This document shows positions 1 to 64,000 of a stretch of DNA of 64,000 bases, piece by piece. A program made the position numbers and the translations under genes. Origin of the DNA: Alistipes sp. (lineage in GTDB: Bacteria; Bacteroidota; Bacteroidia; Bacteroidales; Rikenellaceae); contig JAGBCY010000018.1 in the NCBI GenBank assembly GCA_017937765.1, forward strand, positions 1 to 64,000, read 5' to 3'. Within the stretch, counting starts at the first letter, position 1. Each line of letters opens with the position of its first letter. A model generated the notes under the pieces. It did not search any database. It was not told where the DNA came from and saw only the letters and a program-made list of their open reading frames with translations.

Positions 1-1161
1 AGCCTTACCATCGCTATTACTATCAGCATAGGTGTGTGTACCATTTCTATAACCTTTTATAAGACCCCACGTTACTCGCGAATCCCACGGTGCTTTAATT
101 TCATCAAGGCTAACAATCTTACCGTGGCGGCCATCATCCCAGACCTCAAACACAATACCCTCCTTGCCATTCTCATTATAATAATCTCCAACATTATATA
201 ACTTCTTAGGAGAGTGATGTACAATATTAGGGATATCAACAATCGTCTCAGCCAATGGATCGCTGTTTAGCGGTCCATTATTGCAAACTATCGTGCTATT
301 GCTTGAATATGTGGCACTTCCATTAACCATCTCCAAGCAATCCTCCGCGTGGGTAAGGCGTTTTGTGGCATCGACAACCAAGCACTCTCTAATAAGCCTC
401 TGCCACGGCTCGGGAATGCTACGCAACTTCTCGGGAAGCACACCCGACATCATCTGGCGAAACTGCTCTTGGCGACCCTCTTCGCTCGTTGGAGAGAACG
501 TGCCCGAGTTAAACGGCAGCTCGCCCGCAAGCATCTGGTAGGCGATAACGCCAAAGCTCCAAAGGTCGGTATTCTTGCGGATGGTCGACTCCTTGAGCTG
601 CTCGGGCGAGGCGTAGGCACGTGTGCCACCAAGCACCGAATTGCTAACGGCAGAGCTCTCACCCTCAGCGAGTTGCTTCGAGATACCGAAATCGGTAATC
701 AGCGGCGCGTACTTGCCAGCGTGCTCGACGATAAGGATATTCTGCGGCTTGAGGTCGCGGTGGATGATGCCATTAGAGTGTAGAAAGGCGATGCCCTCGA
801 GGATATTCTCGAGCATCGTAAAGCACATATCGCGGCTGAGCTTGCCCGCCACCATCAGCTTATCGAGGCCGCCAGCCTCGTAATATTTCATAATGGCGAT
901 GTCGGTCTCGCCACGGTAGCTCTTCAGCGTGTAGCAATCCTTATAGCGGGCGATGTAGCGGTGTACGTGCTGCTGCACCTTGTCGAACTCGTTCCTAAGA
1001 CGCAGCTCGGGATGCTGAGGATTTACATCCTGCATCTTTATCGCCACGTACTCGTGCTCGTAGTTGTCGTAGGCGCGATACACCTTGCCGAAGCCGCCCT
1101 CGCCCAAGAGGTCGGTGGCGGCATCGTAGGTGTAGCGTTCGATGAATTGTTGTTCCGTCAT
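1..1161 (-). CDS. Eukaryotic-type Ser/Thr protein kinase with extra C-terminal domain (partial, C-terminus beyond the window)
   Basis: Protein kinase that should phosphorylate Ser/Thr on cytosolic targets. The reading frame runs open from an ATG at 1161 to the window edge (387 codons) with no stop. Visible kinase motifs in order: glycine loop GEGGFGKV (residues 20-27), ATP lysine in VAIK (about 42), HRDLKPQN (134-141), DFG (157-159), SPE in place of APE (185-187) and the DLWSFG helix (199-204). After the kinase domain ends near residue 290 there is a Ser/Asn-rich linker, then a region with the pattern GIVFEV-DGRHGKIVSLDE, resembling repeats in Bacteroidetes surface proteins of unknown function. 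No transmembrane segment is seen before the edge. It lies 36 nt behind galK on the same strand and may be co-transcribed. The kinase call is firm; the substrate is unknown. Confidence 0.9.
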   Translation of the reverse strand, partial: MTEQQFIERYTYDAATDLLGEGGFGKVYRAYDNYEHEYVAIKMQDVNPQHPELRLRNEFDKVQQHVHRYIARYKDCYTLKSYRGETDIAIMKYYEAGGLDKLMVAGKLSRDMCFTMLENILEGIAFLHSNGIIHRDLKPQNILIVEHAGKYAPLITDFGISKQLAEGESSAVSNSVLGGTRAYASPEQLKESTIRKNTDLWSFGVIAYQMLAGELPFNSGTFSPTSEEGRQEQFRQMMSGVLPEKLRSIPEPWQRLIRECLVVDATKRLTHAEDCLEMVNGSATYSSNSTIVCNNGPLNSDPLAETIVDIPNIVHHSPKKLYNVGDYYNENGKEGIVFEVWDDGRHGKIVSLDEIKAPWDSRVTWGLIKGYRNGTHTYADSNSDGKA

Positions 1162-1197
1162 ACGTTATTCTATAAATAGGTGTATGTGACTATCGGC

Positions 1198-2334
1198 CTA
1201 CAAACGGCGGGCACCGTCCGAAATCACCACGGAGTAGACCTTAGGCTCGTGGCCATACTTCTGGGCAAAGCGCGCCTTAGCCTCGGTGAGGAAGTTGTCG
1301 TAGAGCTCGCTCTTAACGAGGTTGATGGTGCAGCCGCCAAAGCCGCCACCCATAATACGTGAGCCCGTAACGCCGCACTCCTCGGCAATCGTAGCCAAGA
1401 AGTCAAGCTCCTCGCACGATACCTCGTAGTCCTTCGACATTCCCCAGTGGGTCTCGTACATACGCTTGCCGACGGTCTCGTAGTCGTCGCGCTTCAAAGC
1501 CTCGCACACGTCGAGCACGCGCTGCTCCTCGCCAATGACATAGCGGGCACGCTTGTAGTCCTCCTCCGAGATCTTATCCTTGATGGCGTCGAGCTGCTCC
1601 ATCGTAGCACCGCGCAGGAACTCCTGGCAAAGAACTGCTGCTACCCTCTCGCATGAGGCGCGACGGTCGTTATAAGGTGAGCCAACGAGGGCGTGCTTAA
1701 CAACTGAGTCGAGCAATACGAGCTTGTAGCCGTGGGCCTCAGGATCGAAGGGGAAGTACTCAAACTCCATAGAGCGACAGTCGAGGCGCATAAGGTGGCC
1801 AGCCTTGCCGAATACCGAGGCAAACTGATCCATAATGCCGCACTTCACGCCGCAGTAGTTATGCTCTGTCGACTGGCCGATGCGAGCGAGCTCGAAGCGG
1901 TCGATGCCGAGCGAGAAGAGCTCGTTCAGTGCGTTGGCGAATGTGGACTCGAGGGCTGCTGATGAGCTCATACCAGCACCGAGAGGCACGTCGCCCGAGA
2001 ATGCTGTGTCGAAGCCAGCGATCTTACCACCGCGCTTCTGAATCTCGCGGCAGATGCCAAAGATATAGCGAGCCCAGCCCTCCGAAGGAGCATCTTCCTC
2101 CGTGAGACCAAACTCGGTGTACGAGTCGAGGTCGATGGCATAGGCGCGCACCTTGTCGCTGTCGTTAAGGCGTATGGCTGCAACCATACCCTTGTCGATA
2201 GCTCCGGGGAATACGAAGCCTCCGTTATAGTCGGTGTGCTCGCCGATAAGGTTGATACGGCCGGGAGAGGCGAAGAGTTCGCCCTCGGCTGCAAATTTCT
2301 CCTGGAATTTGGTCTTTACAACTTCTACATTCAT
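1198..2334 (-). CDS. galK: Galactokinase
   Basis: Phosphorylates galactose with ATP to galactose-1-phosphate, the entry step of the Leloir pathway, in the cytosol. The 378-residue length is normal for the family. The galactokinase signature GRINLIGEHTDYN is at residues 25-37, the GHMP ATP-binding motif PLGAGMSSSA at about 117-126, and the third GHMP motif GGGFGG near residue 330. The ATG start at 2334 puts the signature at its usual distance from the N-terminus. It lies between a zinc-ribbon membrane protein gene (25 nt upstream) and a Ser/Thr kinase (36 nt downstream) on the same strand. No galT or galE is visible here, so the rest of the pathway must be elsewhere. Confidence 0.96.
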   Translation of the reverse strand: MNVEVVKTKFQEKFAAEGELFASPGRINLIGEHTDYNGGFVFPGAIDKGMVAAIRLNDSDKVRAYAIDLDSYTEFGLTEEDAPSEGWARYIFGICREIQKRGGKIAGFDTAFSGDVPLGAGMSSSAALESTFANALNELFSLGIDRFELARIGQSTEHNYCGVKCGIMDQFASVFGKAGHLMRLDCRSMEFEYFPFDPEAHGYKLVLLDSVVKHALVGSPYNDRRASCERVAAVLCQEFLRGATMEQLDAIKDKISEEDYKRARYVIGEEQRVLDVCEALKRDDYETVGKRMYETHWGMSKDYEVSCEELDFLATIAEECGVTGSRIMGGGFGGCTINLVKSELYDNFLTEAKARFAQKYGHEPKVYSVVISDGARRL

Positions 2335-2359
2335 ATCTTTATATCTTTATTTATTGTTA

Positions 2360-2917
2360 TTATTTCGTGTTGTCTCGCGATAGTAGTGCCATAAGCGTGT
2401 TGAGCGCAGAAAGTGCCAACGTGGGCCATAGGGCCAAGTGTAGGGTGATGGTTGCGCGGATGGCACTATGTGGAACAAAGCGGCTGTCGTCGATGCCGAA
2501 GAAGTTGCCATCGGTGAGCCACAGTGTGAGGGCTACGAAGATCGCCGTCACGAGGAATACCACCACGTGCGATGTGCGTGCCGACTTTAGGATCGAGAAT
2601 ATTCCTGCGAGGAAGTATGTCGCGGCCAGTGCGATGACGTAATATGATAGCAGAGCGAAGTTCGAGACGCTTTTGTCGATCATAACCACTGGCTCCATCT
2701 GGCGCATAAAGTCGTTGATGACGCCGAGGGCATCCATATAGTTATACGCCGCGGCTCCCATCACAAACGACATAACAATAAAAAATAGTCCGTAGCCTAT
2801 GCTCGATGGCTTTGATGATTTGGGATCCTTCGCGGGCAGCGGGTGGCCGCAGTGAGGACATTCGTCTTGTAAATCAGATATTCGCGTATTACACTTATGA
2901 CAATTAATAAAAGCCAT
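2360..2917 (-). CDS. Zinc-ribbon multi-pass membrane protein of unknown function
   Basis: I do not recognise a specific family. The 185-residue protein starts with a zinc ribbon made of two CxxC pairs (residues 6-9 and 20-23), followed by a short polar linker and four predicted transmembrane helices (about 42-60, 88-108, 117-136 and 150-175). Small bacterial proteins of this layout (zinc-ribbon plus membrane domain) are common in Bacteroidales but uncharacterised. I chose the ATG at 2917; a longer frame uses a TTG at 2926. A TATCTTTG -7 box on the minus strand (2944-2951) precedes it. It probably heads the galK and kinase transcript, since the next gene begins 25 nt later. Confidence 0.75.
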   Translation of the reverse strand: MAFINCHKCNTRISDLQDECPHCGHPLPAKDPKSSKPSSIGYGLFFIVMSFVMGAAAYNYMDALGVINDFMRQMEPVVMIDKSVSNFALLSYYVIALAATYFLAGIFSILKSARTSHVVVFLVTAIFVALTLWLTDGNFFGIDDSRFVPHSAIRATITLHLALWPTLALSALNTLMALLSRDNTK

Positions 2918-2943
2918 ACCTATCAAGGTTTGAGGTTAATAGC

Positions 2944-2951
2944 AACAAAGA
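2944..2951 (-). promoter_or_regulatory. -7 promoter box (TATCTTTG) for the zinc-ribbon protein/galK genes
   Basis: Exact match to the Bacteroidetes TAnnTTTG box on the minus strand, 26 nt before the ATG at 2917. A TTG lies 22 nt further upstream, slightly outside the usual 19-21 spacing. Confidence 0.55.
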
Positions 2952-2998
2952 TATATTTTTTTGATGAGTTTTGCAACTACTTTTCCGATATTTTGATA

Positions 2999-3006
2999 TA
3001 TCTTTG
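2999..3006 (+). promoter_or_regulatory. -7 promoter box (TATCTTTG) four nt before the ybaK-like start
   Basis: Exact TAnnTTTG match ending at 3006, with the ATG at 3011. A start site at the usual distance would fall on or next to the start codon, implying a leaderless or nearly leaderless mRNA. The nearest upstream TTG is at 25 nt, so the -33 element is weak. Confidence 0.55.
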
Positions 3007-3010
3007 TGGT

Positions 3011-3502
3011 ATGGAACGCAGAGATAAAGTTTTCGAGTGGCTACGTAGCCACGATATAGAGTTCTCGTGGTATGAGCACCCCGAGGCTCCTACGATTGAG
3101 ATAGCACGTGAATATTGGCATAAGGATGGGTCGAAGCATTGTAAGAACCTCTTTTTCCGTAACCATAAGGGTAATCGTCACTATCTTGTTGTGTTCGACT
3201 CGGAGCAGTCGATGGCTATCCACGACCTCGAGCATATACTGCATCAGGGCAAGCTGTCGTTCGCTTCGCCCGAGCGTATGATGAAGTGGCTCGGCCTCTC
3301 ACCCGGTTCGGTGTCGCCATTCGGCCTTATCAACGACGAGGAGAACCACGTGCACCTCTTCCTTGACGAGAGCCTCCAGCGTCAATCGTCGCTCAGTTTC
3401 CATCCCAACGACAATCGCTTCACGGTGGTTATCTCGCGCGAGGAGTTCGAACGATATCTCGAGCTTGTGGGTAATACCTACGAATATATCAAGCTATACT
3501 AA
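3011..3502 (+). CDS. YbaK/ProX-type aminoacyl-tRNA deacylase (prolyl-tRNA editing domain protein)
   Basis: Free-standing editing domain expected to hydrolyse mischarged tRNA, typically Ala-tRNA(Pro) or Cys-tRNA(Pro), in the cytosol. The 163-residue length fits stand-alone YbaK/ProX proteins. The N-terminal half resembles the ProX group (RSHDIEFSWYEHPEAPTIE), followed by CKNLFFRNHKGNRHYLVVF and the later SVSPFGLIND segment that forms the substrate pocket in this family. A longer frame runs upstream to 2897, but it crosses the -7 promoter box at 2999-3006, so the ATG at 3011 is preferred. A nitroreductase gene follows 40 nt later, separated by a terminator-like hairpin. The family is confident; the exact tRNA specificity is inferred. 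Confidence 0.9.
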   Translation: MERRDKVFEWLRSHDIEFSWYEHPEAPTIEIAREYWHKDGSKHCKNLFFRNHKGNRHYLVVFDSEQSMAIHDLEHILHQGKLSFASPERMMKWLGLSPGSVSPFGLINDEENHVHLFLDESLQRQSSLSFHPNDNRFTVVISREEFERYLELVGNTYEYIKLY

Positions 3503-3522
3503 CCTTTTGGTATTGTAGTTGC

Positions 3523-3566
3523 AGTACGGCTCATAAAACATTATGCTTATGAGCCGTACTTTTCTT
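3523..3566 (+). terminator. Hairpin with T-rich tail after the ybaK-like gene, overlapping the nitroreductase start
   Basis: Perfect 14-bp inverted repeat: AGTACGGCTCATAA (3523-3536) and TTATGAGCCGTACT (3547-3560) with a 10-nt loop, followed by TTTCTT. It looks like a rho-independent terminator for the upstream gene. The ATG at 3543 is in the loop and the alternative ATG at 3549 is in the 3' arm, so it may also control translation of the next gene. Confidence 0.7.
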
Positions 3567-4157
3567 GAGGCTGTGGCACTCCGTCGCAGCTACTATCGCC
3601 TCGGCAGTAATGCCGTTACCGACGATAACCATATCGTTACCACCATCGACAAACTCCTTGCGACGATGCCCTCGCCATTTAATGTGCAGTCGACACGCAT
3701 CGTTATGCTCTTTGGTGAGGAGCACCGTGCGCTGTGGAATATTGTAGTCGAGGTGCTACGAGATTTTGTCGTCCCCGATAAGTTTGCAGCTACTGAGAAA
3801 CGTGTAGACGACGCCTTCCGCTCGGGGCGTGGCACGCTCCTATTCTATGAGGATAGCTCGACGCTCGAGGCCCTCAAACGTAAGTATCCGTTATATGCCG
3901 ACAAAGTGGACGTATGGTCGGAACAGTGCTCGGGGATGCACCAGTTTGCCGCGTGGACGGCACTCGAGGATATGGGCTACGGGGCGTCGTTACAACACTA
4001 TAATCCCCTCATAGATGAAAAGGTGGTGCATCGTTGGGAAATTGATTCCAAGTGGCGGCTCGTTGCACAGATGCCCTTTGGCAAGCCGATGGACGCGCCC
4101 TCCTCCCGAGTGCAGACATCGCCTCCTGCGGAACGTATGCGCGTTATAGGGTTATAG
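3543..4157 (+). CDS. Nitroreductase family protein (HBN1/fatty-acid repression mutant-like)
   Basis: FMN-dependent oxidoreductase of the nitroreductase superfamily, cytosolic; the physiological substrate is not known. The 204 residues begin with the SRTFLEAVALRRSYYRL element typical of the HBN1-like subgroup, contain a central EEHRALWNIVVEVLRD segment, and end with an MPFGKPMDAP motif near residues 180-190 that is characteristic of the group. ATG at 3543 and ATG at 3549 are both possible; the second would start MSRTFLEA, the usual N-terminus. The start codon lies within a strong hairpin (3523-3560), suggesting attenuation or translational control. The gene is followed by a bidirectional terminator at 4161-4197. 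Confidence 0.9.
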   Translation: MLMSRTFLEAVALRRSYYRLGSNAVTDDNHIVTTIDKLLATMPSPFNVQSTRIVMLFGEEHRALWNIVVEVLRDFVVPDKFAATEKRVDDAFRSGRGTLLFYEDSSTLEALKRKYPLYADKVDVWSEQCSGMHQFAAWTALEDMGYGASLQHYNPLIDEKVVHRWEIDSKWRLVAQMPFGKPMDAPSSRVQTSPPAERMRVIGL

Positions 4158-4160
4158 TTA

Positions 4161-4204
4161 AGCACCCTCCCAATAACTACGGTGTTGGGAGGGTGCTGTG
4201 GTTT
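4161..4204. terminator. Bidirectional rho-independent terminator
   Basis: Perfect 13-bp stem AGCACCCTCCCAA (4161-4173) with TTGGGAGGGTGCT (4185-4197), followed by GTGGTTTT. It sits between the convergent nitroreductase and ftsE-like genes and can serve both. Confidence 0.85.
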
Positions 4205-4217
4205 TATGCGTATGGGA

Positions 4218-4940
4218 TTACTCGCCGAGTACGGTCGAGACATCCACCTCGGCAATGTGGCCCTGCGAGAAGAGTATCGTGCGCGAGGGGTATTGCTCGA
4301 TAAGCGACAGGTTGTGTGTGGACATAACCACCGCGCAGCCGCTCTCGGTTACGCGTTTGAAGATCTCCATAATACCCTCAGCCGTCACGGGGTCGAGGTT
4401 GCCCGTGGGTTCGTCGGCGAGCAGAAGGCGCGGGTTATTGGTAAGCGCGCGGGCGATGGTTAGGCGTTGTTGTTCGCCGCCCGATAGCTCGAAAGGCATC
4501 TTGTAGCTCTTATGCTCAAGGCCTACGAGCTTAAGAACCTCGTCGATGCGGCGACGTATATCCTCCTCCTTGCGCCAGCCCGTTGCGCGCATCACGTCGT
4601 AGAGATTAAGGAAAACGTTGCGGTCGGTGAGTAGCTGAAAGTCCTGAAACACAATACCCATAGAGCGGCGCAGATAAGGAATCTGACGGCGGCGTAGCTT
4701 ACGGAGATCGAAGCCTACTACCCTACCCTCACCCTCGGTCAGTTCTACCTCGGCATAGAGGGTCTTGAGCAACGAGCTCTTACCCGTACCCACACGACCG
4801 ATGAGGTAGACGAGTTCGCCCTCGTCGACGGTGAGGTTGACGTTTGACAGTATCAGATCGCGCTCTTCGCGGCGACTACGCCCCGTTTCACCGTGGTATA
4901 TCGACACATCTTTTAGCTCGATGACTCTTTTGCTATCCAT
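4218..4940 (-). CDS. ftsE: Cell division ABC-type ATP-binding protein FtsE
   Basis: ATPase subunit that with membrane partner FtsX couples ATP hydrolysis at the divisome to activation of septal peptidoglycan hydrolases. The 240-residue ABC domain has Walker A GRVGTGKSS (about residues 48-56), Q-loop in MGIVFQDFQLL, signature LSGGEQQR and Walker B LLLADEPTGNLD, then the H-loop in MSTHNLSLI. The VFQDFQLL and ADEPTGNLD forms are typical of FtsE, although other ABC ATPases of the LolD/MacB type look similar. A short insert rich in Arg and Glu follows the first strand. No ftsX is adjacent. The ATG at 4940 lies about 23 nt below a TTG-N20-TACATTTG promoter. Confidence 0.85.
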   Translation of the reverse strand: MDSKRVIELKDVSIYHGETGRSRREERDLILSNVNLTVDEGELVYLIGRVGTGKSSLLKTLYAEVELTEGEGRVVGFDLRKLRRRQIPYLRRSMGIVFQDFQLLTDRNVFLNLYDVMRATGWRKEEDIRRRIDEVLKLVGLEHKSYKMPFELSGGEQQRLTIARALTNNPRLLLADEPTGNLDPVTAEGIMEIFKRVTESGCAVVMSTHNLSLIEQYPSRTILFSQGHIAEVDVSTVLGE

Positions 4941-4963
4941 TGCTTTATGTATTATATTTCACG

Positions 4964-4994
4964 CAAATGTAGGAAATATTTTTTTCTTTCGCAA
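4964..4994 (-). promoter_or_regulatory. Promoter of ftsE (TTG-N20-TACATTTG)
   Basis: On the minus strand TTG (4994-4992) is followed after 20 nt by TACATTTG (4971-4964), a full match to the Bacteroidetes vegetative promoter. The 5' leader would be short, about 15-20 nt. Confidence 0.75.
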
Positions 4995-5002
4995 AAAATC
5001 AC

Positions 5003-5010
5003 TATTTTTG
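5003..5010 (+). promoter_or_regulatory. Possible -7 box for the tmRNA precursor
   Basis: TATTTTTG on the plus strand, with TTT rather than TTG 20 nt upstream. It is the best TAnnTTTG match between ftsE and tmRNA, but would leave a precursor leader of about 160 nt, so the assignment is tentative. Confidence 0.35.
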
Positions 5011-5175
5011 CCTCGCATTTGCATTGCCACAGATGTATTTCGAATTGTAACGTTCTTTGGTCTTTTGCGTGATATGTTCCAAGAACATCGGCTATTATTC
5101 TCAAGACTGCGAAACAATAAGATGCCGAAAATAGACGTAACAAAATCAAAGGATATATCAAAACAGCATCTTTTA

Positions 5176-5576
5176 GGGGGTGACCGGTTTTGACAGCAGG
5201 TAGAATTCGATTGTAAGCACGTCGAGCTTTGTGTGGGGTCTCGTTAAACTGAACGCTCAAGCTATAAATGGCAATAACAATTACGCACTCGCTGCCTAAT
5301 TTTCCAGGAAAATTGGCTTAATCGCGTGACCCAAGGCGGTCGTGTGACGAGTATCCCGAGAGGTCGTTCCGCTCTTTAATGGCCAATCACTATGGGGTAT
5401 CATCAATTAAGAGATAGCGTGGTATGTGCCTCGGTTATCACGCGAGATTTAGGGGCTGGGCCTCGGGTTTGGCTGCCGCCTGCCTGGCTCGAGGAGAAGG
5501 ACTAAACGGTCGGCTAAACGTGTAGAAAGCTCTGGGGTTCCTTGTTTGGACGCGGGTTCGACCCCCGCCACCTCCA
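5176..5576 (+). ncRNA. ssrA: Transfer-messenger RNA (tmRNA, SsrA)
   Basis: Rescues stalled ribosomes by adding a degradation tag. The 5' end GGGGGTGACCGGTTTTGAC is the conserved tmRNA start, and GGGGGTG (5176-5182) pairs with CACCTCC (5569-5575) to form the acceptor stem, with discriminator A at 5576. The T-arm is GCGGG-TTCGACC-CCCGC (5552-5568). The tag frame at 5270-5299 reads GNNNYALAA then TAA; known Bacteroidetes tags such as GENNYALAA end the same way, and the second residue is Asn here rather than Glu. The 3' CCA is not encoded. A clean terminator follows at 5583-5608. The last part of the T-loop, the 3' end and the terminator are repeated at 5854-5964. Confidence 0.95.
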
Positions 5577-5670
5577 CTTTGGGTCTGCGATTTGTCGCAG
5601 ACTTTTTTGTTTGTATGTGGGACAAATGTGTGTGCTACGGCAAAGGCGCGTAACTGTGTTACTGTCGGGG
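5559..5670 (+). repeat. Direct repeat copy 1: tmRNA 3' end plus terminator
   Basis: This copy is the functional end of tmRNA. It starts inside the T-loop (CGACC) and runs through the acceptor stem, the terminator and about 60 nt beyond. The copy at 5854-5964 shows only scattered mismatches and one-base indels. Layout and start point suit an attachment site used by a site-specific integrase. Confidence 0.85.
5583..5608 (+). terminator. tmRNA terminator
   Basis: Eight-bp stem GTCTGCGA/TCGCAGAC (5583-5590, 5595-5602) with loop TTTG and a T6 run. Duplicated at 5877-5902 with loop TTCG. Confidence 0.9.
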
Positions 5671-5853
5671 CAGGAGATTGTAGACCTTGTAAACAAGTTT
5701 CCAGTCCTCAATCTCCCGCCCCGTGAGCTACGCTCGCACCTTTGAGATACTCCACCTACCCTCGTTTCAGTGGCGGTGATTTTTTCGGGGTTGCCGCATT
5801 CGCGGAAATCAAGTTTCCACAAATGACGGCTTCGATTGGATAAGCCAATCGTC
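5671..5853. other. Spacer between the tmRNA 3'-end repeats, no gene recognised
   Basis: The 183 bp between the repeat copies has no plausible coding region. An imperfect inverted repeat spans its left edge: GGGGCAGGAGATTG (5667-5680) and CAATCTCCCGCCCC (5709-5722), with one mismatch. The rest shows no feature I can name; it may be the remnant of an excised or decayed insertion. Confidence 0.5.
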
Positions 5854-5964
5854 CGACCCCGCCACCTCCACTTTTGGTCTGCGATTCGTCGCAGACTTTT
5901 TTGTTTGTATGTGGGACAACGGTGAGTGCTGCGGCAAAGGTGCGTAACTGTGTTACCGCCGGGG
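5854..5964 (+). repeat. Direct repeat copy 2: displaced tmRNA 3' end plus terminator
   Basis: Near copy of 5559-5670, offset by 295 bp. It contains the tail CCGCCACCTCCA and the terminator stem GTCTGCGA/TCGCAGAC (5877-5884, 5889-5896) with a T6 run, but no upstream tmRNA body. It is therefore a displaced 3' fragment and not a second gene. Confidence 0.85.
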
Positions 5965-5974
5965 TTGCCGGGAA

Positions 5975-6007
5975 TAAAAAAGCAGGAAACCCAAAAGGCT
6001 TCCTGCT
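5975..6007 (-). terminator. Terminator of the nuclease/TonB locus
   Basis: On the minus strand AGCAGGAA (6007-6000) pairs with TTCCTGCT (5988-5981) and is followed by a run of T. It lies 25 nt after the stop codon of the DUF5689 lipoprotein gene, the last gene of the locus. Confidence 0.8.
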
Positions 6008-6031
6008 CTTGTTAATATCGATGTTAGAAGT

Positions 6032-7357
6032 TTAATACTCCGACTCGCCATCTTCGTCGATCCAGGGCACACTCTTCATATCGTCGGTGGTCATCGCCGC
6101 AACCTGCTCGTCGGTGAGCAACGCATCCTCGCCATTGTCGAACTCAATATCCGAGAAGCTGCTGATTGTCAGCTGATACGAGGCGTAGTCGTTAGCATTG
6201 CCGGCATAGTCCGAACGCTGAGCGTAGATGCCATAGATAGCAGTAATCGTAGCCTTCTCGCCATCCTTGCACACGTTGCGACGTGCGAAGCGCGAGTAGC
6301 CGCTGGTGCGCAGTGCGTAGACGCCATTCTCCGAACATACCGTTGCCGATGGGTTGTAGGTGAAGAGCACCGATCCATAGAGGCTACGGCCCGTTATCTC
6401 TTCCTTATATGCCCAGTGGTACCACGGCTTAGATACCGTGGGACGCGGGTCGGTATACAACCAACTCGGGTAGATATTCTCGAACGATCCGCTCTTGAGT
6501 GCAGGGTTTGTCACGCCATCCTGATTGGGAACGCCAGCGTAGTGGCACTCGAGACCCTCAAAGCGCATAAGACGGCCGAACATAAGCTCGCGCTGCGAGA
6601 TCTCGAAAACCTTATGCTCGAGACCTGTGGCGGCATCCTTCTTCGTCGTGCCGTAGAACTTACCCTCCATCTCTACCTTTGCGGGAGAGAATACCTCAGT
6701 GTAGTTCTCGGGCGTAACGGTGATGATGTCGACACCGGGAGTGTAATACTTCCACTCGCCAAAATCTCCAACCTTGAGGCCGCCCTCAGCCTTACGGCCA
6801 GGGAATACGTGCTGGTCGATGATCTCCTGAAGCTCGATGTTAGAGTTGGCGTAATACTTGTGCTCACCAGCCTTGTTGTACGACTCCGAGGGTGCACCGC
6901 CAAGCGACAACATCATACGATAGTTGCCGAGGTAGAGACCCGTAAGGCGCACATATACCCACGTACCCTTCTTATAGCGAAGGCCTACGTTGTTGTTTAG
7001 CTTGAGCTCGATACCTGTGGTCTCGTCCTGAATGTAGAGCGACTTGTAGACGTTACCCTGATCGTCATCCGTGGTAACCTTACCCTTGATATATACATCG
7101 TGACCCGCGAAGATATCCTCACCGATGAGCTTGTAGATAGTATTGTTCCAGCCGCTGTTTACGCCCGTGTTGCTGATAGGTCCAAAGGCGTACTTAAGCT
7201 CGGCGATGGTGATACGCTCAGCCTCGGGGAACATCTCTTCGAATGTTGCGTCGGTGTAGATCTCGCGAGGTCCCACCATTGTGTGCTCTTCATAACAGCC
7301 AACAGCCACAATCGCTGCGGCTAACATTGTGATAAGTTTGTTCAATTTCATAGTCAT
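6032..7357 (-). CDS. DUF5689 domain lipoprotein
   Basis: Predicted outer-membrane-anchored lipoprotein: the N-terminus has a hydrophobic stretch and lipobox AVGC within the first 25 residues. Residues about 45-160 resemble the DUF5689 domain (AELKYAFG near its start, then YIKGKVTTDD and SLYIQDETTGIELKL), an OB-like fold family of unknown function in Bacteroidetes. A second region to the C-terminus (about 441 residues in total) is not recognised. It is the last gene of the five-gene locus and starts 12-20 nt after the TonB receptor, a position often taken by the surface lipoprotein partner of a TonB transporter. ATGs at 7357 and 7351 are both usable; a TTG at 7360 is unlikely. The DUF5689 call is fairly firm; a substrate-binding role is inferred. 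Confidence 0.8.
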   Translation of the reverse strand: MTMKLNKLITMLAAAIVAVGCYEEHTMVGPREIYTDATFEEMFPEAERITIAELKYAFGPISNTGVNSGWNNTIYKLIGEDIFAGHDVYIKGKVTTDDDQGNVYKSLYIQDETTGIELKLNNNVGLRYKKGTWVYVRLTGLYLGNYRMMLSLGGAPSESYNKAGEHKYYANSNIELQEIIDQHVFPGRKAEGGLKVGDFGEWKYYTPGVDIITVTPENYTEVFSPAKVEMEGKFYGTTKKDAATGLEHKVFEISQRELMFGRLMRFEGLECHYAGVPNQDGVTNPALKSGSFENIYPSWLYTDPRPTVSKPWYHWAYKEEITGRSLYGSVLFTYNPSATVCSENGVYALRTSGYSRFARRNVCKDGEKATITAIYGIYAQRSDYAGNANDYASYQLTISSFSDIEFDNGEDALLTDEQVAAMTTDDMKSVPWIDEDGESEY

Positions 7358-7371
7358 CAATTATTTAGCTG

Positions 7372-10302
7372 TTAGAATCTGAAGTAAATGTTGAGGTAAT
7401 AGTTAAGGCCCGTCATATAGAAATACTTAGAGTCGAAACGCGAATATGTCGTAGGAATGGTCACGATCGACGCACCGCCCTCGGCATTGGGGAAGATGAC
7501 GGGGTCCGAGATCTTGTTCAGACGCATCTGCTCGTAACCACCCGTGCGGATTGTCTGGTTATTGAGGATGTTGTTTACCTGAAGACTGAAGCCGAGCGTG
7601 TACTTGTATTTGATATACCAGTTCTTGCCGATGCTTGCGCTCAGGGTGTAGGCATTGCCAAGCTCCTCCTGAGCACGGATACCGTCGATGATATCCACGA
7701 CGTATGCCTTCTGGCGACCCGACTCGAGGTTCTGGAAGTCGTATATACGCATAAGCTCCTGAGCGAGATACTGCGTACGATACATCGGGTTCATCGAGAG
7801 GTAGAGGCGGTCGTAGAAGTTGAAGTCTATGGATGCGTACCAGTTCTTCGGACCACGGAAGTTCAGGCCTACGTTGATAGCCGTCTGCGGCGTGCTCTCA
7901 ACCTTCATACCCTCCCAGTTTACCACGCTGTTAACCACGTCGGTAGCCGAGTTGTCGATCATCTGCGTGAACTTGGGGTTCGAAGTGTAGATGTAGTCGC
8001 CATAGCTAATTGCACTATTGAGCGAGAGGCCCCACGCGATAGGGATATTGAGGCCGAGCTCAACACCCATATATCGCTTGTCGATGCCCGACATTGCGAA
8101 GTTGGTGAACGAGCTCTGGGTGTCGTCGTAGAACGAGATCACCTTCGACTGATCCTGCATCGAGGTGTAGTATGCCGAAAGTCGAGCACGAATCCACGGC
8201 AGGCGAAGATTATAGCTAAAGTCTACACCATAGATCTTCTCGGCCTGCAAGCCAGGGGTGATCTGGTTACGTGTACGTGCCGACACGAAGGCGTTGTTAA
8301 ACATCGGTGCATTCTGCATTGCCGTAGCGTTAAGGTCGATGCTGTGGGCACCAGAGAACTGATATGTGAGGTTGGCCTTCACCTTGTAGGTGAGAGTGTT
8401 AATTTTGTCGGAGTTGCCGAGCGAAGTCTTGCCACGGTCGCCGCCGGCATTAGCGTTCTGGAAAAGACCCTTCTCCCAGAGACCCTCGCGCCAGATGCTC
8501 GAGAAGCCGAGCTCGGCACCAATGTTTGCCGAGAAGCCACCAGTCGACACCTCGTACATAGCCCAAAGCTGGCCCTGACGTACGTGGGCGTAGTAGTCGT
8601 AGCCATACTTGTCGCCCTCGCGAACGGTCTGTGCCTGGCCGTGCTCGCGATAGTAGGCCATATTGTTCTGATACGACTCGACGTTGCTACCGAAGTCTCG
8701 CTCTGCAAACTTATCGACATCAAGCCAGTAGTCGCCACCCAAGAGGTCCTTAACAGTGCTGTAATACTCCGTGCGGTTGATGCGTGCGCGAAGGCCCACA
8801 GTGAGCTTCGAGCCGCCGCGGAATACGTGGCCGAGCTGTGCTGCGAAGTTGTAGTCGATCTGGTCGGTGTGACGCTCCTCGATCATAGCCACCGAGCGAT
8901 GGCCCTCGCCATACTTCTCGACATCCTTGTCGCCCATCATATTATCCTGAATGAGACCGTCGAAGTCGATATAGCCATCCCAGTTGTTGTAGTACTCGAG
9001 ATACTTGGCCTTATCTGTCTCTAAATCAATCTCTGAGAATGGGGGTGTGAGGTCGTTGGCCTCGGCGAAGTTGTTAAGCATCAAACGACGCTCCAGACGG
9101 TCGCCGTAGTATGAGGGTAACTTACGGTAATAGTCCGGACGGGGATCCTCACCCTTATACCACGTGAGTGCCGAGTAGCCATTGAAGCCAAAACGGATAG
9201 AGGTAGCCACAGAGAGGTTGGTGTTCTCGTTGATCTGCCAGTTGTAGTTAAGCATTGCGATAGGCTCGTGCATACGACGCACGCGGGCATTTCGCTCCTC
9301 GCCATCCTGCAGACCGACGTTGGGGTTGTAGTAGTTGTCGCCCCAGAGGTCATAGGCCTCCTGTGTTGATGCCTGCTGAGCACCGCGCGTGGTGGGTGCA
9401 CCGAGAATGGTTGCTGAGAGGCGATGACGCGAGTTAAATACCTTTTCGGCTGAGAAGAAGTAGCCGTAGGCGTTGTAGTAGACACCGTTAACATAACCAT
9501 TGCCACCCTGACGTGTCGAGAGCGTGAAGCCGTACGACCAGCCATTGTCCAGCGCGCCCGAGGCGTAGCTCACCATCGCACGGAAGCGGTAGAGCTGCGT
9601 AGAGTTAACGACACTGGCACGGAAGCCCTTACGGAGCTGCGAGGCGCGGGCGTTGATGTTTGTGGTGCCGGCAACACCACCAAGACCGAAGTCCGACATC
9701 TTCAGACCGGTAGTAGCCTCCTGATTACGTGTGGCGTCGTTAAGACCGCTCCACAGCGACCACGGACCGTAGCTCGTGAGTGCGTCGTTGAAGCGGATGC
9801 CATTGAGGTAGACATCCTGATACTGAGAGTCGTAGCCTCGCACGTTGAAGCGCATCTCCGAGAAGCGGTACGATGCGATGTTGTTGAATACATCCTTCGA
9901 TGCTGACAGCGACGTGGGTAGTGCCTGCGAGTCGCCCGCAGTCTCAACGTCGGAGTCCAACTCCGCGAATACCGAGTCGTCGACAGTCATCATCGTTGAT
10001 GGAACCATCACGACATTCTGCATATCGTGGATGAGCTCCTTGACACGTACCATAAGCTCGAGGTCCTCGAAATCGGGAGCCTCAAGGCGCAAAAGGTACT
10101 GGCCCGGGGCGAGACCTTTAATTTCGAACTCGCCCTCTTGGTTGGTCGTCGTGTTTACGGCAACGCCGTCAACAAAGAGCGCGACACCCGATATGGGTGT
10201 ACGTCCGTCGCGTGACACAACCACACCCTTCATACCGCCGGTCTGCGCATAGGCACCGAGGCATAGAAGCGTGCACAAGATTGTTAATAGAAATTTCCTC
10301 AT
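7372..10302 (-). CDS. TonB-dependent outer membrane receptor with N-terminal regulatory-like domain
   Basis: Outer-membrane active transporter of 976 residues powered by TonB/ExbBD. It has a signal peptide ending near AYAQ (residue 20), then a carboxypeptidase-regulatory-like beta domain (about 23-105, GVVVSRDGRTPISGVALFVDG), a plug domain (about 120-240, FNVRGYDSQYQDVYLNG) and a large beta barrel rich in aromatic strands that ends in Phe (YFRF). This is SusC-like in layout, but no SusD homologue is adjacent. Instead it is followed by a DUF5689 lipoprotein (12 nt) and preceded by a secreted nuclease of the EEP fold (19 nt). The tight spacing indicates one transcript. The cargo is not evident from the receptor itself; the neighbours suggest nucleic-acid fragments or nucleotides. 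Confidence 0.9.
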   Translation of the reverse strand: MRKFLLTILCTLLCLGAYAQTGGMKGVVVSRDGRTPISGVALFVDGVAVNTTTNQEGEFEIKGLAPGQYLLRLEAPDFEDLELMVRVKELIHDMQNVVMVPSTMMTVDDSVFAELDSDVETAGDSQALPTSLSASKDVFNNIASYRFSEMRFNVRGYDSQYQDVYLNGIRFNDALTSYGPWSLWSGLNDATRNQEATTGLKMSDFGLGGVAGTTNINARASQLRKGFRASVVNSTQLYRFRAMVSYASGALDNGWSYGFTLSTRQGGNGYVNGVYYNAYGYFFSAEKVFNSRHRLSATILGAPTTRGAQQASTQEAYDLWGDNYYNPNVGLQDGEERNARVRRMHEPIAMLNYNWQINENTNLSVATSIRFGFNGYSALTWYKGEDPRPDYYRKLPSYYGDRLERRLMLNNFAEANDLTPPFSEIDLETDKAKYLEYYNNWDGYIDFDGLIQDNMMGDKDVEKYGEGHRSVAMIEERHTDQIDYNFAAQLGHVFRGGSKLTVGLRARINRTEYYSTVKDLLGGDYWLDVDKFAERDFGSNVESYQNNMAYYREHGQAQTVREGDKYGYDYYAHVRQGQLWAMYEVSTGGFSANIGAELGFSSIWREGLWEKGLFQNANAGGDRGKTSLGNSDKINTLTYKVKANLTYQFSGAHSIDLNATAMQNAPMFNNAFVSARTRNQITPGLQAEKIYGVDFSYNLRLPWIRARLSAYYTSMQDQSKVISFYDDTQSSFTNFAMSGIDKRYMGVELGLNIPIAWGLSLNSAISYGDYIYTSNPKFTQMIDNSATDVVNSVVNWEGMKVESTPQTAINVGLNFRGPKNWYASIDFNFYDRLYLSMNPMYRTQYLAQELMRIYDFQNLESGRQKAYVVDIIDGIRAQEELGNAYTLSASIGKNWYIKYKYTLGFSLQVNNILNNQTIRTGGYEQMRLNKISDPVIFPNAEGGASIVTIPTTYSRFDSKYFYMTGLNYYLNIYFRF

Positions 10303-10320
10303 AGAGATATGGATTAATTA

Positions 10321-11358
10321 TTACTTACCTATGTATATATATACGGGGAAGTGGTCGCTAAAGCCGTTCTGGAAGTTGTTAGTGACGAACGTACGTAGTG
10401 GGTAACCCTTGTACTGACCCTCCTGCTGGAGCATATAGGGGCGCGAGAAGATGTTGCCCCAGTACTTCATACCCTCGCCCTTAACCAAGCGGAGCTTGCC
10501 ATCCTCGGCGTTAATCAGGTTCTCCGTAACGCATATGTTATCAAAGAGGTTCCAAGCATCCTGATAGGCGAGAGTTCCGAGGCCTGCGCGAAGCATCTGG
10601 TTGTAGGGGTTGAAGAAGTCGCCCGCCTCGAGATCCTTGACCTTGCCCTTTGCACCCATAGTCTTTACGATGCTGGCATCCGTGGCGTCGTCGTTGAAGT
10701 CGCCCATAACGATAACCTTTGTTGCGGGATTCTCGCTAAGGAGTGAATCCTTGATGGCACGAATCTGCGTAGCACAGGCGTCACGCTTGAACTGCGAGGC
10801 CTCCTTGCCACCGAGGCGTGAGGGCCAGTGCGACACGAGGAAGTAGAATGGCTCATCCTCGATTGTTCCCCACATAACCACAAGGTCGCGCGTACGGAAG
10901 TCGGGCAACTCCTCGACCTCGAGCTTGATGTTGTCAGAGCCCTCGAGCTTGAATACATCGGCACGATAGAGGAATGCCACATCCACACCACGAGCATCGG
11001 GCGAGTCGTAGTGGCAGATACGGTAGTTGGCCCCCTGGAGCTTGGGCTGCGAGATGAGATCCTCAAGCACGGTACGATTCTCTATCTCCGACACGCCGAT
11101 GACTATCGGGTACTCCTTCTGGATGGCCGCGATGTCGAACAATACGCGCTCCATATTCGAGAGCTTCTTCTGGTACTTGATTTCGTTCCACTGCTTGACA
11201 CCCTCGGGTGTGAACTCGTCGTCGTGAGTCTCGGGGTCGTTGTAGATGTCGAAAAGGTTTTCGAGGTTGTAGAAGACTACGGTGTAGGGCTTCTCCTGAG
11301 CAAAGAGCGTCGTGAGGGAGAGCATCGCTACGCATAGCATCAAAATGTTACGTTTCAT
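10321..11358 (-). CDS. Secreted endonuclease/exonuclease/phosphatase (EEP) family protein
   Basis: Metal-dependent phosphodiesterase of the DNase I-like fold, 345 residues, with a signal peptide (cleavage likely after LFA, about residue 20) and no lipobox, so probably periplasmic or secreted. The catalytic signatures are intact in order: FYNLENLFD (Asn), VSEIENR (metal Glu), DARGVDVAFLYR, SHWPSRLGG (His), GDFNDD (Asp/Asn) and a C-terminal SDHFPV (Asp-His). Such proteins cleave DNA, RNA or other phosphodiesters; the exact substrate is not certain. It sits between a DNA/RNA non-specific endonuclease (75 nt upstream) and a TonB receptor (19 nt downstream), which favours nucleic-acid processing outside the cell. 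Confidence 0.88.
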   Translation of the reverse strand: MKRNILMLCVAMLSLTTLFAQEKPYTVVFYNLENLFDIYNDPETHDDEFTPEGVKQWNEIKYQKKLSNMERVLFDIAAIQKEYPIVIGVSEIENRTVLEDLISQPKLQGANYRICHYDSPDARGVDVAFLYRADVFKLEGSDNIKLEVEELPDFRTRDLVVMWGTIEDEPFYFLVSHWPSRLGGKEASQFKRDACATQIRAIKDSLLSENPATKVIVMGDFNDDATDASIVKTMGAKGKVKDLEAGDFFNPYNQMLRAGLGTLAYQDAWNLFDNICVTENLINAEDGKLRLVKGEGMKYWGNIFSRPYMLQQEGQYKGYPLRTFVTNNFQNGFSDHFPVYIYIGK

Positions 11359-11433
11359 ATTATCGCAATTTTAGTCGTTTATTCTGTTGTGCTTATCTCT
11401 GCATCTTAGTCGGTTAAGTACTATCGGGTGCGG

Positions 11434-12639
11434 TTAGTTATTAATGCCCCACGACGAGGGAGTGATTGTCGACTGCACCTCCGCCTCGATTCTATCGTCG
11501 ATCATCGGGAAGAAGTCGAAGCCCGTGCGACGCTCCAATTCCTCGATCGTAATGCAATCGGCTGAAGTGATCTTTGTGTCGTTTCCCGTGTTGGCGTGCT
11601 CGAACCAGAAGGCTATGGCACGAAGCTGCGAGGCATCGCTAATCTCGTCTATGCGGCGGCCAGTGTTTCCCTTCACGGTGCGAAGTAGAGCCTTGTAATA
11701 GTGTGTGGGTGTGGGACATACGTTGCCCGAGCGATCCGTCGTCTCGGCATCAATCGATGAGTGGTGCTCACCCGCAAAATGTGCGCCTGTTACGACAAAG
11801 AGCGTATCCGAGCAGACCATATTACGCACACGCCCCTCAAGCGTTCCCCACTTATTCTGGTTGAAGTTACCCTGTTGCGGGGTCATATTTGTTGAGTAGA
11901 ATGTCTGGTCCATCATCTCTTGCGAACATTTTCTATCGGCTGCGGGGAGCTGGTGGCCACGGTCGTACCAGCCGTTGTAGGACTTGAAGAGGTTGGCCTG
12001 CACTGAGATACTCACCGTGGGGTCGTAGCCAAACGAGCTATCGTTGCGATTACCGCTACCCGACATATGTGCCGAGTGTAGCGGGTAGGCTACCCACAAT
12101 GAGGCACGCACCGTGGGGTCGAAGCAGAAGGTGTAGTTGCGTGCATCCTGCTTGGCTCCGAGCTGGCCGTAATGGGTGTTGTATATATATCGGTCGTCTA
12201 CTGTGCATAGCGGCAACTCGGCCCAGTCGCGCGTGAAGGCGATGCTCGAGTCGTAGCTCAGCTGTGTGAAGCTGCTGTCGAAGTATGCACCATCGGAGAA
12301 CTCTACCCTAACACGTGCCGTGCGCTTCGCGCCCGAGGGGTTGGTATCGAAGTAGATGTAGATAACCTTCTCGCTGGCGGTCATAGTATCTGTCGCGATG
12401 GTCTCGCGGTTCGAGAAGCGTGCCCAGTCGCCATCCGATATGATGGTTGCCGAGTACGACGTACCCTGTTGTGCTCGGAGCACCACAGCGCAATTCTTAC
12501 TCCTGCCATCCACCTCTGTGGCTGTGAGGTAGGCCTCACTTGCAATCTTATCCGCCTTATCGCCGTCGCATCCCGTAGCACCGAGAGTTGCTAATATTGT
12601 AGCTATTGCGATGGTTATCTTATTGATAATGTGCTGCAT
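11434..12639 (-). CDS. Lipoprotein DNA/RNA non-specific endonuclease
   Basis: Predicted surface or periplasmic nuclease of the DNA/RNA non-specific (beta-beta-alpha-metal, NucA/Serratia) family. The lipobox ATGC places the lipid-anchored Cys at residue 24. Residues about 35-130 form a beta-sandwich-like N-terminal domain, weakly BACON-like. The nuclease domain has DRGH at 226-229 (general base His229), then the metal-site motif NMTPQ at 251-255 with Asn260, Trp264 and Glu268 in the expected spacing. Catalytic residues therefore look complete. Second gene of the five-gene locus, 94 nt behind the giant lipoprotein and 75 nt before the EEP gene. It would produce short fragments of DNA or RNA. 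Confidence 0.9.
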   Translation of the reverse strand: MQHIINKITIAIATILATLGATGCDGDKADKIASEAYLTATEVDGRSKNCAVVLRAQQGTSYSATIISDGDWARFSNRETIATDTMTASEKVIYIYFDTNPSGAKRTARVRVEFSDGAYFDSSFTQLSYDSSIAFTRDWAELPLCTVDDRYIYNTHYGQLGAKQDARNYTFCFDPTVRASLWVAYPLHSAHMSGSGNRNDSSFGYDPTVSISVQANLFKSYNGWYDRGHQLPAADRKCSQEMMDQTFYSTNMTPQQGNFNQNKWGTLEGRVRNMVCSDTLFVVTGAHFAGEHHSSIDAETTDRSGNVCPTPTHYYKALLRTVKGNTGRRIDEISDASQLRAIAFWFEHANTGNDTKITSADCITIEELERRTGFDFFPMIDDRIEAEVQSTITPSSWGINN

Positions 12640-12733
12640 CTTATTTGTTGTTTTCGTAGCGTAGAAGATTCTCTCGCCAGCCTCGGACAGGGACTACCCT
12701 ACCCGAGGCGTTTGGCGAAAGAGTGATTAGGAA

Positions 12734-15700
12734 TTAGTTGTGTGCGGTCCACATAATATCCCAGATAGAGTAACGATCCTTGTTGCTCTCTGAATTGGCA
12801 GAGGGGCAGTTGTTGGTGATAACAATCTGGAAGTCACCAGCAACATTTACCTCCTCCGAGAATGTGAACTTAGCAAACTTGGTATTGTCGGCGTTTACTA
12901 CGTTGAAGCTCTTAACCACAGCACCATTCTGGACGATCTCTACATTGAAGTCGTAGCCATTCTTCTCGGTGAAGGCGATACCATAGTTAAATGTAAGAGT
13001 GCCGCAACCTGTTGAGATAACGGGTGAAGTGATCTTACCTATGGCCGATGTCTTACCGTTGATAACCCAAGCGCGAGTGTTCTCATCAGCACCAAGCAAT
13101 GAGTTGAATACGGGGTTTGAATCATTAGCACCACCTGACTGAACAGCGCAGTTCTCACCTACCCAGCCAGCAGTTGACTTTCGAGCAGTGTAAGATGAGT
13201 TCGAATCAATAGTATTGAAGTCGTCGCGACCAGCGTAACCCTCGGGAGCTACGGGGTTCTCAGGCTCGGGCTCCTCGCCACCTGCATCACCAAAACGGTT
13301 GCCTGTCAAGCCAGCATAGTCAGATGCCTGAGCGAAGATAATCTGCAAGTTGCCGTTGTTGATCGATGAGATACCCTTCAACGTACCAGAACCCTGAGCT
13401 ACTGTCTCTGCACCATAAGTAGCATACTTCGATGAGAATACAACGAACTTGTTGCCAGTAGCATCCTCAATAGCAATTGAGGTGTGCTTGCCATCCATTA
13501 CCCACGTCTTTGAGAGCTCTGCATCAGCAACCTGAACACCATCAATGGCGATATACTGACCCTCGTACTTGTTAGCGAGGAAGTCTGCAATAGATACGGT
13601 CTTGGCTGCAACAGTGTTGCCAGTAGATACGACGGTAATCTTATCCAATGCAAGGCCGCTAACCTGAACGGCACCGTTGTACGAGCCGAGCGTTGCACCC
13701 GTGAGGTCGATCTTAACCTTTGTGCCGAAAGCGAACTCGTGGTTAGCACCGAGGTAGAACTGCAATGCGCCAGTCTCGTCCTGAACGTACATACCCTTCT
13801 TCGAGGTGAGGTTGTTGAGCTCGTAGTTAGATACTACCGTAGCCTCGATAGTGCCGTTGATTGTAGCACCATCGCCAAGAGCCAATACTGATGCGATTGT
13901 TACAACATCGCCGGGAGTGGGCTCGGGCTCGGGAGTCTCGCCACTACCTGGCGTGTGTGAGATATAGGTTGCATTCTTACCCTGAGGCGTACCGCTGAAT
14001 GAGGTGCGGATGGTCTGAACGGTGATGGTATCACCAATCTTCACGCCCGAAGCCTCCCAGTACTTGTTGCCATCCTTGTCCATAAGACCGTAGATGAGCA
14101 CCTCGCCGGTAGCATCCTTAAGATAGAAGTTGCCGTAGAGAGTATCATTGGGGTTATCCTCGCGGTACATACGTGTAATCTCGCCAGTGAGCTCGTAGAT
14201 CGTTGAATCCTCGGCAGCTGCCAAGAACTCTGCTACGGTAGCCTTAACAACCGAAGGCTCGGGCTCGGGAGTGGTACCACCACCCTGGTTGCCGAGAGGC
14301 TCGTCGGTGAGCTTAACGCCGCAAACGATAGCGCGGCCGCTTGTCTCATTCGTAACAGCAGAGAATGAAGCGTCGGTCGAGAACTCGATGGTAGAGGTTG
14401 ACTTCAAGCCAGTGAGCTTTACTGAGTAGTGGTCAGAGTCAGAGAACTTGAGAGCGTCGTAGGGGGGATTGCTTGTAGCACCATCGTTTGACGCGGGAGT
14501 CAAAGTCTGCGTAGCACCTCCATCAACACGGAAGTAGAGAGTCGCGCTCTTACCCTTCCAAGCAACAGCATACATATTGAGGTACTTATCGCCATCAACA
14601 CCAACAGCCGATGACTTAAAGTAACCGCTCTTCTTACCCGTACCGAGCTTGAAACCAGTGGCAGCATTGCCATTGATGGTAGTTTCGCCGAGACCGTATA
14701 CAGCATTTGCAGAGTCGTCGGTTGCACATACGAACGCAGCGTCAGAGGCGTAGATGCCCTCAGCTACGGGAGGTTCGGGAGTCTCGCCACCCTCACCTGC
14801 AACGTGCGAGATGTAGATCGCGCTACCTACCTGAGGCTCCTCCTTGTATGATGTGCGACGACCACGGAGTGTGATAGTGTCGCCACTCTTAAGGCCGAGC
14901 GATGTGAAGACCTTGTTGCCTGCCTCGTCGTAGAGACCGTAAACATAGGTTGTGCCAGTCTCATCGCTCATATAGAAGTTGCCGAAGTCGGTAGCCTTAA
15001 CCTCACCGATAACGCCCGTGAGCTCATACCAAGTGTTATCCTCGGCAGCAGCCAAGAACTCGGCGATAGTCACCTTCTTAACCTCGATCTCGGGAGCCTC
15101 GCCCTGAGCCGTGCACTCAACAAGCATAGTGTTCACGTACTTCGAGCTGCTTACACCGATAGTGTAACCACGAACTACGATCTCCTGACCATCAGCAGCG
15201 TCAACCGTGCCAGCGATAGGATATGAGATTGAACCAACGGCGGTCTGTGCGCCGGGAACAGTAACATTGTAGTATGAGCCGCTGATAGTCAAGACGCCGG
15301 TATACTCAACATACTTGATTGCGGGAGAGAGGAGGTAAGCATCCATTGCAGCACCGTCCAACTTCTCGGGCGTGGGCTGAGTGAATGAACCCTCAGAGAT
15401 AACAGTAACCTCGGGAGCGGGACCGTAAACGTCGCTTGAGTCCTTAACGGCAGCGAACTGCTTGAAGCCACCATAGGTAGTCACGGTACCCTCAACCGAT
15501 ACCTTCGTACCGATCTTTACGGTTGCAGTAGCGTTGGTGTAGACGAGGAGCTTACCGGTAGCATCCTCCATCAAGAAACCGCGGTTGTAGATGGCGATAA
15601 CCGTAGCCTCGTTAACCTTTACAGATGTGCCATCAGCAGCCTCGATAGCCGCAGCGATGCTGCCCTCCTCCGAGGGCTCGGGAGCCTCACCAGGTGTGAG

Positions 15701-16666
15701 CGTTACCTGCTGGCCGCCGTTGCCTACGAAGAGCTTAACGTCGTCGAGACGGTAAACGCTTGCAACGTTGGCGTTGAACTTGATGTAGAGATTCTCGGGT
15801 ACTTCGGTGAGTGTGAACTCAGCGGTTGCAACATTCCAGCGACCACCCTCGGTACCTGCGTAGGTGTACTCGATCTCTGACCAGCCGTAACCATCCATCG
15901 AGAGCATTACGTGGAACTCAGAGTTCTTGAAGATGCTGTCGCCATCCTGCGAATACTTCTCCGAACCGAAGGTGAGCTTGTAGCTTGCCTGCGATGCATC
16001 GAGCGAGATGCCGTTGATCTGGAAGTAGGCGTTAGCACCGAAGAAGATGTTGTTCGAGCCAGAACCAGCGTAGTCCGAGTAGTTGCTGTTCGAAGTAGAG
16101 TTAGCACGTACCGATACACCTGAACCAGTGTATGTTACGTTCTCTGAAGCGGGACCCTCGGGATTAGCGAACTCGGGGAACTGGTCGATATAGGGCCACG
16201 ATGAACCCGAACCATAGGTCTTGGTAGCCTCCTGACCATCGAAGTTGTCGCCATAGAGAAGTACCTCCTCGACGGTAGGCTCCTCGGTGGCTGACTGCGA
16301 TACGGTAATCTTCTTTGTGTCGAAGTTACCATAGGTGGGGTGCTGAGCGTGAACCTTGATAACAGCCTCACGGATAGCACCCGTGTCATTCATAGCAACA
16401 GCGATAGTGATAGTTGCATCGCCCTTGCCAGCTGCGGGGGTTACAGTGACCCAGTCGGCACCATTCTCCACCTTCCACTCTGCGTTTGAGGTTACGTCAA
16501 CAGTCTGGCTTCCCTCCTGGTTTGTAAAGTTCAGCGTCGTGGCCGAAACCTCCACAGTAGGATTGCCAACCACATCCTCACCCTTATCCTCACAAGCTAC
16601 AAAACCGAGCGCACTGCCCAGAATGGTAGCAACAGCAAAGATGGACTTGAAAAGTTTGTTTACCAT
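12734..16666 (-). CDS. Giant multidomain lipoprotein with BACON domain and repeated OB-like modules
   Basis: Predicted cell-surface lipoprotein of 1310 residues; the lipobox FVAC puts the anchored Cys at residue 25. Domains, by eye: BACON domain (about 35-128, ending KKITVSQS), a jelly-roll-like module (134-317), an OB-like module (335-415), a beta module (430-520), two clearly related OB-like modules (about 530-625 and 810-910, both with AEFLAAAED, YELTG, GNFY, IYGL or VYGL, GDTIT and YISH), a separate beta module between them (640-790), a DUF5689/OB-like pair (930-1140) and a C-terminal choice-of-anchor-like module (1160-1310). Pro-Glu linkers separate several modules. First gene of the nuclease/TonB locus. 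OB folds often bind single-stranded nucleic acid, so a capture role is plausible but inferred; carbohydrate binding is an alternative. Confidence 0.85.
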   Translation of the reverse strand: MVNKLFKSIFAVATILGSALGFVACEDKGEDVVGNPTVEVSATTLNFTNQEGSQTVDVTSNAEWKVENGADWVTVTPAAGKGDATITIAVAMNDTGAIREAVIKVHAQHPTYGNFDTKKITVSQSATEEPTVEEVLLYGDNFDGQEATKTYGSGSSWPYIDQFPEFANPEGPASENVTYTGSGVSVRANSTSNSNYSDYAGSGSNNIFFGANAYFQINGISLDASQASYKLTFGSEKYSQDGDSIFKNSEFHVMLSMDGYGWSEIEYTYAGTEGGRWNVATAEFTLTEVPENLYIKFNANVASVYRLDDVKLFVGNGGQQVTLTPGEAPEPSEEGSIAAAIEAADGTSVKVNEATVIAIYNRGFLMEDATGKLLVYTNATATVKIGTKVSVEGTVTTYGGFKQFAAVKDSSDVYGPAPEVTVISEGSFTQPTPEKLDGAAMDAYLLSPAIKYVEYTGVLTISGSYYNVTVPGAQTAVGSISYPIAGTVDAADGQEIVVRGYTIGVSSSKYVNTMLVECTAQGEAPEIEVKKVTIAEFLAAAEDNTWYELTGVIGEVKATDFGNFYMSDETGTTYVYGLYDEAGNKVFTSLGLKSGDTITLRGRRTSYKEEPQVGSAIYISHVAGEGGETPEPPVAEGIYASDAAFVCATDDSANAVYGLGETTINGNAATGFKLGTGKKSGYFKSSAVGVDGDKYLNMYAVAWKGKSATLYFRVDGGATQTLTPASNDGATSNPPYDALKFSDSDHYSVKLTGLKSTSTIEFSTDASFSAVTNETSGRAIVCGVKLTDEPLGNQGGGTTPEPEPSVVKATVAEFLAAAEDSTIYELTGEITRMYREDNPNDTLYGNFYLKDATGEVLIYGLMDKDGNKYWEASGVKIGDTITVQTIRTSFSGTPQGKNATYISHTPGSGETPEPEPTPGDVVTIASVLALGDGATINGTIEATVVSNYELNNLTSKKGMYVQDETGALQFYLGANHEFAFGTKVKIDLTGATLGSYNGAVQVSGLALDKITVVSTGNTVAAKTVSIADFLANKYEGQYIAIDGVQVADAELSKTWVMDGKHTSIAIEDATGNKFVVFSSKYATYGAETVAQGSGTLKGISSINNGNLQIIFAQASDYAGLTGNRFGDAGGEEPEPENPVAPEGYAGRDDFNTIDSNSSYTARKSTAGWVGENCAVQSGGANDSNPVFNSLLGADENTRAWVINGKTSAIGKITSPVISTGCGTLTFNYGIAFTEKNGYDFNVEIVQNGAVVKSFNVVNADNTKFAKFTFSEEVNVAGDFQIVITNNCPSANSESNKDRYSIWDIMWTAHN

Positions 16667-16771
16667 AATGTGTTGTTTTTAAAAAGTTTATAAAAAAGTT
16701 AATAATTAAATAATTGATATTCACTTAATTATTAGCGTGATTGCCACGATTACGAGGCATCCGCTGAATGG

Positions 16772-16802
16772 CAAAGATACTACTTTAATCCTAAAGTAAA
16801 AA
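16772..16802 (-). promoter_or_regulatory. Promoter of the nuclease/TonB locus
   Basis: TATCTTTG on the minus strand (16779-16772), with TTT rather than TTG 20 nt upstream. It would give an AT-rich leader of roughly 100 nt ahead of the giant lipoprotein gene. Confidence 0.55.
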
Positions 16803-16907
16803 ATATATCGCGACATTTAATTTCTTATTCACAAAAATGTAACACCGCAAGGCGTTATCACATAGTGATAAGAGTGTGAGAAAATCGTTCCACAACCACT
16901 CAGAGGG

Positions 16908-16938
16908 TTGTAAATTTCGGTATAAATGAGTATCTTTG
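16908..16938 (+). promoter_or_regulatory. Promoter of ruvB (TTG-N20-TATCTTTG)
   Basis: TTG at 16908-16910 and TATCTTTG at 16931-16938, 20 nt apart. It overlaps the possible upstream ATG at 16926, which argues against that longer start for ruvB. Confidence 0.8.
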
Positions 16939-16964
16939 CAAAACGAATACAAAATCATTCCATT

Positions 16965-17981
16965 ATGGGAGTAGATAGAAATTTGCGAAATATTGAGAGC
17001 GACAAGGAGTTCGAGGGCCGTATTCGCCCTCAGGCCCTACAAAACTTTGCGGGTCAGGACAAGATTGTCGCTAACCTCAAGATATTTATCAAGGCTGCGC
17101 TTATGCGTGGCGACTCGCTCGACCACGTACTCCTGCACGGCCCTCCGGGATTGGGTAAGACGACGTTGGCAAACATCATCGCTAACGAGATGGGGGCACA
17201 GTTGCGCGTGACATCGGGTCCGGTGCTTGATAAGCCGGGCGATCTTGCAGGACTACTTACAAATCTTAACCCCGGTGATGTGCTCTTTATCGACGAGATT
17301 CACCGTCTGAGTCCAATTGTCGAGGAGTATCTCTACTCGGCGATGGAGGACTACAAAATAGACATCGTTTTAGATAAGGGCCCTGCGGCACGAAGCATCC
17401 AGATTGAGCTTGCCCCTTTCACGCTCGTTGGAGCAACCACGCGAAGCGGACTGCTTACGTCGCCACTTCGTGCTCGTTTCGGAATTCAGTGTCATTTAGA
17501 GTATTACGACGCTCCGGTGCTGGCGGGCATTGTGAAGCGTTCGGCCTCGATACTCGACATATCGATTGATGAGGATGCGGCTCTCGAGATTGCTCTGCGT
17601 TCGCGCGGCACACCACGAATCGCCAATGCCCTACTGCGTCGTGTGCGTGACTTTGCGATGGTCGAGGGCGAGGGACATATCGACGTGGAAATCACGCGTG
17701 TAGCCCTCGCGGCACTTAACATCGACTCGCGCGGTCTCGACCAGATGGATAATAAGATTCTTGCGACGATTATCGAGAAGTTCAATGGCGGGCCTGTTGG
17801 CCTTAACACCGTGGCTACGGCCGTTAGCGAAGAGGCTGGTACGGTGGAGGAGGTCTACGAACCATTCCTCATAAAGGAGGGATTCCTTAAGCGCACACCA
17901 CGCGGAAGAGAGGCTACGGAGTTGGCCTATCGACACTTGGGATATGCCTATGGCTCTGCGGAGGAGCAGTCGCTATTCTAA
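16965..17981 (+). CDS. ruvB: Holliday junction branch migration ATPase RuvB
   Basis: Hexameric AAA+ motor that, with RuvA, drives Holliday junction branch migration during recombinational repair. The 338 residues contain Walker [10 protein letters not shown], Walker B in [10 protein letters not shown], sensor 1 region GATTRSG, arginine finger region LRARFG and the C-terminal winged helix ([10 protein letters not shown]). A longer frame starts at 16926, but its first 13 codons lie on top of the -7 promoter box, and RuvB proteins normally begin close to the FRNL-like segment, so the ATG at 16965 is chosen. Monocistronic here: terminator at 18043-18084. No ruvA or ruvC is adjacent. Confidence 0.97.
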
Positions 17982-18042
17982 GGTGGGCGAAGAGTCAATT
18001 TAAGGATCTTCGAAGCATTTGAAATATTTAAGCATAAAGATA

Positions 18043-18084
18043 TTAGAGAGTTTAGGGTGTATGTCTTAAACTCTCTAATTTTCT
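18043..18084 (+). terminator. ruvB terminator
   Basis: Perfect 12-bp stem TTAGAGAGTTTA (18043-18054) with TAAACTCTCTAA (18067-18078), followed by TTTTCTT. Confidence 0.8.
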
Positions 18085-18156
18085 TGAGCTCGCTAACCAA
18101 ACCCCACTGATTTGCAAAACAGATTTCTTGTCAGAGTGTGGTAGTGTTGCATCATA

Positions 18157-18211
18157 AAAGCGACCACCACGCGATAGTACTAACAAGTACAGCCCGTGGT
18201 GGTCTTCTTTT
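18157..18211. terminator. Bidirectional terminator between ruvB and the V-type ATPase operon
   Basis: Ten-bp stem GACCACCACG (18162-18171) with CGTGGTGGTC (18195-18204); T-rich on the plus side (TTCTTTT) and CTTTT on the minus side. On the minus strand it lies about 45 nt after the stop of the ATPase K subunit gene. Confidence 0.75.
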
Positions 18212-18247
18212 AAGGATGTGACGCTAACGCGCCACTATCACAATAGA

Positions 18248-18703
18248 TTAGTATGCGATAGCTGATGAGATAAGGAAGGTTGCAGCAACACCCAAGATAG
18301 CGTAGAGCTCGGGGAACGCAGCAAGGATAAGAGTCTTACCCATAACGTCGTTACCGTTACCGATAGCTACGATACCGTTAGCACAAACCTTTGCCTGGAA
18401 CAAAGCCGATGACAAGCAAACGATAGCCATCAACAAACCAGCACCAAAAATACCAACAGCGGTAAGCATAGGCATCTCAGCAGAGATGAGACCGCTAACC
18501 ATAAAGTAACCCACGAAACCGTAGAGACCCTGAGAACCGGGAAGTGCCGAGAGAATCATATAGCTACCGAAGGCACCGCTATTCTTCTTCAAAGCACCTA
18601 CTGCTGCCATACCGCATCGTGCTGTTGCAACGGCTGAAGCCAAACCTGATACACCTACCATTAGGACAACGCCCAAATAAGCCAAAATTAATCCTGCATT
18701 CAT
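18248..18703 (-). CDS. ntpK: V/A-type ATPase proteolipid subunit K
   Basis: Membrane rotor (c-ring) subunit with two fused hairpins, about four transmembrane helices in 151 residues. The ion carboxylate is Glu132 in FPELYAIL. Residues matching the Na+ site described for Enterococcus hirae NtpK (Leu61, Thr64, Gln65, Gln110, Glu139) are visible as Leu54, Ser57, Gln58 in LPGSQGLYG, Gln103 in FQAKV and Glu132. This suggests Na+ coupling, with a conservative Thr to Ser change. Last gene of the seven-gene operon, 40 nt behind subunit I. Confidence 0.93.
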   Translation of the reverse strand: MNAGLILAYLGVVLMVGVSGLASAVATARCGMAAVGALKKNSGAFGSYMILSALPGSQGLYGFVGYFMVSGLISAEMPMLTAVGIFGAGLLMAIVCLSSALFQAKVCANGIVAIGNGNDVMGKTLILAAFPELYAILGVAATFLISSAIAY

Positions 18704-18743
18704 AATTGTTAAAGTTTTAAATTGTTAATTATTATTTGTTTAC

Positions 18744-20600
18744 TTATTTCATTTTACGCACAGGATCGAAGAGACGCTGTCCCATCTCGAAACCTGCATT
18801 CTTATAAAACTCGACGAAGGTCAAACGCATAGGGTGAACGAATGACGATATGGCCGACATAAAGAGGTTGATGCCGTGGCCGATGATGAGGATGATGCTG
18901 GCAGCAACAATCTGCAACGCAACAACATACCAAGCTGAATCACCGATACCCTCCGACAAGCCAGAAAGACCCATAGCCAATGAGTTGAACACCTGAGCCA
19001 ACACACCACCCGAGAGACCGATGGCAAACAGACGAATGTAGCTCAATACGTCGCTCAACAAGCCGGTGATGTTGTTATAAGCATCCCACAGACCTGCACC
19101 GATGTTAATGAGCGGGTTACGCTTGATGTTGTTGAGAACAAGCATCAAGAATGCTCCCACACCAACACAACCATAGAAAATGGGTGACGACGCATCAAAG
19201 CCCGGGATCCCCAAATCAAACATCGGGAGACCAATGGCGATAGAGCCCGAAAGGAGGATTATGAACCATCCGAGCAAACCAAACGTAGAGGTGAAACCAA
19301 AGAGCTTAGTCTGCATATAGAGGTTGATAGCCATACCTATCAAGATCTGTACAACACCAATAGCCAAAGCAATAGAGAAGAACTGGTTGGGGAAGTCGAG
19401 GAAAGGCGTAGGCTCGCCAGCCTCGTAACCCAACAACTCGGGAATGCTCATGCCGAACAACGAACCGGTATAGGTACCGAAGATAATCGTTGCCGAAGCA
19501 CACACGATAGAGAGCCAAGCAGCCTGACGGAGCTTAGGACCACCCTTCTTCAGAAGCATTAAGCCCAAAGCTAACAGCACTGCACCATATCCAGCATCGT
19601 TCAAACAGATGGCGAAGAACAACATATAGAAGGGACCGAAGATAGCCGTGAGGTCCAACGTTCCATACTTAGGCAACGCGTACATCGAGCCGATAAGCTC
19701 GAACAAGCGTGCAAACTTATTGTTCTTCAACTTCACGGGAGCCTCGTCGTCGATCGTAGCATCACGACGCTCGAATACCAGGTAGGGGTACTCCTCGAGC
19801 ATCTTATCTACCCTCTCGGCAGTCTCGGCCTCGGCCCAGCCCTCAAGGATGAGGAGCTCGCCCTCAGCCTCACGACCAGCCGTTGCGTTGACCTTGAGAC
19901 CCTGCAACTGCTCCTTATGCTTAGCACACTCATCCTCGATGAGCTCCTTCGAAGCCGCTACGCGCGAGAATACCTCGTCGAGAGCCTTGTCCTCTGCGAG
20001 CAACGCGTCGACCTCCGCAAGCAGTGCGCGGCTATCCTTCTCAGGAAGGCGAACCTCCTGACCATCAATGATAACCTGCGTTCCATCGGTGGTGATTGCA
20101 GCAAAGTATACGGCCGATCCGGTGCGACTAATCTCAGCGATTGTAACACCCTCCGTGGGCTCGTCGATGAGCTTCTGGAAGGCTGCGGGCTGCGACATAA
20201 AGAAGCGCAGCGTGACACCACGGTGAGCAAGACGCTCGATATCCTCCGCCGAGAAGCTACCCCACGGTGCGACATCATCCGAGAGCTTGCGAAGGCGTGC
20301 TACCTCCTGCTGTAACTGTTGACGTTTCTCGCGGGCCTCCTCGTACTTAGCATATGCCTCACTACCTGAAGCGTAGGGTGCGGCAGTAGCCTGGAACTCC
20401 TCCGACTTGGCAAACGTGGCGAGCTGATCGAGGGCCTTGTTGTGAGCCTCGATCTCCGTAAGCAGGCCACGGTCGCGCTCCGAAGGCTCCCAACCAGTGG
20501 TTGTGATATCCACCAAGCCAAGCTCGCGAAGCTCGTTAATGAAACGATCCTCCTCACCGGCATAGAGCACGATGTCATAGCGAATCATCTTACTGATCAT
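18744..20600 (-). CDS. ntpI: V/A-type ATPase subunit I (a subunit, ion channel stator)
   Basis: 618-residue stator subunit providing the ion half-channels against the K ring. The N-terminal half (about 1-300) is soluble and coiled-coil rich (for example residues 60-110); the C-terminal half carries about seven to eight transmembrane helices. The conserved helix YIRLFAIGLSGGVLAQ holds the essential Arg that faces the rotor carboxylate. The start overlaps the last codon and stop of subunit D by 4 bp (20597-20600), indicating translational coupling. The length is close to other bacterial V-type I subunits. Confidence 0.93.
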   Translation of the reverse strand: MISKMIRYDIVLYAGEEDRFINELRELGLVDITTTGWEPSERDRGLLTEIEAHNKALDQLATFAKSEEFQATAAPYASGSEAYAKYEEAREKRQQLQQEVARLRKLSDDVAPWGSFSAEDIERLAHRGVTLRFFMSQPAAFQKLIDEPTEGVTIAEISRTGSAVYFAAITTDGTQVIIDGQEVRLPEKDSRALLAEVDALLAEDKALDEVFSRVAASKELIEDECAKHKEQLQGLKVNATAGREAEGELLILEGWAEAETAERVDKMLEEYPYLVFERRDATIDDEAPVKLKNNKFARLFELIGSMYALPKYGTLDLTAIFGPFYMLFFAICLNDAGYGAVLLALGLMLLKKGGPKLRQAAWLSIVCASATIIFGTYTGSLFGMSIPELLGYEAGEPTPFLDFPNQFFSIALAIGVVQILIGMAINLYMQTKLFGFTSTFGLLGWFIILLSGSIAIGLPMFDLGIPGFDASSPIFYGCVGVGAFLMLVLNNIKRNPLINIGAGLWDAYNNITGLLSDVLSYIRLFAIGLSGGVLAQVFNSLAMGLSGLSEGIGDSAWYVVALQIVAASIILIIGHGINLFMSAISSFVHPMRLTFVEFYKNAGFEMGQRLFDPVRKMK

Positions 20601-21211
20601 ACGTTAGGCTCCTCCATAGCCTCGGCTTGCGCCTGACGAGTTTTAACGATCTTCTGTGCCGACTTACTGAGGTTCTCCTCGTCCTCCATAAATCGCTTAA
20701 TCTTACGTATGGCATCCTCATAACCGGGAATCTGAACCTTCTCGTAGAGGTTTACCTTCTGAGTAGTTTTGCGTCGCGCATAGTCCAAGAGCTCCATCTT
20801 GCGATTATAGACCTCGAACTCGATGCCGAGACGAGACATTCGCTTCAGAACCCTGATACCCTCGGCATACCATACCGGGGCCGAGAATAGGTCGTAGGCC
20901 TTCTCCTCGTAAACTATATCATTTAATATAGGTATGCGCACGCCCGCAATCTTCTGTGACGATAGCTCGACATCGACGATGCGGATAAGATCACAATCAA
21001 ACTCTCCCCACAACTGTACCATATAGTCGTACTCGCCCTTAAGCTCGGCGAGCTCCTTACGGTAAGCAAGTGCAGAGTCCTTCGCACGTTTCACCTCCGA
21101 ACGCAACGCACTCTCCTTACTCTTGATGGTAGGCAAGGCGTTCTTTCGGATCTTGAGCTGCTTGTTCAGCTCGCCGAGCGAGGTCTTATTATACTGAAAT
21201 TTGATTGCCAT
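20597..21211 (-). CDS. ntpD: V/A-type ATPase subunit D (central shaft)
   Basis: 204-residue central rotor shaft subunit, analogous to F-type gamma. It is dominated by two long helices: the N-terminal FQYNKTSLGELNKQLKIR region and a C-terminal helix with NLYEKVQIPGYEDAIRKIK, the segment typical of the family. Start 9 nt after the subunit B stop; the end overlaps subunit I by 4 bp. Confidence 0.92.
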   Translation of the reverse strand: MAIKFQYNKTSLGELNKQLKIRKNALPTIKSKESALRSEVKRAKDSALAYRKELAELKGEYDYMVQLWGEFDCDLIRIVDVELSSQKIAGVRIPILNDIVYEEKAYDLFSAPVWYAEGIRVLKRMSRLGIEFEVYNRKMELLDYARRKTTQKVNLYEKVQIPGYEDAIRKIKRFMEDEENLSKSAQKIVKTRQAQAEAMEEPNV

Positions 21212-21220
21212 AAGCTATTG

Positions 21221-22540
21221 TTATGCTTTCCAATATTTATCTGAGAGCTCCTGCTTGATGCTAACCTCACCCTTAGAGAAGTACTTGGCAAAGAGTGTCC
21301 AAGCGGTGTCGAGCATCTGCTCGATCTCGATGTTTACGTCGATCGAGAGCAACTTCTCCGAGTAGTCGTGAGCAAACTTCAAAGCACGCTCGTCGTAGTC
21401 CGACAAGTCGAAACCGTTCTCCAACTTAGTCTTTGCGTTAGCTGCATCGGCATACAAACGTACGCAGGCGTTCATCACCTGAGGGTGATCCTCGCGAGTC
21501 TTCTTGCCGATAACGAGCTGCTTCAAACGTGACAACGAACGGAACGGGTCGACGATAACCTTACCAGTATCTGTATCGTTACGCAAGAAGAGCTGACCCT
21601 CGGTGATGTAACCCGTATTATCGGGGATAGCGTGGGTGATATCACCACCCGAAAGTGTAGTCACGGCGATGATGGTGATTGAACCACCGTTAGGCAACTG
21701 CACGGCCTTCTCGTAGATCTTTGCCAAGTCTGAATACAACGAACCGGGCATTGAGTCCTTCGAAGGGATCTGATCCATACGGTTCGACACGATTGCCAAA
21801 GCATCGGCATAGAGGGTCATATCCGTAAGAAGCACCAGAACCTTCTCGCCCTTATCTACTGCGAAGTACTCGGCAGCAGTAAGTGCCATATCGGGAACGA
21901 GCAATCGCTCAACGGGAGGGTTATCCGTGGTGTTAACGAACGATACGATACGGTCCAAAGCACCAGCGTTCTCGAATACCTGCTTGAAGTAGAGGAAGTC
22001 GTCGTTGGTAAGACCCATACCGCCCAAGATAATCTTGTCGGCCTTAGCACGAAGAGCTACGTTTGCCATCACGGCGTTGTAGGGCTGATCGGGATCGGCG
22101 AAGAAGGGAATCTTCTGACCCGACACGATGGTGTTGTTAAGGTCGATACCTGCGATACCTGTTGCGATAAGCTCCGAAGGCTGGATACGGCGGAAGGGGT
22201 TTACGGTAGGACCACCAATCTCGCGTGCCTCACCCTCGATCTGCTCGCCACCCTCGAGGGGCTCGCCATAGGCATTGAAGAAGCGACCGGCCAAGGCATC
22301 CGATACGCGCAATACGGGGGGCTCGCCGTGGAATACCACCTCAGAGTCGGTAGCAAGACCCTCGGTACCAGCAAATACCTGGAGCGTAACCTTCTCGCCC
22401 ATAATCTTTACCACCTGAGCCAAGCGACCACCTACGGTTGCAAGCTCATCGTTACCTACGCCCGTAGCACGGAGCGTGATGGTAGCCTTGGTGATGTTAT
22501 CAATCTTTGTATATACTTTCTGAAAAGCTCGTGTTGTCAT
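21221..22540 (-). CDS. ntpB: V/A-type ATPase subunit B (non-catalytic)
   Basis: 439-residue regulatory nucleotide-fold subunit that alternates with A in the hexameric head. It shows the family segments GEPLEGGEQIEG, NPFRRIQPSELIATGIAGID and GMGLTNDDFLYF but lacks a functional Walker A (IPFFADPDQPYN in its place), as expected for B. Close spacing (12 nt) behind subunit A. Length is slightly short relative to the roughly 460 residues usual in the family. Confidence 0.95.
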   Translation of the reverse strand: MTTRAFQKVYTKIDNITKATITLRATGVGNDELATVGGRLAQVVKIMGEKVTLQVFAGTEGLATDSEVVFHGEPPVLRVSDALAGRFFNAYGEPLEGGEQIEGEAREIGGPTVNPFRRIQPSELIATGIAGIDLNNTIVSGQKIPFFADPDQPYNAVMANVALRAKADKIILGGMGLTNDDFLYFKQVFENAGALDRIVSFVNTTDNPPVERLLVPDMALTAAEYFAVDKGEKVLVLLTDMTLYADALAIVSNRMDQIPSKDSMPGSLYSDLAKIYEKAVQLPNGGSITIIAVTTLSGGDITHAIPDNTGYITEGQLFLRNDTDTGKVIVDPFRSLSRLKQLVIGKKTREDHPQVMNACVRLYADAANAKTKLENGFDLSDYDERALKFAHDYSEKLLSIDVNIEIEQMLDTAWTLFAKYFSKGEVSIKQELSDKYWKA

Positions 22541-22552
22541 AACTTCTCCTCC

Positions 22553-24310
22553 TTATTTAGCAAGTTTATCATTTACCAAAGTAGCGATCTGGGCGCGGAA
22601 CTTCTCAAACTGCTCAGACTTCCACTCCGAGTAGTTCATCTGGCGGAAGGTGTAGATAAGCTCCTTGAAGAACTTAGAGCACTCCTCGAAATCGGCCAAG
22701 TTGAACGACTTACGGCAAATATCCAAAACCATATTATACATCATCTGCTGACGCTCGATAGGACAGTTGGCATCGATAGAGTCGAAGGCATCCTGCTGCA
22801 AGATTACAGAGTCAACCAACTCGCTCTTCCAGAAACGCTCGTGGTACTCAACGGGTACACCGTCATCACCGAGGATGTTGATCTGGTCGTTAGCCTCCTT
22901 ACCGCGCTGTACGATGGTCTTACCCTCATACACTGCATCAACCCAGTTCTTCTCGATATGCTCGTCGAGGTACTCGCGGATCTCGGGGTACTCCAAGTAC
23001 TTAGAGTATGAATCCAGCGGGTCGATAGCAGGATAACGCTTCGAGTCGGCACGGCTCTGCGACAGAGCGTAGAAGCATCGTGCTGCCTTCTTTGTAGACT
23101 CCGTAACGGGCTCCTTGAGGTTACCACCCGCAGGTGATACGGTACCGAGGAATGTAACAGAACCAGTAGCACCGTTGTTCAACTTAACCAGACCTGCACG
23201 CGAGTAGAAGTTAGAGATAACAGCCGAGAGGTCCATAGGGAACGCATCCTGACCAGGAAGCTCCTCCAAGCGGTTAGACATCTCACGCAATGCCTGAGCC
23301 CAACGTGATGTAGAGTCGGCCATTACCAACACCTTCAATCCCATCGAACGGTAGTACTCACCGATGGTCATACCTGTATATACTGATGCCTCACGAGCTG
23401 CTACGGGCATATTCGAAGTGTTACAGATGATGATGGTACGCTCCATAAGTTTGTGGCCAGTACGGGGGTCAACCAACTCGGGGAACTCGGCGAAGATCTC
23501 CACAACCTCGTTAGCACGCTCACCGCACGCTACGATGATGATGACGTCGGCCTCGGCCTGCTTAGAGATGGCGTGCTGAAGCACCGTCTTACCTGCACCG
23601 AAGGGACCGGGGATAAAGCCGGTACCACCCTCTGCCAGAGGGTTGAAGGTGTCGATAGCACGAACACCTGTCTCCATCACGCGGTAGGGACGGGGCTTCT
23701 CGGTAAAGCAGCGGATAGCCTGCTTCACGGGCCACTTCTGAACCATAGTGATGTTGTACTCGTTGCCATCAACGTCGGTAACAACAGCGATAGTGTCGGT
23801 GACCTTATACTCGCCAGCCTTAACAACGCTCTTTACCGTATAGTTGCCCTGCATAACGAAGGGAACCATAATCTTGTGCATCACCCACTGCTCCTTAACC
23901 TCTCCGAGCCAAGCACCAGCAGTAACCTTATCACCTGCCTTTGCCAAGGGCTTGAATGCCCACTTAGCGTTGAAGTCGATAGGCTCGGTGATCGAGCCAC
24001 GGTTGATGAACAGGCCGTCCATCTTCTCCAAATCGTTCTGCAGACCGTCGTAGTTACGCGACAAAAGACCAGGAGCCAAGGTGGCCTCGAGCATATGACC
24101 CTCGAACTCAACCTTATCACCGATCTTCAAACCGCGTGTACTATCGTAAACCTGCACATAGGCCTCATCACCTATGACCTTGATGACCTCAGCCATCATA
24201 CGGATATCACCGCAATATACGTGGCATATCTCATTCTGACCCACCGGACCGTCAACCTTGGCGATAACGATGTTCGAGATAATACCGTTTACACGTCCTA
24301 ATGTTTTCAT
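22553..24310 (-). CDS. ntpA: V/A-type ATPase catalytic subunit A
   Basis: 585-residue catalytic subunit that hydrolyses or makes ATP in the head of the rotary enzyme. Walker A is GPFGAGKTV (about residues 232-240), followed by IIVACGERANEV with the catalytic Glu, and MADSTSRWAQALRE. The non-homologous insertion characteristic of A subunits is present before the Walker A (LGEVKEQWVMHKIMVPF region). It is 14 nt behind the DUF2764 gene. The reading frame is intact with ATG at 24310. Confidence 0.97.
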   Translation of the reverse strand: MKTLGRVNGIISNIVIAKVDGPVGQNEICHVYCGDIRMMAEVIKVIGDEAYVQVYDSTRGLKIGDKVEFEGHMLEATLAPGLLSRNYDGLQNDLEKMDGLFINRGSITEPIDFNAKWAFKPLAKAGDKVTAGAWLGEVKEQWVMHKIMVPFVMQGNYTVKSVVKAGEYKVTDTIAVVTDVDGNEYNITMVQKWPVKQAIRCFTEKPRPYRVMETGVRAIDTFNPLAEGGTGFIPGPFGAGKTVLQHAISKQAEADVIIIVACGERANEVVEIFAEFPELVDPRTGHKLMERTIIICNTSNMPVAAREASVYTGMTIGEYYRSMGLKVLVMADSTSRWAQALREMSNRLEELPGQDAFPMDLSAVISNFYSRAGLVKLNNGATGSVTFLGTVSPAGGNLKEPVTESTKKAARCFYALSQSRADSKRYPAIDPLDSYSKYLEYPEIREYLDEHIEKNWVDAVYEGKTIVQRGKEANDQINILGDDGVPVEYHERFWKSELVDSVILQQDAFDSIDANCPIERQQMMYNMVLDICRKSFNLADFEECSKFFKELIYTFRQMNYSEWKSEQFEKFRAQIATLVNDKLAK

Positions 24311-24324
24311 TCGTTTATGTAGTT

Positions 24325-25167
24325 TTATTGTTTATTCACAAGCTCCTTGGCATCGAGGTCAGCCATCAGACGGTTGAGCATCTCGCGACCCACCTCGGGT
24401 GAGAGCAATGTCCAACGTGCTACGATGTTGACCTTAACCAAATATGAAAGGATGTAGTTGATGGTGAACGAGTCGAACACTGCGATATCCTCGGCCTCAG
24501 CCCAGCGGATCGCGTCGATCTTACGCTCCTTCTCAACGATATTCTTCTCGTCGCTAACGGCGGCAATCACAGAGTCGATATACTGCAATTCGCCACGAAG
24601 GCCGAAGTCTGCGGCCGACGAGCGGGCGAGCTGCTCGACAATATCGCCACTACCTACCGTCACATCGCGAACCGCGCGGCCTGCCTCGCGGGCAGCAACG
24701 GCAGCGGCAATGTTACGAAGGTTGCGGTCGAACTCGCCCCACGCGCGCAAGAACTTGCACTTCGACGTGGCGAGATCCTTGTAGTAAGCCTCGAAGATGG
24801 CGCGCTCGAAACGCTCATCGAGATGAACATCCTCGTCGCGATCTTCGTCGTCAGCCTCTACGTAGAGTTTCACAACCTCGGCCACGTGCTTAGGAAGCAA
24901 GGCATAGCGTCGCTCCTTAAGCACCTCGTCGAGCTGCTCTTCCGAGAGACGTCCGAGCTGGTTCAGACGGTTGCGTCCGGCACGACGGGCGATGAGGTTC
25001 TCACAATCGTAGTATGCGTAGAGAAGGTCCACGCAACGACGATCGGATGTCGTAAGATTCTCCATAATCTCGTCGAGAATCTCACGGACATCGAAGCCCT
25101 TGGTATCTGAGTCAAGCGACCAGTCGCGTAGACTCGCAACCAAATAGTAATACTCCGTAGAGAACAT
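24325..25167 (-). CDS. DUF2764 family protein in V-type ATPase operon, possible subunit C counterpart
   Basis: 280-residue, all-helical, acidic protein of the DUF2764 family, found in V-type ATPase operons of Bacteroidetes. It has no membrane segment or catalytic motif. The N-terminus STEYYYLVASLRDW and the C-terminal FTINYILSYLVKVNIVARW segment are hallmark-like. Its place between subunits E and A is where subunit C lies in other bacterial V-type operons, and the helical pattern with a C-terminal YxLxKxxI-like stretch fits a divergent C subunit, which joins rotor shaft and ring. That equivalence is inference. Spacing is 2 nt behind subunit E and 14 nt before A. Confidence 0.8.
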   Translation of the reverse strand: MFSTEYYYLVASLRDWSLDSDTKGFDVREILDEIMENLTTSDRRCVDLLYAYYDCENLIARRAGRNRLNQLGRLSEEQLDEVLKERRYALLPKHVAEVVKLYVEADDEDRDEDVHLDERFERAIFEAYYKDLATSKCKFLRAWGEFDRNLRNIAAAVAAREAGRAVRDVTVGSGDIVEQLARSSAADFGLRGELQYIDSVIAAVSDEKNIVEKERKIDAIRWAEAEDIAVFDSFTINYILSYLVKVNIVARWTLLSPEVGREMLNRLMADLDAKELVNKQ

Positions 25168-25169
25168 AA

Positions 25170-25781
25170 CTACTTATAAAGCATATTAGACACCTTCTCG
25201 CGGAGATACTCCTTCAACAGAGCATCGAAGCTCTCATCGGTGAACGAGATGTAGTAGCCACCCTTCTTCTCACCGAGCTTAAAGCCGCTCTTCACATCCT
25301 TTGAGTAGCCTACCTCGACACCAGCCTTCAAAAGCTCGGCTGCGCTCTTCTGCATAGCTGCATCGAGCTCGGCACGCTTAGCCTCGGGAAGCAGAGCCTT
25401 GAGCGATACATCGGCGGTTGACGATGTCCAGTTCGAAGCAACTGCAAGAAGCATATCCTTAACGAAGTTTACATCCATAACAGCGGCCTTAACAGCTGCA
25501 CCGGTAGACTTCATAATCACAGCCTCAGCAAGCTCTGTCTTAATCTTCGATACTGCCTGACGACCAGCGAGGGTGATCTCGGTCATAGCGTTCTTTGCGA
25601 TATCCTCGGCACGCATCTCTGCTGCCTTAGCGATAGCGTCGGCCTCAGCCTTAGCCTCGGCGAGAATCTTTGCAGCCTCCTCCTTTGCCTCGGCAACAAG
25701 ACGATCAGCCTCCGAGCGACCCTTCTCCAAGCCATCATTGTAGAGCTTTTGTGTCAGCTCCTGAAGTTTGTTGTTCTCCAT
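25170..25781 (-). CDS. ntpE: V/A-type ATPase subunit E (peripheral stalk)
   Basis: 203-residue peripheral stalk subunit. The N-terminal half (about 10-100) is a long charged Ala/Glu/Lys-rich helix (EEAAKILAEAKAEADAIA), the C-terminal half a mixed domain ending YKDVKSGFKLGEKKGGYYISF-like to the stop (only part quoted). First gene of the operon; the upstream region 25782-26010 is AT-rich and shows no clear TAnnTTTG box on the minus strand. No separate G/H stalk partner or subunit F gene is visible in the operon. Confidence 0.88.
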   Translation of the reverse strand: MENNKLQELTQKLYNDGLEKGRSEADRLVAEAKEEAAKILAEAKAEADAIAKAAEMRAEDIAKNAMTEITLAGRQAVSKIKTELAEAVIMKSTGAAVKAAVMDVNFVKDMLLAVASNWTSSTADVSLKALLPEAKRAELDAAMQKSAAELLKAGVEVGYSKDVKSGFKLGEKKGGYYISFTDESFDALLKEYLREKVSNMLYK

Positions 25782-25990
25782 AGTAATGTTGTTTTAAGTT
25801 ATATATAATTTACTCTATTCGTTGCTTATGTTTGCACTTTTCGCCACACTATTCTGAATATATATGAACGCGCGTGCGACAAAAATCCCACAAATGTATA
25901 GTTTATTTTTGGATTTACAAAGAATTACATATGAATTTTACCCGCCAGAGGGAGATTATCTTCGTGTCGTCGGATATTATCGCTAAAAGA

Positions 25991-26021
25991 TTGCGGATTT
26001 AAAATTAAATGACTATCTTTG
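25991..26021 (+). promoter_or_regulatory. Promoter of the ROK kinase gene (TTG-N20-TATCTTTG), near-leaderless
   Basis: TTG at 25991-25993 and TATCTTTG at 26014-26021 with a 20-nt spacer. Only 7 nt separate the box from the ATG at 26029, so transcription should start on or within a few nt of the start codon. Confidence 0.75.
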
Positions 26022-26028
26022 TTGTCCT

Positions 26029-27123
26029 ATGGAAACACTTAGAACTTCACAGCAGATTGTCGTCACGCTCGATGCTGGCGGCACCAATTTCGTCTTTGGC
26101 GCAATGTCGGACGGAAAACCATTTGGCGAGAGCCTTACACTCCCTTCGAAGGCACACGATCTCGACCTCTGTCTCGGTACGCTTATCGAGGGTTTCGAGC
26201 GAATCATCGAGTCGCTGCCCGAAAGACCTATTGCCATTAGCTTTGCGTTCCCCGGTCCTGCCGATTATCGCAACGGTGTCATCGGAGGCTTCCTCCCGAA
26301 CTTCCCATCGTTCCGTGACGGTGTGGCCCTCGGTCCTATGCTCGAGGAGAGGTTTGGAATCCCCGTATATATCAACAACGATGCCGACCTCTTTGCTTAT
26401 GGCGAGGCTGCGGGCGGTGCGTTGCCGCGTGTGAACAGGATGCTCGAGGAGGCGGGCTCGGCGAAGCGTTATCGTAACCTCTTGGGATATACCTTTGGCA
26501 CGGGCTTCGGCTTTGGTTTTGTGATGGATGGTAAGCTCAACCTCGGTGATAATTCGTGCGTTGAGACCTTCTGTCTGAAGCATCGCGACTATCCTGAGTA
26601 TATCGTCGAAGATGGCGTGGCTATAAGGGCCGTGAAGCGCGTATATCGTGAACTCTCTGGAGATGATCGTGATCTCGAGCCGCGCGATATCTTTAACATC
26701 GCAGAGGGTGCGGCTGAGGGTAACGCTGAGGCTGCGAAGGAGAGCTTCGCAACGCTTGGTCGTGTGGCTGGTGATGCGATGGCTACGGCCGTGACGCTGA
26801 TGGATGGAATCATCGTTATCGGTGGTGGACTGACGGGTGCGTCGAAGTATTTTATGCCGGCACTTCTCGAGGAGATGCGTGCAGAGATTCGGACTATGTC
26901 GGGCGATAGCCTGAATCGCGTTCAGATGAAAGTGTATAATCTCGATGATAAGGCTGAGTTCGAGGAGTTTGCACGTGGCAACTCAACTAAAATCAAGGTC
27001 TATGGAAGTGACCGTGAGGTGGACTACGACCCAGTAAAACGTATAGGTGTTACACTCTCGGATATTGGCGCGAGCAACGCTGTATCGCTCGGTGCGTATC
27101 TCTATGCTATCAATAATAAATAG
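26029..27123 (+). CDS. ROK family sugar kinase
   Basis: ATP-dependent sugar kinase of the ROK family, probably a glucokinase-like enzyme; the precise sugar is not fixed by sequence. The phosphate-binding motif LDAGGTNFVFG is at residues 14-24, a second ATP/sugar element FGTGFGFGFV near 165-175, and the adenosine-side motif IIVIGGGLTGA near 262-272. The CxCGxxGCxE zinc cluster of typical ROK proteins is degenerate here (only CVETFCLKH is seen), so it may be a divergent subgroup. 364 residues, somewhat longer than the usual 300-320. Monocistronic, convergent with the aminotransferase gene. Confidence 0.85.
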   Translation: METLRTSQQIVVTLDAGGTNFVFGAMSDGKPFGESLTLPSKAHDLDLCLGTLIEGFERIIESLPERPIAISFAFPGPADYRNGVIGGFLPNFPSFRDGVALGPMLEERFGIPVYINNDADLFAYGEAAGGALPRVNRMLEEAGSAKRYRNLLGYTFGTGFGFGFVMDGKLNLGDNSCVETFCLKHRDYPEYIVEDGVAIRAVKRVYRELSGDDRDLEPRDIFNIAEGAAEGNAEAAKESFATLGRVAGDAMATAVTLMDGIIVIGGGLTGASKYFMPALLEEMRAEIRTMSGDSLNRVQMKVYNLDDKAEFEEFARGNSTKIKVYGSDREVDYDPVKRIGVTLSDIGASNAVSLGAYLYAINNK

Positions 27124-27157
27124 TGGCTCTAAACGGGCAACGGACTAAGGTCACAGA

Positions 27158-27916
27158 CTAAGGCTCCATCTTGTCGGCAATGCGCGAAGCAACGACGGAT
27201 AGGAGCCTATGTTCTTTTATCGAGGCGAAGGATGTGATACCCATAATGTCGACCATAAATATCTCGTCCATACGCATCAGTGACTTGAGGGGTAAGGGGT
27301 GGATGATGAGCTCGATGTCGGCACGGCGAATGGCGTCGCGCGTAGTCACAAACTCCACGCTGTTGTACTCCGCGGGGGTATATACCCTGCCGCGATAGAC
27401 AGCAAAGAGTGGTAGCCACGGGCGGCTAATGGCCTCGTCGGCGTCGTTGAGCCATAATGCTGAGTCGCCACCCGCGCTCTTAACGCGGCTGTCGGCCATT
27501 GCGTCGACGGCGATAGAGACAGATGTAGGGGCTTCGTATTCGGGTGAAGGCATTGTTAATGTAGCGAGTGTTAATCGCTTGGCTCTTAATGCGTAGCCTT
27601 CGTATAAAATTGGTGGCTCCACCTCGAAGGATAGATGTCCCTCGGAGTCTAATCGCATTGCTACCGGGCAGCTCAGCGTGCGGGTCACGCGCGAGGCCTC
27701 GAGGAGCTTTGTGATGATGCGCTCGGCATCCTGCGTGCGGCACAATGAGGCAAAGCCAAAGAGCGCGATGGAGGTATCGCGCAGCAGCATAATATGGCGA
27801 CTGAGGTTGTAGGGGGTGTAGTTGAGCGTGTGTATTCGCTGGAGGATATAGGGGTGTGTGAGGCGAAACGTCGACGCCTCGATAACCCTGCCATCATCCC
27901 ATACAAGCAGCTTCAT
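27158..27916 (-). CDS. Aminotransferase class IV (PabC/BCAT fold)
   Basis: PLP fold-type IV enzyme of 252 residues; the nearest roles are 4-amino-4-deoxychorismate lyase (folate) or branched-chain/D-amino acid aminotransferase. Seen: NLSRHIMLLRDTS (phosphate-side Arg), a candidate catalytic Lys in SRVKSAGGDSALW, the DEAIS segment, and near the C-terminus DEIFMVDIMGITSF, matching the usual DEvFxTsxxxGI pattern. The N-terminus lacks the standard NGxxxxxxDRGxxYGDGxFET segment and is shorter, which fits the pabC-like proteins of Bacteroidales. Last gene of the murB-tilS-holA operon, 9 nt behind holA. The family is likely; the specific activity is uncertain. No partner pabB is nearby. Confidence 0.75.
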   Translation of the reverse strand: MKLLVWDDGRVIEASTFRLTHPYILQRIHTLNYTPYNLSRHIMLLRDTSIALFGFASLCRTQDAERIITKLLEASRVTRTLSCPVAMRLDSEGHLSFEVEPPILYEGYALRAKRLTLATLTMPSPEYEAPTSVSIAVDAMADSRVKSAGGDSALWLNDADEAISRPWLPLFAVYRGRVYTPAEYNSVEFVTTRDAIRRADIELIIHPLPLKSLMRMDEIFMVDIMGITSFASIKEHRLLSVVASRIADKMEP

Positions 27917-27925
27917 ACCCTACCG

Positions 27926-29008
27926 TTATCGTTGAATGAATATCTTGAGTAATAGCTCTTTAAGCAGCTCGCCACCATCTAAGCCGCCGCTATCTACGCC
28001 CTTGCTCTTGGCGTCGTATTCGCGCAGGAGTCCGAGGATGCCAAAGACACGACGGTTGTCCCACTTCGCTACGTGGCTCTTAAGCTCGCGAACGGCGTAG
28101 AGGTTATTAGCGCGGATAAGTGATATAAGTTCGGCATCGGAGGGGAATGGGATGCCACGCTTGCGCGTGAGCCAGCTGTGGTAGTTGAGTAGGAATAGCT
28201 GCTGGAAAAGGCCAAATAACACCGTGATAGTGAGCGTTATGGGATAGCTCTTAGGGTTATGGGCGAAGTGGTCGGCGATGCGCATAGCGCGTGCCATATC
28301 CTGCTTAAGCACGGCGTCGTTGAGCTCGAAGGTGTTGAACTCCTTGGAGATGCCGATGAATTCCTCGATGTGTGTGTCGGTGATGCGCCTCTCGCCCTCG
28401 TTCATCGAGACGCTCAGCTTGTCAAGCTCGCGGGCCATACGTCCGATATCCATACCCACGTGCTCCTTGAGCATAGCCATTGCCTTTGGGTCGATACTGA
28501 AGCCCGTGGAGGCAATATGACCACTGAGCCACGAGTCGATCTCGTAGTCGCGCGGACGTAGCGATTCGAATACACAACCATTCTTCGCGCAGCTCTTGTA
28601 GAAGGCTGTGCGCTTGTCGATGCCACGACCCTGCTCCTTGTTCTTGTAGCAGATGATGAGGATGGTAGATGACTGTGGCTGCGAGGTGTAGTGCACGAGG
28701 TTGTCGATCTTGGTGAGTTGCTGCGCCTCCTTGACGATGACCACCTGATAGGAGCCCATCATAGGCATCTGGCGGCAGAGCATAACAATCTTGCCCGTGT
28801 CGCTATCTTGACCATAGACGGTAAGCTGGTTGAAGGCGCGCTCCGCCTCGTTAAGGATGGTTGCGGAGAGCTTGTCACAGATGGCGTCGATGAAGTAACC
28901 CTCGTCGCCCGAGAGGAGGTAGATGCCTGCGAAACGGCGTGCTTCGATATCCTTCATAATGGCGTTATACGAAGCAATGCAATCGCTGAATTTCACACTC
29001 TTAGCCAT
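27926..29008 (-). CDS. holA: DNA polymerase III subunit delta
   Basis: 360-residue clamp-loader subunit (the wrench that opens the beta sliding clamp). Family segments: IYLLSGDEGYFIDAI near the N-terminus in place of a P-loop, MPMMGSYQVVIVKEAQQL, STILIICYKNKEQGRGIDKR and GMDIGRMARELDKLSV, then a C-terminal helical collar domain. Third gene of the operon: 15 nt behind tilS and 9 nt before the aminotransferase. Confidence 0.93.
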   Translation of the reverse strand: MAKSVKFSDCIASYNAIMKDIEARRFAGIYLLSGDEGYFIDAICDKLSATILNEAERAFNQLTVYGQDSDTGKIVMLCRQMPMMGSYQVVIVKEAQQLTKIDNLVHYTSQPQSSTILIICYKNKEQGRGIDKRTAFYKSCAKNGCVFESLRPRDYEIDSWLSGHIASTGFSIDPKAMAMLKEHVGMDIGRMARELDKLSVSMNEGERRITDTHIEEFIGISKEFNTFELNDAVLKQDMARAMRIADHFAHNPKSYPITLTITVLFGLFQQLFLLNYHSWLTRKRGIPFPSDAELISLIRANNLYAVRELKSHVAKWDNRRVFGILGLLREYDAKSKGVDSGGLDGGELLKELLLKIFIQR

Positions 29009-29023
29009 AGTTATCTAAACCTA

Positions 29024-30367
29024 TTATAGGGTATCACGAATCACACGGAGGACATTCTCGGTCTTACGCGTGATGGCAAATCTGTCGTCCAACCTGCGAC
29101 CGATGACCCAGACGATATCGTCGCCTGAGAGAAGCACAAACTGGCGGCTCTTCTCGGCCATCGAGACCTTCTTGTCGATGAGGTAGTCGCTCAGCTTCTT
29201 ACGTCCCGACATACCGAACGGGATGAACCAGTCGCCCTCCTGCCAGCGGCGGACACGCAGTGGGAATTGCAGCTTGTCGACATCTAAGAGAGCTACGTTC
29301 TCACCCTGATCGAGGTTGTCGATAAAGTCGATGTTGGTATATTCGTAGTAGAGCACCGAGCCGCCAGCATAGGAGCGTACCGTACCACGCTCGACGGTTG
29401 TCTCGCAAGTGTCATCCTCCAAGATGGGAGCGACGACGACATCGCCGCGATCAACCGTTGCAACCCACTCGCGCGAATAGAACCTACGGCCCGTAGCCCC
29501 ATTGTCGAGAGCGTGGCAGAGGGCATCGACAACATCGCCCTTGAAGCCGTACTCGGAGTTGAGAATCTCGTAGATGACGTAGTTGCGCGGGAGTGTGGGG
29601 CGTATATTTCCTATGCGTAGTGTGTGGATATCGCCGTTGTGCTCGAGCGACTCGCTCTTGACGATGTTTATAGCCGAGGTGATAAAATCCTGAGCCTGGC
29701 TGAGGCGTGCGATGTTGCGACGCATAATCGTCGTGAACTGCGGGTTGATCTCCTTGAGCATAGGCACCAGACCGAGGCGCACCTTGTTACGGAGGTATTT
29801 CGTCGAGCGGTTCGATGAGTCCTCGCGGAAGGGAATGTGGTGGGCAACGGCATAGTCGTGGATATCCTTGCGTGTGGCGAACATCATCGGGCGGACAACA
29901 CGGCCCACCTGCGTGGTGATGCCCGTGAGGCCGCGGAGGCCCGTGCCTCGAAGCATATTTATAAAGAATGTCTCTATGGAGTCGTTGCTGTGGTGGGCGA
30001 TAGCAATGGCCGTGTAGCCGTGCTCGTTGCATAGCTCCTTGAACCAAGCGTAGCGGAGACGGCGCGCTGCCATCTCCATAGACTCTCCTGTCCGCTCCAT
30101 CTCACCCTCGGTATCGAAGCGGCGGTTGTAGAACTCGGCACCATAGCGGCGTGCCTCCGTCTCCACGAGGATCTCATCTTCGTCGCTCTCCTTGCCGCGG
30201 AGCTGGAAGTTGCAGTGGGCAACGCCAAAGCGGTAGCCAGCTGCCGCCGTGAGCGACATCATAACCATAGAGTCGACACCACCCGAGACGGTAAGCAGTA
30301 TCTTGTCGTCGTGCGAGAAGAGTTCGTTCTCCTCGATATATTTCTCAAATCCGTCGAGTAACAGCAT
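29024..30367 (-). CDS. tilS: tRNA(Ile)-lysidine synthetase
   Basis: Converts C34 of the CAU anticodon of tRNA(Ile2) to lysidine using ATP and lysine, needed to decode AUA. The PP-loop SGGVDS is at residues 28-33, followed by GVAHCNFQLRG and the HHSNDSIETFFINMLRGTG segment characteristic of TilS. The C-terminal extension (about 340-447) ends with KKLSDYLIDKKVSMAEK, typical of the tRNA-binding domain. Overlaps nothing; 3 nt behind murB and 15 nt before holA. Confidence 0.96.
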   Translation of the reverse strand: MLLLDGFEKYIEENELFSHDDKILLTVSGGVDSMVMMSLTAAAGYRFGVAHCNFQLRGKESDEDEILVETEARRYGAEFYNRRFDTEGEMERTGESMEMAARRLRYAWFKELCNEHGYTAIAIAHHSNDSIETFFINMLRGTGLRGLTGITTQVGRVVRPMMFATRKDIHDYAVAHHIPFREDSSNRSTKYLRNKVRLGLVPMLKEINPQFTTIMRRNIARLSQAQDFITSAINIVKSESLEHNGDIHTLRIGNIRPTLPRNYVIYEILNSEYGFKGDVVDALCHALDNGATGRRFYSREWVATVDRGDVVVAPILEDDTCETTVERGTVRSYAGGSVLYYEYTNIDFIDNLDQGENVALLDVDKLQFPLRVRRWQEGDWFIPFGMSGRKKLSDYLIDKKVSMAEKSRQFVLLSGDDIVWVIGRRLDDRFAITRKTENVLRVIRDTL

Positions 30368-30370
30368 AAT

Positions 30371-31384
30371 CTACAATATATTAACCTCGGGGCTGATGGC
30401 CACGTCGAAGCACTCCTTCACGCGGCTGCATACGTAGTCGGCCAGAGCTATAACCTCGCTGCCCGTAGCCCCGCCATAGTTCACCAACACCAGTGCCTGA
30501 CGGTCGTGAACACCCACCGATCCCGAGCGGTAGCCCTTGAGCCCTGCGCGGTCGATAAGCCAGCCGGCGGCCAGCTTGACGCTCTCCGTAGTGCCCGCCA
30601 CGGCGTAGTGAGGCATATCGGGATATTGCTTCAACAATCTCTCTGCCACCTCCTTCGCAACAACGGGATTTTTGAAGAAACTGCCGGCGTTGCCTAAAAT
30701 CTTCGGGTCGGGGAGCTTCGACGATCGGATGGCACAGATAGCCTCGCGGATGTTGCGAAGCGTGGCACCACCGCGGGCCTCGACCTCCTTGATGACATCG
30801 CCATAGCCGAGGTTAGGCTTTGGTGTACGGTGCAGGCGGAACTCTACCGCTAAGATGATGGCCACGCCGCGAAGCTCGTGCTTGAAGATGCTCTCGCGGT
30901 AGCCAAACGAGCACTCCTCATTGCGGAGTCTTACAACGTTTAACGTCTTGGTGTCGAAGTACTCAACCGTGGTTATCGCATCCTTTGCTTCAGCTCCGTA
31001 GGCTCCGATGTTTTGGACGGGTGCAGCTCCTACCGAGCTCGGTATCATCGAGAGGTTCTCGATGCCCCAGAGTCCCTCCTCGACGCTCCACTCGACAAGC
31101 GCATCCCAGTCGTGGGCAGCCTCGACACGGATGTCGACACTCTCGCCATCGTCGTTAAGGATTGTGCGCTTAGAGCTTGTGGGGCTGAGAATCACGCCGT
31201 CGTAGCGTTGGGTAAAGAGGGTGTTATTGCCGCCACCGAGGACGTACCACTTGGCGGGTTTCTGCTCCGCGAAATAGTCGCGCAGATCGTCAGCCGTCTC
31301 AAACTCAACGAGCTGGGCAGCACTCTCTACAACGCCGAAGCTATTGCGATTCTGAAGATTTATGTCATTATATGTTCGTTTCAT
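30371..31384 (-). CDS. murB: UDP-N-acetylenolpyruvoylglucosamine reductase
   Basis: FAD/NADPH enzyme that reduces UDP-GlcNAc-enolpyruvate to UDP-MurNAc in peptidoglycan synthesis. 337 residues, type I MurB. Seen: WYVLGGGNNTLF (FAD loop), MIPSSVGAAPVQNIGAYG, and GNAGSFFKNPVV whose Ser is the proton donor; the last domain contains the GSEVIALAD segment with the catalytic Glu. First gene of a four-gene operon. A TAACTTTG -7 box ends only 4 nt before the ATG at 31384. Confidence 0.97.
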   Translation of the reverse strand: MKRTYNDINLQNRNSFGVVESAAQLVEFETADDLRDYFAEQKPAKWYVLGGGNNTLFTQRYDGVILSPTSSKRTILNDDGESVDIRVEAAHDWDALVEWSVEEGLWGIENLSMIPSSVGAAPVQNIGAYGAEAKDAITTVEYFDTKTLNVVRLRNEECSFGYRESIFKHELRGVAIILAVEFRLHRTPKPNLGYGDVIKEVEARGGATLRNIREAICAIRSSKLPDPKILGNAGSFFKNPVVAKEVAERLLKQYPDMPHYAVAGTTESVKLAAGWLIDRAGLKGYRSGSVGVHDRQALVLVNYGGATGSEVIALADYVCSRVKECFDVAISPEVNIL

Positions 31385-31388
31385 AGCG

Positions 31389-31396
31389 CAAAGTTA
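31389..31396 (-). promoter_or_regulatory. -7 box of murB (TAACTTTG), near-leaderless
   Basis: TAnnTTTG match on the minus strand ending 4 nt before the murB ATG at 31384. A TTC (close to TTG) lies 20 nt upstream. The transcript is predicted to have essentially no leader. Confidence 0.6.
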
Positions 31397-31492
31397 AAAA
31401 TTTTTGCTAAATTTGTGAACCATTTTGCGACATTTATCGTCAGCGGTCAAATATTATATTTGAAAATATTAATAATAAACCTAAATACTACT

Positions 31493-32926
31493 ATGTTTAC
31501 ACACGACGACATCAAACAGATTGAGGCTCGCGGACTCAGCGTAGCGGATGTAGAACGACAGATTGAGAACTTTCGTAACGGTTTCCCATCGCTTCCGGTG
31601 GTGAGGGCTGCATCGGGTGGCGACGGAGTGCGTCAACTCTCGGACGACGAGGTGCGCGAGGCTGAGGCTCTCTATGAGGGGCGTATGAAGGAGCTACGCA
31701 CGGTGAAGTTTGTACCCGCCTCGGGTGCTGCGACGCGTATGTTCAAGGAGCTCTTCGAGTATGTCAACGACGACAAGCGTACGCCGGGTATCGACAAGCT
31801 CATCACCAACCTCGAGAAGTTCGCATTCTTCCCCGAGTTGGCCAAGTTCCTCAAGCCACAGATCGAGGATAAGGATGTCGTGCGTAACATCATCATCGAC
31901 GGCCTTGAGTATGGTGCAAAGCCTAAGGGTCTCGTGACGTTCCACGCCTATAAGGATGGTGCGCGTAAGCCTGTCGAGGAGCACCTTGTGGAGGCTGCGC
32001 TATATGCTTCGAATGGCGAGCGTGCGGCTATTCACTTTACCGTATCGCCCGAGCATCAAGCTGGTTTCGAGGCACTTCTTGCCGAGCGTCAGCGTCACTA
32101 TGAGGATAAGTTCGGTATTCGTTACGATGTGTCGTTCTCGGTGCAGAGCCCCGCAACAGATACCATCGCCGTGAACCCCGACAACACGCCGTTCCGTACC
32201 GACGATGGAAAACTCTTGTTCCGTCCTGCGGGCCACGGTGCACTTATCACGAACCTCGATAAGCTCGATGCTGATGTTGTATTTGTGAAGAATATCGACA
32301 ATGTGACAACTGACGAGCGTAAGCCCGACACCGTGACGTTCAAGCGTGTGTTGGCTGGCGAGTTGCTGCGCTTGCAGGCTCGCTCGTTCGAGTTGCTTCG
32401 TGCTCTTGAGCGTGGTGAAGATGTTGTGTGTGAGGCTGTTGCCTTCCTTCGTGATGAGCTGTGCTGCAAGCTGCCCGAGGCTGCATCGCGTGAGCTTGTT
32501 GTGGCGACGCTCGATCGTCCTATTCGTGTCTGCGGTATGGTTAAGAATGAGGGCGAGCCTGGCGGTGGTCCGTTCTGGGTACGTGACGACGAGGGCAGAG
32601 AGCAGTTGCAGATTGCCGAGTCGAGCCAGATATCGAAGGAGAATATGCACCTTATGAAGGAGGCTACGCACTTCAACCCCGTAGATCTTGTATGTGGCGT
32701 TATGCGCTACGACGGCACAAAGTATGATCTCACCAAGTACACCGACCCCAAGACTGGATTTATCTCGTCGAAGTCGGCAGGTGGTAGAGAGCTTCGTGCT
32801 CAGGAACTTCCCGGTCTTTGGAACGGTGCGATGGCTAACTGGAACACGCTCTTTGTAGAGGTGCCCATCACGACATTCTCGCCGGTTAAGGTTGTGCAGG
32901 ATTTGTTGCGTCCCGAGCACCAGTAA
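31493..32926 (+). CDS. DUF4301 family protein
   Basis: Conserved Bacteroidetes protein of 477 residues with unknown function. The N-terminus FTHDDIKQIEARGLSV and the segment VPASGAATRMFKELFEY are hallmark stretches; the latter looks like a nucleotidyl- or sugar-phosphate-binding loop, and GVLI-type pyrophosphorylase features have been suggested by such loops, but I cannot assign a reaction. No signal peptide or membrane segment, so cytosolic. The open frame extends upstream to 31013 but that part lies antisense to murB; the ATG at 31493 matches the family start and follows a TATATTTG box at 31455-31462. A strong terminator follows at 32965-33018, so it is monocistronic. Confidence 0.85.
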   Translation: MFTHDDIKQIEARGLSVADVERQIENFRNGFPSLPVVRAASGGDGVRQLSDDEVREAEALYEGRMKELRTVKFVPASGAATRMFKELFEYVNDDKRTPGIDKLITNLEKFAFFPELAKFLKPQIEDKDVVRNIIIDGLEYGAKPKGLVTFHAYKDGARKPVEEHLVEAALYASNGERAAIHFTVSPEHQAGFEALLAERQRHYEDKFGIRYDVSFSVQSPATDTIAVNPDNTPFRTDDGKLLFRPAGHGALITNLDKLDADVVFVKNIDNVTTDERKPDTVTFKRVLAGELLRLQARSFELLRALERGEDVVCEAVAFLRDELCCKLPEAASRELVVATLDRPIRVCGMVKNEGEPGGGPFWVRDDEGREQLQIAESSQISKENMHLMKEATHFNPVDLVCGVMRYDGTKYDLTKYTDPKTGFISSKSAGGRELRAQELPGLWNGAMANWNTLFVEVPITTFSPVKVVQDLLRPEHQ

Positions 32927-32964
32927 TTTCTTGTGATAAGCCGCAATCCGCGGTACCAAACCTC

Positions 32965-33018
32965 AGAGCCCCGAATGGGAAATACGCTTAAGTATGTCCC
33001 ATTCGGTGCTCTTTCCTT
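32965..33018 (+). terminator. Terminator of the DUF4301 gene
   Basis: Stem AGAGCCCCGAATGGGA (32965-32980) with TCCCATTCGGTGCTCT (32997-33012), one mismatch, then TTCCTTT. The loop can extend the stem (ATAC/GTAT). Confidence 0.75.
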
Positions 33019-33087
33019 TGGCACCACATCTCACGACTTCTGATAAGAAATTAGGGTGTGCTATCCCTAACGTTGTATCTTCATTGA

Positions 33088-33130
33088 TAATTACTACTAA
33101 TTACTCACTCCTCACTACTAATTACTCATT
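33088..33130. repeat. Low-complexity intergenic repeat (TTACTACTAATTACTCACT type)
   Basis: Short units built from ACTAATTACTCACT, the reverse complement of the AATTAGTAGTGAGTA units seen at 38230-38286, 38887-38925, 41451-41486 and 57467-57500. Non-coding. Confidence 0.7.
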
Positions 33131-33140
33131 GTCTTAGTGT

Positions 33141-33232
33141 GTCATTCTGAATGTAGTGAAGAATCACAAGGTCTCTACTTACATCATAACGTCGTGCTAA
33201 GCGAGAGATCCTTCGCCAAGGCTCAGGATGAC
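33141..33232. repeat. Inverted-repeat-ended intergenic element (GTCATTCTGA...TCAGGATGAC)
   Basis: A 92-bp element with near-perfect 10-bp terminal inverted repeats and inner TGAAGAATC and GATCCTTCG arms. A second member is at 57355-57457. It resembles the widespread GTCATTCTGAG-type palindromic repeats of Bacteroidetes; no ORF. The remainder of the stretch 33019-33331 shows nothing else I can name. Confidence 0.65.
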
Positions 33233-33331
33233 AACGTGGTTGCGTTATGCGTGCGATGACAGCTACGGCGTGTCCGTCCCTGCTGTGATCGCTATGCTGT
33301 GTTATACCCTTGCCTTAAACGCGCTTTTTCT

Positions 33332-33361
33332 TTGTGCTTTCGGATTTTTTTGCTACATTTG
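33332..33361 (+). promoter_or_regulatory. Promoter of typA (TTG-N19-TACATTTG)
   Basis: TTG at 33332-33334 and TACATTTG at 33354-33361 with 19 nt between. The leader to the ATG at 33383 is about 15 nt. Confidence 0.75.
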
Positions 33362-33382
33362 TCGCGTCTAAAATTAAATAGT

Positions 33383-35185
33383 ATGCGAAAACTACGCAAC
33401 ATTGCAATTATCGCCCACGTAGACCACGGTAAGACTACGCTTGTTGATAAGATGATTATGCAGGGTAACCTTGTGCGCGACAACGAGCACACGGGTGGCG
33501 ATCTCATTATGGACAACAACGACATCGAGCGAGAGCGCGGAATCACCATCCTCTCGAAGAATGTGTCGGTAATATACAAAGACTACAAAATCAACATCAT
33601 CGATACCCCGGGTCACGCCGACTTCGGCGGCGAGGTGGAGCGCGTGCTTAATATGTGCGACGGCGTACTGTTGCTCGTCGATGCCTTCGAGGGTACTATG
33701 CCTCAGACGCGTTTTGTGCTGCAGAAGGCTCTGTCGTTGGGTAAGAAGCCTATCGTAGTTATTAACAAGGTGGATAAGGAGAATTGTCGTCCCGAGGTGG
33801 TTAACGAGCAGGTGTTCGACCTGATGTTCACGCTCGGAGCCACCGAGGAGCAGCTCGACTATAAGACAATCTACGGCTCGGCAAAGCAGGGCTGGATGTC
33901 GCACGTGCTCACAGAGCGCACCGACTCGATTACGCCCCTACTGGATACCATCATCGACGAGATCCCCGAGCCCGAGGTTGTGGACGGCACGGTGCAGATG
34001 CTCGTAACGTCGCTCGAGTATTCGCCCTATGTTGGCCGTATCGCGGTGGGTAAGGTTACGCGTGGTGCCCTCACGACGGGACAGAATGTGACGCTTGCAA
34101 AGCGCGATGGCACGCTTGTGAAAACCAAGATTAAGGATCTGATGGTGTTCGAGGGTCTGGGCAAGGCTAAGGCTGAGCGTGTGGAGTGCGGTGAGATTTG
34201 TGCCCTTGTGGGTATCGAGGGCTTCGAGATTGGCGATACGATCTGCGACTTTGCGGACCCCGAACCACTGCCACCTATTGCGATAGATGAGCCTACGATG
34301 TCTATGTTGTTCACTATCAATAATTCGCCATTCTTTGGTAAGGATGGTAAGTATGTCACCTCGCGCCATATCAAGGAGCGTCTCGACAGGGAGCTCGAGA
34401 AGAACCTCGCGCTGCGTGTGGAACCGGGACAGAATGCCGACTCGTTTGTGGTATATGGCCGTGGCGTCTTGCACCTCTCGGTGCTTATCGAGACTATGCG
34501 TCGCGAGGGTTACGAGTTGCAGGTTGGACAGCCGAAGGTTATCACTAAGGAGATTGACGGCGTTAAGTGCGAGCCCGTGGAGGAGATGACGGTGGATTGC
34601 CCCGATGAGTGTGCCGGCACGGTTATCGAGCTTGCTACGCGTCGTAAGGGTCAGTTGGTGAATATGGAGTCGGCAAATGAGTGTACGCGTCTGGAGTTTG
34701 TGATTCCGTCGCGTGGCATCATCGGCCTGCGTTCGACGATGATAACGGCAACGGCAGGTGAGGCTATTATGACCCACCGCCTCAAGGACTTCGAGCCCTG
34801 GATGGGTGAGATCGAGAACCGCACCTCGGGAGCCATCATCGCCTCGGAGACGGGTACGGCATACGCCTATTCTATCGACAAGTTGCAAGATAGAGGCAAG
34901 TTCTTCATCTCGCCGATGGAGCAGGTCTACTGCGGTCAGGTTGTTGGCGAGCATACGCGCTCGAACGACATCACGGTGAACGTGACCAAGGCTAAGCAGC
35001 TGACGAATATGCGTGCTTCGGGCTCGGATGAAAAGACCTCGATTGCACCGCCAGTGGTGTTCTCGTTGGAGGAGGCGTTGGAGTATATCCGCGAGGATGA
35101 ATATGTGAAGGTGACGCCTAAGTCGATGCGACTTAGGAAGATACTCCTCTCGGAGGTGGACCGCAAGCGCGCCTCGAAAGAGTAA
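33383..35185 (+). CDS. typA: Ribosome-associated translational GTPase TypA/BipA
   Basis: EF-G-like GTPase that binds the ribosome and supports 50S assembly and growth under stress. The 600 residues have G1 [11 protein letters not shown] (about 11-21), switch [17 protein letters not shown] (G3), NKVDKEN (G4), then domain II, two EF-G-like domains ([20 protein letters not shown]) and the BipA-specific C-terminus. A longer frame starts at 33299, but the extra 28 codons cover the promoter; ATG at 33383 gives the family start [16 protein letters not shown]. rpiB follows 26 nt later and may be co-transcribed. Confidence 0.97.
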
Positions 35186-35211
35186 GTAACGAACCTAAAA
35201 CTATAAGACAA

Positions 35212-35652
35212 ATGGAAAAGAAAATCGGTATTGCGTGTGACCACGCTGCTTACGACCTCAAGGAGTTTCTCGTAGGCTATCTCTCGACTAAAGGCTTCGA
35301 GGTGAAGGACTTTGGTTGCCACTCGGAGGAGTCTGTCGACTATCCCGACTTCGCTCACCCGCTTGCTGAGGCTATCGAGAATGGTGAGCTGGAGCGTGGT
35401 ATCGGCCTCTGTGGCTCGGGAGAGGGTATCTCTATGACCCTAAATAAGCACCAGGCTATACGTGCTGCTCTCTGCTGGATTCCTGAGATTGCAAAGCTCT
35501 CGCGTCAGCACAACAACTCTAACGTGCTCTGTATGCCTGCACGCTTTATCTCAAACGACGAGGCTTTAGAGATGCTCAACATCTGGCTCGAGACCGAGTT
35601 CGAGGGTGGTCGTCACCAGCGTCGCTTGGACAAGATGCCCATCCAGAAGTAG
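35212..35652 (+). CDS. rpiB: Ribose 5-phosphate isomerase B
   Basis: Interconverts ribose 5-phosphate and ribulose 5-phosphate in the pentose phosphate pathway. 146 residues, the normal length. It starts with KKIGIACDHAAYDLKEFL (Asp-His of the phosphate/sugar site), has GIGLCGSGEGISM carrying the catalytic Cys, and HNNSNVLCMPARFIS. The gene lies 26 nt behind typA; a terminator hairpin follows at 35894-35928. Confidence 0.96.
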   Translation: MEKKIGIACDHAAYDLKEFLVGYLSTKGFEVKDFGCHSEESVDYPDFAHPLAEAIENGELERGIGLCGSGEGISMTLNKHQAIRAALCWIPEIAKLSRQHNNSNVLCMPARFISNDEALEMLNIWLETEFEGGRHQRRLDKMPIQK

Positions 35653-35681
35653 TTGCCGAGACCGGGGCAGGTGGCAAAGGC

Positions 35682-35752
35682 CAGTGTCAATGTCAGAAGT
35701 CTGTGGTCGGAGGTCAGTGCTAATGTCAGAAGGCTGTGGTCGGAGGTCAGTG
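35682..35752. repeat. 33-bp tandem repeat, about 2.2 copies
   Basis: Copy 1 at 35682-35714 and copy 2 at 35715-35747 differ at three positions; a third partial unit (CAGTG) follows. The unit holds AATGTCAGAAG and CTGTGGTCGGAGGT. Non-coding, downstream of rpiB. Confidence 0.75.
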
Positions 35753-35790
35753 GCGGGAATGGGTGGCTGAAAGGCTATCGGTAATGAGAT

Positions 35791-35870
35791 AACAAGTAAC
35801 TGCTAATTACTTGTGACTCGTGACTGCTCGCCCATTAGTAGTAATCGCTCACTGCTCACTACTAATTGCC
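35791..35870. repeat. Low-complexity intergenic repeat
   Basis: Runs of ACTAATTAC, GTGACTCGTGACT and CACTGCTCACTACTAATT units, same family as at 33088-33130. No coding potential. Confidence 0.6.
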
Positions 35871-35893
35871 ACTAAGTGGGCACAAAGGCGTGG

Positions 35894-35928
35894 AACAACC
35901 CTCATAAATGGGGGTTGTTTCTTTTATT
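35894..35928 (+). terminator. Terminator downstream of rpiB, overlapping the TonB gene promoter
   Basis: Stem AACAACCC (35894-35901) with GGGTTGTT (35912-35919) and a TCTTTT tail. The TTG of the next promoter (35915-35917) is inside its 3' arm. Confidence 0.75.
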
Positions 35929-35945
35929 ATATAGGTGTATTTTTG
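35915..35945 (+). promoter_or_regulatory. Promoter of the second TonB receptor gene (TTG-N20-TATTTTTG), near-leaderless
   Basis: TTG 35915-35917 and TATTTTTG 35938-35945, 20 nt apart. The box ends 4 nt before the GTG start at 35950. Confidence 0.75.
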
Positions 35946-35949
35946 CGGT

Positions 35950-38229
35950 GTGAAAAGATTACTACTGCTACTTGCGCTCTGTGTCGTCGTCCCTGTGGTG
36001 GCATCGGAGCCCGTGGATACGCTCTATCGCGACATCGAGAGGGTTGAGATCGTGACATCGCTTAAGGGCGGTGCGGAACGACGTGCACCCGTGTCGACAA
36101 CGACGATGTATCTGCGCCGTTTGGAGGAGCGTGGCGTAACCTCCGTAAAGGAGCTCTCGGCTCTGGCCCCGAACTTCTATCAGCCCGACTATGGCTCGTC
36201 GATAACCTCGTCGATATACGTGCGTGGCTTCGGCTCGCGCATCGACCAGCCCGTGGTGGGCGTCATTGTCGACGATATGCCGCTGATGAATAAGAACGCC
36301 TACGACTTCGACTTCTACGATATCCGTCGTCTGGAGCTGTTGCGCGGACCGCAGGGTACGCTCTATGGACGTAACACGTCGGGTGGCGTGATGAACATAA
36401 CTACCCTCTCGCCCCTCGGCTGGCAGGGATTTCGCGCTATGGCGGAGTACTCGACGCTGACGTCGTATCGCGCCTCGGCGTCGTACTATGCTCGGCCGAA
36501 GGAGAACTTCGGTGTATCGGTGGCGGCATACTTCAATCACGATGGCGGTCACTTCGAGAACACCTATCGCGATGAGATGTGCGACCGTGGAAACAGCGGC
36601 TCGGCGCGTGTGCGTATGCAGTGGCTGTTAGGTGGCGGCTGGAGCTTGGATAATGCCCTTGCGGTGGGATACACGCGCGAGGGAGGCTATGCCTATCACC
36701 ACTACGATGCTGCGACGGGCGCGACGGAGGCGGTGGCCTACAACGATCCCTCAGGCTACGAACGACTGACCATAAACGAGGGCTTTGTGGCTAAGTATAA
36801 GGGAGATAAGGTGCAGCTCACGAGCGTCACGAGTTATCAGTATCTCGACGATATGATGACCCTTGACCAAGACTTCTCGCCGCGCTCGATGTTTACGATG
36901 CAGCAGATTCAGCGCGAGCACACCATCACCGAGGAGATCGTGGTGCGCAATGCTGATAGCGACGATCGCTGGCAGTGGCTATCGGGTGCATTTCTCTTTG
37001 CCAAGTGGCTCGATATGTCGTCGCCCGTAAGGTTCAAGGAGGATGGCATCAACGACCTGATCTTAGGCAACATCAACAAGGGCTTGCACACGGTATTCCC
37101 CGAAAATAATATGCTCTTCGGCACGGATAGCTTTGTGATTAACAGCGATTTTAATATTCCCGCCTACGGTGCTGCTTTATATCACCAGTCGCAGTATAAG
37201 TTAGGTCGGTGGACCCTCACGGCGGGAGTGCGTGTGGATGTGGAGCACACGGCGATGGACTACGATTCGAATGCCACGGTGCCCTACTGCTTCGACCTCA
37301 CGATGACCGACTTTCGGGACCTGCGTACCGAGTTCAAGGGGCGCGAGGAGCAACTCTTCGTGGAGGTGTTGCCCAAGGTGGCGGCGGAGTATCGGATGGG
37401 CATAGGCACGCTCTATGGCACCATTGCGCGCGGCTATAAGTCGGGAGGTTTCAACACGCAGATATTCTCGGATATCCTTCAGGTGCGGATGATGAACGAT
37501 ATGCTCGACGTGCTCGGCATCAAGCTACAAGGCGTGGGCGGGGCGTCGTACAACACGGCGGAGGCTACGCGCTATAAGCCCGAGACCAGCTGGAACTTCG
37601 AGGTGGGTGGGCATCTGAGTCCCGTGGTGGGCTTGGACGTCGACGTGGCGGCATTCTGGATTGAGTGCTTCGACCAGCAGGTGACTGTGCTCCCCGAGGG
37701 TAACAACACGGGGCGTATGATGTCAAACGCGGCACGTGCACGTAGCTTCGGCGTGGAGCTCGGCGTGGAGTATGGCTGGAAGGGACTAACCCTGCGTGGC
37801 GACTATGGCTATACAAATGCGCGTTTTAGAGAGTATCTCTACCACAAGGGTAGCGAGGAGAGTGCTGACGATGCAACGATAGACTATGCGGGGATGCGGA
37901 TACCCTACTCGCCCGAGCATACGGTGGCGGTGGCGGTGGCATACTCGTGGGCTTTTGACCACCCTACCATCCATCAGCTTACCATCGGCGTCGACTGGCG
38001 TGGCGTGGGCTCGATATATTGGAACGAGGCCAACACCCTCTGCCAGCCATTCTATGCGACGCTCGGTGCGCAGGTGGCACTCAGAATGAACCGAACGACA
38101 CTGACGCTCTGGGGGCGTAACCTCACGAACACCGACTACAACGTCTTTTACTTCAAGTCCGTGGGCGAGGAGTTTTATTCGAAGGGGCGACCCATGCAGG
38201 TGGGTGTGAAGTTCAGTTTTAATATTTAA
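35950..38229 (+). CDS. TonB-dependent receptor (siderophore/cofactor type)
   Basis: Outer-membrane transporter of 759 residues. I chose the GTG at 35950, which gives a clean signal peptide (KRLLLLLALCVVVPVVA); a GTG at 35935 lies before the -7 box. The plug domain follows directly (about 45-160: VKELSALAPNFYQPDYG, RGPQGTLYGRNTSGGVMNI), with no carboxypeptidase-like N-terminal domain, unlike the receptor at 7372-10302. The barrel ends in Phe-Asn-Ile. It looks like receptors for iron or other metal-chelate/cofactor cargo. The following gene encodes a calycin-like lipoprotein, which could bind the same ligand. No Fur box was identified by eye. Confidence 0.9.
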   Translation: MKRLLLLLALCVVVPVVASEPVDTLYRDIERVEIVTSLKGGAERRAPVSTTTMYLRRLEERGVTSVKELSALAPNFYQPDYGSSITSSIYVRGFGSRIDQPVVGVIVDDMPLMNKNAYDFDFYDIRRLELLRGPQGTLYGRNTSGGVMNITTLSPLGWQGFRAMAEYSTLTSYRASASYYARPKENFGVSVAAYFNHDGGHFENTYRDEMCDRGNSGSARVRMQWLLGGGWSLDNALAVGYTREGGYAYHHYDAATGATEAVAYNDPSGYERLTINEGFVAKYKGDKVQLTSVTSYQYLDDMMTLDQDFSPRSMFTMQQIQREHTITEEIVVRNADSDDRWQWLSGAFLFAKWLDMSSPVRFKEDGINDLILGNINKGLHTVFPENNMLFGTDSFVINSDFNIPAYGAALYHQSQYKLGRWTLTAGVRVDVEHTAMDYDSNATVPYCFDLTMTDFRDLRTEFKGREEQLFVEVLPKVAAEYRMGIGTLYGTIARGYKSGGFNTQIFSDILQVRMMNDMLDVLGIKLQGVGGASYNTAEATRYKPETSWNFEVGGHLSPVVGLDVDVAAFWIECFDQQVTVLPEGNNTGRMMSNAARARSFGVELGVEYGWKGLTLRGDYGYTNARFREYLYHKGSEESADDATIDYAGMRIPYSPEHTVAVAVAYSWAFDHPTIHQLTIGVDWRGVGSIYWNEANTLCQPFYATLGAQVALRMNRTTLTLWGRNLTNTDYNVFYFKSVGEEFYSKGRPMQVGVKFSFNI

Positions 38230-38286
38230 TGAGTAGTGAGGAGTAAACAATTAGTCGTGAGTAGTGCGTAGTGATGAGTGAGCAAT
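38230..38286. repeat. Low-complexity intergenic repeat
   Basis: Repeats of GAGTAGTGAGGAGTAA and GTGAGTAGTGCGTAGTGATGAGTGAGC directly after the TonB receptor stop codon. Confidence 0.65.
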
Positions 38287-38356
38287 GGTGGAGATGGCTT
38301 GAGCGTTTTTGGAAAGATATTATGTTGATTATAAATATTTAAAACATTGTTATATT

Positions 38357-38896
38357 ATGCGTTTATTTAATTACTTTTTCTGCGCCGTGTGCGCACTTTC
38401 GCTTCTTGCGTCGTGCGAGGAGGTTATCGACAAAGTTGACAACATTATTGGTGGCAATACCGACAACAACGATAACAACGGAGATAACAACGATAATAAC
38501 ACGCCCGAAGAGCCGGATGCTGATATCTTGTTCGTGGGTGTGATGGAGGTGGACCAGAACGACGGCACTATCTTTACGAAGGAGGCTCAGGAGGTGACAT
38601 ACAAGATTGACGACGAGGGCGTTATGAACATCGAGATGCGCGGTGCTAAGTTTGCTGCGGCTATGCCCTTGACGCTCGATATGACCATCCCCGGCGTGGG
38701 TTACACGGAGACTGCTGATGGTTATGTACTTGAGGCTGAGAGTATTGTGCCGTTGGCTATGGGCGGTGAGTTTGCGCAGTTCACAATCACCAACCTGACG
38801 GGTACGATTACCGATACGGAGCTTACGATGGAGTTTATGTGTGGTGCCTTCCCCGTGACGTACACTGGCACGAAGCAGCTTAGTGCCAATGAGTAA
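38357..38896 (+). CDS. Calycin-like domain lipoprotein
   Basis: Predicted envelope lipoprotein of 179 residues with lipobox LLASC (Cys at about residue 19). A low-complexity Asn/Asp tract (NTDNNDNNGDNNDNN) at about residues 33-50 acts as a spacer to a C-terminal beta domain with repeated amphipathic strands, typical of the Bacteroidetes calycin-like family; the ligand is unknown. A TTG 16 codons upstream keeps the frame open but gives no signal peptide, so the ATG at 38357 is used. Its stop codon lies in an AATTAGTAGTGAGTA repeat. It follows a TonB receptor by 127 nt and may share its function. Confidence 0.75.
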   Translation: MRLFNYFFCAVCALSLLASCEEVIDKVDNIIGGNTDNNDNNGDNNDNNTPEEPDADILFVGVMEVDQNDGTIFTKEAQEVTYKIDDEGVMNIEMRGAKFAAAMPLTLDMTIPGVGYTETADGYVLEAESIVPLAMGGEFAQFTITNLTGTITDTELTMEFMCGAFPVTYTGTKQLSANE

Positions 38897-38925
38897 TTAG
38901 TAGTGAGTAATTATTAATCATTAAC
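38887..38925. repeat. Low-complexity repeat overlapping the lipoprotein stop codon
   Basis: AATGAGTAATTAGTAGTGAGTAATTATTAATCATTAACC-type sequence (longer than 20 nt, so described: units GAGTAATTAG and TAGTGAGTAATTA). The TAA stop of the upstream gene is the first TAA in it. Confidence 0.65.
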
Positions 38926-38940
38926 CGCTGGGGCGGATAG

Positions 38941-38968
38941 AAAAAGGGCTACTCTTTCGGGTAGCCCT
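38941..38968 (-). terminator. Terminator of the glucanotransferase gene
   Basis: On the minus strand AGGGCTAC (38968-38961) pairs with GTAGCCCT (38952-38945) and is followed by TTTTC. Confidence 0.8.
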
Positions 38969-38989
38969 AACTATTTATATGTCTGTCAA

Positions 38990-41443
38990 CTATCGGCCAG
39001 ACTCGGCGATCTTCTGCGTAATCATCTTGTTCAGCTCATCGCTGCGGAGCAACTCCTCGAGTGTGATGTGCATACGGTAACGCCAGTAGTGACGTGAGTT
39101 GGCAGGAACGTTGATGCGCTCGTCGTTGGGGTTCTCGCGGCGGAGCGTACCGTCCATAGCTATCCAGTCCTGCCACGGCAACACCGTGAGCATCGCGGGA
39201 GACTTAAGGTGCATAGCGATAACCTGCTCGGCAATCCACGGCTCGCAGAAGTAGGGAGCATCGCCCCAAGCACCTAACACCTCGTTGTAGAATCGCTGGG
39301 TGACACCGCGGTCCTCCTCCCACCAAGCGCGCAACGGGTTCATATCGTGGGTGCCCGTCGTGCAGATCGAGAGGTAGGGATAGTGGTACGTCGAGCCGAA
39401 CTCGACCTTCGGGTCCTTAGGCATACGCTGAATCTCGAGCGAGAGAATCTGCTCCGATGCCATAACCGAGTGCACGCAGTCGGGGATCATACCGAGGTCC
39501 TCGCCACAGACGAGCATACCCGTAGCCTCGGTAAGAGGTGGTAGCTTTTTGAGTGCCTCCCACTGCCAGAAGTCGTTGTGACGGCGGTAGAAGAAGTCGT
39601 TATAGAGGCGGTTGTAGGCCTCCTTCTGGTCGTCGGCAAGCCAGCGGTAGCAGTCGGTAGATTGTGCCGAGATGCGGGGGTGGTACTTGCCCTTCTGGAG
39701 CTTATCCTCGACGAAGAGGACGTTGTCCGTCTCGGCGATGTTGCCCACGTGCCAGCCCTCGAAGCGGAAGCCGTAGGATGCAATCTCGTCGTGGCTGAAG
39801 GGGAGTGCGGGGTTGAAGCGGCCAAGCAGGGCGTTCACAGCGTCCAGCGGAATCTCCCAGATGCGGAAGAAACCGAGGATGTGGTCGATACGGTAGGCAT
39901 CGAAGTACTCGGCCATCTTGACAAAGCGGGCACGCCACCAAGCATATCCGTCCTCGGCCATCTTGGCCCAGTTGTAGGTCGGGAAGCCCCAGTTCTGACC
40001 CATCACCGAGAAGTCATCGGGTGGAGCACCTGCCGACGAGTCCATATTGAAAAGCTCGGGGTAGACCCACGCATCGACGCTCGTGCGCGAGATGCCGATT
40101 GGTATATCGCCCTTGAGGACTACGCCGCGAGAGTGGGCATAGTCGCGAACCTCGCGCAGCTGCTTCGAGAGGTGGTACTGGATGAAGTAGTGGAGTGCAA
40201 CCTCCGAGCTGTGCTCCTTCTCGTACTTCGCAGCCTTGGCCTTGGTGTACTTAGCCATCGTACCCCACGCGTTGAAGTCGGGCGTAGCGTTGGCGTCGCG
40301 CAGTGCCGAGAATACGGCATAGGGGCGCAGCCACTCCTCGTTAGCCGACATAAAGGCCTTGAACTCCTTTGATGCGAGGGTGCGCTTACCATCGGCTTCG
40401 AAGATGAGCTGGAGGTACTCGCGCTTGGCACGGTTCACGCGCTCGTAGTCGACGGCAGGAAGCGCGTTTAGCTCCTTACCGAGGGCCTTGAAGCGAGCCG
40501 CAGCCTCCTTATCCTTAAGCTCGCCAACGGCGGGAAGGTGGAGGAACTGGGGGTGCAGCGCGAAGGTAGAGTTGGCGTTGTAGGGGTAGGAATCTTGCCA
40601 AGTGCCCGTCATCGTGGTGTCGTTGATGGGGAGAATCTGGATGATAGACTGGCCAGTCATCTCGGCCCAGTCGACCATCAGCTTGAGGTCGTAGAACTCT
40701 CCCACACCGAAGCTATGCTCCGAGCGCAACGAGAATACGGGGATGGCAACACCAGCACCACGCCACGGTGCCATATCGAACGTGGGACGCAGACCGTCGA
40801 TAACGAGGGCCTCACCCTCCTGAACGCTCTCGGCGAAGTAGTAGTTCTCGCCCGACTGCCAAGCGACAACATCGCCCGAGGCGGTGTCGACGATGACAAA
40901 CTTATAGGCAAATGCGCCCTTCGGTGCCTTGATGCGGGCGGTCCAAAGGGGTGCGTCGCTGTCGTTCATAACGATGCCCTTCTTCACATTCCATTGGCCG
41001 AGAGCCTTACCCTCGCCCACCAAGACGACGTGCTGCGATGAGCGCACCGTGGCGATGTCGGCACGGATGGTGAGTGTGTCGGGGGTGATGGCCTGAGCCC
41101 TCTTGCGCTTGGGGCGGGCAAAGACGCCATCGGTGAACATCGACGAGTGGAACGAGCGGTCGGCGGGCATATCGCCCCAGCGGTCGAGGACGCGAACAAC
41201 GGTCGTGCTCTTATCGACGAGGAGGCGGTGCGGGGCACCCCACTCCCTGCGGACTACATCGCCTGCGCGGCGTACCTCGTAGCGGTATGTGAGCTGGTCG
41301 GTGGCCGTGAGCTTGAGCGTGGCCGTCCAGATGCCCGAGCCGACGTATGTCATCGGGTAGGACTTCTCCTTGGCGGCCGTGATGACAACGTGGAGATCCT
41401 CTCCGTAGGTTGTCTGATACTCCAATCTTAGGTTAAGTGTCAT
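38990..41443 (-). CDS. malQ: 4-alpha-glucanotransferase (GH77) with two N-terminal CBM20-type domains
   Basis: Transfers alpha-1,4-glucan segments, working on maltose and malto-oligosaccharides or glycogen-derived glucans in the cytosol. 817 residues from ATG 41443. Two starch-binding-type beta domains occupy about residues 1-100 and 120-230 (SGIWTATLKL, GQWNVKKG), then the GH77 barrel with FSLRSEHSFGVGEFYDLK, QDSYPYNANSTFALHP, YRIDHILGFFRIWEIP and CGEDLGMIPDCV. This two-CBM20 plus GH77 layout matches plant DPE2 and is common in Bacteroidetes. A longer frame to 41596 adds 51 residues that include repeat-encoded HYSLLITNYY, so it was rejected. The gene is 13 nt behind an HAD gene. Confidence 0.93.
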   Translation of the reverse strand: MTLNLRLEYQTTYGEDLHVVITAAKEKSYPMTYVGSGIWTATLKLTATDQLTYRYEVRRAGDVVRREWGAPHRLLVDKSTTVVRVLDRWGDMPADRSFHSSMFTDGVFARPKRKRAQAITPDTLTIRADIATVRSSQHVVLVGEGKALGQWNVKKGIVMNDSDAPLWTARIKAPKGAFAYKFVIVDTASGDVVAWQSGENYYFAESVQEGEALVIDGLRPTFDMAPWRGAGVAIPVFSLRSEHSFGVGEFYDLKLMVDWAEMTGQSIIQILPINDTTMTGTWQDSYPYNANSTFALHPQFLHLPAVGELKDKEAAARFKALGKELNALPAVDYERVNRAKREYLQLIFEADGKRTLASKEFKAFMSANEEWLRPYAVFSALRDANATPDFNAWGTMAKYTKAKAAKYEKEHSSEVALHYFIQYHLSKQLREVRDYAHSRGVVLKGDIPIGISRTSVDAWVYPELFNMDSSAGAPPDDFSVMGQNWGFPTYNWAKMAEDGYAWWRARFVKMAEYFDAYRIDHILGFFRIWEIPLDAVNALLGRFNPALPFSHDEIASYGFRFEGWHVGNIAETDNVLFVEDKLQKGKYHPRISAQSTDCYRWLADDQKEAYNRLYNDFFYRRHNDFWQWEALKKLPPLTEATGMLVCGEDLGMIPDCVHSVMASEQILSLEIQRMPKDPKVEFGSTYHYPYLSICTTGTHDMNPLRAWWEEDRGVTQRFYNEVLGAWGDAPYFCEPWIAEQVIAMHLKSPAMLTVLPWQDWIAMDGTLRRENPNDERINVPANSRHYWRYRMHITLEELLRSDELNKMITQKIAESGR

Positions 41444-41450
41444 ACCTATA

Positions 41451-41486
41451 TAATAATTAGTAATTAGTAGTGAGTAGTGAGTAATT
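41451..41486. repeat. Low-complexity repeat overlapping the HAD gene 3' end
   Basis: Units TAATTAG and TAGTGAG in the plus sense. Read on the minus strand it encodes the last residues NYSLLTTNY and the stop of the HAD protein, so the repeat has become part of the coding region. Confidence 0.7.
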
Positions 41487-42086
41487 GGGGCGTAGAAGCA
41501 GCTCGCGGAGGTGGGTGCAACTCGCCTCGGGGTTGCGATGGTCGAAGTGATAACCCTGCCAGCCAAGCTCGCGTGCCGCCGCGACATTCTTCTCACGGTC
41601 GTCGATAAAGAGCGTCTCCGAGGGCTCGAGCGAGTAACGCTCGGTAAGCGTCGTATAGATCCTCGGGTCGGGCTTCACCACGTGCTCCTCGCACGACACA
41701 ACCTCGCCCGTGAAGTGGGCGTAGACATCCTTGCGGCGGAGGAACTCGATGAACTCGCGCGACATATTCGACAGCACATAGAGCCTATACCCCGCCTCGT
41801 GGAGCGCGGCGATGAGGGCACGCGTGGCGGGAATCTCCTCCTGCGTGGCGATGGAGCGTAGCAGGTTGCGCTCGGCAAGGTCGCGGTCGCAGGCGTTGTA
41901 GTCGGCAAGGGCTGTGATGACCTCGTCCATAGTGACGACACCACGGTCGTAATCCTCCCAAAACTTGGGCATCTCGGGCAGGAGTATGTACGAGAAGAAC
42001 TTTATAAATTCGGGTTCGAACTTCCTCGGGTCGCGGGCAAAGACCACACCGCCGAGGTCGAAGACGACGTTTTTAATCTTTTCCAT
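41457..42086 (-). CDS. HAD superfamily hydrolase (phosphatase)
   Basis: Cytosolic HAD phosphatase with unknown substrate, 209 residues. Motif I VVFDLGGVV (residues 7-15; note Asp-Leu-Gly-Gly rather than DxDxT, as in the epoxide hydrolase/haloacid-like group), motif II VLSNMS, motif III Lys in VKPDPRIY and motif IV FIDDREKN. The C-terminus NYSLLTTNY comes from an intergenic repeat and is not a family feature. ATG 42086 is used because a longer frame (to 42233) covers the promoter; a TACATTTG box ends 5 nt before this ATG. It precedes malQ by 13 nt and the two are probably co-transcribed. Confidence 0.88.
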   Translation of the reverse strand: MEKIKNVVFDLGGVVFARDPRKFEPEFIKFFSYILLPEMPKFWEDYDRGVVTMDEVITALADYNACDRDLAERNLLRSIATQEEIPATRALIAALHEAGYRLYVLSNMSREFIEFLRRKDVYAHFTGEVVSCEEHVVKPDPRIYTTLTERYSLEPSETLFIDDREKNVAAARELGWQGYHFDHRNPEASCTHLRELLLRPNYSLLTTNY

Positions 42087-42091
42087 AGTCA

Positions 42092-42122
42092 CAAATGTAG
42101 GCATTTCTCGGGAGAATTGCAA
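42092..42122 (-). promoter_or_regulatory. Promoter of the HAD gene (TTG-N20-TACATTTG), near-leaderless
   Basis: On the minus strand TTG (42122-42120), 20-nt spacer and TACATTTG (42099-42092). Only 5 nt to the ATG at 42086. Confidence 0.75.
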
Positions 42123-42224
42123 GCGCCTCGGCGACTTTTTTACCGAATGGTAAAATAGCGGCGACGAGCGGAAAACAATAGGATTAGGTTCGGTTGCGTA
42201 ATGAGGTTGAAGAGGATAGGAGTT

Positions 42225-42264
42225 AATTAACAATAAGTAAATATTTATTTACTTATTGTTAATT
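42225..42264. repeat. 40-bp perfect AT-rich palindrome
   Basis: AATTAACAATAAGTAAATA (42225-42243), two T, then its exact reverse complement (42246-42264). It lies between the divergent HAD and gyrB promoters, about 145 nt upstream of the gyrB promoter. No T-run follows and no gene ends here, so it is not a simple terminator; it could be a protein-binding site or a repeat remnant. The rest of the HAD-gyrB gap (42087-42501) holds only the two promoters. Confidence 0.8.
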
Positions 42265-42384
42265 ATTATGCATAATTAGATATTCTTTTAAAACCTGCTT
42301 TTGCTGATGTTCTGAGTCTATCGGCGTACGACGTATGGGTTGCGCCTATGTTTGCAGATCGGGTTGCTTTTTCGTGAAAAAACT

Positions 42385-42415
42385 TTGTTTTTCTCGGTTT
42401 TTATTCGTACATTTG
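42385..42415 (+). promoter_or_regulatory. Promoter of gyrB (TTG-N20-TACATTTG)
   Basis: TTG 42385-42387, 20 nt, TACATTTG 42408-42415. It predicts a leader of about 80 nt to the ATG at 42502. Confidence 0.75.
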
Positions 42416-42489
42416 CGCGTTATATGCCGTTAACCATCCGTGACACGGCGGACATTACCTTATGGCATTACTTTATATTGAAAATATAA

Positions 42490-44463
<1,974 letters not shown>

Positions 44464-44523
44464 TAGATTGTTAAATAGAGGGTTGCGCCAATGGTGTGAC
44501 CCTCAATCATAAACTACTACACT

Positions 44524-45141
44524 ATGAACGTAACAGTTATCGGTGTTGCTGGTGGCACCGGCTCGGGCAAGTCGACCCTCGTGAAACGCCTCCAGGAGGC
44601 CTTCCGCGGCGACGATGTCGCCACCCTCTGCCACGACTTCTACTACAAGGCACACCCCGAGCTCACCTACGACGAGCGCACAAAGCTAAACTACGACCAC
44701 CCCGCCGCGTTCGATACCGATATGCTCGTTGAGCATATCCGCACGCTTAGGTCCAACGTCCCCATCGAGCACCCCGTCTACTCGTTCGTGGAGCACAACC
44801 GTACCGACGAGCGTGTGTTGGTCAAGCCCTCAAGGGTTATCATAGTTGACGGCATACTAATCTTTGAGAATAAGGAACTTCGCGACCTTATGGACATCAA
44901 GGTATTTGTCGATACCGATGCCGATGTGCGCCTTGCCCGCCGCATACTTAGGGATGTGTGCGAGCGTGGCCGCACGATGCAGTCCGTCGTCGACCAGTAT
45001 CTCACTACCGTGAAGCCTATGCACGAAGAGTTTGTCGAGCCGTCGAAGAAGTATGCCGACGTCATCATCCCCGAGGGCGGCTTCAACTCCGTTGCTGTTG
45101 GTATGCTCATCCAGAACATCCGCTCGCTAATTGATAAATAG
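44524..45141 (+). CDS. udk: Uridine kinase
   Basis: Phosphorylates uridine and cytidine to the monophosphates in pyrimidine salvage; 205 residues, cytosolic. P-loop GGTGSGKST at residues 10-18, then CHDFYYKAHPELTYDER, where the HD residues lie, and the lid region RRILRDVCERGRT. It lies between gyrB and a lipoprotein gene (27 nt downstream) on the plus strand. Confidence 0.95.
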   Translation: MNVTVIGVAGGTGSGKSTLVKRLQEAFRGDDVATLCHDFYYKAHPELTYDERTKLNYDHPAAFDTDMLVEHIRTLRSNVPIEHPVYSFVEHNRTDERVLVKPSRVIIVDGILIFENKELRDLMDIKVFVDTDADVRLARRILRDVCERGRTMQSVVDQYLTTVKPMHEEFVEPSKKYADVIIPEGGFNSVAVGMLIQNIRSLIDK

Positions 45142-45168
45142 GTAATCCTTATAAACAGAAACAGTACT

Positions 45169-46665
45169 ATGCGTAAGATTTATACCCTTGCTACCATCGC
45201 AGCCCTTCTCCTCGCTGTGGCTTGCAGTACAAAGGAGGAGACCACCGCAGACTACGACTACCTCGTGCTCGCATCGGAGAGCGTTATGGAGGATGAGTCG
45301 TGGGCCGCTGTTGCCGAGTCGATTGCGGCGAAGCACTCTGCCGAGATTGTCACCTATACCACCACGCCGCGCGATGCCGAGGCTGCACTCCGCGATGCCT
45401 ACCCCCGCTATGTCGCCATCGTGGATAAGCCCGAGAACATTGGCCGCGACTTTGTCATCGACATTCATCGCCTCGCCCGCACCATCGACGAGGATATCTA
45501 TGCCGACTTCCTCTGGGGTATCATCACGGGCTACGACGCCGCTGCTGCCCAGCGTATGGTCGACAACAGCACCGAGCCGCTCCTCGTCCGCGACGCTGTG
45601 GCTACGATTATGGAGCTCAACTCGGCAAAGTGGTTCGACAACTATGCTTGGGTCGACGACCACACCAAGGGTCTCTGGGGCCAGAAGCGTGGCCGTAATG
45701 CTGAGATTGTGACCGACACGGTTGCTCCCGACGAGGTGCTCCTAAAGTTTAAGTCGTTGTACGAGGCCTACGACCCCGACCTCGTTGTTACCGCAGCCCA
45801 CGCCACACAATCGAACCTCGAGATGCCCTACTCGTTGGGTCACTTCAAGCCCCGTGCGGGTAAGCTATACGCCCATAACATCTTCACCGACGAGGAGATA
45901 GATATCATCGAGAGCGGCAAGCGCAGGGTCTATGCAGCTGTCGGCAACTGCCTTATCGGCGACGTCAATAACACGAAGGAGAGTATGGCTATCGCGTGGA
46001 TGAATGGCTCGAATGCAGCAACTATGGTGGGCTATGTCGTCACCACGTGGCACGGCCGCAATGGCTGGGGTGCGCTGAAGTACTGGGTTACGACGCCGGA
46101 GCGTTATACCCTTGCCGAGGCTGTCTATATGAACCAGCAGGACCTCCTCCACCAGCACCACCAGTGGACCCCTGAGCTCTACGACGAGCTCTACGACTTC
46201 TCGTCCGACGACTTCTGGACGGAGCTCGAGACTGCCGGTGCGCGCCTCTCAGAGGTTCTTGGCCGCGATGTCGACTTCAATGCTGCCGAGGATTGGGATA
46301 TGATTGGCTTCTGGCACGACCGCGATGTCTTGGCCTACTACGGCGACCCGAAGTGGGATGTACGTCTCCAACCTGTTGCTGCGGAGTGTGACTATGAGGT
46401 GACCTCAGCGATGCGCGATGGCGAGTATGTCATCACGGTGACCACGGCCGATGACTTCAACCTCGAGCGTATGCAGGGCGATAAGTTCAAGCAGGAGCAC
46501 GTCCTCGACTTGCCGTTCAGCTACTTCCTCCCCGAGCGTCTCTCGAATCCACGCTTGGCTGAGGGCCAGGAGTGGGATGCCGTTGTTGATGAGAACTTCG
46601 TGCTGGTTTACGACCCCGCCTTCGAGCCCGGCAAGAGCTACGAGATTCGCCTTGTTGTTGAGTAG
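45169..46665 (+). CDS. Lipoprotein of unknown function with a possible caspase/gingipain-like His-Cys dyad
   Basis: 498-residue lipoprotein: lipobox AVAC, Cys19. I do not recognise a named family. The N-terminal part (YLVLASESVMEDESW, then VTYTTTPRDAEAALRD) looks like the alternating strands and helices of a Rossmann-type domain, as in clan CD peptidases. His211 in VVTAAHATQ is followed by Cys261 in AAVGNCLIGD, a spacing and local hydrophobicity reminiscent of the gingipain (C25) dyad. The region about 400-498 could be a beta domain. No Gly precedes the His as in the classic HG motif, so activity is uncertain. It follows udk by 27 nt; the terminator is at 46687-46720. Confidence 0.6.
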   Translation: MRKIYTLATIAALLLAVACSTKEETTADYDYLVLASESVMEDESWAAVAESIAAKHSAEIVTYTTTPRDAEAALRDAYPRYVAIVDKPENIGRDFVIDIHRLARTIDEDIYADFLWGIITGYDAAAAQRMVDNSTEPLLVRDAVATIMELNSAKWFDNYAWVDDHTKGLWGQKRGRNAEIVTDTVAPDEVLLKFKSLYEAYDPDLVVTAAHATQSNLEMPYSLGHFKPRAGKLYAHNIFTDEEIDIIESGKRRVYAAVGNCLIGDVNNTKESMAIAWMNGSNAATMVGYVVTTWHGRNGWGALKYWVTTPERYTLAEAVYMNQQDLLHQHHQWTPELYDELYDFSSDDFWTELETAGARLSEVLGRDVDFNAAEDWDMIGFWHDRDVLAYYGDPKWDVRLQPVAAECDYEVTSAMRDGEYVITVTTADDFNLERMQGDKFKQEHVLDLPFSYFLPERLSNPRLAEGQEWDAVVDENFVLVYDPAFEPGKSYEIRLVVE

Positions 46666-46686
46666 CCGCAGTGCGGTATAAAGATA

Positions 46687-46720
46687 TAGCGGGTAGCCAT
46701 ACAGCTACCCGCTACTTTTA
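46687..46720. terminator. Bidirectional terminator between the lipoprotein and alcohol dehydrogenase genes
   Basis: Stem TAGCGGGTAGC (46687-46697) with GCTACCCGCTA (46704-46714), loop CATACA, then CTTTTATA; the minus side carries TATCTTTATA. Confidence 0.85.
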
Positions 46721-46753
46721 TACCCTTCGCTATCCTACGCGTCTCTTGCTACC

Positions 46754-47923
46754 CTACTCGCACATCTCGAAGATGCGCTCAACGTCGGCAGGCGATAGCG
46801 TCTTGAAACCCTTGATGTCGCCATAGCGGCACGCCTTCTTGGCCATCATAGCGTAGTCCTCGCGCTTGATGCCCACCGCGGTGAAGGTGCTCTCAAGGCC
46901 GAGCGTGTCGAACAAAAACTCCGCAGTCATACGGATGCTCTCCTTGGCAATTGCCATCTTATCCATCTTAGCATCAATGCCAAAGACATTCACTCCATAC
47001 TGAACATACCTATCCACCGTGGTCTCGTCCAAGCAGTACTCCATCCATCGGGGTGTGAGGATCGCAAGACCCAGTCCGTGTGTTATGTCGTAGACGGCCG
47101 AGAGTTCGTGCTCCATAGGATGACAGCTCCACGCCTTGCGCTTGCCGCCATTGATGAAGCCGTTGATGGCCCACGATGATGTCCACATAAGGTTGGCACG
47201 TGCCTCGTAGTTCTCGGGTTCACGTAGAGCTATGGGCGCGTACTTAACGATGGTCTTGAGCATGCCCTCCATAAAGCAGTCGAGCATAAAGAGGTCCTCC
47301 TGCGTGGTGAAGTAGACTTCGATGATGTGCGACATCATATCGGCCGCACCGCACGCTGTCTGGAACTTGCTCACCGAGTATGTCAACGTCGGGTCGAGGA
47401 ACGAGACGCGTGGCTGTAACGCCGGAGCCAAACGTCCGAGCTTGTCGCCCGTCGCGAGGTTCGAGATAACACCGCCAGAGTCCATCTCCGAGCCTGTTGC
47501 CGACAGCGTCAGAATTGTCACTAACGGCAGTGCCCGCTCGATAGGTTTGGCCCCAGCACCGAAGAACTCCCACGGATCGTGGTCGACGCACGCACCCGCA
47601 GCCATAAACTTCGTGGCATCGAGGGTAGAACCACCACCCACGGCCAGCAGCACGTCGATACCGTGCTCCTTGCACATACGTGCACCCTCCCTCACCGACT
47701 CGATACGTGGATTAGGCTCGATGCCCGAGAGCTCAAATACCTCGAGTCCTGCGTTAGATAGCTCCTTGATAACCTTGTCATACAGACCTATACGTTTGAT
47801 AGAGCCGCCGCCATAAGTCAGCAGCACACGCTTGCCAAAACGACTCAGCTCCGCGCCGAGATTGCTCAGCTGGTTCTCGCCGAAATAGACCTTCGTGGGG
47901 ATGTTATAGATAAAGGGATTCAT
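46754..47923 (-). CDS. Iron-containing alcohol dehydrogenase (butanol dehydrogenase-like)
   Basis: NAD(P)H-dependent alcohol or aldehyde oxidoreductase of the group III family, 389 residues, cytosolic. The nucleotide-binding GGGS elements are LTYGGGSIKR and AVGGGSTLD, and the metal-site residues sit in AADMMSHIIEVYF, HPMEHELS and DITHGLGLAIL. The best match is the BdhA-type butanol dehydrogenases of anaerobes, used to reoxidise NAD(P)H, but the substrate is not determined. The promoter (TTG-N20-TATCTTTG) overlaps that of nusB, facing the other way. Confidence 0.92.
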   Translation of the reverse strand: MNPFIYNIPTKVYFGENQLSNLGAELSRFGKRVLLTYGGGSIKRIGLYDKVIKELSNAGLEVFELSGIEPNPRIESVREGARMCKEHGIDVLLAVGGGSTLDATKFMAAGACVDHDPWEFFGAGAKPIERALPLVTILTLSATGSEMDSGGVISNLATGDKLGRLAPALQPRVSFLDPTLTYSVSKFQTACGAADMMSHIIEVYFTTQEDLFMLDCFMEGMLKTIVKYAPIALREPENYEARANLMWTSSWAINGFINGGKRKAWSCHPMEHELSAVYDITHGLGLAILTPRWMEYCLDETTVDRYVQYGVNVFGIDAKMDKMAIAKESIRMTAEFLFDTLGLESTFTAVGIKREDYAMMAKKACRYGDIKGFKTLSPADVERIFEMCE

Positions 47924-47961
47924 ATATCTCCGATTTTGTGGTTAATAAATAATGTATATCA

Positions 47962-47992
47962 GTGCAAAGATAGGATTTTTTTTATATCTTTG
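47962..47992 (+). promoter_or_regulatory. Promoter of nusB, overlapping the alcohol dehydrogenase promoter
   Basis: TATCTTTG at 47985-47992 with GTG (weak -33) 20 nt upstream. The boxes of both promoters interleave within about 34 bp, so the two polymerases cannot bind at once. Confidence 0.65.
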
Positions 47993-47995
47993 CAA
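47965..47995 (-). promoter_or_regulatory. Promoter of the alcohol dehydrogenase gene, overlapping the nusB promoter
   Basis: On the minus strand TTG (47995-47993), 20 nt, TATCTTTG (47972-47965). The -33 TTG sits directly after the nusB -7 box. Confidence 0.75.
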
Positions 47996-48032
47996 CGCAT
48001 TTTTGCATTTAACCGATACAGTTCATTAGACT

Positions 48033-48968
48033 ATGTTGAGTAGACGATTGCTCAGAATAAAGGTTGCGAAGAACCTTTACGCACATCTAAAATCAGGCTC
48101 CGACAACCTCAAGGCCTCGGAGAAGAACCTCGTTGAATCTATAGATAAAGCATACGACCTTTACTTCCAGATGATGTCGCTCATCGTCGAGGTGGCACGT
48201 TATGCCGAGACGCGCATCGAGCTGAACAAGAATAAGAAGCTGCCCACATACGAGGACCTCAATCCTAACCGCCGCTTCGTCGACAACGCCGTGATTCACC
48301 TTATCGCCACGAGCGACTCGGTCAACGACGTGCTTGCCAGCCGCAAGCTCACGTGGGCAAAGCATAGCGATGCCGTGAAGGATGTCTACAACCGTATGGT
48401 TGAGTCGGAGTACTACAAAAAGTATATGTCGGCATCAATCTGCACCTTCTCGGATGACCGTCGCTTTGTCGAAGAGTTCTTTACAGCTATTGAGGAGGAC
48501 GATGCTTTGGCCGATGTGGTTAACGATATGTCGCTACTCTGGACCGACGACTACGGCTTCGCTCTCTATATGGCCGTGCGCACGGTACAGAATTTGAAGC
48601 AGAGCCACACCGAGGTTAAGGTGTTGCCCAAGTTCAAGAGCGACGAGGACCTCGACTTCGCCCGCACGTTGCTTATCAAGACGCTCGTCAACTTCGAGGA
48701 CCATCAGGAGATTGTTGACCGCTACTCGAGCAACTGGGATGTCGAGCGCGTGGTGTATATGGATAGCCTTATCCTTGCGCTGGCTATCACCGAGCTCACC
48801 TACTTCGAGTCTATCCCCGTGAAGGTTACGCTCGATGAGTGGATCGAGATTGCCAAGTACTACTCGTCACCCACCAGCAGCACCTTCGTAAACGGTGTCC
48901 TCGATAGAGTCATTGCCGACTTTACCAGCGAGGGTCGCATCAAGAAGAGTGGTCGCGGATTGCTTTAG
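48033..48968 (+). CDS. nusB: Transcription antitermination factor NusB
   Basis: RNA-binding factor of the rRNA antitermination complex with NusE (S10). The NusB domain occupies the C-terminal half (about 180-311: DLDFARTLLIKTLVNFEDHQEI, WDVERVVYMDSLILALAITEL, KVTLDEWIEIAKYYSSP with the TSSTFVNGVLDRV end). The long helical N-terminal extension (about 1-170), starting LSRRLLRIKVAKNLYAHL, is the normal form in Bacteroidetes. DUF1573 gene follows 10 nt later. Confidence 0.94.
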   Translation: MLSRRLLRIKVAKNLYAHLKSGSDNLKASEKNLVESIDKAYDLYFQMMSLIVEVARYAETRIELNKNKKLPTYEDLNPNRRFVDNAVIHLIATSDSVNDVLASRKLTWAKHSDAVKDVYNRMVESEYYKKYMSASICTFSDDRRFVEEFFTAIEEDDALADVVNDMSLLWTDDYGFALYMAVRTVQNLKQSHTEVKVLPKFKSDEDLDFARTLLIKTLVNFEDHQEIVDRYSSNWDVERVVYMDSLILALAITELTYFESIPVKVTLDEWIEIAKYYSSPTSSTFVNGVLDRVIADFTSEGRIKKSGRGLL

Positions 48969-48978
48969 CCGTTGAGCT

Positions 48979-49446
48979 ATGAGGCGTCGTCTATCTATCG
49001 TTGCGTTGGTCGTGGCGGTTGTTGTGGCCCTATTTGCCGCCATCCGCATTATCGACTCTACGACAGATAACCGCCGCCGCGAGGCAGCCTCTATCGCTAC
49101 CAATCCTGAGCCTGAGTTTGAGGGTATTGAGGCTGTGGTTACCGACGACGGGGTATGTGAAGTGTTGGTTGACTTAGGCGTTGTATCATACTCTTCAACA
49201 GTAGTTAAGAGTGTGCGTATTAAGAACACGGGTACTACCCCACTGGTCCTTGTCGACTACACAACGCAGTGCCGCTGTATGTGGCTTGAACTTGACCGTG
49301 AGCCCATTGCCGTGGGCGAGAGTTGCGACGTGGAGCTATACTTCGACTCGCGTGGTGAGTGGGGCTCGGTAGGCAACTATATGGAGATTACAACCTCGCG
49401 CGACAACGCTCCCGTGGTGCTGTGGATAGGGGCTGAAGTGGAGTAA
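48979..49446 (+). CDS. DUF1573 domain protein, membrane-anchored
   Basis: 155-residue protein with one N-terminal hydrophobic segment (about 5-23), either a signal anchor or an uncleaved signal, then an immunoglobulin-like DUF1573 beta domain (about 55-155) with the typical VRIKNTGTTPLVL and QCRCMW segments. The function of the family is unknown. No lipobox. It sits between nusB (10 nt) and yajC (175 nt). Confidence 0.85.
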   Translation: MRRRLSIVALVVAVVVALFAAIRIIDSTTDNRRREAASIATNPEPEFEGIEAVVTDDGVCEVLVDLGVVSYSSTVVKSVRIKNTGTTPLVLVDYTTQCRCMWLELDREPIAVGESCDVELYFDSRGEWGSVGNYMEITTSRDNAPVVLWIGAEVE

Positions 49447-49470
49447 ATGTTAGCCTTAAGGACGACAATT

Positions 49471-49500
49471 TTGCAATACAGATAAAATTGCGTACCTTTG
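49471..49500 (+). promoter_or_regulatory. Promoter of yajC (TTG-N19-TACCTTTG)
   Basis: TTG 49471-49473, 19 nt, TACCTTTG 49493-49500. It implies a leader of about 115 nt that contains a 19-bp direct repeat. Confidence 0.75.
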
Positions 49501-49546
49501 CAGAGCAGGCAAACGAGTGTAGCAGGCAAGAGGTGCGACCTATTAG

Positions 49547-49601
49547 AAGCAGAGAGTAGACAATAGGGCGCGAATTGTAAGCAAGCAGAGAGTAAACAAT
49601 A
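49547..49601 (+). repeat. Direct repeat in the yajC leader
   Basis: AAGCAGAGAGTAGACAATA (49547-49565) recurs as 49583-49601 with one change, 36 bp apart. Confidence 0.7.
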
Positions 49602-49620
49602 AACATTAAAAATAGAGATT

Positions 49621-50040
49621 ATGAACTTACTTTTTATTCAAGACGAGGCTCCCGCAGCTGCTGAGGCAGTTGTTACGGATGCTCCCGTAGAGACGGTGAC
49701 TTACACCGAGGTTCCCGCAGAGGATATCGTAGCCGAGGAGGCTGCCGCAACTGAGGCTCAGGCCGCAGGTGGTGGTTACACCTTCTGGATTATGATCATT
49801 GCTATGATCGCCATTATGTACTTCTTTATGTGGCGTCCTGAGTCGAAGCGTCGCAAGCAGATGGAGAACTTCCGTAAGGGCTTGAAGAAGGGTGATAAGA
49901 TCATCACTGCCGGTGGTATCTATGGCACTATCAAGGAGGTACACGACACGTCGCTCCTTATCGAGGTTGACAGCAACGTAACTCTTCGCATCGACAAGAA
50001 TATGGTTGTTGGTGATCCCGCTGGTGGCGTTCGTCAGTAA
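49621..50040 (+). CDS. yajC: Preprotein translocase subunit YajC with acidic N-terminal extension
   Basis: Accessory subunit of the SecDF-YajC complex that supports protein export at the inner membrane. The transmembrane helix lies at about residues 54-70 (FWIMIIAMIAIMYFFM), followed by the family signature RPESKRRKQMENFRKGLKKGDKI (partly quoted) and the SH3-like domain with TAGGIYGTIKEV. Unusual: about 50 residues rich in Ala, Glu and Val precede the helix, whereas many YajC proteins begin just before it. A terminator follows at 50062-50096. Confidence 0.93.
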   Translation: MNLLFIQDEAPAAAEAVVTDAPVETVTYTEVPAEDIVAEEAAATEAQAAGGGYTFWIMIIAMIAIMYFFMWRPESKRRKQMENFRKGLKKGDKIITAGGIYGTIKEVHDTSLLIEVDSNVTLRIDKNMVVGDPAGGVRQ

Positions 50041-50061
50041 TCCTACGCGACAGCAAAAAGT

Positions 50062-50096
50062 AATGCGGCTCGGAGTTTTCCGGCCGCATTGCTTTT
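50062..50096. terminator. Bidirectional terminator between yajC and mscL
   Basis: Stem AATGCGGC (50062-50069) with GCCGCATT (50083-50090), T6 on the plus side and AAAAAG before it for the minus strand. Confidence 0.85.
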
Positions 50097-50117
50097 TTAG
50101 TGATAACACCGCTAAGG

Positions 50118-50582
50118 TTACTTCTTCTCCTTCAGAATGTCGCGAATCTCCGCGAGGAGAACCTCCTCCTTCGAAGGCTCGGGTGCGGGAGCAGGTGCGG
50201 GAGCAGCTGCAGCCTCCTCCTCCTTCTTACGCAACGAGGTGAGCTTGTTGATAATCTTAATCATCACAAACACGCTAACGGCGATGATAAGGAAGTCGAG
50301 GCAGGTCTGCAAAAATGCGCCATACTTCCAGAGCACCTCAGCAACGGCAGGCGTTACAACCTCGCCAGCCTCATTCAACACTTCGGGCTGTGCAGCCTTG
50401 AGTACCACGCCGAGGTCGGAAAAGTTCTTACCACCGAGTGCCACGCCGATAGGAGGCATAATGATGTCGTTCACGAGCGATGTCACGATCTTGCCGAAAG
50501 CACCACCGATGATAACACCGACAGCCATATCGACAACGTTACCCTTCAATGCGAAGGTCTTAAACTCTTGCAAAAGTCCCAT
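50118..50582 (-). CDS. mscL: Large-conductance mechanosensitive channel
   Basis: Homopentameric inner-membrane channel that opens under membrane tension to release osmolytes. The N-terminal helix is [30 protein letters not shown] (partly quoted), TM1 about 14-45, a periplasmic loop, TM2 about 80-105, then a charged C-terminal helix with a run of Ala/Pro and Glu. 154 residues, a little longer than E. coli MscL because of a longer loop and tail. Confidence 0.94.
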
Positions 50583-50689
50583 AATTGTCTGTTATTTCAT
50601 TGTTAATTGTCTTTTCGAGATACAAATCTAACAATAAAATTTTAATTATGCAATTTTTATTGCACCTACGCGTTGTCCACCTCTACCCT

Positions 50690-50734
50690 AAAAACGACGC
50701 GAGGGGCCGTGGCAACCAAACCACGAATCCCCTC
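50690..50734 (-). terminator. Terminator of the lipoprotein gene 50803-51381
   Basis: On the minus strand GAGGGG (50734-50729) and CGTGG (50725-50721) pair with CCACGG and CCCCTC (50712-50701), followed by a short T5 at 50694-50690. Confidence 0.7.
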
Positions 50735-50802
50735 AGCGCGCCAACCGCCGTTGGCTCTACACTTTATACTTAACTATGCAATGGGTAAAAGGAAGTCTTG
50801 CG

Positions 50803-51381
50803 TTACTCGCCCTCGATGACTACGGTCTCATCCACCTCTACACCCCAGTCAAAGAGGTCGGCAGCACACTGCAAGGCGAGGTTGGCAACGAGCGTCGCGC
50901 CCGCTTGGTTACCCTCGACTATGGCGTCGAAAAATGCTGCGGTAGAGGGAAATGCGCGCTTAATCTTGTGCGACAGACAGTCGTAGAAGGCGCGTTGTGC
51001 CTGATGGTTAAGGCCTGCGGGCAGGATGCCATCGGCCACCAACTGCGGATAAGGGAAGATGTTACGCAGGTTGTGCGGATTGGTATTCAGCTCCTCGACT
51101 ATGGTCGACACTACATAGACCTCCACCGTGTCGCCACGTCCGGGCAGCTCCACAAAGGTCGTGTAGACTGGATAGTCAACCTCGATGGCCTCGACCACAT
51201 CGCCCGAGAAGAGGGCAAACTCTGCATCGGCAAGGTTATCCAAGTAGACCATATCGCGGTAGGCACGCAACTCTCTACGTAGCTCCTCGCGCTCCTTCTC
51301 GCCCCAGCGTTGCTCCTTTGAGCATCCGCCGCTAAGCAACACGGCCACTAAGGCCACAGTTGTAAGTAAACTCTTTTTCAT
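50803..51381 (-). CDS. Lipoprotein of unknown function
   Basis: 192 residues with lipobox LSGGC, Cys at about 20. I do not recognise a family: the mature part is acidic and mixed, with SHKIKRAF and a LFSGDVVEAIEVDYPVYTTF stretch. A DUF4230-like or repeat-containing fold cannot be decided by eye. The ATG at 51381 gives the signal peptide; a longer frame begins within the preceding gene. It starts 7 nt after the end of the channel gene, so the two are likely co-transcribed. Confidence 0.65.
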   Translation of the reverse strand: MKKSLLTTVALVAVLLSGGCSKEQRWGEKEREELRRELRAYRDMVYLDNLADAEFALFSGDVVEAIEVDYPVYTTFVELPGRGDTVEVYVVSTIVEELNTNPHNLRNIFPYPQLVADGILPAGLNHQAQRAFYDCLSHKIKRAFPSTAAFFDAIVEGNQAGATLVANLALQCAADLFDWGVEVDETVVIEGE

Positions 51382-51388
51382 CGCTATT

Positions 51389-52084
51389 CTATTTTGAATT
51401 TGGTTTGTTCTCACCTTTCTCTGCAAGTTGCGTGCCATCCCCGGCTACGGGCTCATATAGCGAGGTGATGTAGACCGTAAAGACGGGAAACATTGCCATA
51501 CCGAGTATTGGCAACAGCACGCACAGAATCTTGCCTATGACTGTCACGGGGAATATCTCCGCCCCCACGGTCGTGAGATTCATCCACGACCACCACATAG
51601 CATCGCCAAAGCTCGCGACGGCGTGGTTCACGGGTGCCTCGTACTCGTAGAAGAGAAGTGCAGCTACGTAGCTCGAGAGCACGACCGTGGCAATATATGC
51701 CCATACAAGGCGTGTGGCACGGCGGTTTATCAGCCAGCGCAGGGTTATGTATAGGGCCATCACGGAGCGCAGCACGACGATGCCACTGAGGACCATCTCC
51801 CACCGATGCGAGAACTCCACGTCGAGCCAGACGGCTATGGCGTGGTATGGAATCGAGAGGAGTAATATATATAGGTTACGACCGAGGAAGCGCACGGGGT
51901 GCGGCGCGTGAGCCATAAGCACGAAGAAGTCGAAGCAGTAGATGGCACAGACCACGGCCGTGGCGAGGGTAAACATCGAGGTGAAGGCCTCGAGCTCGCG
52001 GTAGTAGATTATCTCGAGCGATAGGGCTAAAAGCAGCGTGATGCTGGCAATGAGCGTGAGGATATTTGTGGCGCGTAGAAGCAT
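51389..52084 (-). CDS. Potassium-channel-like membrane protein with altered filter (TVGAE)
   Basis: 231-residue membrane protein: predicted helices at about 7-28, 36-57, 68-88, 98-118, 127-148 and 180-202, with a pore loop WWSWMNLTTVGAEIFPVT (about 164-181) between the last two. This resembles voltage-gated-like K+ channels. The selectivity filter reads TTVGAE (171-176) where TTVGYG is usual, so ion selectivity may be changed. The helix WLINRRATR has positive residues typical of an S4-like element but is short. First gene of a two-gene unit with a lipoprotein. Sequence confirms the reading on the minus strand. Confidence 0.75.
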   Translation of the reverse strand: MLLRATNILTLIASITLLLALSLEIIYYRELEAFTSMFTLATAVVCAIYCFDFFVLMAHAPHPVRFLGRNLYILLLSIPYHAIAVWLDVEFSHRWEMVLSGIVVLRSVMALYITLRWLINRRATRLVWAYIATVVLSSYVAALLFYEYEAPVNHAVASFGDAMWWSWMNLTTVGAEIFPVTVIGKILCVLLPILGMAMFPVFTVYITSLYEPVAGDGTQLAEKGENKPNSK

Positions 52085-52147
52085 CTGTTAGTTTATCGGT
52101 TCGGGGGCAAGAACTATGCCTCGGGGCGAAAAAATCGGGACGTTTGT

Positions 52148-52178
52148 TTGGAGGGTTATGGCAAATGTGCTACCTTTG
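52148..52178 (+). promoter_or_regulatory. Promoter of the BACON lipoprotein gene (TTG-N20-TACCTTTG)
   Basis: TTG 52148-52150, 20 nt, TACCTTTG 52171-52178. The leader is about 40 nt. Confidence 0.75.
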
Positions 52179-52220
52179 TCGCGTGGTATTAGGACAATAC
52201 ATTAAACAATAATAACTTTT

Positions 52221-54095
52221 ATGACACTTAAAAATCTCTTCTCAATCGTGGCCCTCACCGCCCTCACCCTCTTTGTGGCGTGCGACAATAAGGGTAACGA
52301 AACCGACAACGGCTCGGGAGCTACTACATTCGTATTGGAGCAGACCGAGATGGAGTTTTCGTGCGACGGCGGTCTCGGCACGGTGAACTACACTATTACC
52401 AACCCCGTGCAGGGTGGCGTGGTGCTCACCGACTGCAGCGCAAGCTGGATTAAGGACCTTAGCACCGCAACCTACGGCTCAATCAAGTTTACCGTAGCAC
52501 CCAACTACACAAACAATGTTCGCGAGGCTGCCATCAACGTGCAGTACACCGGTATCGAGGGTAGCTTCAGCGTGACGGTACGTCAGGCCGCTTCGGAGGC
52601 CCCCGTCTTTAGCTATAAGGTTGTCTACACCGACCCCCGCACAATTCTTCTCGACGTTGTGCCCGCCGATAAGGAGACTGCCTTTATCACTGGTTCATAC
52701 TCTAAGTCTCACATCGAGGCCTTCAACCTCGGCAACGACATCGCCCTCTTTGGCTACCACCTCCAGTCATTGAGCTACGAGGCCGACCGCGCAGGACAGT
52801 CGTTCCTGAACTACTTGCAGAACGTATCGTATCGCGGCGAGGCTCTCAACGTGGAGTTCACGGATCTTAACCCCGACACAGAGTATGTTGTGTTTAGCTA
52901 CCATATTGACCTTGCAAACGCTACGATTATCGGCGATATCTACCGCGAGACTATCCTCACGGGTAAGCCTGCGCAGTCGGATGCTACGTTCGATATGACG
53001 CTCTCGGTTGAGAACAATGTCATCACTCAGGATATCACCGTAAGCGACGAGCAGACATACTTCTACACTGGCTACTGGAAAGTCAACGAGTTTTATATGT
53101 ACTACGGCCGCGATGCTGTGATGGAGGAGGTATTCCCCGCAAAGTGGAACGAGACGGTAATCATCCAGCAGTCGTATGGTAAGAGCGTGGCTCAGATCCT
53201 CGAGGAGTTCTGCAAGCAGGGCTCACAGTCAATCGTTAACACCGGTCTTGCTAACTATACCGAGTATGTATTCTACGTCTTTGCTGTTGACACAGCATCG
53301 GGCTTTGTTGCTTCGGAGCCCGTCATCGCCACCGCAACGACCACAAGCGTTCAGGACTCGGGTGTGACGATCGACATCACCGTGGAGGATATCTTCGCCC
53401 GCACGGCTAACGTCTACTGGAAGGCAAGCTCGAAGTCGGCGCAGTTTGAGCGTAGCGTGCTCACGATGAGCCAGTATGAGGCTCTGGGAGCATCGGATCA
53501 GGAGCGTTTCGAAAACATCCGCAAGCAGTACGGTACCTTCTACGTAGCTACGGGTGATACCGATATGAACCTCTACAACCTCGAGCCTAACACCACCTAT
53601 GTTGCCTTTGCATATGGTGTTGACGGCGAGACTCCCAACACGCGTATCTATACCACCGAGTTCCGCACGTTGAGCGATACGCCCGGTAGCTCGAACATCT
53701 CGCTTAGCTTGGGTGAGCACTATAATTTGGCGGAGGTTGCAGCCGTAGATGCTACTCACTGGGGTGACTATGCCGGCTACTCGGATAGCGCGCTCCTTAC
53801 CGCAACAATCAGCGGTGCGGCAACTGGCGATAAGGTGTATATTATGTGGTCGACCTTCCCGTTGGACTACTACTCGGATGATGCCCAGTGGCTCCGCGAT
53901 GTGGCTAATGATAAGTGGGAGGTGAACTGCTACTCGAACTATAACTTCATATTTGAATACGAGCGCGAGTACTCTATTATCGCCGTGGCTCAGGATTCTA
54001 ACGGTAACTACGGCCGAGTATTCAAGAAATCGGTTATCCTCTACCGTAGCGACGATGCCGATGCAGCAAGCTACGTCTACAAGGAGAACAAATAG
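52221..54095 (+). CDS. BACON domain lipoprotein with beta-sandwich repeats
   Basis: Predicted surface lipoprotein of 624 residues, lipobox FVAC (Cys about residue 21). A BACON domain covers about 35-125 (FVLEQTEMEFSCDGG, ending FSVTVRQAAS), followed by three to four fibronectin type III-like beta domains with recurring LNPDTEYVVFSYH, LANYTEYVFYVFAVD and LEPNTTYVAFAYGVD units near residues 225, 355 and 460. Such proteins bind glycans or act in adhesion; the ligand is unknown. Monocistronic, with terminator at 54118-54149. Confidence 0.85.
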   Translation: MTLKNLFSIVALTALTLFVACDNKGNETDNGSGATTFVLEQTEMEFSCDGGLGTVNYTITNPVQGGVVLTDCSASWIKDLSTATYGSIKFTVAPNYTNNVREAAINVQYTGIEGSFSVTVRQAASEAPVFSYKVVYTDPRTILLDVVPADKETAFITGSYSKSHIEAFNLGNDIALFGYHLQSLSYEADRAGQSFLNYLQNVSYRGEALNVEFTDLNPDTEYVVFSYHIDLANATIIGDIYRETILTGKPAQSDATFDMTLSVENNVITQDITVSDEQTYFYTGYWKVNEFYMYYGRDAVMEEVFPAKWNETVIIQQSYGKSVAQILEEFCKQGSQSIVNTGLANYTEYVFYVFAVDTASGFVASEPVIATATTTSVQDSGVTIDITVEDIFARTANVYWKASSKSAQFERSVLTMSQYEALGASDQERFENIRKQYGTFYVATGDTDMNLYNLEPNTTYVAFAYGVDGETPNTRIYTTEFRTLSDTPGSSNISLSLGEHYNLAEVAAVDATHWGDYAGYSDSALLTATISGAATGDKVYIMWSTFPLDYYSDDAQWLRDVANDKWEVNCYSNYNFIFEYEREYSIIAVAQDSNGNYGRVFKKSVILYRSDDADAASYVYKENK

Positions 54096-54117
54096 TCGAA
54101 CATCGGGCTCTGCAAAC

Positions 54118-54150
54118 AGTATCCCGGCCACAAGCTGGGATACTTTTTTA
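54118..54150 (+). terminator. Terminator of the BACON lipoprotein gene
   Basis: Stem AGTATCCC (54118-54125) with GGGATACT (54137-54144) and a T6 run. Confidence 0.85.
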
Positions 54151-54249
54151 TAAGTGTGCAATCGCCCTTCTGATGCGCTGGGGTTATGGTTTTGCTAATA
54201 TCTATAAGTTGTTCTTATCGGTGGATAAATTAATACAATCGAAAAACTA

Positions 54250-54279
54250 TTGCAAAAAGCAAAATTAATACTATCTTTG
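54250..54279 (+). promoter_or_regulatory. Promoter of rubrerythrin (TTG-N19-TATCTTTG)
   Basis: TTG 54250-54252, 19 nt, TATCTTTG 54272-54279. The leader to the ATG at 54329 is about 45 nt. Confidence 0.75.
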
Positions 54280-54328
54280 CATCAGGAAAACAAAAAATAA
54301 TTAACAAACCTATAAAACTTAAAAGACT

Positions 54329-54865
54329 ATGAAAGATTTGAAAGGAACAAAGACTGAGAAGAACTTGTGGGAGGCTTTTGCTGGTGAGTCACAGGCACGC
54401 AACAAGTATACATATTTCGCATCGAAGGCAAAGAAGGATGGCTATGTTCAGATAGCTAAGATCTTCGAGGAGACCGCCGCTAACGAGAAGGAGCACGCCG
54501 AGATTTGGTTCAAGTTGCTCCAGGGCATCGGCTCAACTGCCGAAAACCTCAAGTCTGCTGCCGAGGGCGAGAACTACGAGTGGACAGATATGTATGCTGA
54601 GATGGCTAAGGATGCTCGCGAGGAGGGCTTCGACCACATCGCATTCCTCTTCGACGAGGTTGGTAAGATTGAGCGAGAGCACGAGGAGCGTTACCGCAAG
54701 CTCTTGGCTAACGTAGAGGGTGGCTTGGTATTCTCGCGCGATGGTGATATGATCTGGCAGTGCTCGAACTGCGGCCATATCCACGTAGGCCAGAAGGCTC
54801 CCGAGGTGTGCCCCGTGTGCGTTCATCCGCAGGCATACTTCCAGATCAAGGCTGAGAACTATTAG
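54329..54865 (+). CDS. Rubrerythrin
   Basis: Non-haem diiron peroxidase that removes hydrogen peroxide in anaerobes. 178 residues: ferritin-like domain with the diiron ligands in [20 protein letters not shown], and EREHEERYR, then a C-terminal rubredoxin domain with CSNCGH and CPVCVHP (four Cys ligands). Order ferritin then rubredoxin is the classical form. Own promoter (54250-54279) and terminator (54920-54943). Confidence 0.96.
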
Positions 54866-54919
54866 TAGGTGTCGGGGAGGGCTTAGGAGTTCTCCCCGCT
54901 CTATTCCCGTATCGTAAGA

Positions 54920-54947
54920 CCTCCCTCGGTAAAGGGAGGCTTTATTA
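54920..54947 (+). terminator. Terminator of rubrerythrin
   Basis: Stem CCTCCCT (54920-54926) with AGGGAGG (54933-54939) and tail CTTTATT. It is followed directly by a TAAATTTG box (54958-54965) for the ZIP gene. Confidence 0.75.
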
Positions 54948-54981
54948 TGTTAGGCTCTAAATTTGAAATAGGACTAATGCT

Positions 54982-55761
54982 ATGACAACGACACTGATAC
55001 TTCTTGCCCCTTTTGTGGGAACGGTCATCGGAGCCTCCACGGTGCTCTTCGCGCGTAGGAGCGTGTCGCTACGTGTGCAGAACGCGTTGCTTGGCTTTGC
55101 TGCGGGCGTGATGGTTGCTGCCTCTGTATGGTCGCTCGTTATCCCCGCTATCGACCTCTCGGAGGGTATGGGGCGTATGAGCTGGTTGCCTGCCGCGGTG
55201 GGTATCATCCTCGGTATGCTCTTCCTCTTAGGTCTCGATAGCCTCATCCCCCACCAACACCCTACATCCGATACGCGCGAGGGTCTTAGCTCGTCGCTCG
55301 GTAAGCGTCAGATGCTTATGCTTGCCGTCACGTTGCACAACATCCCCGAGGGTATGGCTGTGGGTGCCGTTGTGGCTGGAGCTATGAGCGGCAGTGCCGA
55401 GATATCTATGGCTGCAGCTGCGGCGTTGGCCTTAGGTATGGCTATACAGAACGTCCCCGAGGGTGCCATCATCTCGCTGCCGTTGCGTGCCGATGGAGCA
55501 TCACGACGAAAGGCCTTTGGCTATGGTGCTCTCTCGGGTGTGGTTGAACCTATCTCGGCAGTGGTAATGATACTGCTCTTTGAACATATATCGCCCGCGC
55601 TACCCTACCTGCTCGCCTTCTCGGCGGGAGCTATGCTCTATGTCGTTGTCGAGGAGCTGATCCCCGAGACGCAGCAGGGCAAGCACTCCGACATCGGAAC
55701 CATCGCCTTCGCCATCGGCTTTGTTATTATGATGATTCTCGACGTGGCCTTAGGTGCATAG
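54982..55761 (+). CDS. ZIP family divalent metal transporter
   Basis: Inner-membrane importer of Zn2+ and possibly other divalent metals, 259 residues with about eight helices. Metal-site motifs are HNIPEG (119-124) in helix 4 and QNVPEG (156-161) in helix 5; the family usually has E/H in the second. A histidine pair HQH at 91-93 lies in the loop between helices 3 and 4. It follows rubrerythrin behind a terminator with its own -7 box. Confidence 0.9.
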   Translation: MTTTLILLAPFVGTVIGASTVLFARRSVSLRVQNALLGFAAGVMVAASVWSLVIPAIDLSEGMGRMSWLPAAVGIILGMLFLLGLDSLIPHQHPTSDTREGLSSSLGKRQMLMLAVTLHNIPEGMAVGAVVAGAMSGSAEISMAAAAALALGMAIQNVPEGAIISLPLRADGASRRKAFGYGALSGVVEPISAVVMILLFEHISPALPYLLAFSAGAMLYVVVEELIPETQQGKHSDIGTIAFAIGFVIMMILDVALGA

Positions 55762-55858
55762 CCTCACGCGTCGCCGCCAGCCAAAGCCCCGACATCATAC
55801 ACCCCCCCCGTTATCTTTCAACCGAGGAGAGAATTATCGGGTGGATTTTTATATTTAG

Positions 55859-55889
55859 TTGTTTATTCAGCCAAAATTTTCTATTTTTG
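55859..55889 (+). promoter_or_regulatory. Promoter of the NCS2 permease gene (TTG-N20-TATTTTTG)
   Basis: TTG 55859-55861, 20 nt, TATTTTTG 55882-55889. Leader about 20 nt. Confidence 0.75.
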
Positions 55890-55915
55890 TAGCTGTTTAG
55901 AAAAACATTGCTACT

Positions 55916-57208
55916 ATGCTCAATAAACTCTTTGGGTTGGATTCCACAAAGACAACCGTAAGAACAGAGATTCTTGCCGGTATCACAACATTCCTCACGA
56001 TGTCGTATATCCTTGCTGTCAACCCCGCGATGTTCTCGGAACTCGAGGGTATGCCAGCAGGATCGGTCTTTACCTCTACCTCGATAGCAGCCATCGTTGG
56101 CTGTCTGGTTATGGCGTTCTGGGGTAAGCTACCCTTCGGTCTGGCACCGGGTATGGGACTCAATGCCTTCTTCGTCTATACGGTGTGTCTCGGTATGGGT
56201 TACCCGTGGCAGTTTGCACTGACGGCCGTGTTTATCGAGGGTATCATCTTCATCCTGATGACTATTACGAACATCCGCGAAGCCATAGTGCATGCCATCC
56301 CGGCGAATTTGCGCTACGCTATTGGTGCGGGTATCGGCCTCTTTATCGCCTTTATCGGCCTTCAGAACGGCGGTGTCATCGTGGGCGATAAGGCTACGCT
56401 TGTAGCTCTTGCCGATATCACCTCGGGACCTGCACTTCTCTCGCTTATCGGCCTGTTGCTCACGGGTTTCCTCTATGCACGTAAGGTGCGTGGCGCGATG
56501 CTTATCGGTATTCTTGTTACGACCTTTATCGGCATACCTATGGGTATCACACAGTTTAAGGGTCTGCTCTCGGCTCCCGAGTCTATCGCTCCGCTATTCT
56601 GTCAGTTCGACTGGTCGAATATCCTCTCGCTCGATATGGTTGTGGTGGTCTTTACCTTCCTGTTTATAGATATGTTCGACACGGTGGGTACGCTTATCGG
56701 TGTCTGTACGAAGGCAAATATGATCGACAAGAATGGCCGTATCCCGCGTCTTAAGGAGGCATTTATGGCCGATGCTATCGCAACGACGGTGGGTGCTATG
56801 ATTGGCACATCGACGACGACGACCTACGTCGAGAGTGCTTCGGGCGTGTCGCAGGGTGGTCGCTCGGGTCTCACGGCCTTTACCATCGCCTGCTGTTTTA
56901 TGGTGACGCTCTTCTTCTCGCCGCTCTTCCTCTCGATACCCGCCTCGGCAACAGCTCCCGTGCTCGTTATCGTTGGTCTGTTGATGCTTGAGCCTGTACG
57001 TAATATCGACTTTAGCGACTATACCGAGTCGATTCCCGCCTTCGTGTGTATCGTGACAATGCCTTTCGCGTACTCTATCTCGGATGGTATTTTGCTCGGA
57101 ATGATCTCGTATGTGTTGCTCAACTTCATCAGCGGCAAGTTTAAGAAGATCACCCCGGCGATGTTTATTCTTGCGGTACTCTTCATACTGAAATATATCT
57201 TCATCTAA
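55916..57208 (+). CDS. NCS2 family nucleobase permease (adenine/guanine/hypoxanthine type)
   Basis: Proton-coupled purine nucleobase importer of the inner membrane, 430 residues, about 13 helices. It opens KTTVRTEILAGITTFLTMSYIL, typical of the AzgA/PbuG branch, with GMGLNAFFVYTVC, GTLIGVCTKA and GTSTTTTYVESASG. These motifs separate it from xanthine/uracil carriers. Nucleobase identity cannot be set by eye. Terminated by a hairpin at 57245-57297. Confidence 0.93.
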   Translation: MLNKLFGLDSTKTTVRTEILAGITTFLTMSYILAVNPAMFSELEGMPAGSVFTSTSIAAIVGCLVMAFWGKLPFGLAPGMGLNAFFVYTVCLGMGYPWQFALTAVFIEGIIFILMTITNIREAIVHAIPANLRYAIGAGIGLFIAFIGLQNGGVIVGDKATLVALADITSGPALLSLIGLLLTGFLYARKVRGAMLIGILVTTFIGIPMGITQFKGLLSAPESIAPLFCQFDWSNILSLDMVVVVFTFLFIDMFDTVGTLIGVCTKANMIDKNGRIPRLKEAFMADAIATTVGAMIGTSTTTTYVESASGVSQGGRSGLTAFTIACCFMVTLFFSPLFLSIPASATAPVLVIVGLLMLEPVRNIDFSDYTESIPAFVCIVTMPFAYSISDGILLGMISYVLLNFISGKFKKITPAMFILAVLFILKYIFI

Positions 57209-57244
57209 CGTGACTTAAGCGCGTCGGTGATTTGACGACCGAGG

Positions 57245-57297
57245 CCAACCAGTGAGATTACTCCATATCGAGAGCCTCCTCTGGTTGGTCTTTTTTT
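57245..57297 (+). terminator. Terminator of the permease gene
   Basis: Stem CCAACCAG (57245-57252) with CTGGTTGG (57281-57288), long loop, T7 run. Confidence 0.75.
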
Positions 57298-57354
57298 GTT
57301 GGTGAAGAGTGGTTTATTTGTACTGTTATCTTTATTGGAATGTCTTGCCACGCC

Positions 57355-57457
57355 GTCATCCTGAGCGGAACGAAGTGGAGTCGAAGGATCTCGAGGGTAG
57401 TACGCCCTTGCAATCCCGATGCGGACCTTGAGATTCTTCGCATACGCTCATAATGAC
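57355..57457. repeat. Inverted-repeat-ended intergenic element, second copy
   Basis: Starts GTCATCCTGAGC and ends GCTCATAATGAC, with inner GAAGGATCTC and GAGATTCTTC arms; same family as 33141-33232, 103 bp. No ORF. Confidence 0.65.
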
Positions 57458-57466
57458 ATACTTAGG

Positions 57467-57500
57467 CAATTAGTAATTAGTAGAGAGTAATTAGTAATAA
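57467..57500. repeat. Low-complexity intergenic repeat
   Basis: AATTAGTAATTAGTAGAGAGTAATTAG-type units between the palindromic element and the tRNA 3' repeat. Confidence 0.65.
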
Positions 57501-57504
57501 CCGT

Positions 57505-57566
57505 TACAAACAACGAAAGACACCCTAAGGTGTCTTTGTCGTTTGTGGAGGATATGAGATTCGAAC
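57505..57566 (-). repeat. Direct repeat copy 2: displaced tRNA-Ala 3' end plus terminator
   Basis: 62 bp identical to 57666-57727 but for one base (in the terminator loop, 161 bp offset). Reading on the minus strand it begins in the T-loop (GTTCGAATC), goes through the acceptor 3' strand and discriminator, and ends with the terminator. It has no tRNA body. Confidence 0.85.
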
Positions 57567-57665
57567 CCGCGGAAAACCCGCGGAGATTTTTATATTTACA
57601 TTCCTCCTATCCTCCTTTGGCAAAGGAGGGAAAAAGAGTTCGTTCGTGCAAATCTCGCTACCCCC

Positions 57666-57727
57666 TACAAACAACGAAAGACACCCGAAGGTGTCTTTGT
57701 CGTTTGTGGAGGATATGAGATTCGAAC
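57666..57727 (-). repeat. Direct repeat copy 1: functional tRNA-Ala 3' end plus terminator
   Basis: The same 62 bp at the true end of tRNA-Ala. The terminator is a 9-bp stem AAAGACACC/GGTGTCTTT with a TTCG loop (about 57674-57701). The 99 bp between copies (57567-57665) hold no gene; a CCGCGG...CCGCGG pair and a CTCCTTTGGCAAAGGAG hairpin are visible. Confidence 0.85.
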
Positions 57728-57780
57728 TCACGACCTCTTGCATGCCATGCAAGCGCTCTAACCAGCTGAGCTAAACCCCC
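57707..57780 (-). tRNA. tRNA-Ala (anticodon GGC)
   Basis: 74-nt cloverleaf on the minus strand. D-stem GCTC/GAGC, anticodon stem CTTGC/GCAAG with loop ATGGCAT giving anticodon GGC, T-stem GTGAG/CTCAT with TTCGAAT, discriminator A. The acceptor GGGGGTT/ATCCTCC has one U-U mismatch at position 6-67. CCA is not encoded. A TATCTTTG box (57799-57792) with TTG 19 nt upstream ends 11 nt before the 5' end. The 3' end and terminator are repeated at 57505-57566. It lies downstream of gpmI and alaS. Confidence 0.92.
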
Positions 57781-57791
57781 AATCGTTGGCG

Positions 57792-57821
57792 CAAAGATAC
57801 ACCTATTTTCTAAATATGCAA
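57792..57821 (-). promoter_or_regulatory. Promoter of tRNA-Ala (TTG-N19-TATCTTTG)
   Basis: On the minus strand TTG (57821-57819), 19 nt, TATCTTTG (57799-57792). It places the start about 5 nt before the mature tRNA. Confidence 0.75.
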
Positions 57822-57854
57822 AATATCACGCCGATTTTTTCGCGGTGAGCGCGC

Positions 57855-57893
57855 TAAAAAAATGCCGCCCAGGTGGTAACACCCGGACGACAT
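57855..57893 (-). terminator. Terminator of the alaS-gpmI genes
   Basis: 14-bp stem with G-U pairs on the minus strand (57893-57880 with 57875-57862: ATGTCGTCCGGGTG and CACCTGGGCGGCAT) and a T7 run. It separates gpmI from tRNA-Ala. Confidence 0.8.
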
Positions 57894-57918
57894 CTTGTTG
57901 CTCGTGTGGCGAGTAATT

Positions 57919-59445
57919 TTACTTATACTCCACCAACGACTCACCAGTCATCTCGGCGGGCTTCTCGAGACCCATAAGGTCAAGCACCGTAGGAGCTACG
58001 TCGGCAAGGATACCATCCTTAACACGTGCTACCCTATCCGATACAACAACGATGGGCACGGGATTCAGTGAGTGAGCGGGGTTAGGGGTGCCATCGGGAT
58101 TGATCGCATAATCGGCATTACCGTGGTCAGCAATCTGAACAACCTCATAGCCATTAGCCTTAGCTGCCTCGACAACATCCTTAACACACTCGTCGATAGC
58201 TTTTACTGCTTTTTGTATTGCCTCGTACACGCCAGTGTGGCCAACCATATCGCCATTAGCGAAGTTCAAGCAGATGAAGTCGTACTTCTGCTCGCCCAAT
58301 GCCTCGACCAACTTATCCTTAACCTCGTAGGCCGACATCTCGGGCTGGAGGTCGTAGGTGGCAACCTTAGGTGATGCAACGAGGATACGATCCTCCTCGG
58401 CAAACTTATCCTCGCGGCCACCATTGAGGAAGAATGTCACGTGGGCATACTTCTCGGTCTCGGCGATGCGCAACTGCTTCAGACCCTGATTAGCTATATA
58501 CTCACCGATGGTGTTGGGCACGTTATCCTTGTCGAACAAGATGTGAAGACCCTGGAACTTAGCATCATAGGGAGTCATACAGCAGTAGTACAGAGGCATC
58601 GTGTGCATACCCTCCTCGGGCATATCCTGCTGCGTGAGGACGATGGTAAGCTCCTTAGCACGGTCGTTACGATAGTTGAAGAAGATGACAACATCGTTGG
58701 GCTTGATGGTGCCGATGGCGTTACCCTCAGCGTCGACATTCACGATAGGCTTAACGAACTCGTCGGTAACACCCTCATCGTATGACTTCTGCATAGCCTC
58801 AACCATATTCGTCGACTTCTCGCCAACGCCCGATACGAGCTGGTCGTAGGCGATCTTCACGCGCTCCCAACGCTTGTCGCGGTCCATTGCATAGTAGCGG
58901 CCGATGATCGACGCAATCTTTCCGGTCGACTTAGCCATATGCTCCTCCAAAGCGGCGATGAAGCCCTTGCCGCTGCGAGGGTCGGTATCACGACCATCCA
59001 TAAAGCAGTGAACATAGGTATTCTCGATGCCGTAGTGCTTAGCGATGTCGCAGAGCTTGAAGAGGTGGTCGAGCGACGAATGTACGCCACCATCCGACAC
59101 AAGGCCCATAAAGTGTACGTTCACGCCCTCGCGCTTGGCATACTCGAAAGCACCGACAATCTCCTTGTTCTCGAGAATCGAGTTATCGCGGCAGGCGCGG
59201 TTGATCTTCACGAGGTCCTGATAAACGACGCGGCCAGCACCAATATTGAGGTGGCCTACCTCCGAATTACCCATCTGACCCTCGGGCAGACCAACGTTCT
59301 CGCCATCGGTCTTGAGCTCGGCGTGGGGGTATGCCGCAGTCATTGCGTTAATATACTCGGGATTGGTTGTGTAGATAACATCCGACTTCGAGTGGTCACC
59401 GTTACCCCAACCATCCAATATCATCAATAAAACTTTGTTGCTCAT
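57919..59445 (-). CDS. gpmI: 2,3-bisphosphoglycerate-independent phosphoglycerate mutase
   Basis: Mn2+-dependent mutase that interconverts 3- and 2-phosphoglycerate in glycolysis. 508 residues, alkaline-phosphatase-like fold. The metal Asp11 is in LDGWGNG, the phosphorylated Ser61 in [12 protein letters not shown], then the HCFMDGRDT and late DHGNADY motifs. It begins 26 nt after the alaS stop and is likely co-transcribed with it. Confidence 0.97.
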
Positions 59446-59471
59446 AATCTTATACTCACTTAACTCGTTAA

Positions 59472-62087
59472 TTACTTAATCTGTGCCATAATTATCTCGA
59501 CAGCCTTATCTACGGCTGCCTGCAAGCCCTCGGGGTTCTTACCACCAGCCGTAGCGTAGTGCTTCTGGCCACCGCCACTACCATTCATCAACTTAGCAGC
59601 CTCGCGAACCGTAGCACCTGCGTCAACACCCATAGCTACAATGTCGTCCGAGAGCATCACGTTAAGCGTGGGCTTGCCGTCGAAGAGGTTACCTACGACC
59701 ATAACAAGACGCTCCGTTACGCGCTGACGCAAAGCAAATGCCAAGTCCTTCATAACCTCGGGAGTGTTGTTCGCCGTGTGCGAGATAAGCTGCACGCCAT
59801 TACGCAAGGGGGTATTTGCGGCAAGGCTCTCGGCGAGCTGCACAACCTTCTCCTTACGCATCTCGGCAACCTCGCGACCAAGAGCCTCGTTCGACTCCAT
59901 CATCTTCTCGATGGCCTGCACAACCTTAGGATTGTGGACAAGCTGCTCGAGTGACGAGATCATATCCTGAGCCGAGTAGATGATCGCCTCGGCTGCCTCG
60001 CCCGTAACTGCCTCGATACGACGTACACCGGCCGAGATCGCGCTCTCCGAGATAATCTTGAAGAAGCCGATAGTACCCGTTGCTGATGTATGCGTACCGC
60101 CGCAAAGCTCCGTCGAAGGACCAAAGTTAACGATACGAACCTTCTCGCCGTACTTCTCGCCAAAGAGCATAATGGCACCTGCTGCCTCAGCCTCGGCCAT
60201 CGTTGCCTCGCGGTTCTCAACAAGGGGATAGTTCTTGCGGATCATCTTATTAACCAGACGCTCCACCTTGCGAATCTCCTCGGGAGTAACCTTCTGGAAG
60301 TGCGAGAAGTCGAAGCGCAAGCCCATAGGACCTACCATAGAACCCTTCTGCTCGACGTGTGTGCCGAGGACGGTGCGCAGAGCGTAATCCACGAGGTGGG
60401 TGGCTGTGTGGTTGTTGGCAGCCTTCTGGCGTGCATCCTCGTTAACAACAGCGCGAAACTCAGCCTCGGGGTTCTCGGGCAACTGCTTAACAATGTGGAT
60501 GATAAGGCCGTTCTCTTTCTCTGTAGCGATGATGTCGATCTTCTCGTTAGCACTCTCGATATAACCCACGTCGCCGATCTGACCACCCGAGTTGCCATAG
60601 AATGGTGTGTGGTCGAAGACGAGCTGATATGTCACGTTGTTCTTGCTCTTCACGCGGCGGTAGCGAGCGATGCGAACATTGGCCGTAAGTGTGTCGTAGC
60701 CGATGAACTCGCTCTCGGCAATAGCCATAATCTCCTGCCAGTCGTCGATATCCTGCGATGCGGCATTACGTGAACGCTCCTTCTGCACCTGAAGCTCCTT
60801 CTCGAACTCCTCGATGTCTACCTCTACGCCCTGCTCCTTGGCGATAAGCTCCGTGAGGTCGATGGGGAAGCCGTAGGTGTCGTACAAGACAAAGGCATCC
60901 TTACCCGAAATCTTGCCTCCGGCCGACTTCTTGATAACGCCGTCGAGGAGGTTGATACCCGTCGCCAGTGTTCGGAGGAATGATGCCTCCTCCTCCTCGA
61001 TAACGCGCTCGATGAGGGTCTGCTGCGCTACGAGCTCGGGGAACTGGTGACCCATCTGCTTAACCAGACCATCGACGAGCTTGCAGATGAAGGGCTCGGT
61101 GAAGCCGAGGTAGGTGTAGCCATAACGCACAGCACGGCGCAAGATGCGGCGGATTACATAACCAGCCTTAGCATTTGCCGGAAGCTGACCATCGGCAATA
61201 GAGAACGAGATTGCACGCAAGTGGTCGGCGATAACACGCATAGCCACGTCGCACTTATCATCCTTGCCATACTCCTTGCCTGAGAGTGCTGCAATGCGAG
61301 CAATCGTGGGCTGGAATACGTCGGTGTCGTAGTTCGACTTCTTACCCTGAAGGATCATACAAAGACGCTCGAAACCCATACCCGTGTCGACATTCTTGGC
61401 GGGCAGCGGCTCCAACGAACCGTTAGCCTTACGGTTGAACTGCATAAACACGAGGTTCCAGATCTCGATAACCTGAGGGTGGCTCATATTCACCATCTCG
61501 CGACCGGGGATCTTTGCTACCTCCTCCTCGTCGCGAAGGTCGAAGTGAATCTCGCTACAAGGACCGCAGGGGCCAGTCTCGCCCATCTCCCAGAAGTTGT
61601 CCTTCTTGTTGCCGCGGATGATGTGATCCTCGGGGAGGAACTGCTTCCAGTAGTCGTATGCCTCCTGATCGAAGGCAACGCCATCCTCCTCGCTACCCTC
61701 AAAGACGGTAGCATACATACGGCTCTTGTCGAGCTTGTAGACCTCGGTGAGCAACTCCCACGCCCACTCGATAGCCTCCTTCTTGAAGTAGTCGCCATAT
61801 GACCAGTTGCCGAGCATCTCGAACATTGTGTGGTGATAGGTGTCGTGACCTACCTCCTCCAAGTCGTTATGCTTACCCGACACACGCAGACACTTCTGCG
61901 TGTCGGCAACGCGTGGCCAACGGCGCGGTGCATTGCCGAGGAAGATGTCCTTAAACTGGTTCATACCTGCATTGGTGAACATCAACGTGGGGTCGTTCTT
62001 TACGACCATCGGAGCCGAGGGTACGATCTCGTGCTGCTTGGAGCGGAAGAACTCCAAAAATGCTTCTCTAACTTTGTTTGATTCCAT
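59472..62087 (-). CDS. alaS: Alanyl-tRNA synthetase
   Basis: Charges tRNA-Ala and edits mischarged Ser/Gly. 871 residues: class II catalytic domain (about 1-240; [28 protein letters not shown]), tRNA-binding middle part, editing domain with HxxxH in NNHTATHL and the Cys-containing GGTHTSATG, and a C-Ala domain. Same strand as gpmI and the tRNA-Ala gene just downstream. The promoter region overlaps that of the divergent peptidase gene. Confidence 0.97.
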
Positions 62088-62126
62088 ATATCTTAAATTT
62101 TATTTTATACCTATATTTTATTGCGG

Positions 62127-62157
62127 TTGCAAATTTACACAATTTACTTTAATTTTG
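62127..62157 (+). promoter_or_regulatory. Promoter of the M23 peptidase genes, overlapping the alaS promoter
   Basis: TTG 62127-62129, 20 nt, TAATTTTG 62150-62157. A TAAATTTG box for alaS on the minus strand (62137-62130) lies inside its spacer. Confidence 0.7.
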
Positions 62158-62199
62158 TGACGTTAATTGTGATATTTTTAAGATTTTTTATTTTATTTG

Positions 62200-63141
62200 A
62201 TGAGTGACGCTAAACATACTGCCCGAAAGTTCGCGCTAAGCAAATGGCCTAAAGGTTATAGGATAGCCTTCAGATTGTTTGTCGCGCTACTCATTGCAGC
62301 TGCGAGTAATATCCTGTTATCGTTGTGGTTAGATACTCCGAAGATGGCACGTATTCGCCGCGATAATCATAACCTCGTCACACAATACACCATCCTTCAG
62401 GAGAAGATACGCTCGGCAGAACATACTCTTGCCGACATAAAACATCGCGACCAATATGTCTATCGTCCGTTGCTCGGTATCGACACACTCAATATCCCGC
62501 AGGTCTATTCCGACTATAACGACTCGAAGTATGCCGATCTTCCCGATGGTGAGTACGGAGAGATGATTCGCGAGGGTTGGCTCAACATCGACCGCTTGAC
62601 ACGCGAGCTGTACTACGCCTCGCGCTCGCTCGACGACACGCAGGACTTGGCCGAAAACAAGGAGGAGTTCTCTACTATCATACCCGCCATTTGGCCTATC
62701 GACCGTACTAAGCTGAAATATGTGAGTAGCCTTTATGGTATGCGTATGCACCCGAAGTATGGCTATTGGCGTATGCACGAGGGTATCGACCTCTCAGCAC
62801 CTAAGGGTACGCCTGTTTATGCAACGGGTAACGGTGTTGTTGTTGGTTCGGGTTGGAGACCGGGCTATGGTGAGATTATCGAGCTGAATCACGGCTTTGG
62901 TTATAAGACGCGTTATGGCCATCTGTCGAAACGCTATGTGCAAGCGGGTGATAGCGTTACGCGTGGTCAAGTGATAGGCGAAGTAGGTAACACAGGTGTG
63001 TCATCGGGTGCTCATTTGCACTACGAGGTGCGCTTCCGTGATAACACCGTGAATCCCATCCACTACTTTAATAAGGATATGTCTCCCGAGGCCTATATCG
63101 ACCTTATGGAACAGCTCGAGGAGTCAACAAAAAGTAATTGA
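62200..63141 (+). CDS. M23 family metallopeptidase (cell wall hydrolase)
   Basis: Zinc endopeptidase predicted to act on peptidoglycan cross-links in the periplasm. 313 residues: an N-terminal transmembrane helix (about 24-42, LFVALLIAAASNILLSLWL), a coiled-coil-like segment (55-85) and the M23 domain with MHEGIDL (HxxxD), GHLSK and HLHYEV. ATG at 62200; a TTG at 62197 is not needed. The second M23 gene starts 4 nt after its stop, so the pair is translationally close. Zinc ligands H, D and H are all present, so it should be active. Confidence 0.92.
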   Translation: MSDAKHTARKFALSKWPKGYRIAFRLFVALLIAAASNILLSLWLDTPKMARIRRDNHNLVTQYTILQEKIRSAEHTLADIKHRDQYVYRPLLGIDTLNIPQVYSDYNDSKYADLPDGEYGEMIREGWLNIDRLTRELYYASRSLDDTQDLAENKEEFSTIIPAIWPIDRTKLKYVSSLYGMRMHPKYGYWRMHEGIDLSAPKGTPVYATGNGVVVGSGWRPGYGEIIELNHGFGYKTRYGHLSKRYVQAGDSVTRGQVIGEVGNTGVSSGAHLHYEVRFRDNTVNPIHYFNKDMSPEAYIDLMEQLEESTKSN

Positions 63142-63145
63142 TTGA

Positions 63146-64000
63146 ATGAGAGATAAAGAGAATATATCACGTAGACGTTTACGTTTGAGACGGCGTTTGA
63201 TACCAAAGGCTATCAAGCTACTCGTGTGGGTGGCGATGATATTGATGTGGTGGGGGGTGATGTACTTCGCAGTAGATATGCCTGCGGAGTATAAACTGCG
63301 TCATTCGACCGATGATCTGCGTAATGAATATAATGAGTTATCAGAGCGTTATGACTCGTTATGTAATGTTTTGGATAATGTAGTGCAGCGCGACGAGAAT
63401 GTCTTTAGAAAGCTCTTCGAATCAAACCCATATGACTTAAGTGCTGATGTTGATAATGAGCGCATTGCGCTTTACGAGGAGCTGACGCAGATGGATGCCG
63501 AGGGGCTTATGGAGGTGTTGGATGGATATTTGCAACACACCGAGAGGCAGGAGCAGGAGATTGTATATGCCTACGAGGATTTGCAGTACAACCTCTCGAA
63601 TGGTGTGCTGTCGGTGGATTGTATTCCTGCGATTCAGCCTGTAAATAATAGACAGCTGACACTGCTTGCTGCGGGTAAAAAGCCTTTAATTAACCCGTTC
63701 CATCGCACTATGCGTGAGCATCATGGTGTTGATTATCTAATACCAGAAGGAACTGCCGTGTTTGCTACGGCCGATGGCGTGGTTAAATCTCTCTCGGAGA
63801 AGAATACGTCGCACGGCAAGGCAATTACCATCGATCACGGAAATGGCTATGAGACGTCGTATAGCCACCTGCTCGATATCAGGGTAAAGAAGGGGCAGAA
63901 AGTTAAGCGCGGTGATATAATTGCTCTCTCGGGTAACAGTGGCCTTTCGTTCGCGCCGCACCTTCACTACGAAGTGATCTTCAACGATACGCGCGTTGAC
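63146..64000 (+). CDS. M23 family metallopeptidase (second tandem copy), partial at the right edge
   Basis: Second predicted peptidoglycan endopeptidase; the frame from ATG 63146 stays open to the window edge (285 codons). One N-terminal membrane helix (about 27-45), a charged coiled-coil-like part (55-150), then the M23 domain with REHHGVD, SYSHLLD and HLHYEVIF. The zinc residues HxxxD and HLH are present. It diverges strongly from its neighbour outside the catalytic domain, so it is an old duplication. The C-terminus is missing. Confidence 0.9.
   Translation, partial: MRDKENISRRRLRLRRRLIPKAIKLLVWVAMILMWWGVMYFAVDMPAEYKLRHSTDDLRNEYNELSERYDSLCNVLDNVVQRDENVFRKLFESNPYDLSADVDNERIALYEELTQMDAEGLMEVLDGYLQHTERQEQEIVYAYEDLQYNLSNGVLSVDCIPAIQPVNNRQLTLLAAGKKPLINPFHRTMREHHGVDYLIPEGTAVFATADGVVKSLSEKNTSHGKAITIDHGNGYETSYSHLLDIRVKKGQKVKRGDIIALSGNSGLSFAPHLHYEVIFNDTRVD

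Follow-up and report, generated by a model that had tools for sequence, protein, structure and literature searches.

The five minus-strand genes in one part of the window (the whole 64-kb stretch of DNA analysed) probably encode a machine that takes extracellular DNA across the outer membrane, a reading to which we give a probability of roughly 0.64. In 5′ to 3′ order, they encode a giant lipoprotein, a DRGH (PF01223) nuclease (NS), a PF19580 nuclease (EEP), a TonB-receptor-like protein (TBDT) and a DUF5689 lipoprotein (LIP). Because TBDT and LIP are related to transformation genes of Riemerella anatipestifer, we read the five genes as a likely surface apparatus for gripping, cutting and importing extracellular DNA, most likely in the service of transformation and perhaps of feeding as well.

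All five ORFs were found within positions 6032-16666 in an operon layout (Table 1), as a sequence-only reading of this DNA had described, with gaps of 94, 75, 18 and 11 nt from the giant gene to LIP; the last becomes 14 nt if LIP is counted from ATG, its second codon, rather than from its TTG start codon. That reading had also assigned the genes one promoter and one terminator, and a motif search gave a candidate for each. The candidate −7 box, identified with what we take to be the Bacteroidota consensus, is the sole such motif in the upstream gap, with none in the four internal gaps and 59 in the whole 64 kb on both strands, and a strong terminator-like hairpin follows LIP. A generic sigma-70 and terminator scan was near chance and listed neither the box nor the hairpin. 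The five genes are probably co-transcribed. A mobile origin, hinted at by a duplicated tmRNA flank, was rejected: the window has just two copies of the repeat core, both ahead of the 3′ end of the operon.

Table 1. Features of the five-gene operon and its flanking signals
Feature	Position	Strand	Details
Candidate Bacteroidota −7 promoter box	16772..16779	-	TATCTTTG; perfect motif, ~105 nt 5′ of first start codon
Giant surface lipoprotein, 1310 aa	12734..16666	-	Lipobox GFVAC-EDKGED; BACON aa 63-124; OB-type modules; DUF5689 aa 922-1116
Giant, OB-type module 1, aa 334-390	15497..15667	-	BOF-like; 25.0 bits, just under cut-off of 25.8
Giant, OB-type module 2, aa 522-603	14858..15103	-	NirD/YgiW/YdeI OB-fold; 33.6 bits, just under cut-off of 35
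Giant, DUF5689 domain, aa 922-1116	13319..13903	-	E 1.6e-29
NS, DRGH (PF01223) nuclease, 401 aa	11434..12639	-	E 4.9e-37; lipobox-like leader
EEP, PF19580 nuclease, 345 aa	10321..11358	-	Full-length match, E 3.6e-110; signal peptide without lipobox
TBDT, TonB-dependent-receptor-like, 976 aa	7372..10302	-	N-terminal CarboxypepD_reg domain; relative of R. anatipestifer RA0C_RS04915
LIP, DUF5689 surface lipoprotein, 442 aa	6032..7360	-	Lipobox GC-YEEH; relative of RA0C_RS04920
Intrinsic-terminator-like hairpin and T-run, strong	5976..6007	-	3′ of last gene (LIP)

The first gene product bears out the description of a giant surface lipoprotein with OB-like modules, with its lipobox and two near-threshold OB-type matches. 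A third module, at about residues 795-915, shares 53% identity over 114 aa with the surroundings of module 2. LIP is likewise the DUF5689 lipoprotein that had been proposed; DUF5689, without DUF5017, is its only domain at E ≤ 0.001, and a search for solved relatives returned none at E ≤ 0.1. In Pfam and NCBIfam scans, neither the giant protein nor LIP matched a SusD family at E ≤ 0.001. Both LIP and the giant's modules are acidic, one OB module having 9 basic and 20 acidic residues, an odd feature for DNA-binding proteins that counts against the uptake reading.

NS belongs to the Serratia nuclease/EXOG/EndoG superfamily, and its active site is complete, with eight columns invariant in 28 of 28 NS proteins. 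The EEP active site (11 columns) is also complete, the only changes among 126 EEP proteins from 122 loci being one at E93 and two at R181. The claim of two nucleases of unrelated families with complete sites is thereby upheld, while the claim that both are secreted needs amending: NS appears to be a lipoprotein, not a freely secreted enzyme, and EEP has an ordinary leader of the signal-peptide type. The five same-genus NS proteins that failed a crude lipobox test all have a cysteine at a lipobox-like place, and the ten same-genus EEPs scored by that test all have C-F-A-Q/G, an ordinary cleavage site. The leaders suggest that NS lies outside and EEP perhaps in the periplasm, from which we infer the side on which each nuclease would work. 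Within the window genome, which is 85.7% complete, the operon EEP is the only PF19580 match found.

We label the window protein a TonB receptor because of Plug domain matches in members of its family (10 of 16 at E ≤ 0.1, best E 5.8e-7). Its own Plug match, at E 0.0016, is below the family cut-off, and sequence searches matched it to no barrel family or solved barrel; of the proposed TonB importer without SusD, the absence of SusD holds and the putative receptor identity rests on these Plug matches. In a careful tree of 28 chosen rows, a clade with 100/100 support unites the window and R. anatipestifer TBDTs and leaves five other TBDTs outside; a quick 75-row tree is less clear, with other TBDTs falling within the group on long branches. 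Identity between the window and Riemerella TBDTs is no more than 29-32%. The window TBDT is the best hit of the Riemerella protein in the window genome. At an R. anatipestifer-type locus (L139), the order is ComEC, a 145-aa ORF, a carboxyltransferase, EEP, TBDT and LIP, in agreement with published tags RS04895 to RS04920, so that the EEP gene next to RS04915 is probably RS04910, and a locus named R. anatipestifer (L146) has the same EEP-TBDT-LIP. The L139 LIP combines DUF5689 with a weak DUF5017 below cut-off, and the LIPs of two other loci (L063 and L067) match DUF5017 above it. The window thus shares with RS04915/RS04920 a common TBDT clade, a DUF5689 lipoprotein directly 3′ of TBDT and an adjoining EEP gene, but differs in that its EEP is on the same strand within the operon, in its additional DRGH nuclease and giant DUF5689/OB lipoprotein, and in the absence from LIP of the DUF5017 part, which is accessory and non-defining.

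In the excerpts of the R. anatipestifer study considered here, markerless deletion of either RA0C_RS04915 (TBDT) or RA0C_RS04920 (DUF5689) left no detectable transformation (below ~4e-10), compared with 5.4e-5 (PMC8459023). These excerpts are inconsistent on distribution, describing RS04915 homologues as 'widespread' in Bacteroidetes and as restricted to Flavobacteriaceae, and they do not mention the EEP partner. Published excerpts also report that transformation is inhibited in R. anatipestifer tonBA and tonBB mutants, and, as a point against the uptake reading, that competence was not observed in the laboratory in Flavobacterium johnsoniae. Since the window TBDT shares a clade with a TBDT required for transformation, the idea that the locus binds, cuts and imports nucleic acid is largely supported; cutting and trimming outside the cell is doubtful for EEP, given its leader. 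By analogy, the window genes would act as their Riemerella relatives do.

Both nucleases beside TBDT and a DUF5689 lipoprotein, a neighbourhood that the sequence-only reading had proposed to look for, proved to be conserved. Of the 26 same-genus loci fetched, 25 show the order NS>EEP>TBDT>LIP and the remaining one is interrupted by a contig end; the order occurs again in three genomes of two other families (G044, G290, G298). From EEP end to TBDT start there are 14-26 bases in 24 of 25 same-genus loci. A giant-like gene lies upstream in 20 of the 21 same-genus loci with room, amid varying flanks; the weakest giant-like labels scored 41 and 44 bits, and at one locus (L052) an unlabelled 805-aa ORF occupies the giant position. 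A chance cluster is ruled out because gene order is kept while the flanks change. Close relatives of TBDT occur in 27 of 36 same-genus genomes, and PF19580 is present in all nine of the others; exclusive co-occurrence of nucleases and TBDT inside the genus is ruled out, nucleases also occurring without TBDT. One genome (G020) retains giant-like>NS>EEP but lacks TBDT and LIP, and the nuclease module can therefore stand alone.

A reduced core, in which EEP adjoins TBDT-LIP, recurs across the class. Of the other 29 class loci, 21 have a divergent EEP adjoining TBDT-LIP; six have no EEP beside TBDT, and all six genomes carry an EEP elsewhere. Outside the genus, strong PF19580 matches were found in 29/29 class genomes with TBDT versus 3/22 without. 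LIP was unrecognised immediately downstream of TBDT in 10 of 64 named loci. The window genome also encodes ComEC, DprA, a DUF1343 family protein and a multi-HHH protein. As evidence for transformation, the presence of ComEC is uninformative, because it is found in 243 of 247 genomes, and its closeness to TBDT in Riemerella is not general, since the two lie on different contigs in one genome (G072).

We propose that the giant lipoprotein and LIP, through their DUF5689 and OB-type domains, would capture DNA at the surface, where NS may nick or shorten it in the way of EndA and NucM. A barrel of the TonB-dependent type would then move the DNA inward, energised by TonB, and EEP, perhaps periplasmic, may trim it or render it single-stranded before ComEC and DprA of the window genome would take over. 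EndA of Streptococcus pneumoniae and NucM of Moraxella catarrhalis are, in the excerpts considered, cell-surface entry nucleases tied to DNA uptake (PMC6384898). The window NS is also a DRGH DNA/RNA non-specific endonuclease predicted at the cell surface, but it is a predicted lipoprotein within a TBDT operon, and its uptake role is putative.

The same genes could instead serve feeding on nucleic acids in the manner of a PUL, with surface nucleases cutting DNA or RNA, TBDT importing oligonucleotides or nucleotides for carbon, nitrogen or phosphate, and recombination being incidental. We consider this unlikely, although one operon with two exported nucleases, the TBDT-less nuclease module of G020 and the accessory status of TBDT in the genus all fit it, as does the BACON domain, which is common in lipoproteins that bind glycans. 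Transformation, however, needs the Riemerella relatives; TBDT is nearly universal in one family (192/197 genomes), more like a core function; and the five genes include no SusD and no separate phosphatase. Published excerpts further indicate that Riemerella transformation falls when phosphate is removed, which also lends no help to the phosphate-limitation reading suggested earlier. All of these points are compatible with feeding as a second use.

A poorer fit, and in our view improbable, is that TBDT and LIP import another ligand (a metal, peptide or glycan), that the nucleases separately attack biofilm DNA or host DNA traps and that the loss of transformation in Riemerella is indirect. TonB receptors do take many ligands, TBDT and PF19580 occur apart in some genomes, and the Riemerella excerpts trace the tonBB effect through iron, with the authors suggesting a nutrient effect for tonBA. 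Yet PF19580 adjoins TBDT in many families, genomes outside the genus that lack TBDT mostly lack PF19580 too, and the excerpts attribute complete loss of transformation to each clean deletion, of TBDT or of LIP. Two exported nucleases might also degrade incoming DNA of phages or competitors on the cell surface, but we regard a defensive locus as scarcely credible: it would have no obvious use for an importer, and Pfam and NCBIfam scans of the locus matched no defence family.

Returning to DNA uptake, we reject the idea of an undescribed system: its TBDT and DUF5689 core is already known genetically, as the Riemerella transformation genes RA0C_RS04915/RS04920. New, as far as we know within the open-licence PMC literature, are the partner nucleases and the five-gene form in Bacteroidales; there we found neither the nuclease partnership with TBDT-LIP nor a published EEP-gene mutant, and DUF5689 turned up in one paper. 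These results bear on how DNA passes the outer membrane in Bacteroidota without the classical type IV pilus route. Once the Riemerella genes are tied to a set found repeatedly in the class, together with matching nucleases, they point to a concrete machine that can be tested, and some Bacteroidales may take in DNA in the Riemerella manner. More tentatively, and with somewhat more doubt than confidence, transforming DNA in Bacteroidia may cross the outer membrane through a TonB-driven receptor with dedicated DUF5689 DNA-capture lipoproteins and its own EEP (in some Bacteroidales also DRGH) nucleases, replacing the type IV pilus and secretin of other Gram-negatives; the window would be the most elaborate form found.

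The locus also resembles SusC/SusD loci in combining a TonB receptor, here a putative one, that has an N-terminal carboxypeptidase-regulatory domain with surface lipoproteins, but in place of SusD and carbohydrate enzymes it has nucleases. With ExeM/NucH-type extracellular DNases it shares an EEP nuclease, with a weak NF033681 match (25.5 bits against a cut-off of 300). EEP and OB-type domains are reportedly fused in one protein in ExeM, whereas in the window they are on separate proteins.

The five minus-strand ORFs proposed in the sequence-only reading, together with the gaps between them, were borne out on the window sequence. By Pfam, they encode a giant lipoprotein with BACON and DUF5689 (E 1.6e-29) domains, an Endonuclease_NS nuclease (NS; PF01223, E 4.9e-37), an Exo_endo_phos_3 nuclease (EEP; PF19580, E 3.6e-110), a TonB-receptor-like protein carrying CarboxypepD_reg (TBDT) and a DUF5689 lipoprotein (LIP). 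OB-like modules had been claimed for the giant; OB-fold matches are present, but all lie slightly below cut-offs. Two of its modules share 53% identity over 114 residues. The nuclease active sites are complete, as had been read: eight NS columns are invariant in 28/28 proteins, and across 122 loci, four of which carry two copies and so bring the set to 126 proteins, eleven EEP columns are invariant save one change at E93 and two at R181. The NS profile matched solved structures of EXOG, EndoG and bacterial nucleases, the latter presumably the Serratia and Anabaena enzymes.

Of 36 same-genus genomes, 27 carry TBDT relatives (≥55% identity, partial ones counted), and the remaining nine have weaker matches only. 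We fetched 26 of the 27 loci, leaving out G009. The order NS>EEP>TBDT>LIP was found in 25, the 26th (L061) ending at a contig edge, so the predicted neighbourhood, with both nucleases beside TBDT and DUF5689, is conserved beyond the window genome. A giant-labelled gene (41 to 1876 bits) precedes NS in 20 of the 26; this position is off the contig in five and holds an unlabelled 805-aa ORF in L052. Upstream RuvB was seen only in L036-L041, the six closest among the fetched loci. Among eight loci taken from further families in the order, the complete NS-EEP-TBDT-LIP set is present in one (L062), five have a divergent EEP with TBDT>LIP, L066 lacks EEP and LIP next to TBDT, and in L068 the contig stops after LIP. 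TBDTs of loci L101 and L102 (genomes G298 and G290, family f26) nest within the diversity of the window's genus, which suggests transfer of the operon between families.

A profile built from 16 TBDTs of the order was run on 247 phylum genomes. It gave full-length-type matches in 39/61 class genomes, counting the window genome and a match in G282 split over two adjoining frames (perhaps a broken gene or sequencing error), and in none of 186 genomes beyond the class, where three weak matches occurred. G101, G194 and G222, class genomes whose matches were all partial, were scored as TBDT-negative. Thirty regions were fetched; excluding L130, weak and outside the class, leaves 29 (L101-L129). LIP lies 3' of TBDT in 28 of these, 588 bases off in L115 and near in the others. 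EEP adjoins TBDT in 23, two on the same strand with NS and 21 divergent, and in each of the six genomes without a neighbouring EEP a PF19580 protein is encoded at another site. In family f30, an extra PF19580-type gene lies some kb 3' of LIP in three members. In the family containing Chryseobacterium cheonjiense (G072), TBDT is found in 192/197 genomes. Across 64 named loci, EEP lies within about 1.2 kb of TBDT in 61 (exceptions L189, at 6 kb, L190 and L207), and a recognised LIP follows immediately 3' in 54.

Co-occurrence was scored in 51 of the 61 class genomes, namely all 22 TBDT-negative and 29 of the 39 TBDT-positive ones. Strong PF19580 was present in 29/29 positive versus 3/22 negative genomes (Fisher p 3e-11, kinship ignored), the three being G101, G105 and G194; a weak match in G238 was left uncounted. 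The G194 gene lies near a TBDT of another kind. TBDT-less genomes of families f28 and f31 (two each) also lacked strong PF19580. Within the window's genus, PF19580 occurs in 37/37 genomes regardless of TBDT, which speaks against strict linkage; G026, whose locus is cut, has it only as a weak second type. In the seven of nine TBDT-less same-genus genomes whose PF19580 surroundings were inspected, no TBDT or LIP profile matches were seen there, and G020 retains giant-like lipoprotein>NS>EEP (L210, contig C5) without TBDT or LIP. Past these L210 genes lies a 943-aa ORF on the opposite strand. On contig C18 of genome G000, two small neighbouring genes for DUF5689 proteins resembling lipoproteins (260 and 249 aa) are preceded 5' by what we take to be a SerB-like gene; with the giant and LIP, they are all the DUF5689 matches found there.

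PMC8459023 describes two Riemerella genes as essential for transformation, RA0C_RS04915, whose product has a carboxypeptidase-regulatory domain and is predicted to lie in the outer membrane, and RS04920, which combines DUF5689 and DUF5017, markerless mutants falling below about 4e-10 versus 5.4e-5; one passage calls homologues of the Riemerella genes spread through Bacteroidetes, and another limits RS04915 homologues to Flavobacteriaceae. Riemerella tonBA and tonBB mutants are also reported to be impaired in transformation, with an iron defect for tonBB only. Locus L139 (genome G351) has the order ComEC, 145-aa ORF, carboxyltransferase, EEP, TBDT (PF13620) and LIP (DUF5689, weak DUF5017), matching tags 04895, 04900, 04905, 04910, 04915 and 04920 one for one; we infer that its EEP is RS04910. 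R. anatipestifer locus L146 also has EEP-TBDT-LIP, its TBDT 93% identical to that of L139. In a careful tree of 28 selected sequences, the longest left out, window and Riemerella TBDTs form one clade (100/100) against five other TBDTs; a quick 75-row tree attached five of six other TBDTs by a long branch next to the flavobacterial members and set the sixth close to the window's portion. When the Riemerella TBDT was searched in the window genome, the top hit was the window TBDT, at 186 and 126 bits against 108 and 75 for what ranked next. The window locus shares the TBDT-DUF5689 pair with Riemerella; its LIP shows no DUF5017. LIPs of L063 and L067, from other Bacteroidales families, do combine DUF5689 with DUF5017, as in Riemerella, and that of L063 additionally has DUF6359.

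A crude lipobox test on uncurated start codons was positive within the genus for LIP (26/26), NS (20/25, the five negatives each with Cys at the right place) and giant-labelled genes (19/20), and beyond it for LIP in 84/106. EEP scored 10/25 in the genus and 1/101 elsewhere; behind all ten genus positives is a C-F-A-Q/G motif resembling an ordinary cleavage site. Acidic residues past the lipoprotein Cys are a Bacteroidota surface-export signal, and among lipobox-bearing members of L036-L062 they occur in LIP (25/27), NS (15/21) and giant (20/20). From these leaders and acidic residues, giant, NS and LIP are probably located outside the cell, and EEP perhaps in the periplasm.

In the proposed mechanism, giant and LIP would capture DNA and NS would cut it at the surface; TBDT would pass it inward, driven by TonB, and EEP would trim the imported DNA, which ComEC would then receive. 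According to PMC6384898, EndA and NucM show that DRGH nucleases, to which the window NS belongs, can serve DNA uptake. The main weak points include the predicted acidic lipoproteins and the nuclease module persisting without TBDT in G020. At 85.7% completeness, the window genome encodes ComEC, DprA, DUF1343 family PF07075 and a 366-aa frame with four matches to HHH_3, our stand-in for the HHH domain named in the Riemerella paper. Four of the eight genes essential in Riemerella belong to these families. Because such families are widespread, their presence is compatible with uptake and nothing more. The sequence-only reading knew of no described system of this composition, which stands for the nuclease partners and giant but not for the TBDT-DUF5689 pair, already known in Riemerella. 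As far as seen, what is new is to find the TBDT clade in this gene arrangement among Bacteroidales, and to find EEP, a DRGH nuclease and a giant lipoprotein as its partners.

Coordinates of the features discussed (window positions unless a locus or contig is named)
Feature	Position	Strand	Remark
Candidate promoter box, perfect TATCTTTG	16779-16772	(-)	motif match
Strong terminator-like hairpin with T-run	6007-5976	(-)	after last gene
tmRNA gene region	5176-5577 / 5563-5964		tag GNNNYALAA
Two small DUF5689 genes	L005:4899-6405		
Split TBDT match	G282:C19:401300-404102		
Second PF19580-type gene, f30	L111:1829-2797		
Second PF19580-type gene, f30	L113:14533-15501		
Second PF19580-type gene, f30	L123:12663-13637		

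One promoter and one terminator had been assigned to the five genes. Both box and hairpin were found, and the four internal gaps of the locus contain no TATCTTTG box; this placement fits one transcript but is no proof of it. A 108-nt stretch starting in the last 15 nt of the tmRNA recurs 294 nt further on at 92%, with no third copy of its core within the 64-kb window. The repeat resembles the remnant of an insertion at the tmRNA, and the operon's 3' end lies just past the second copy.
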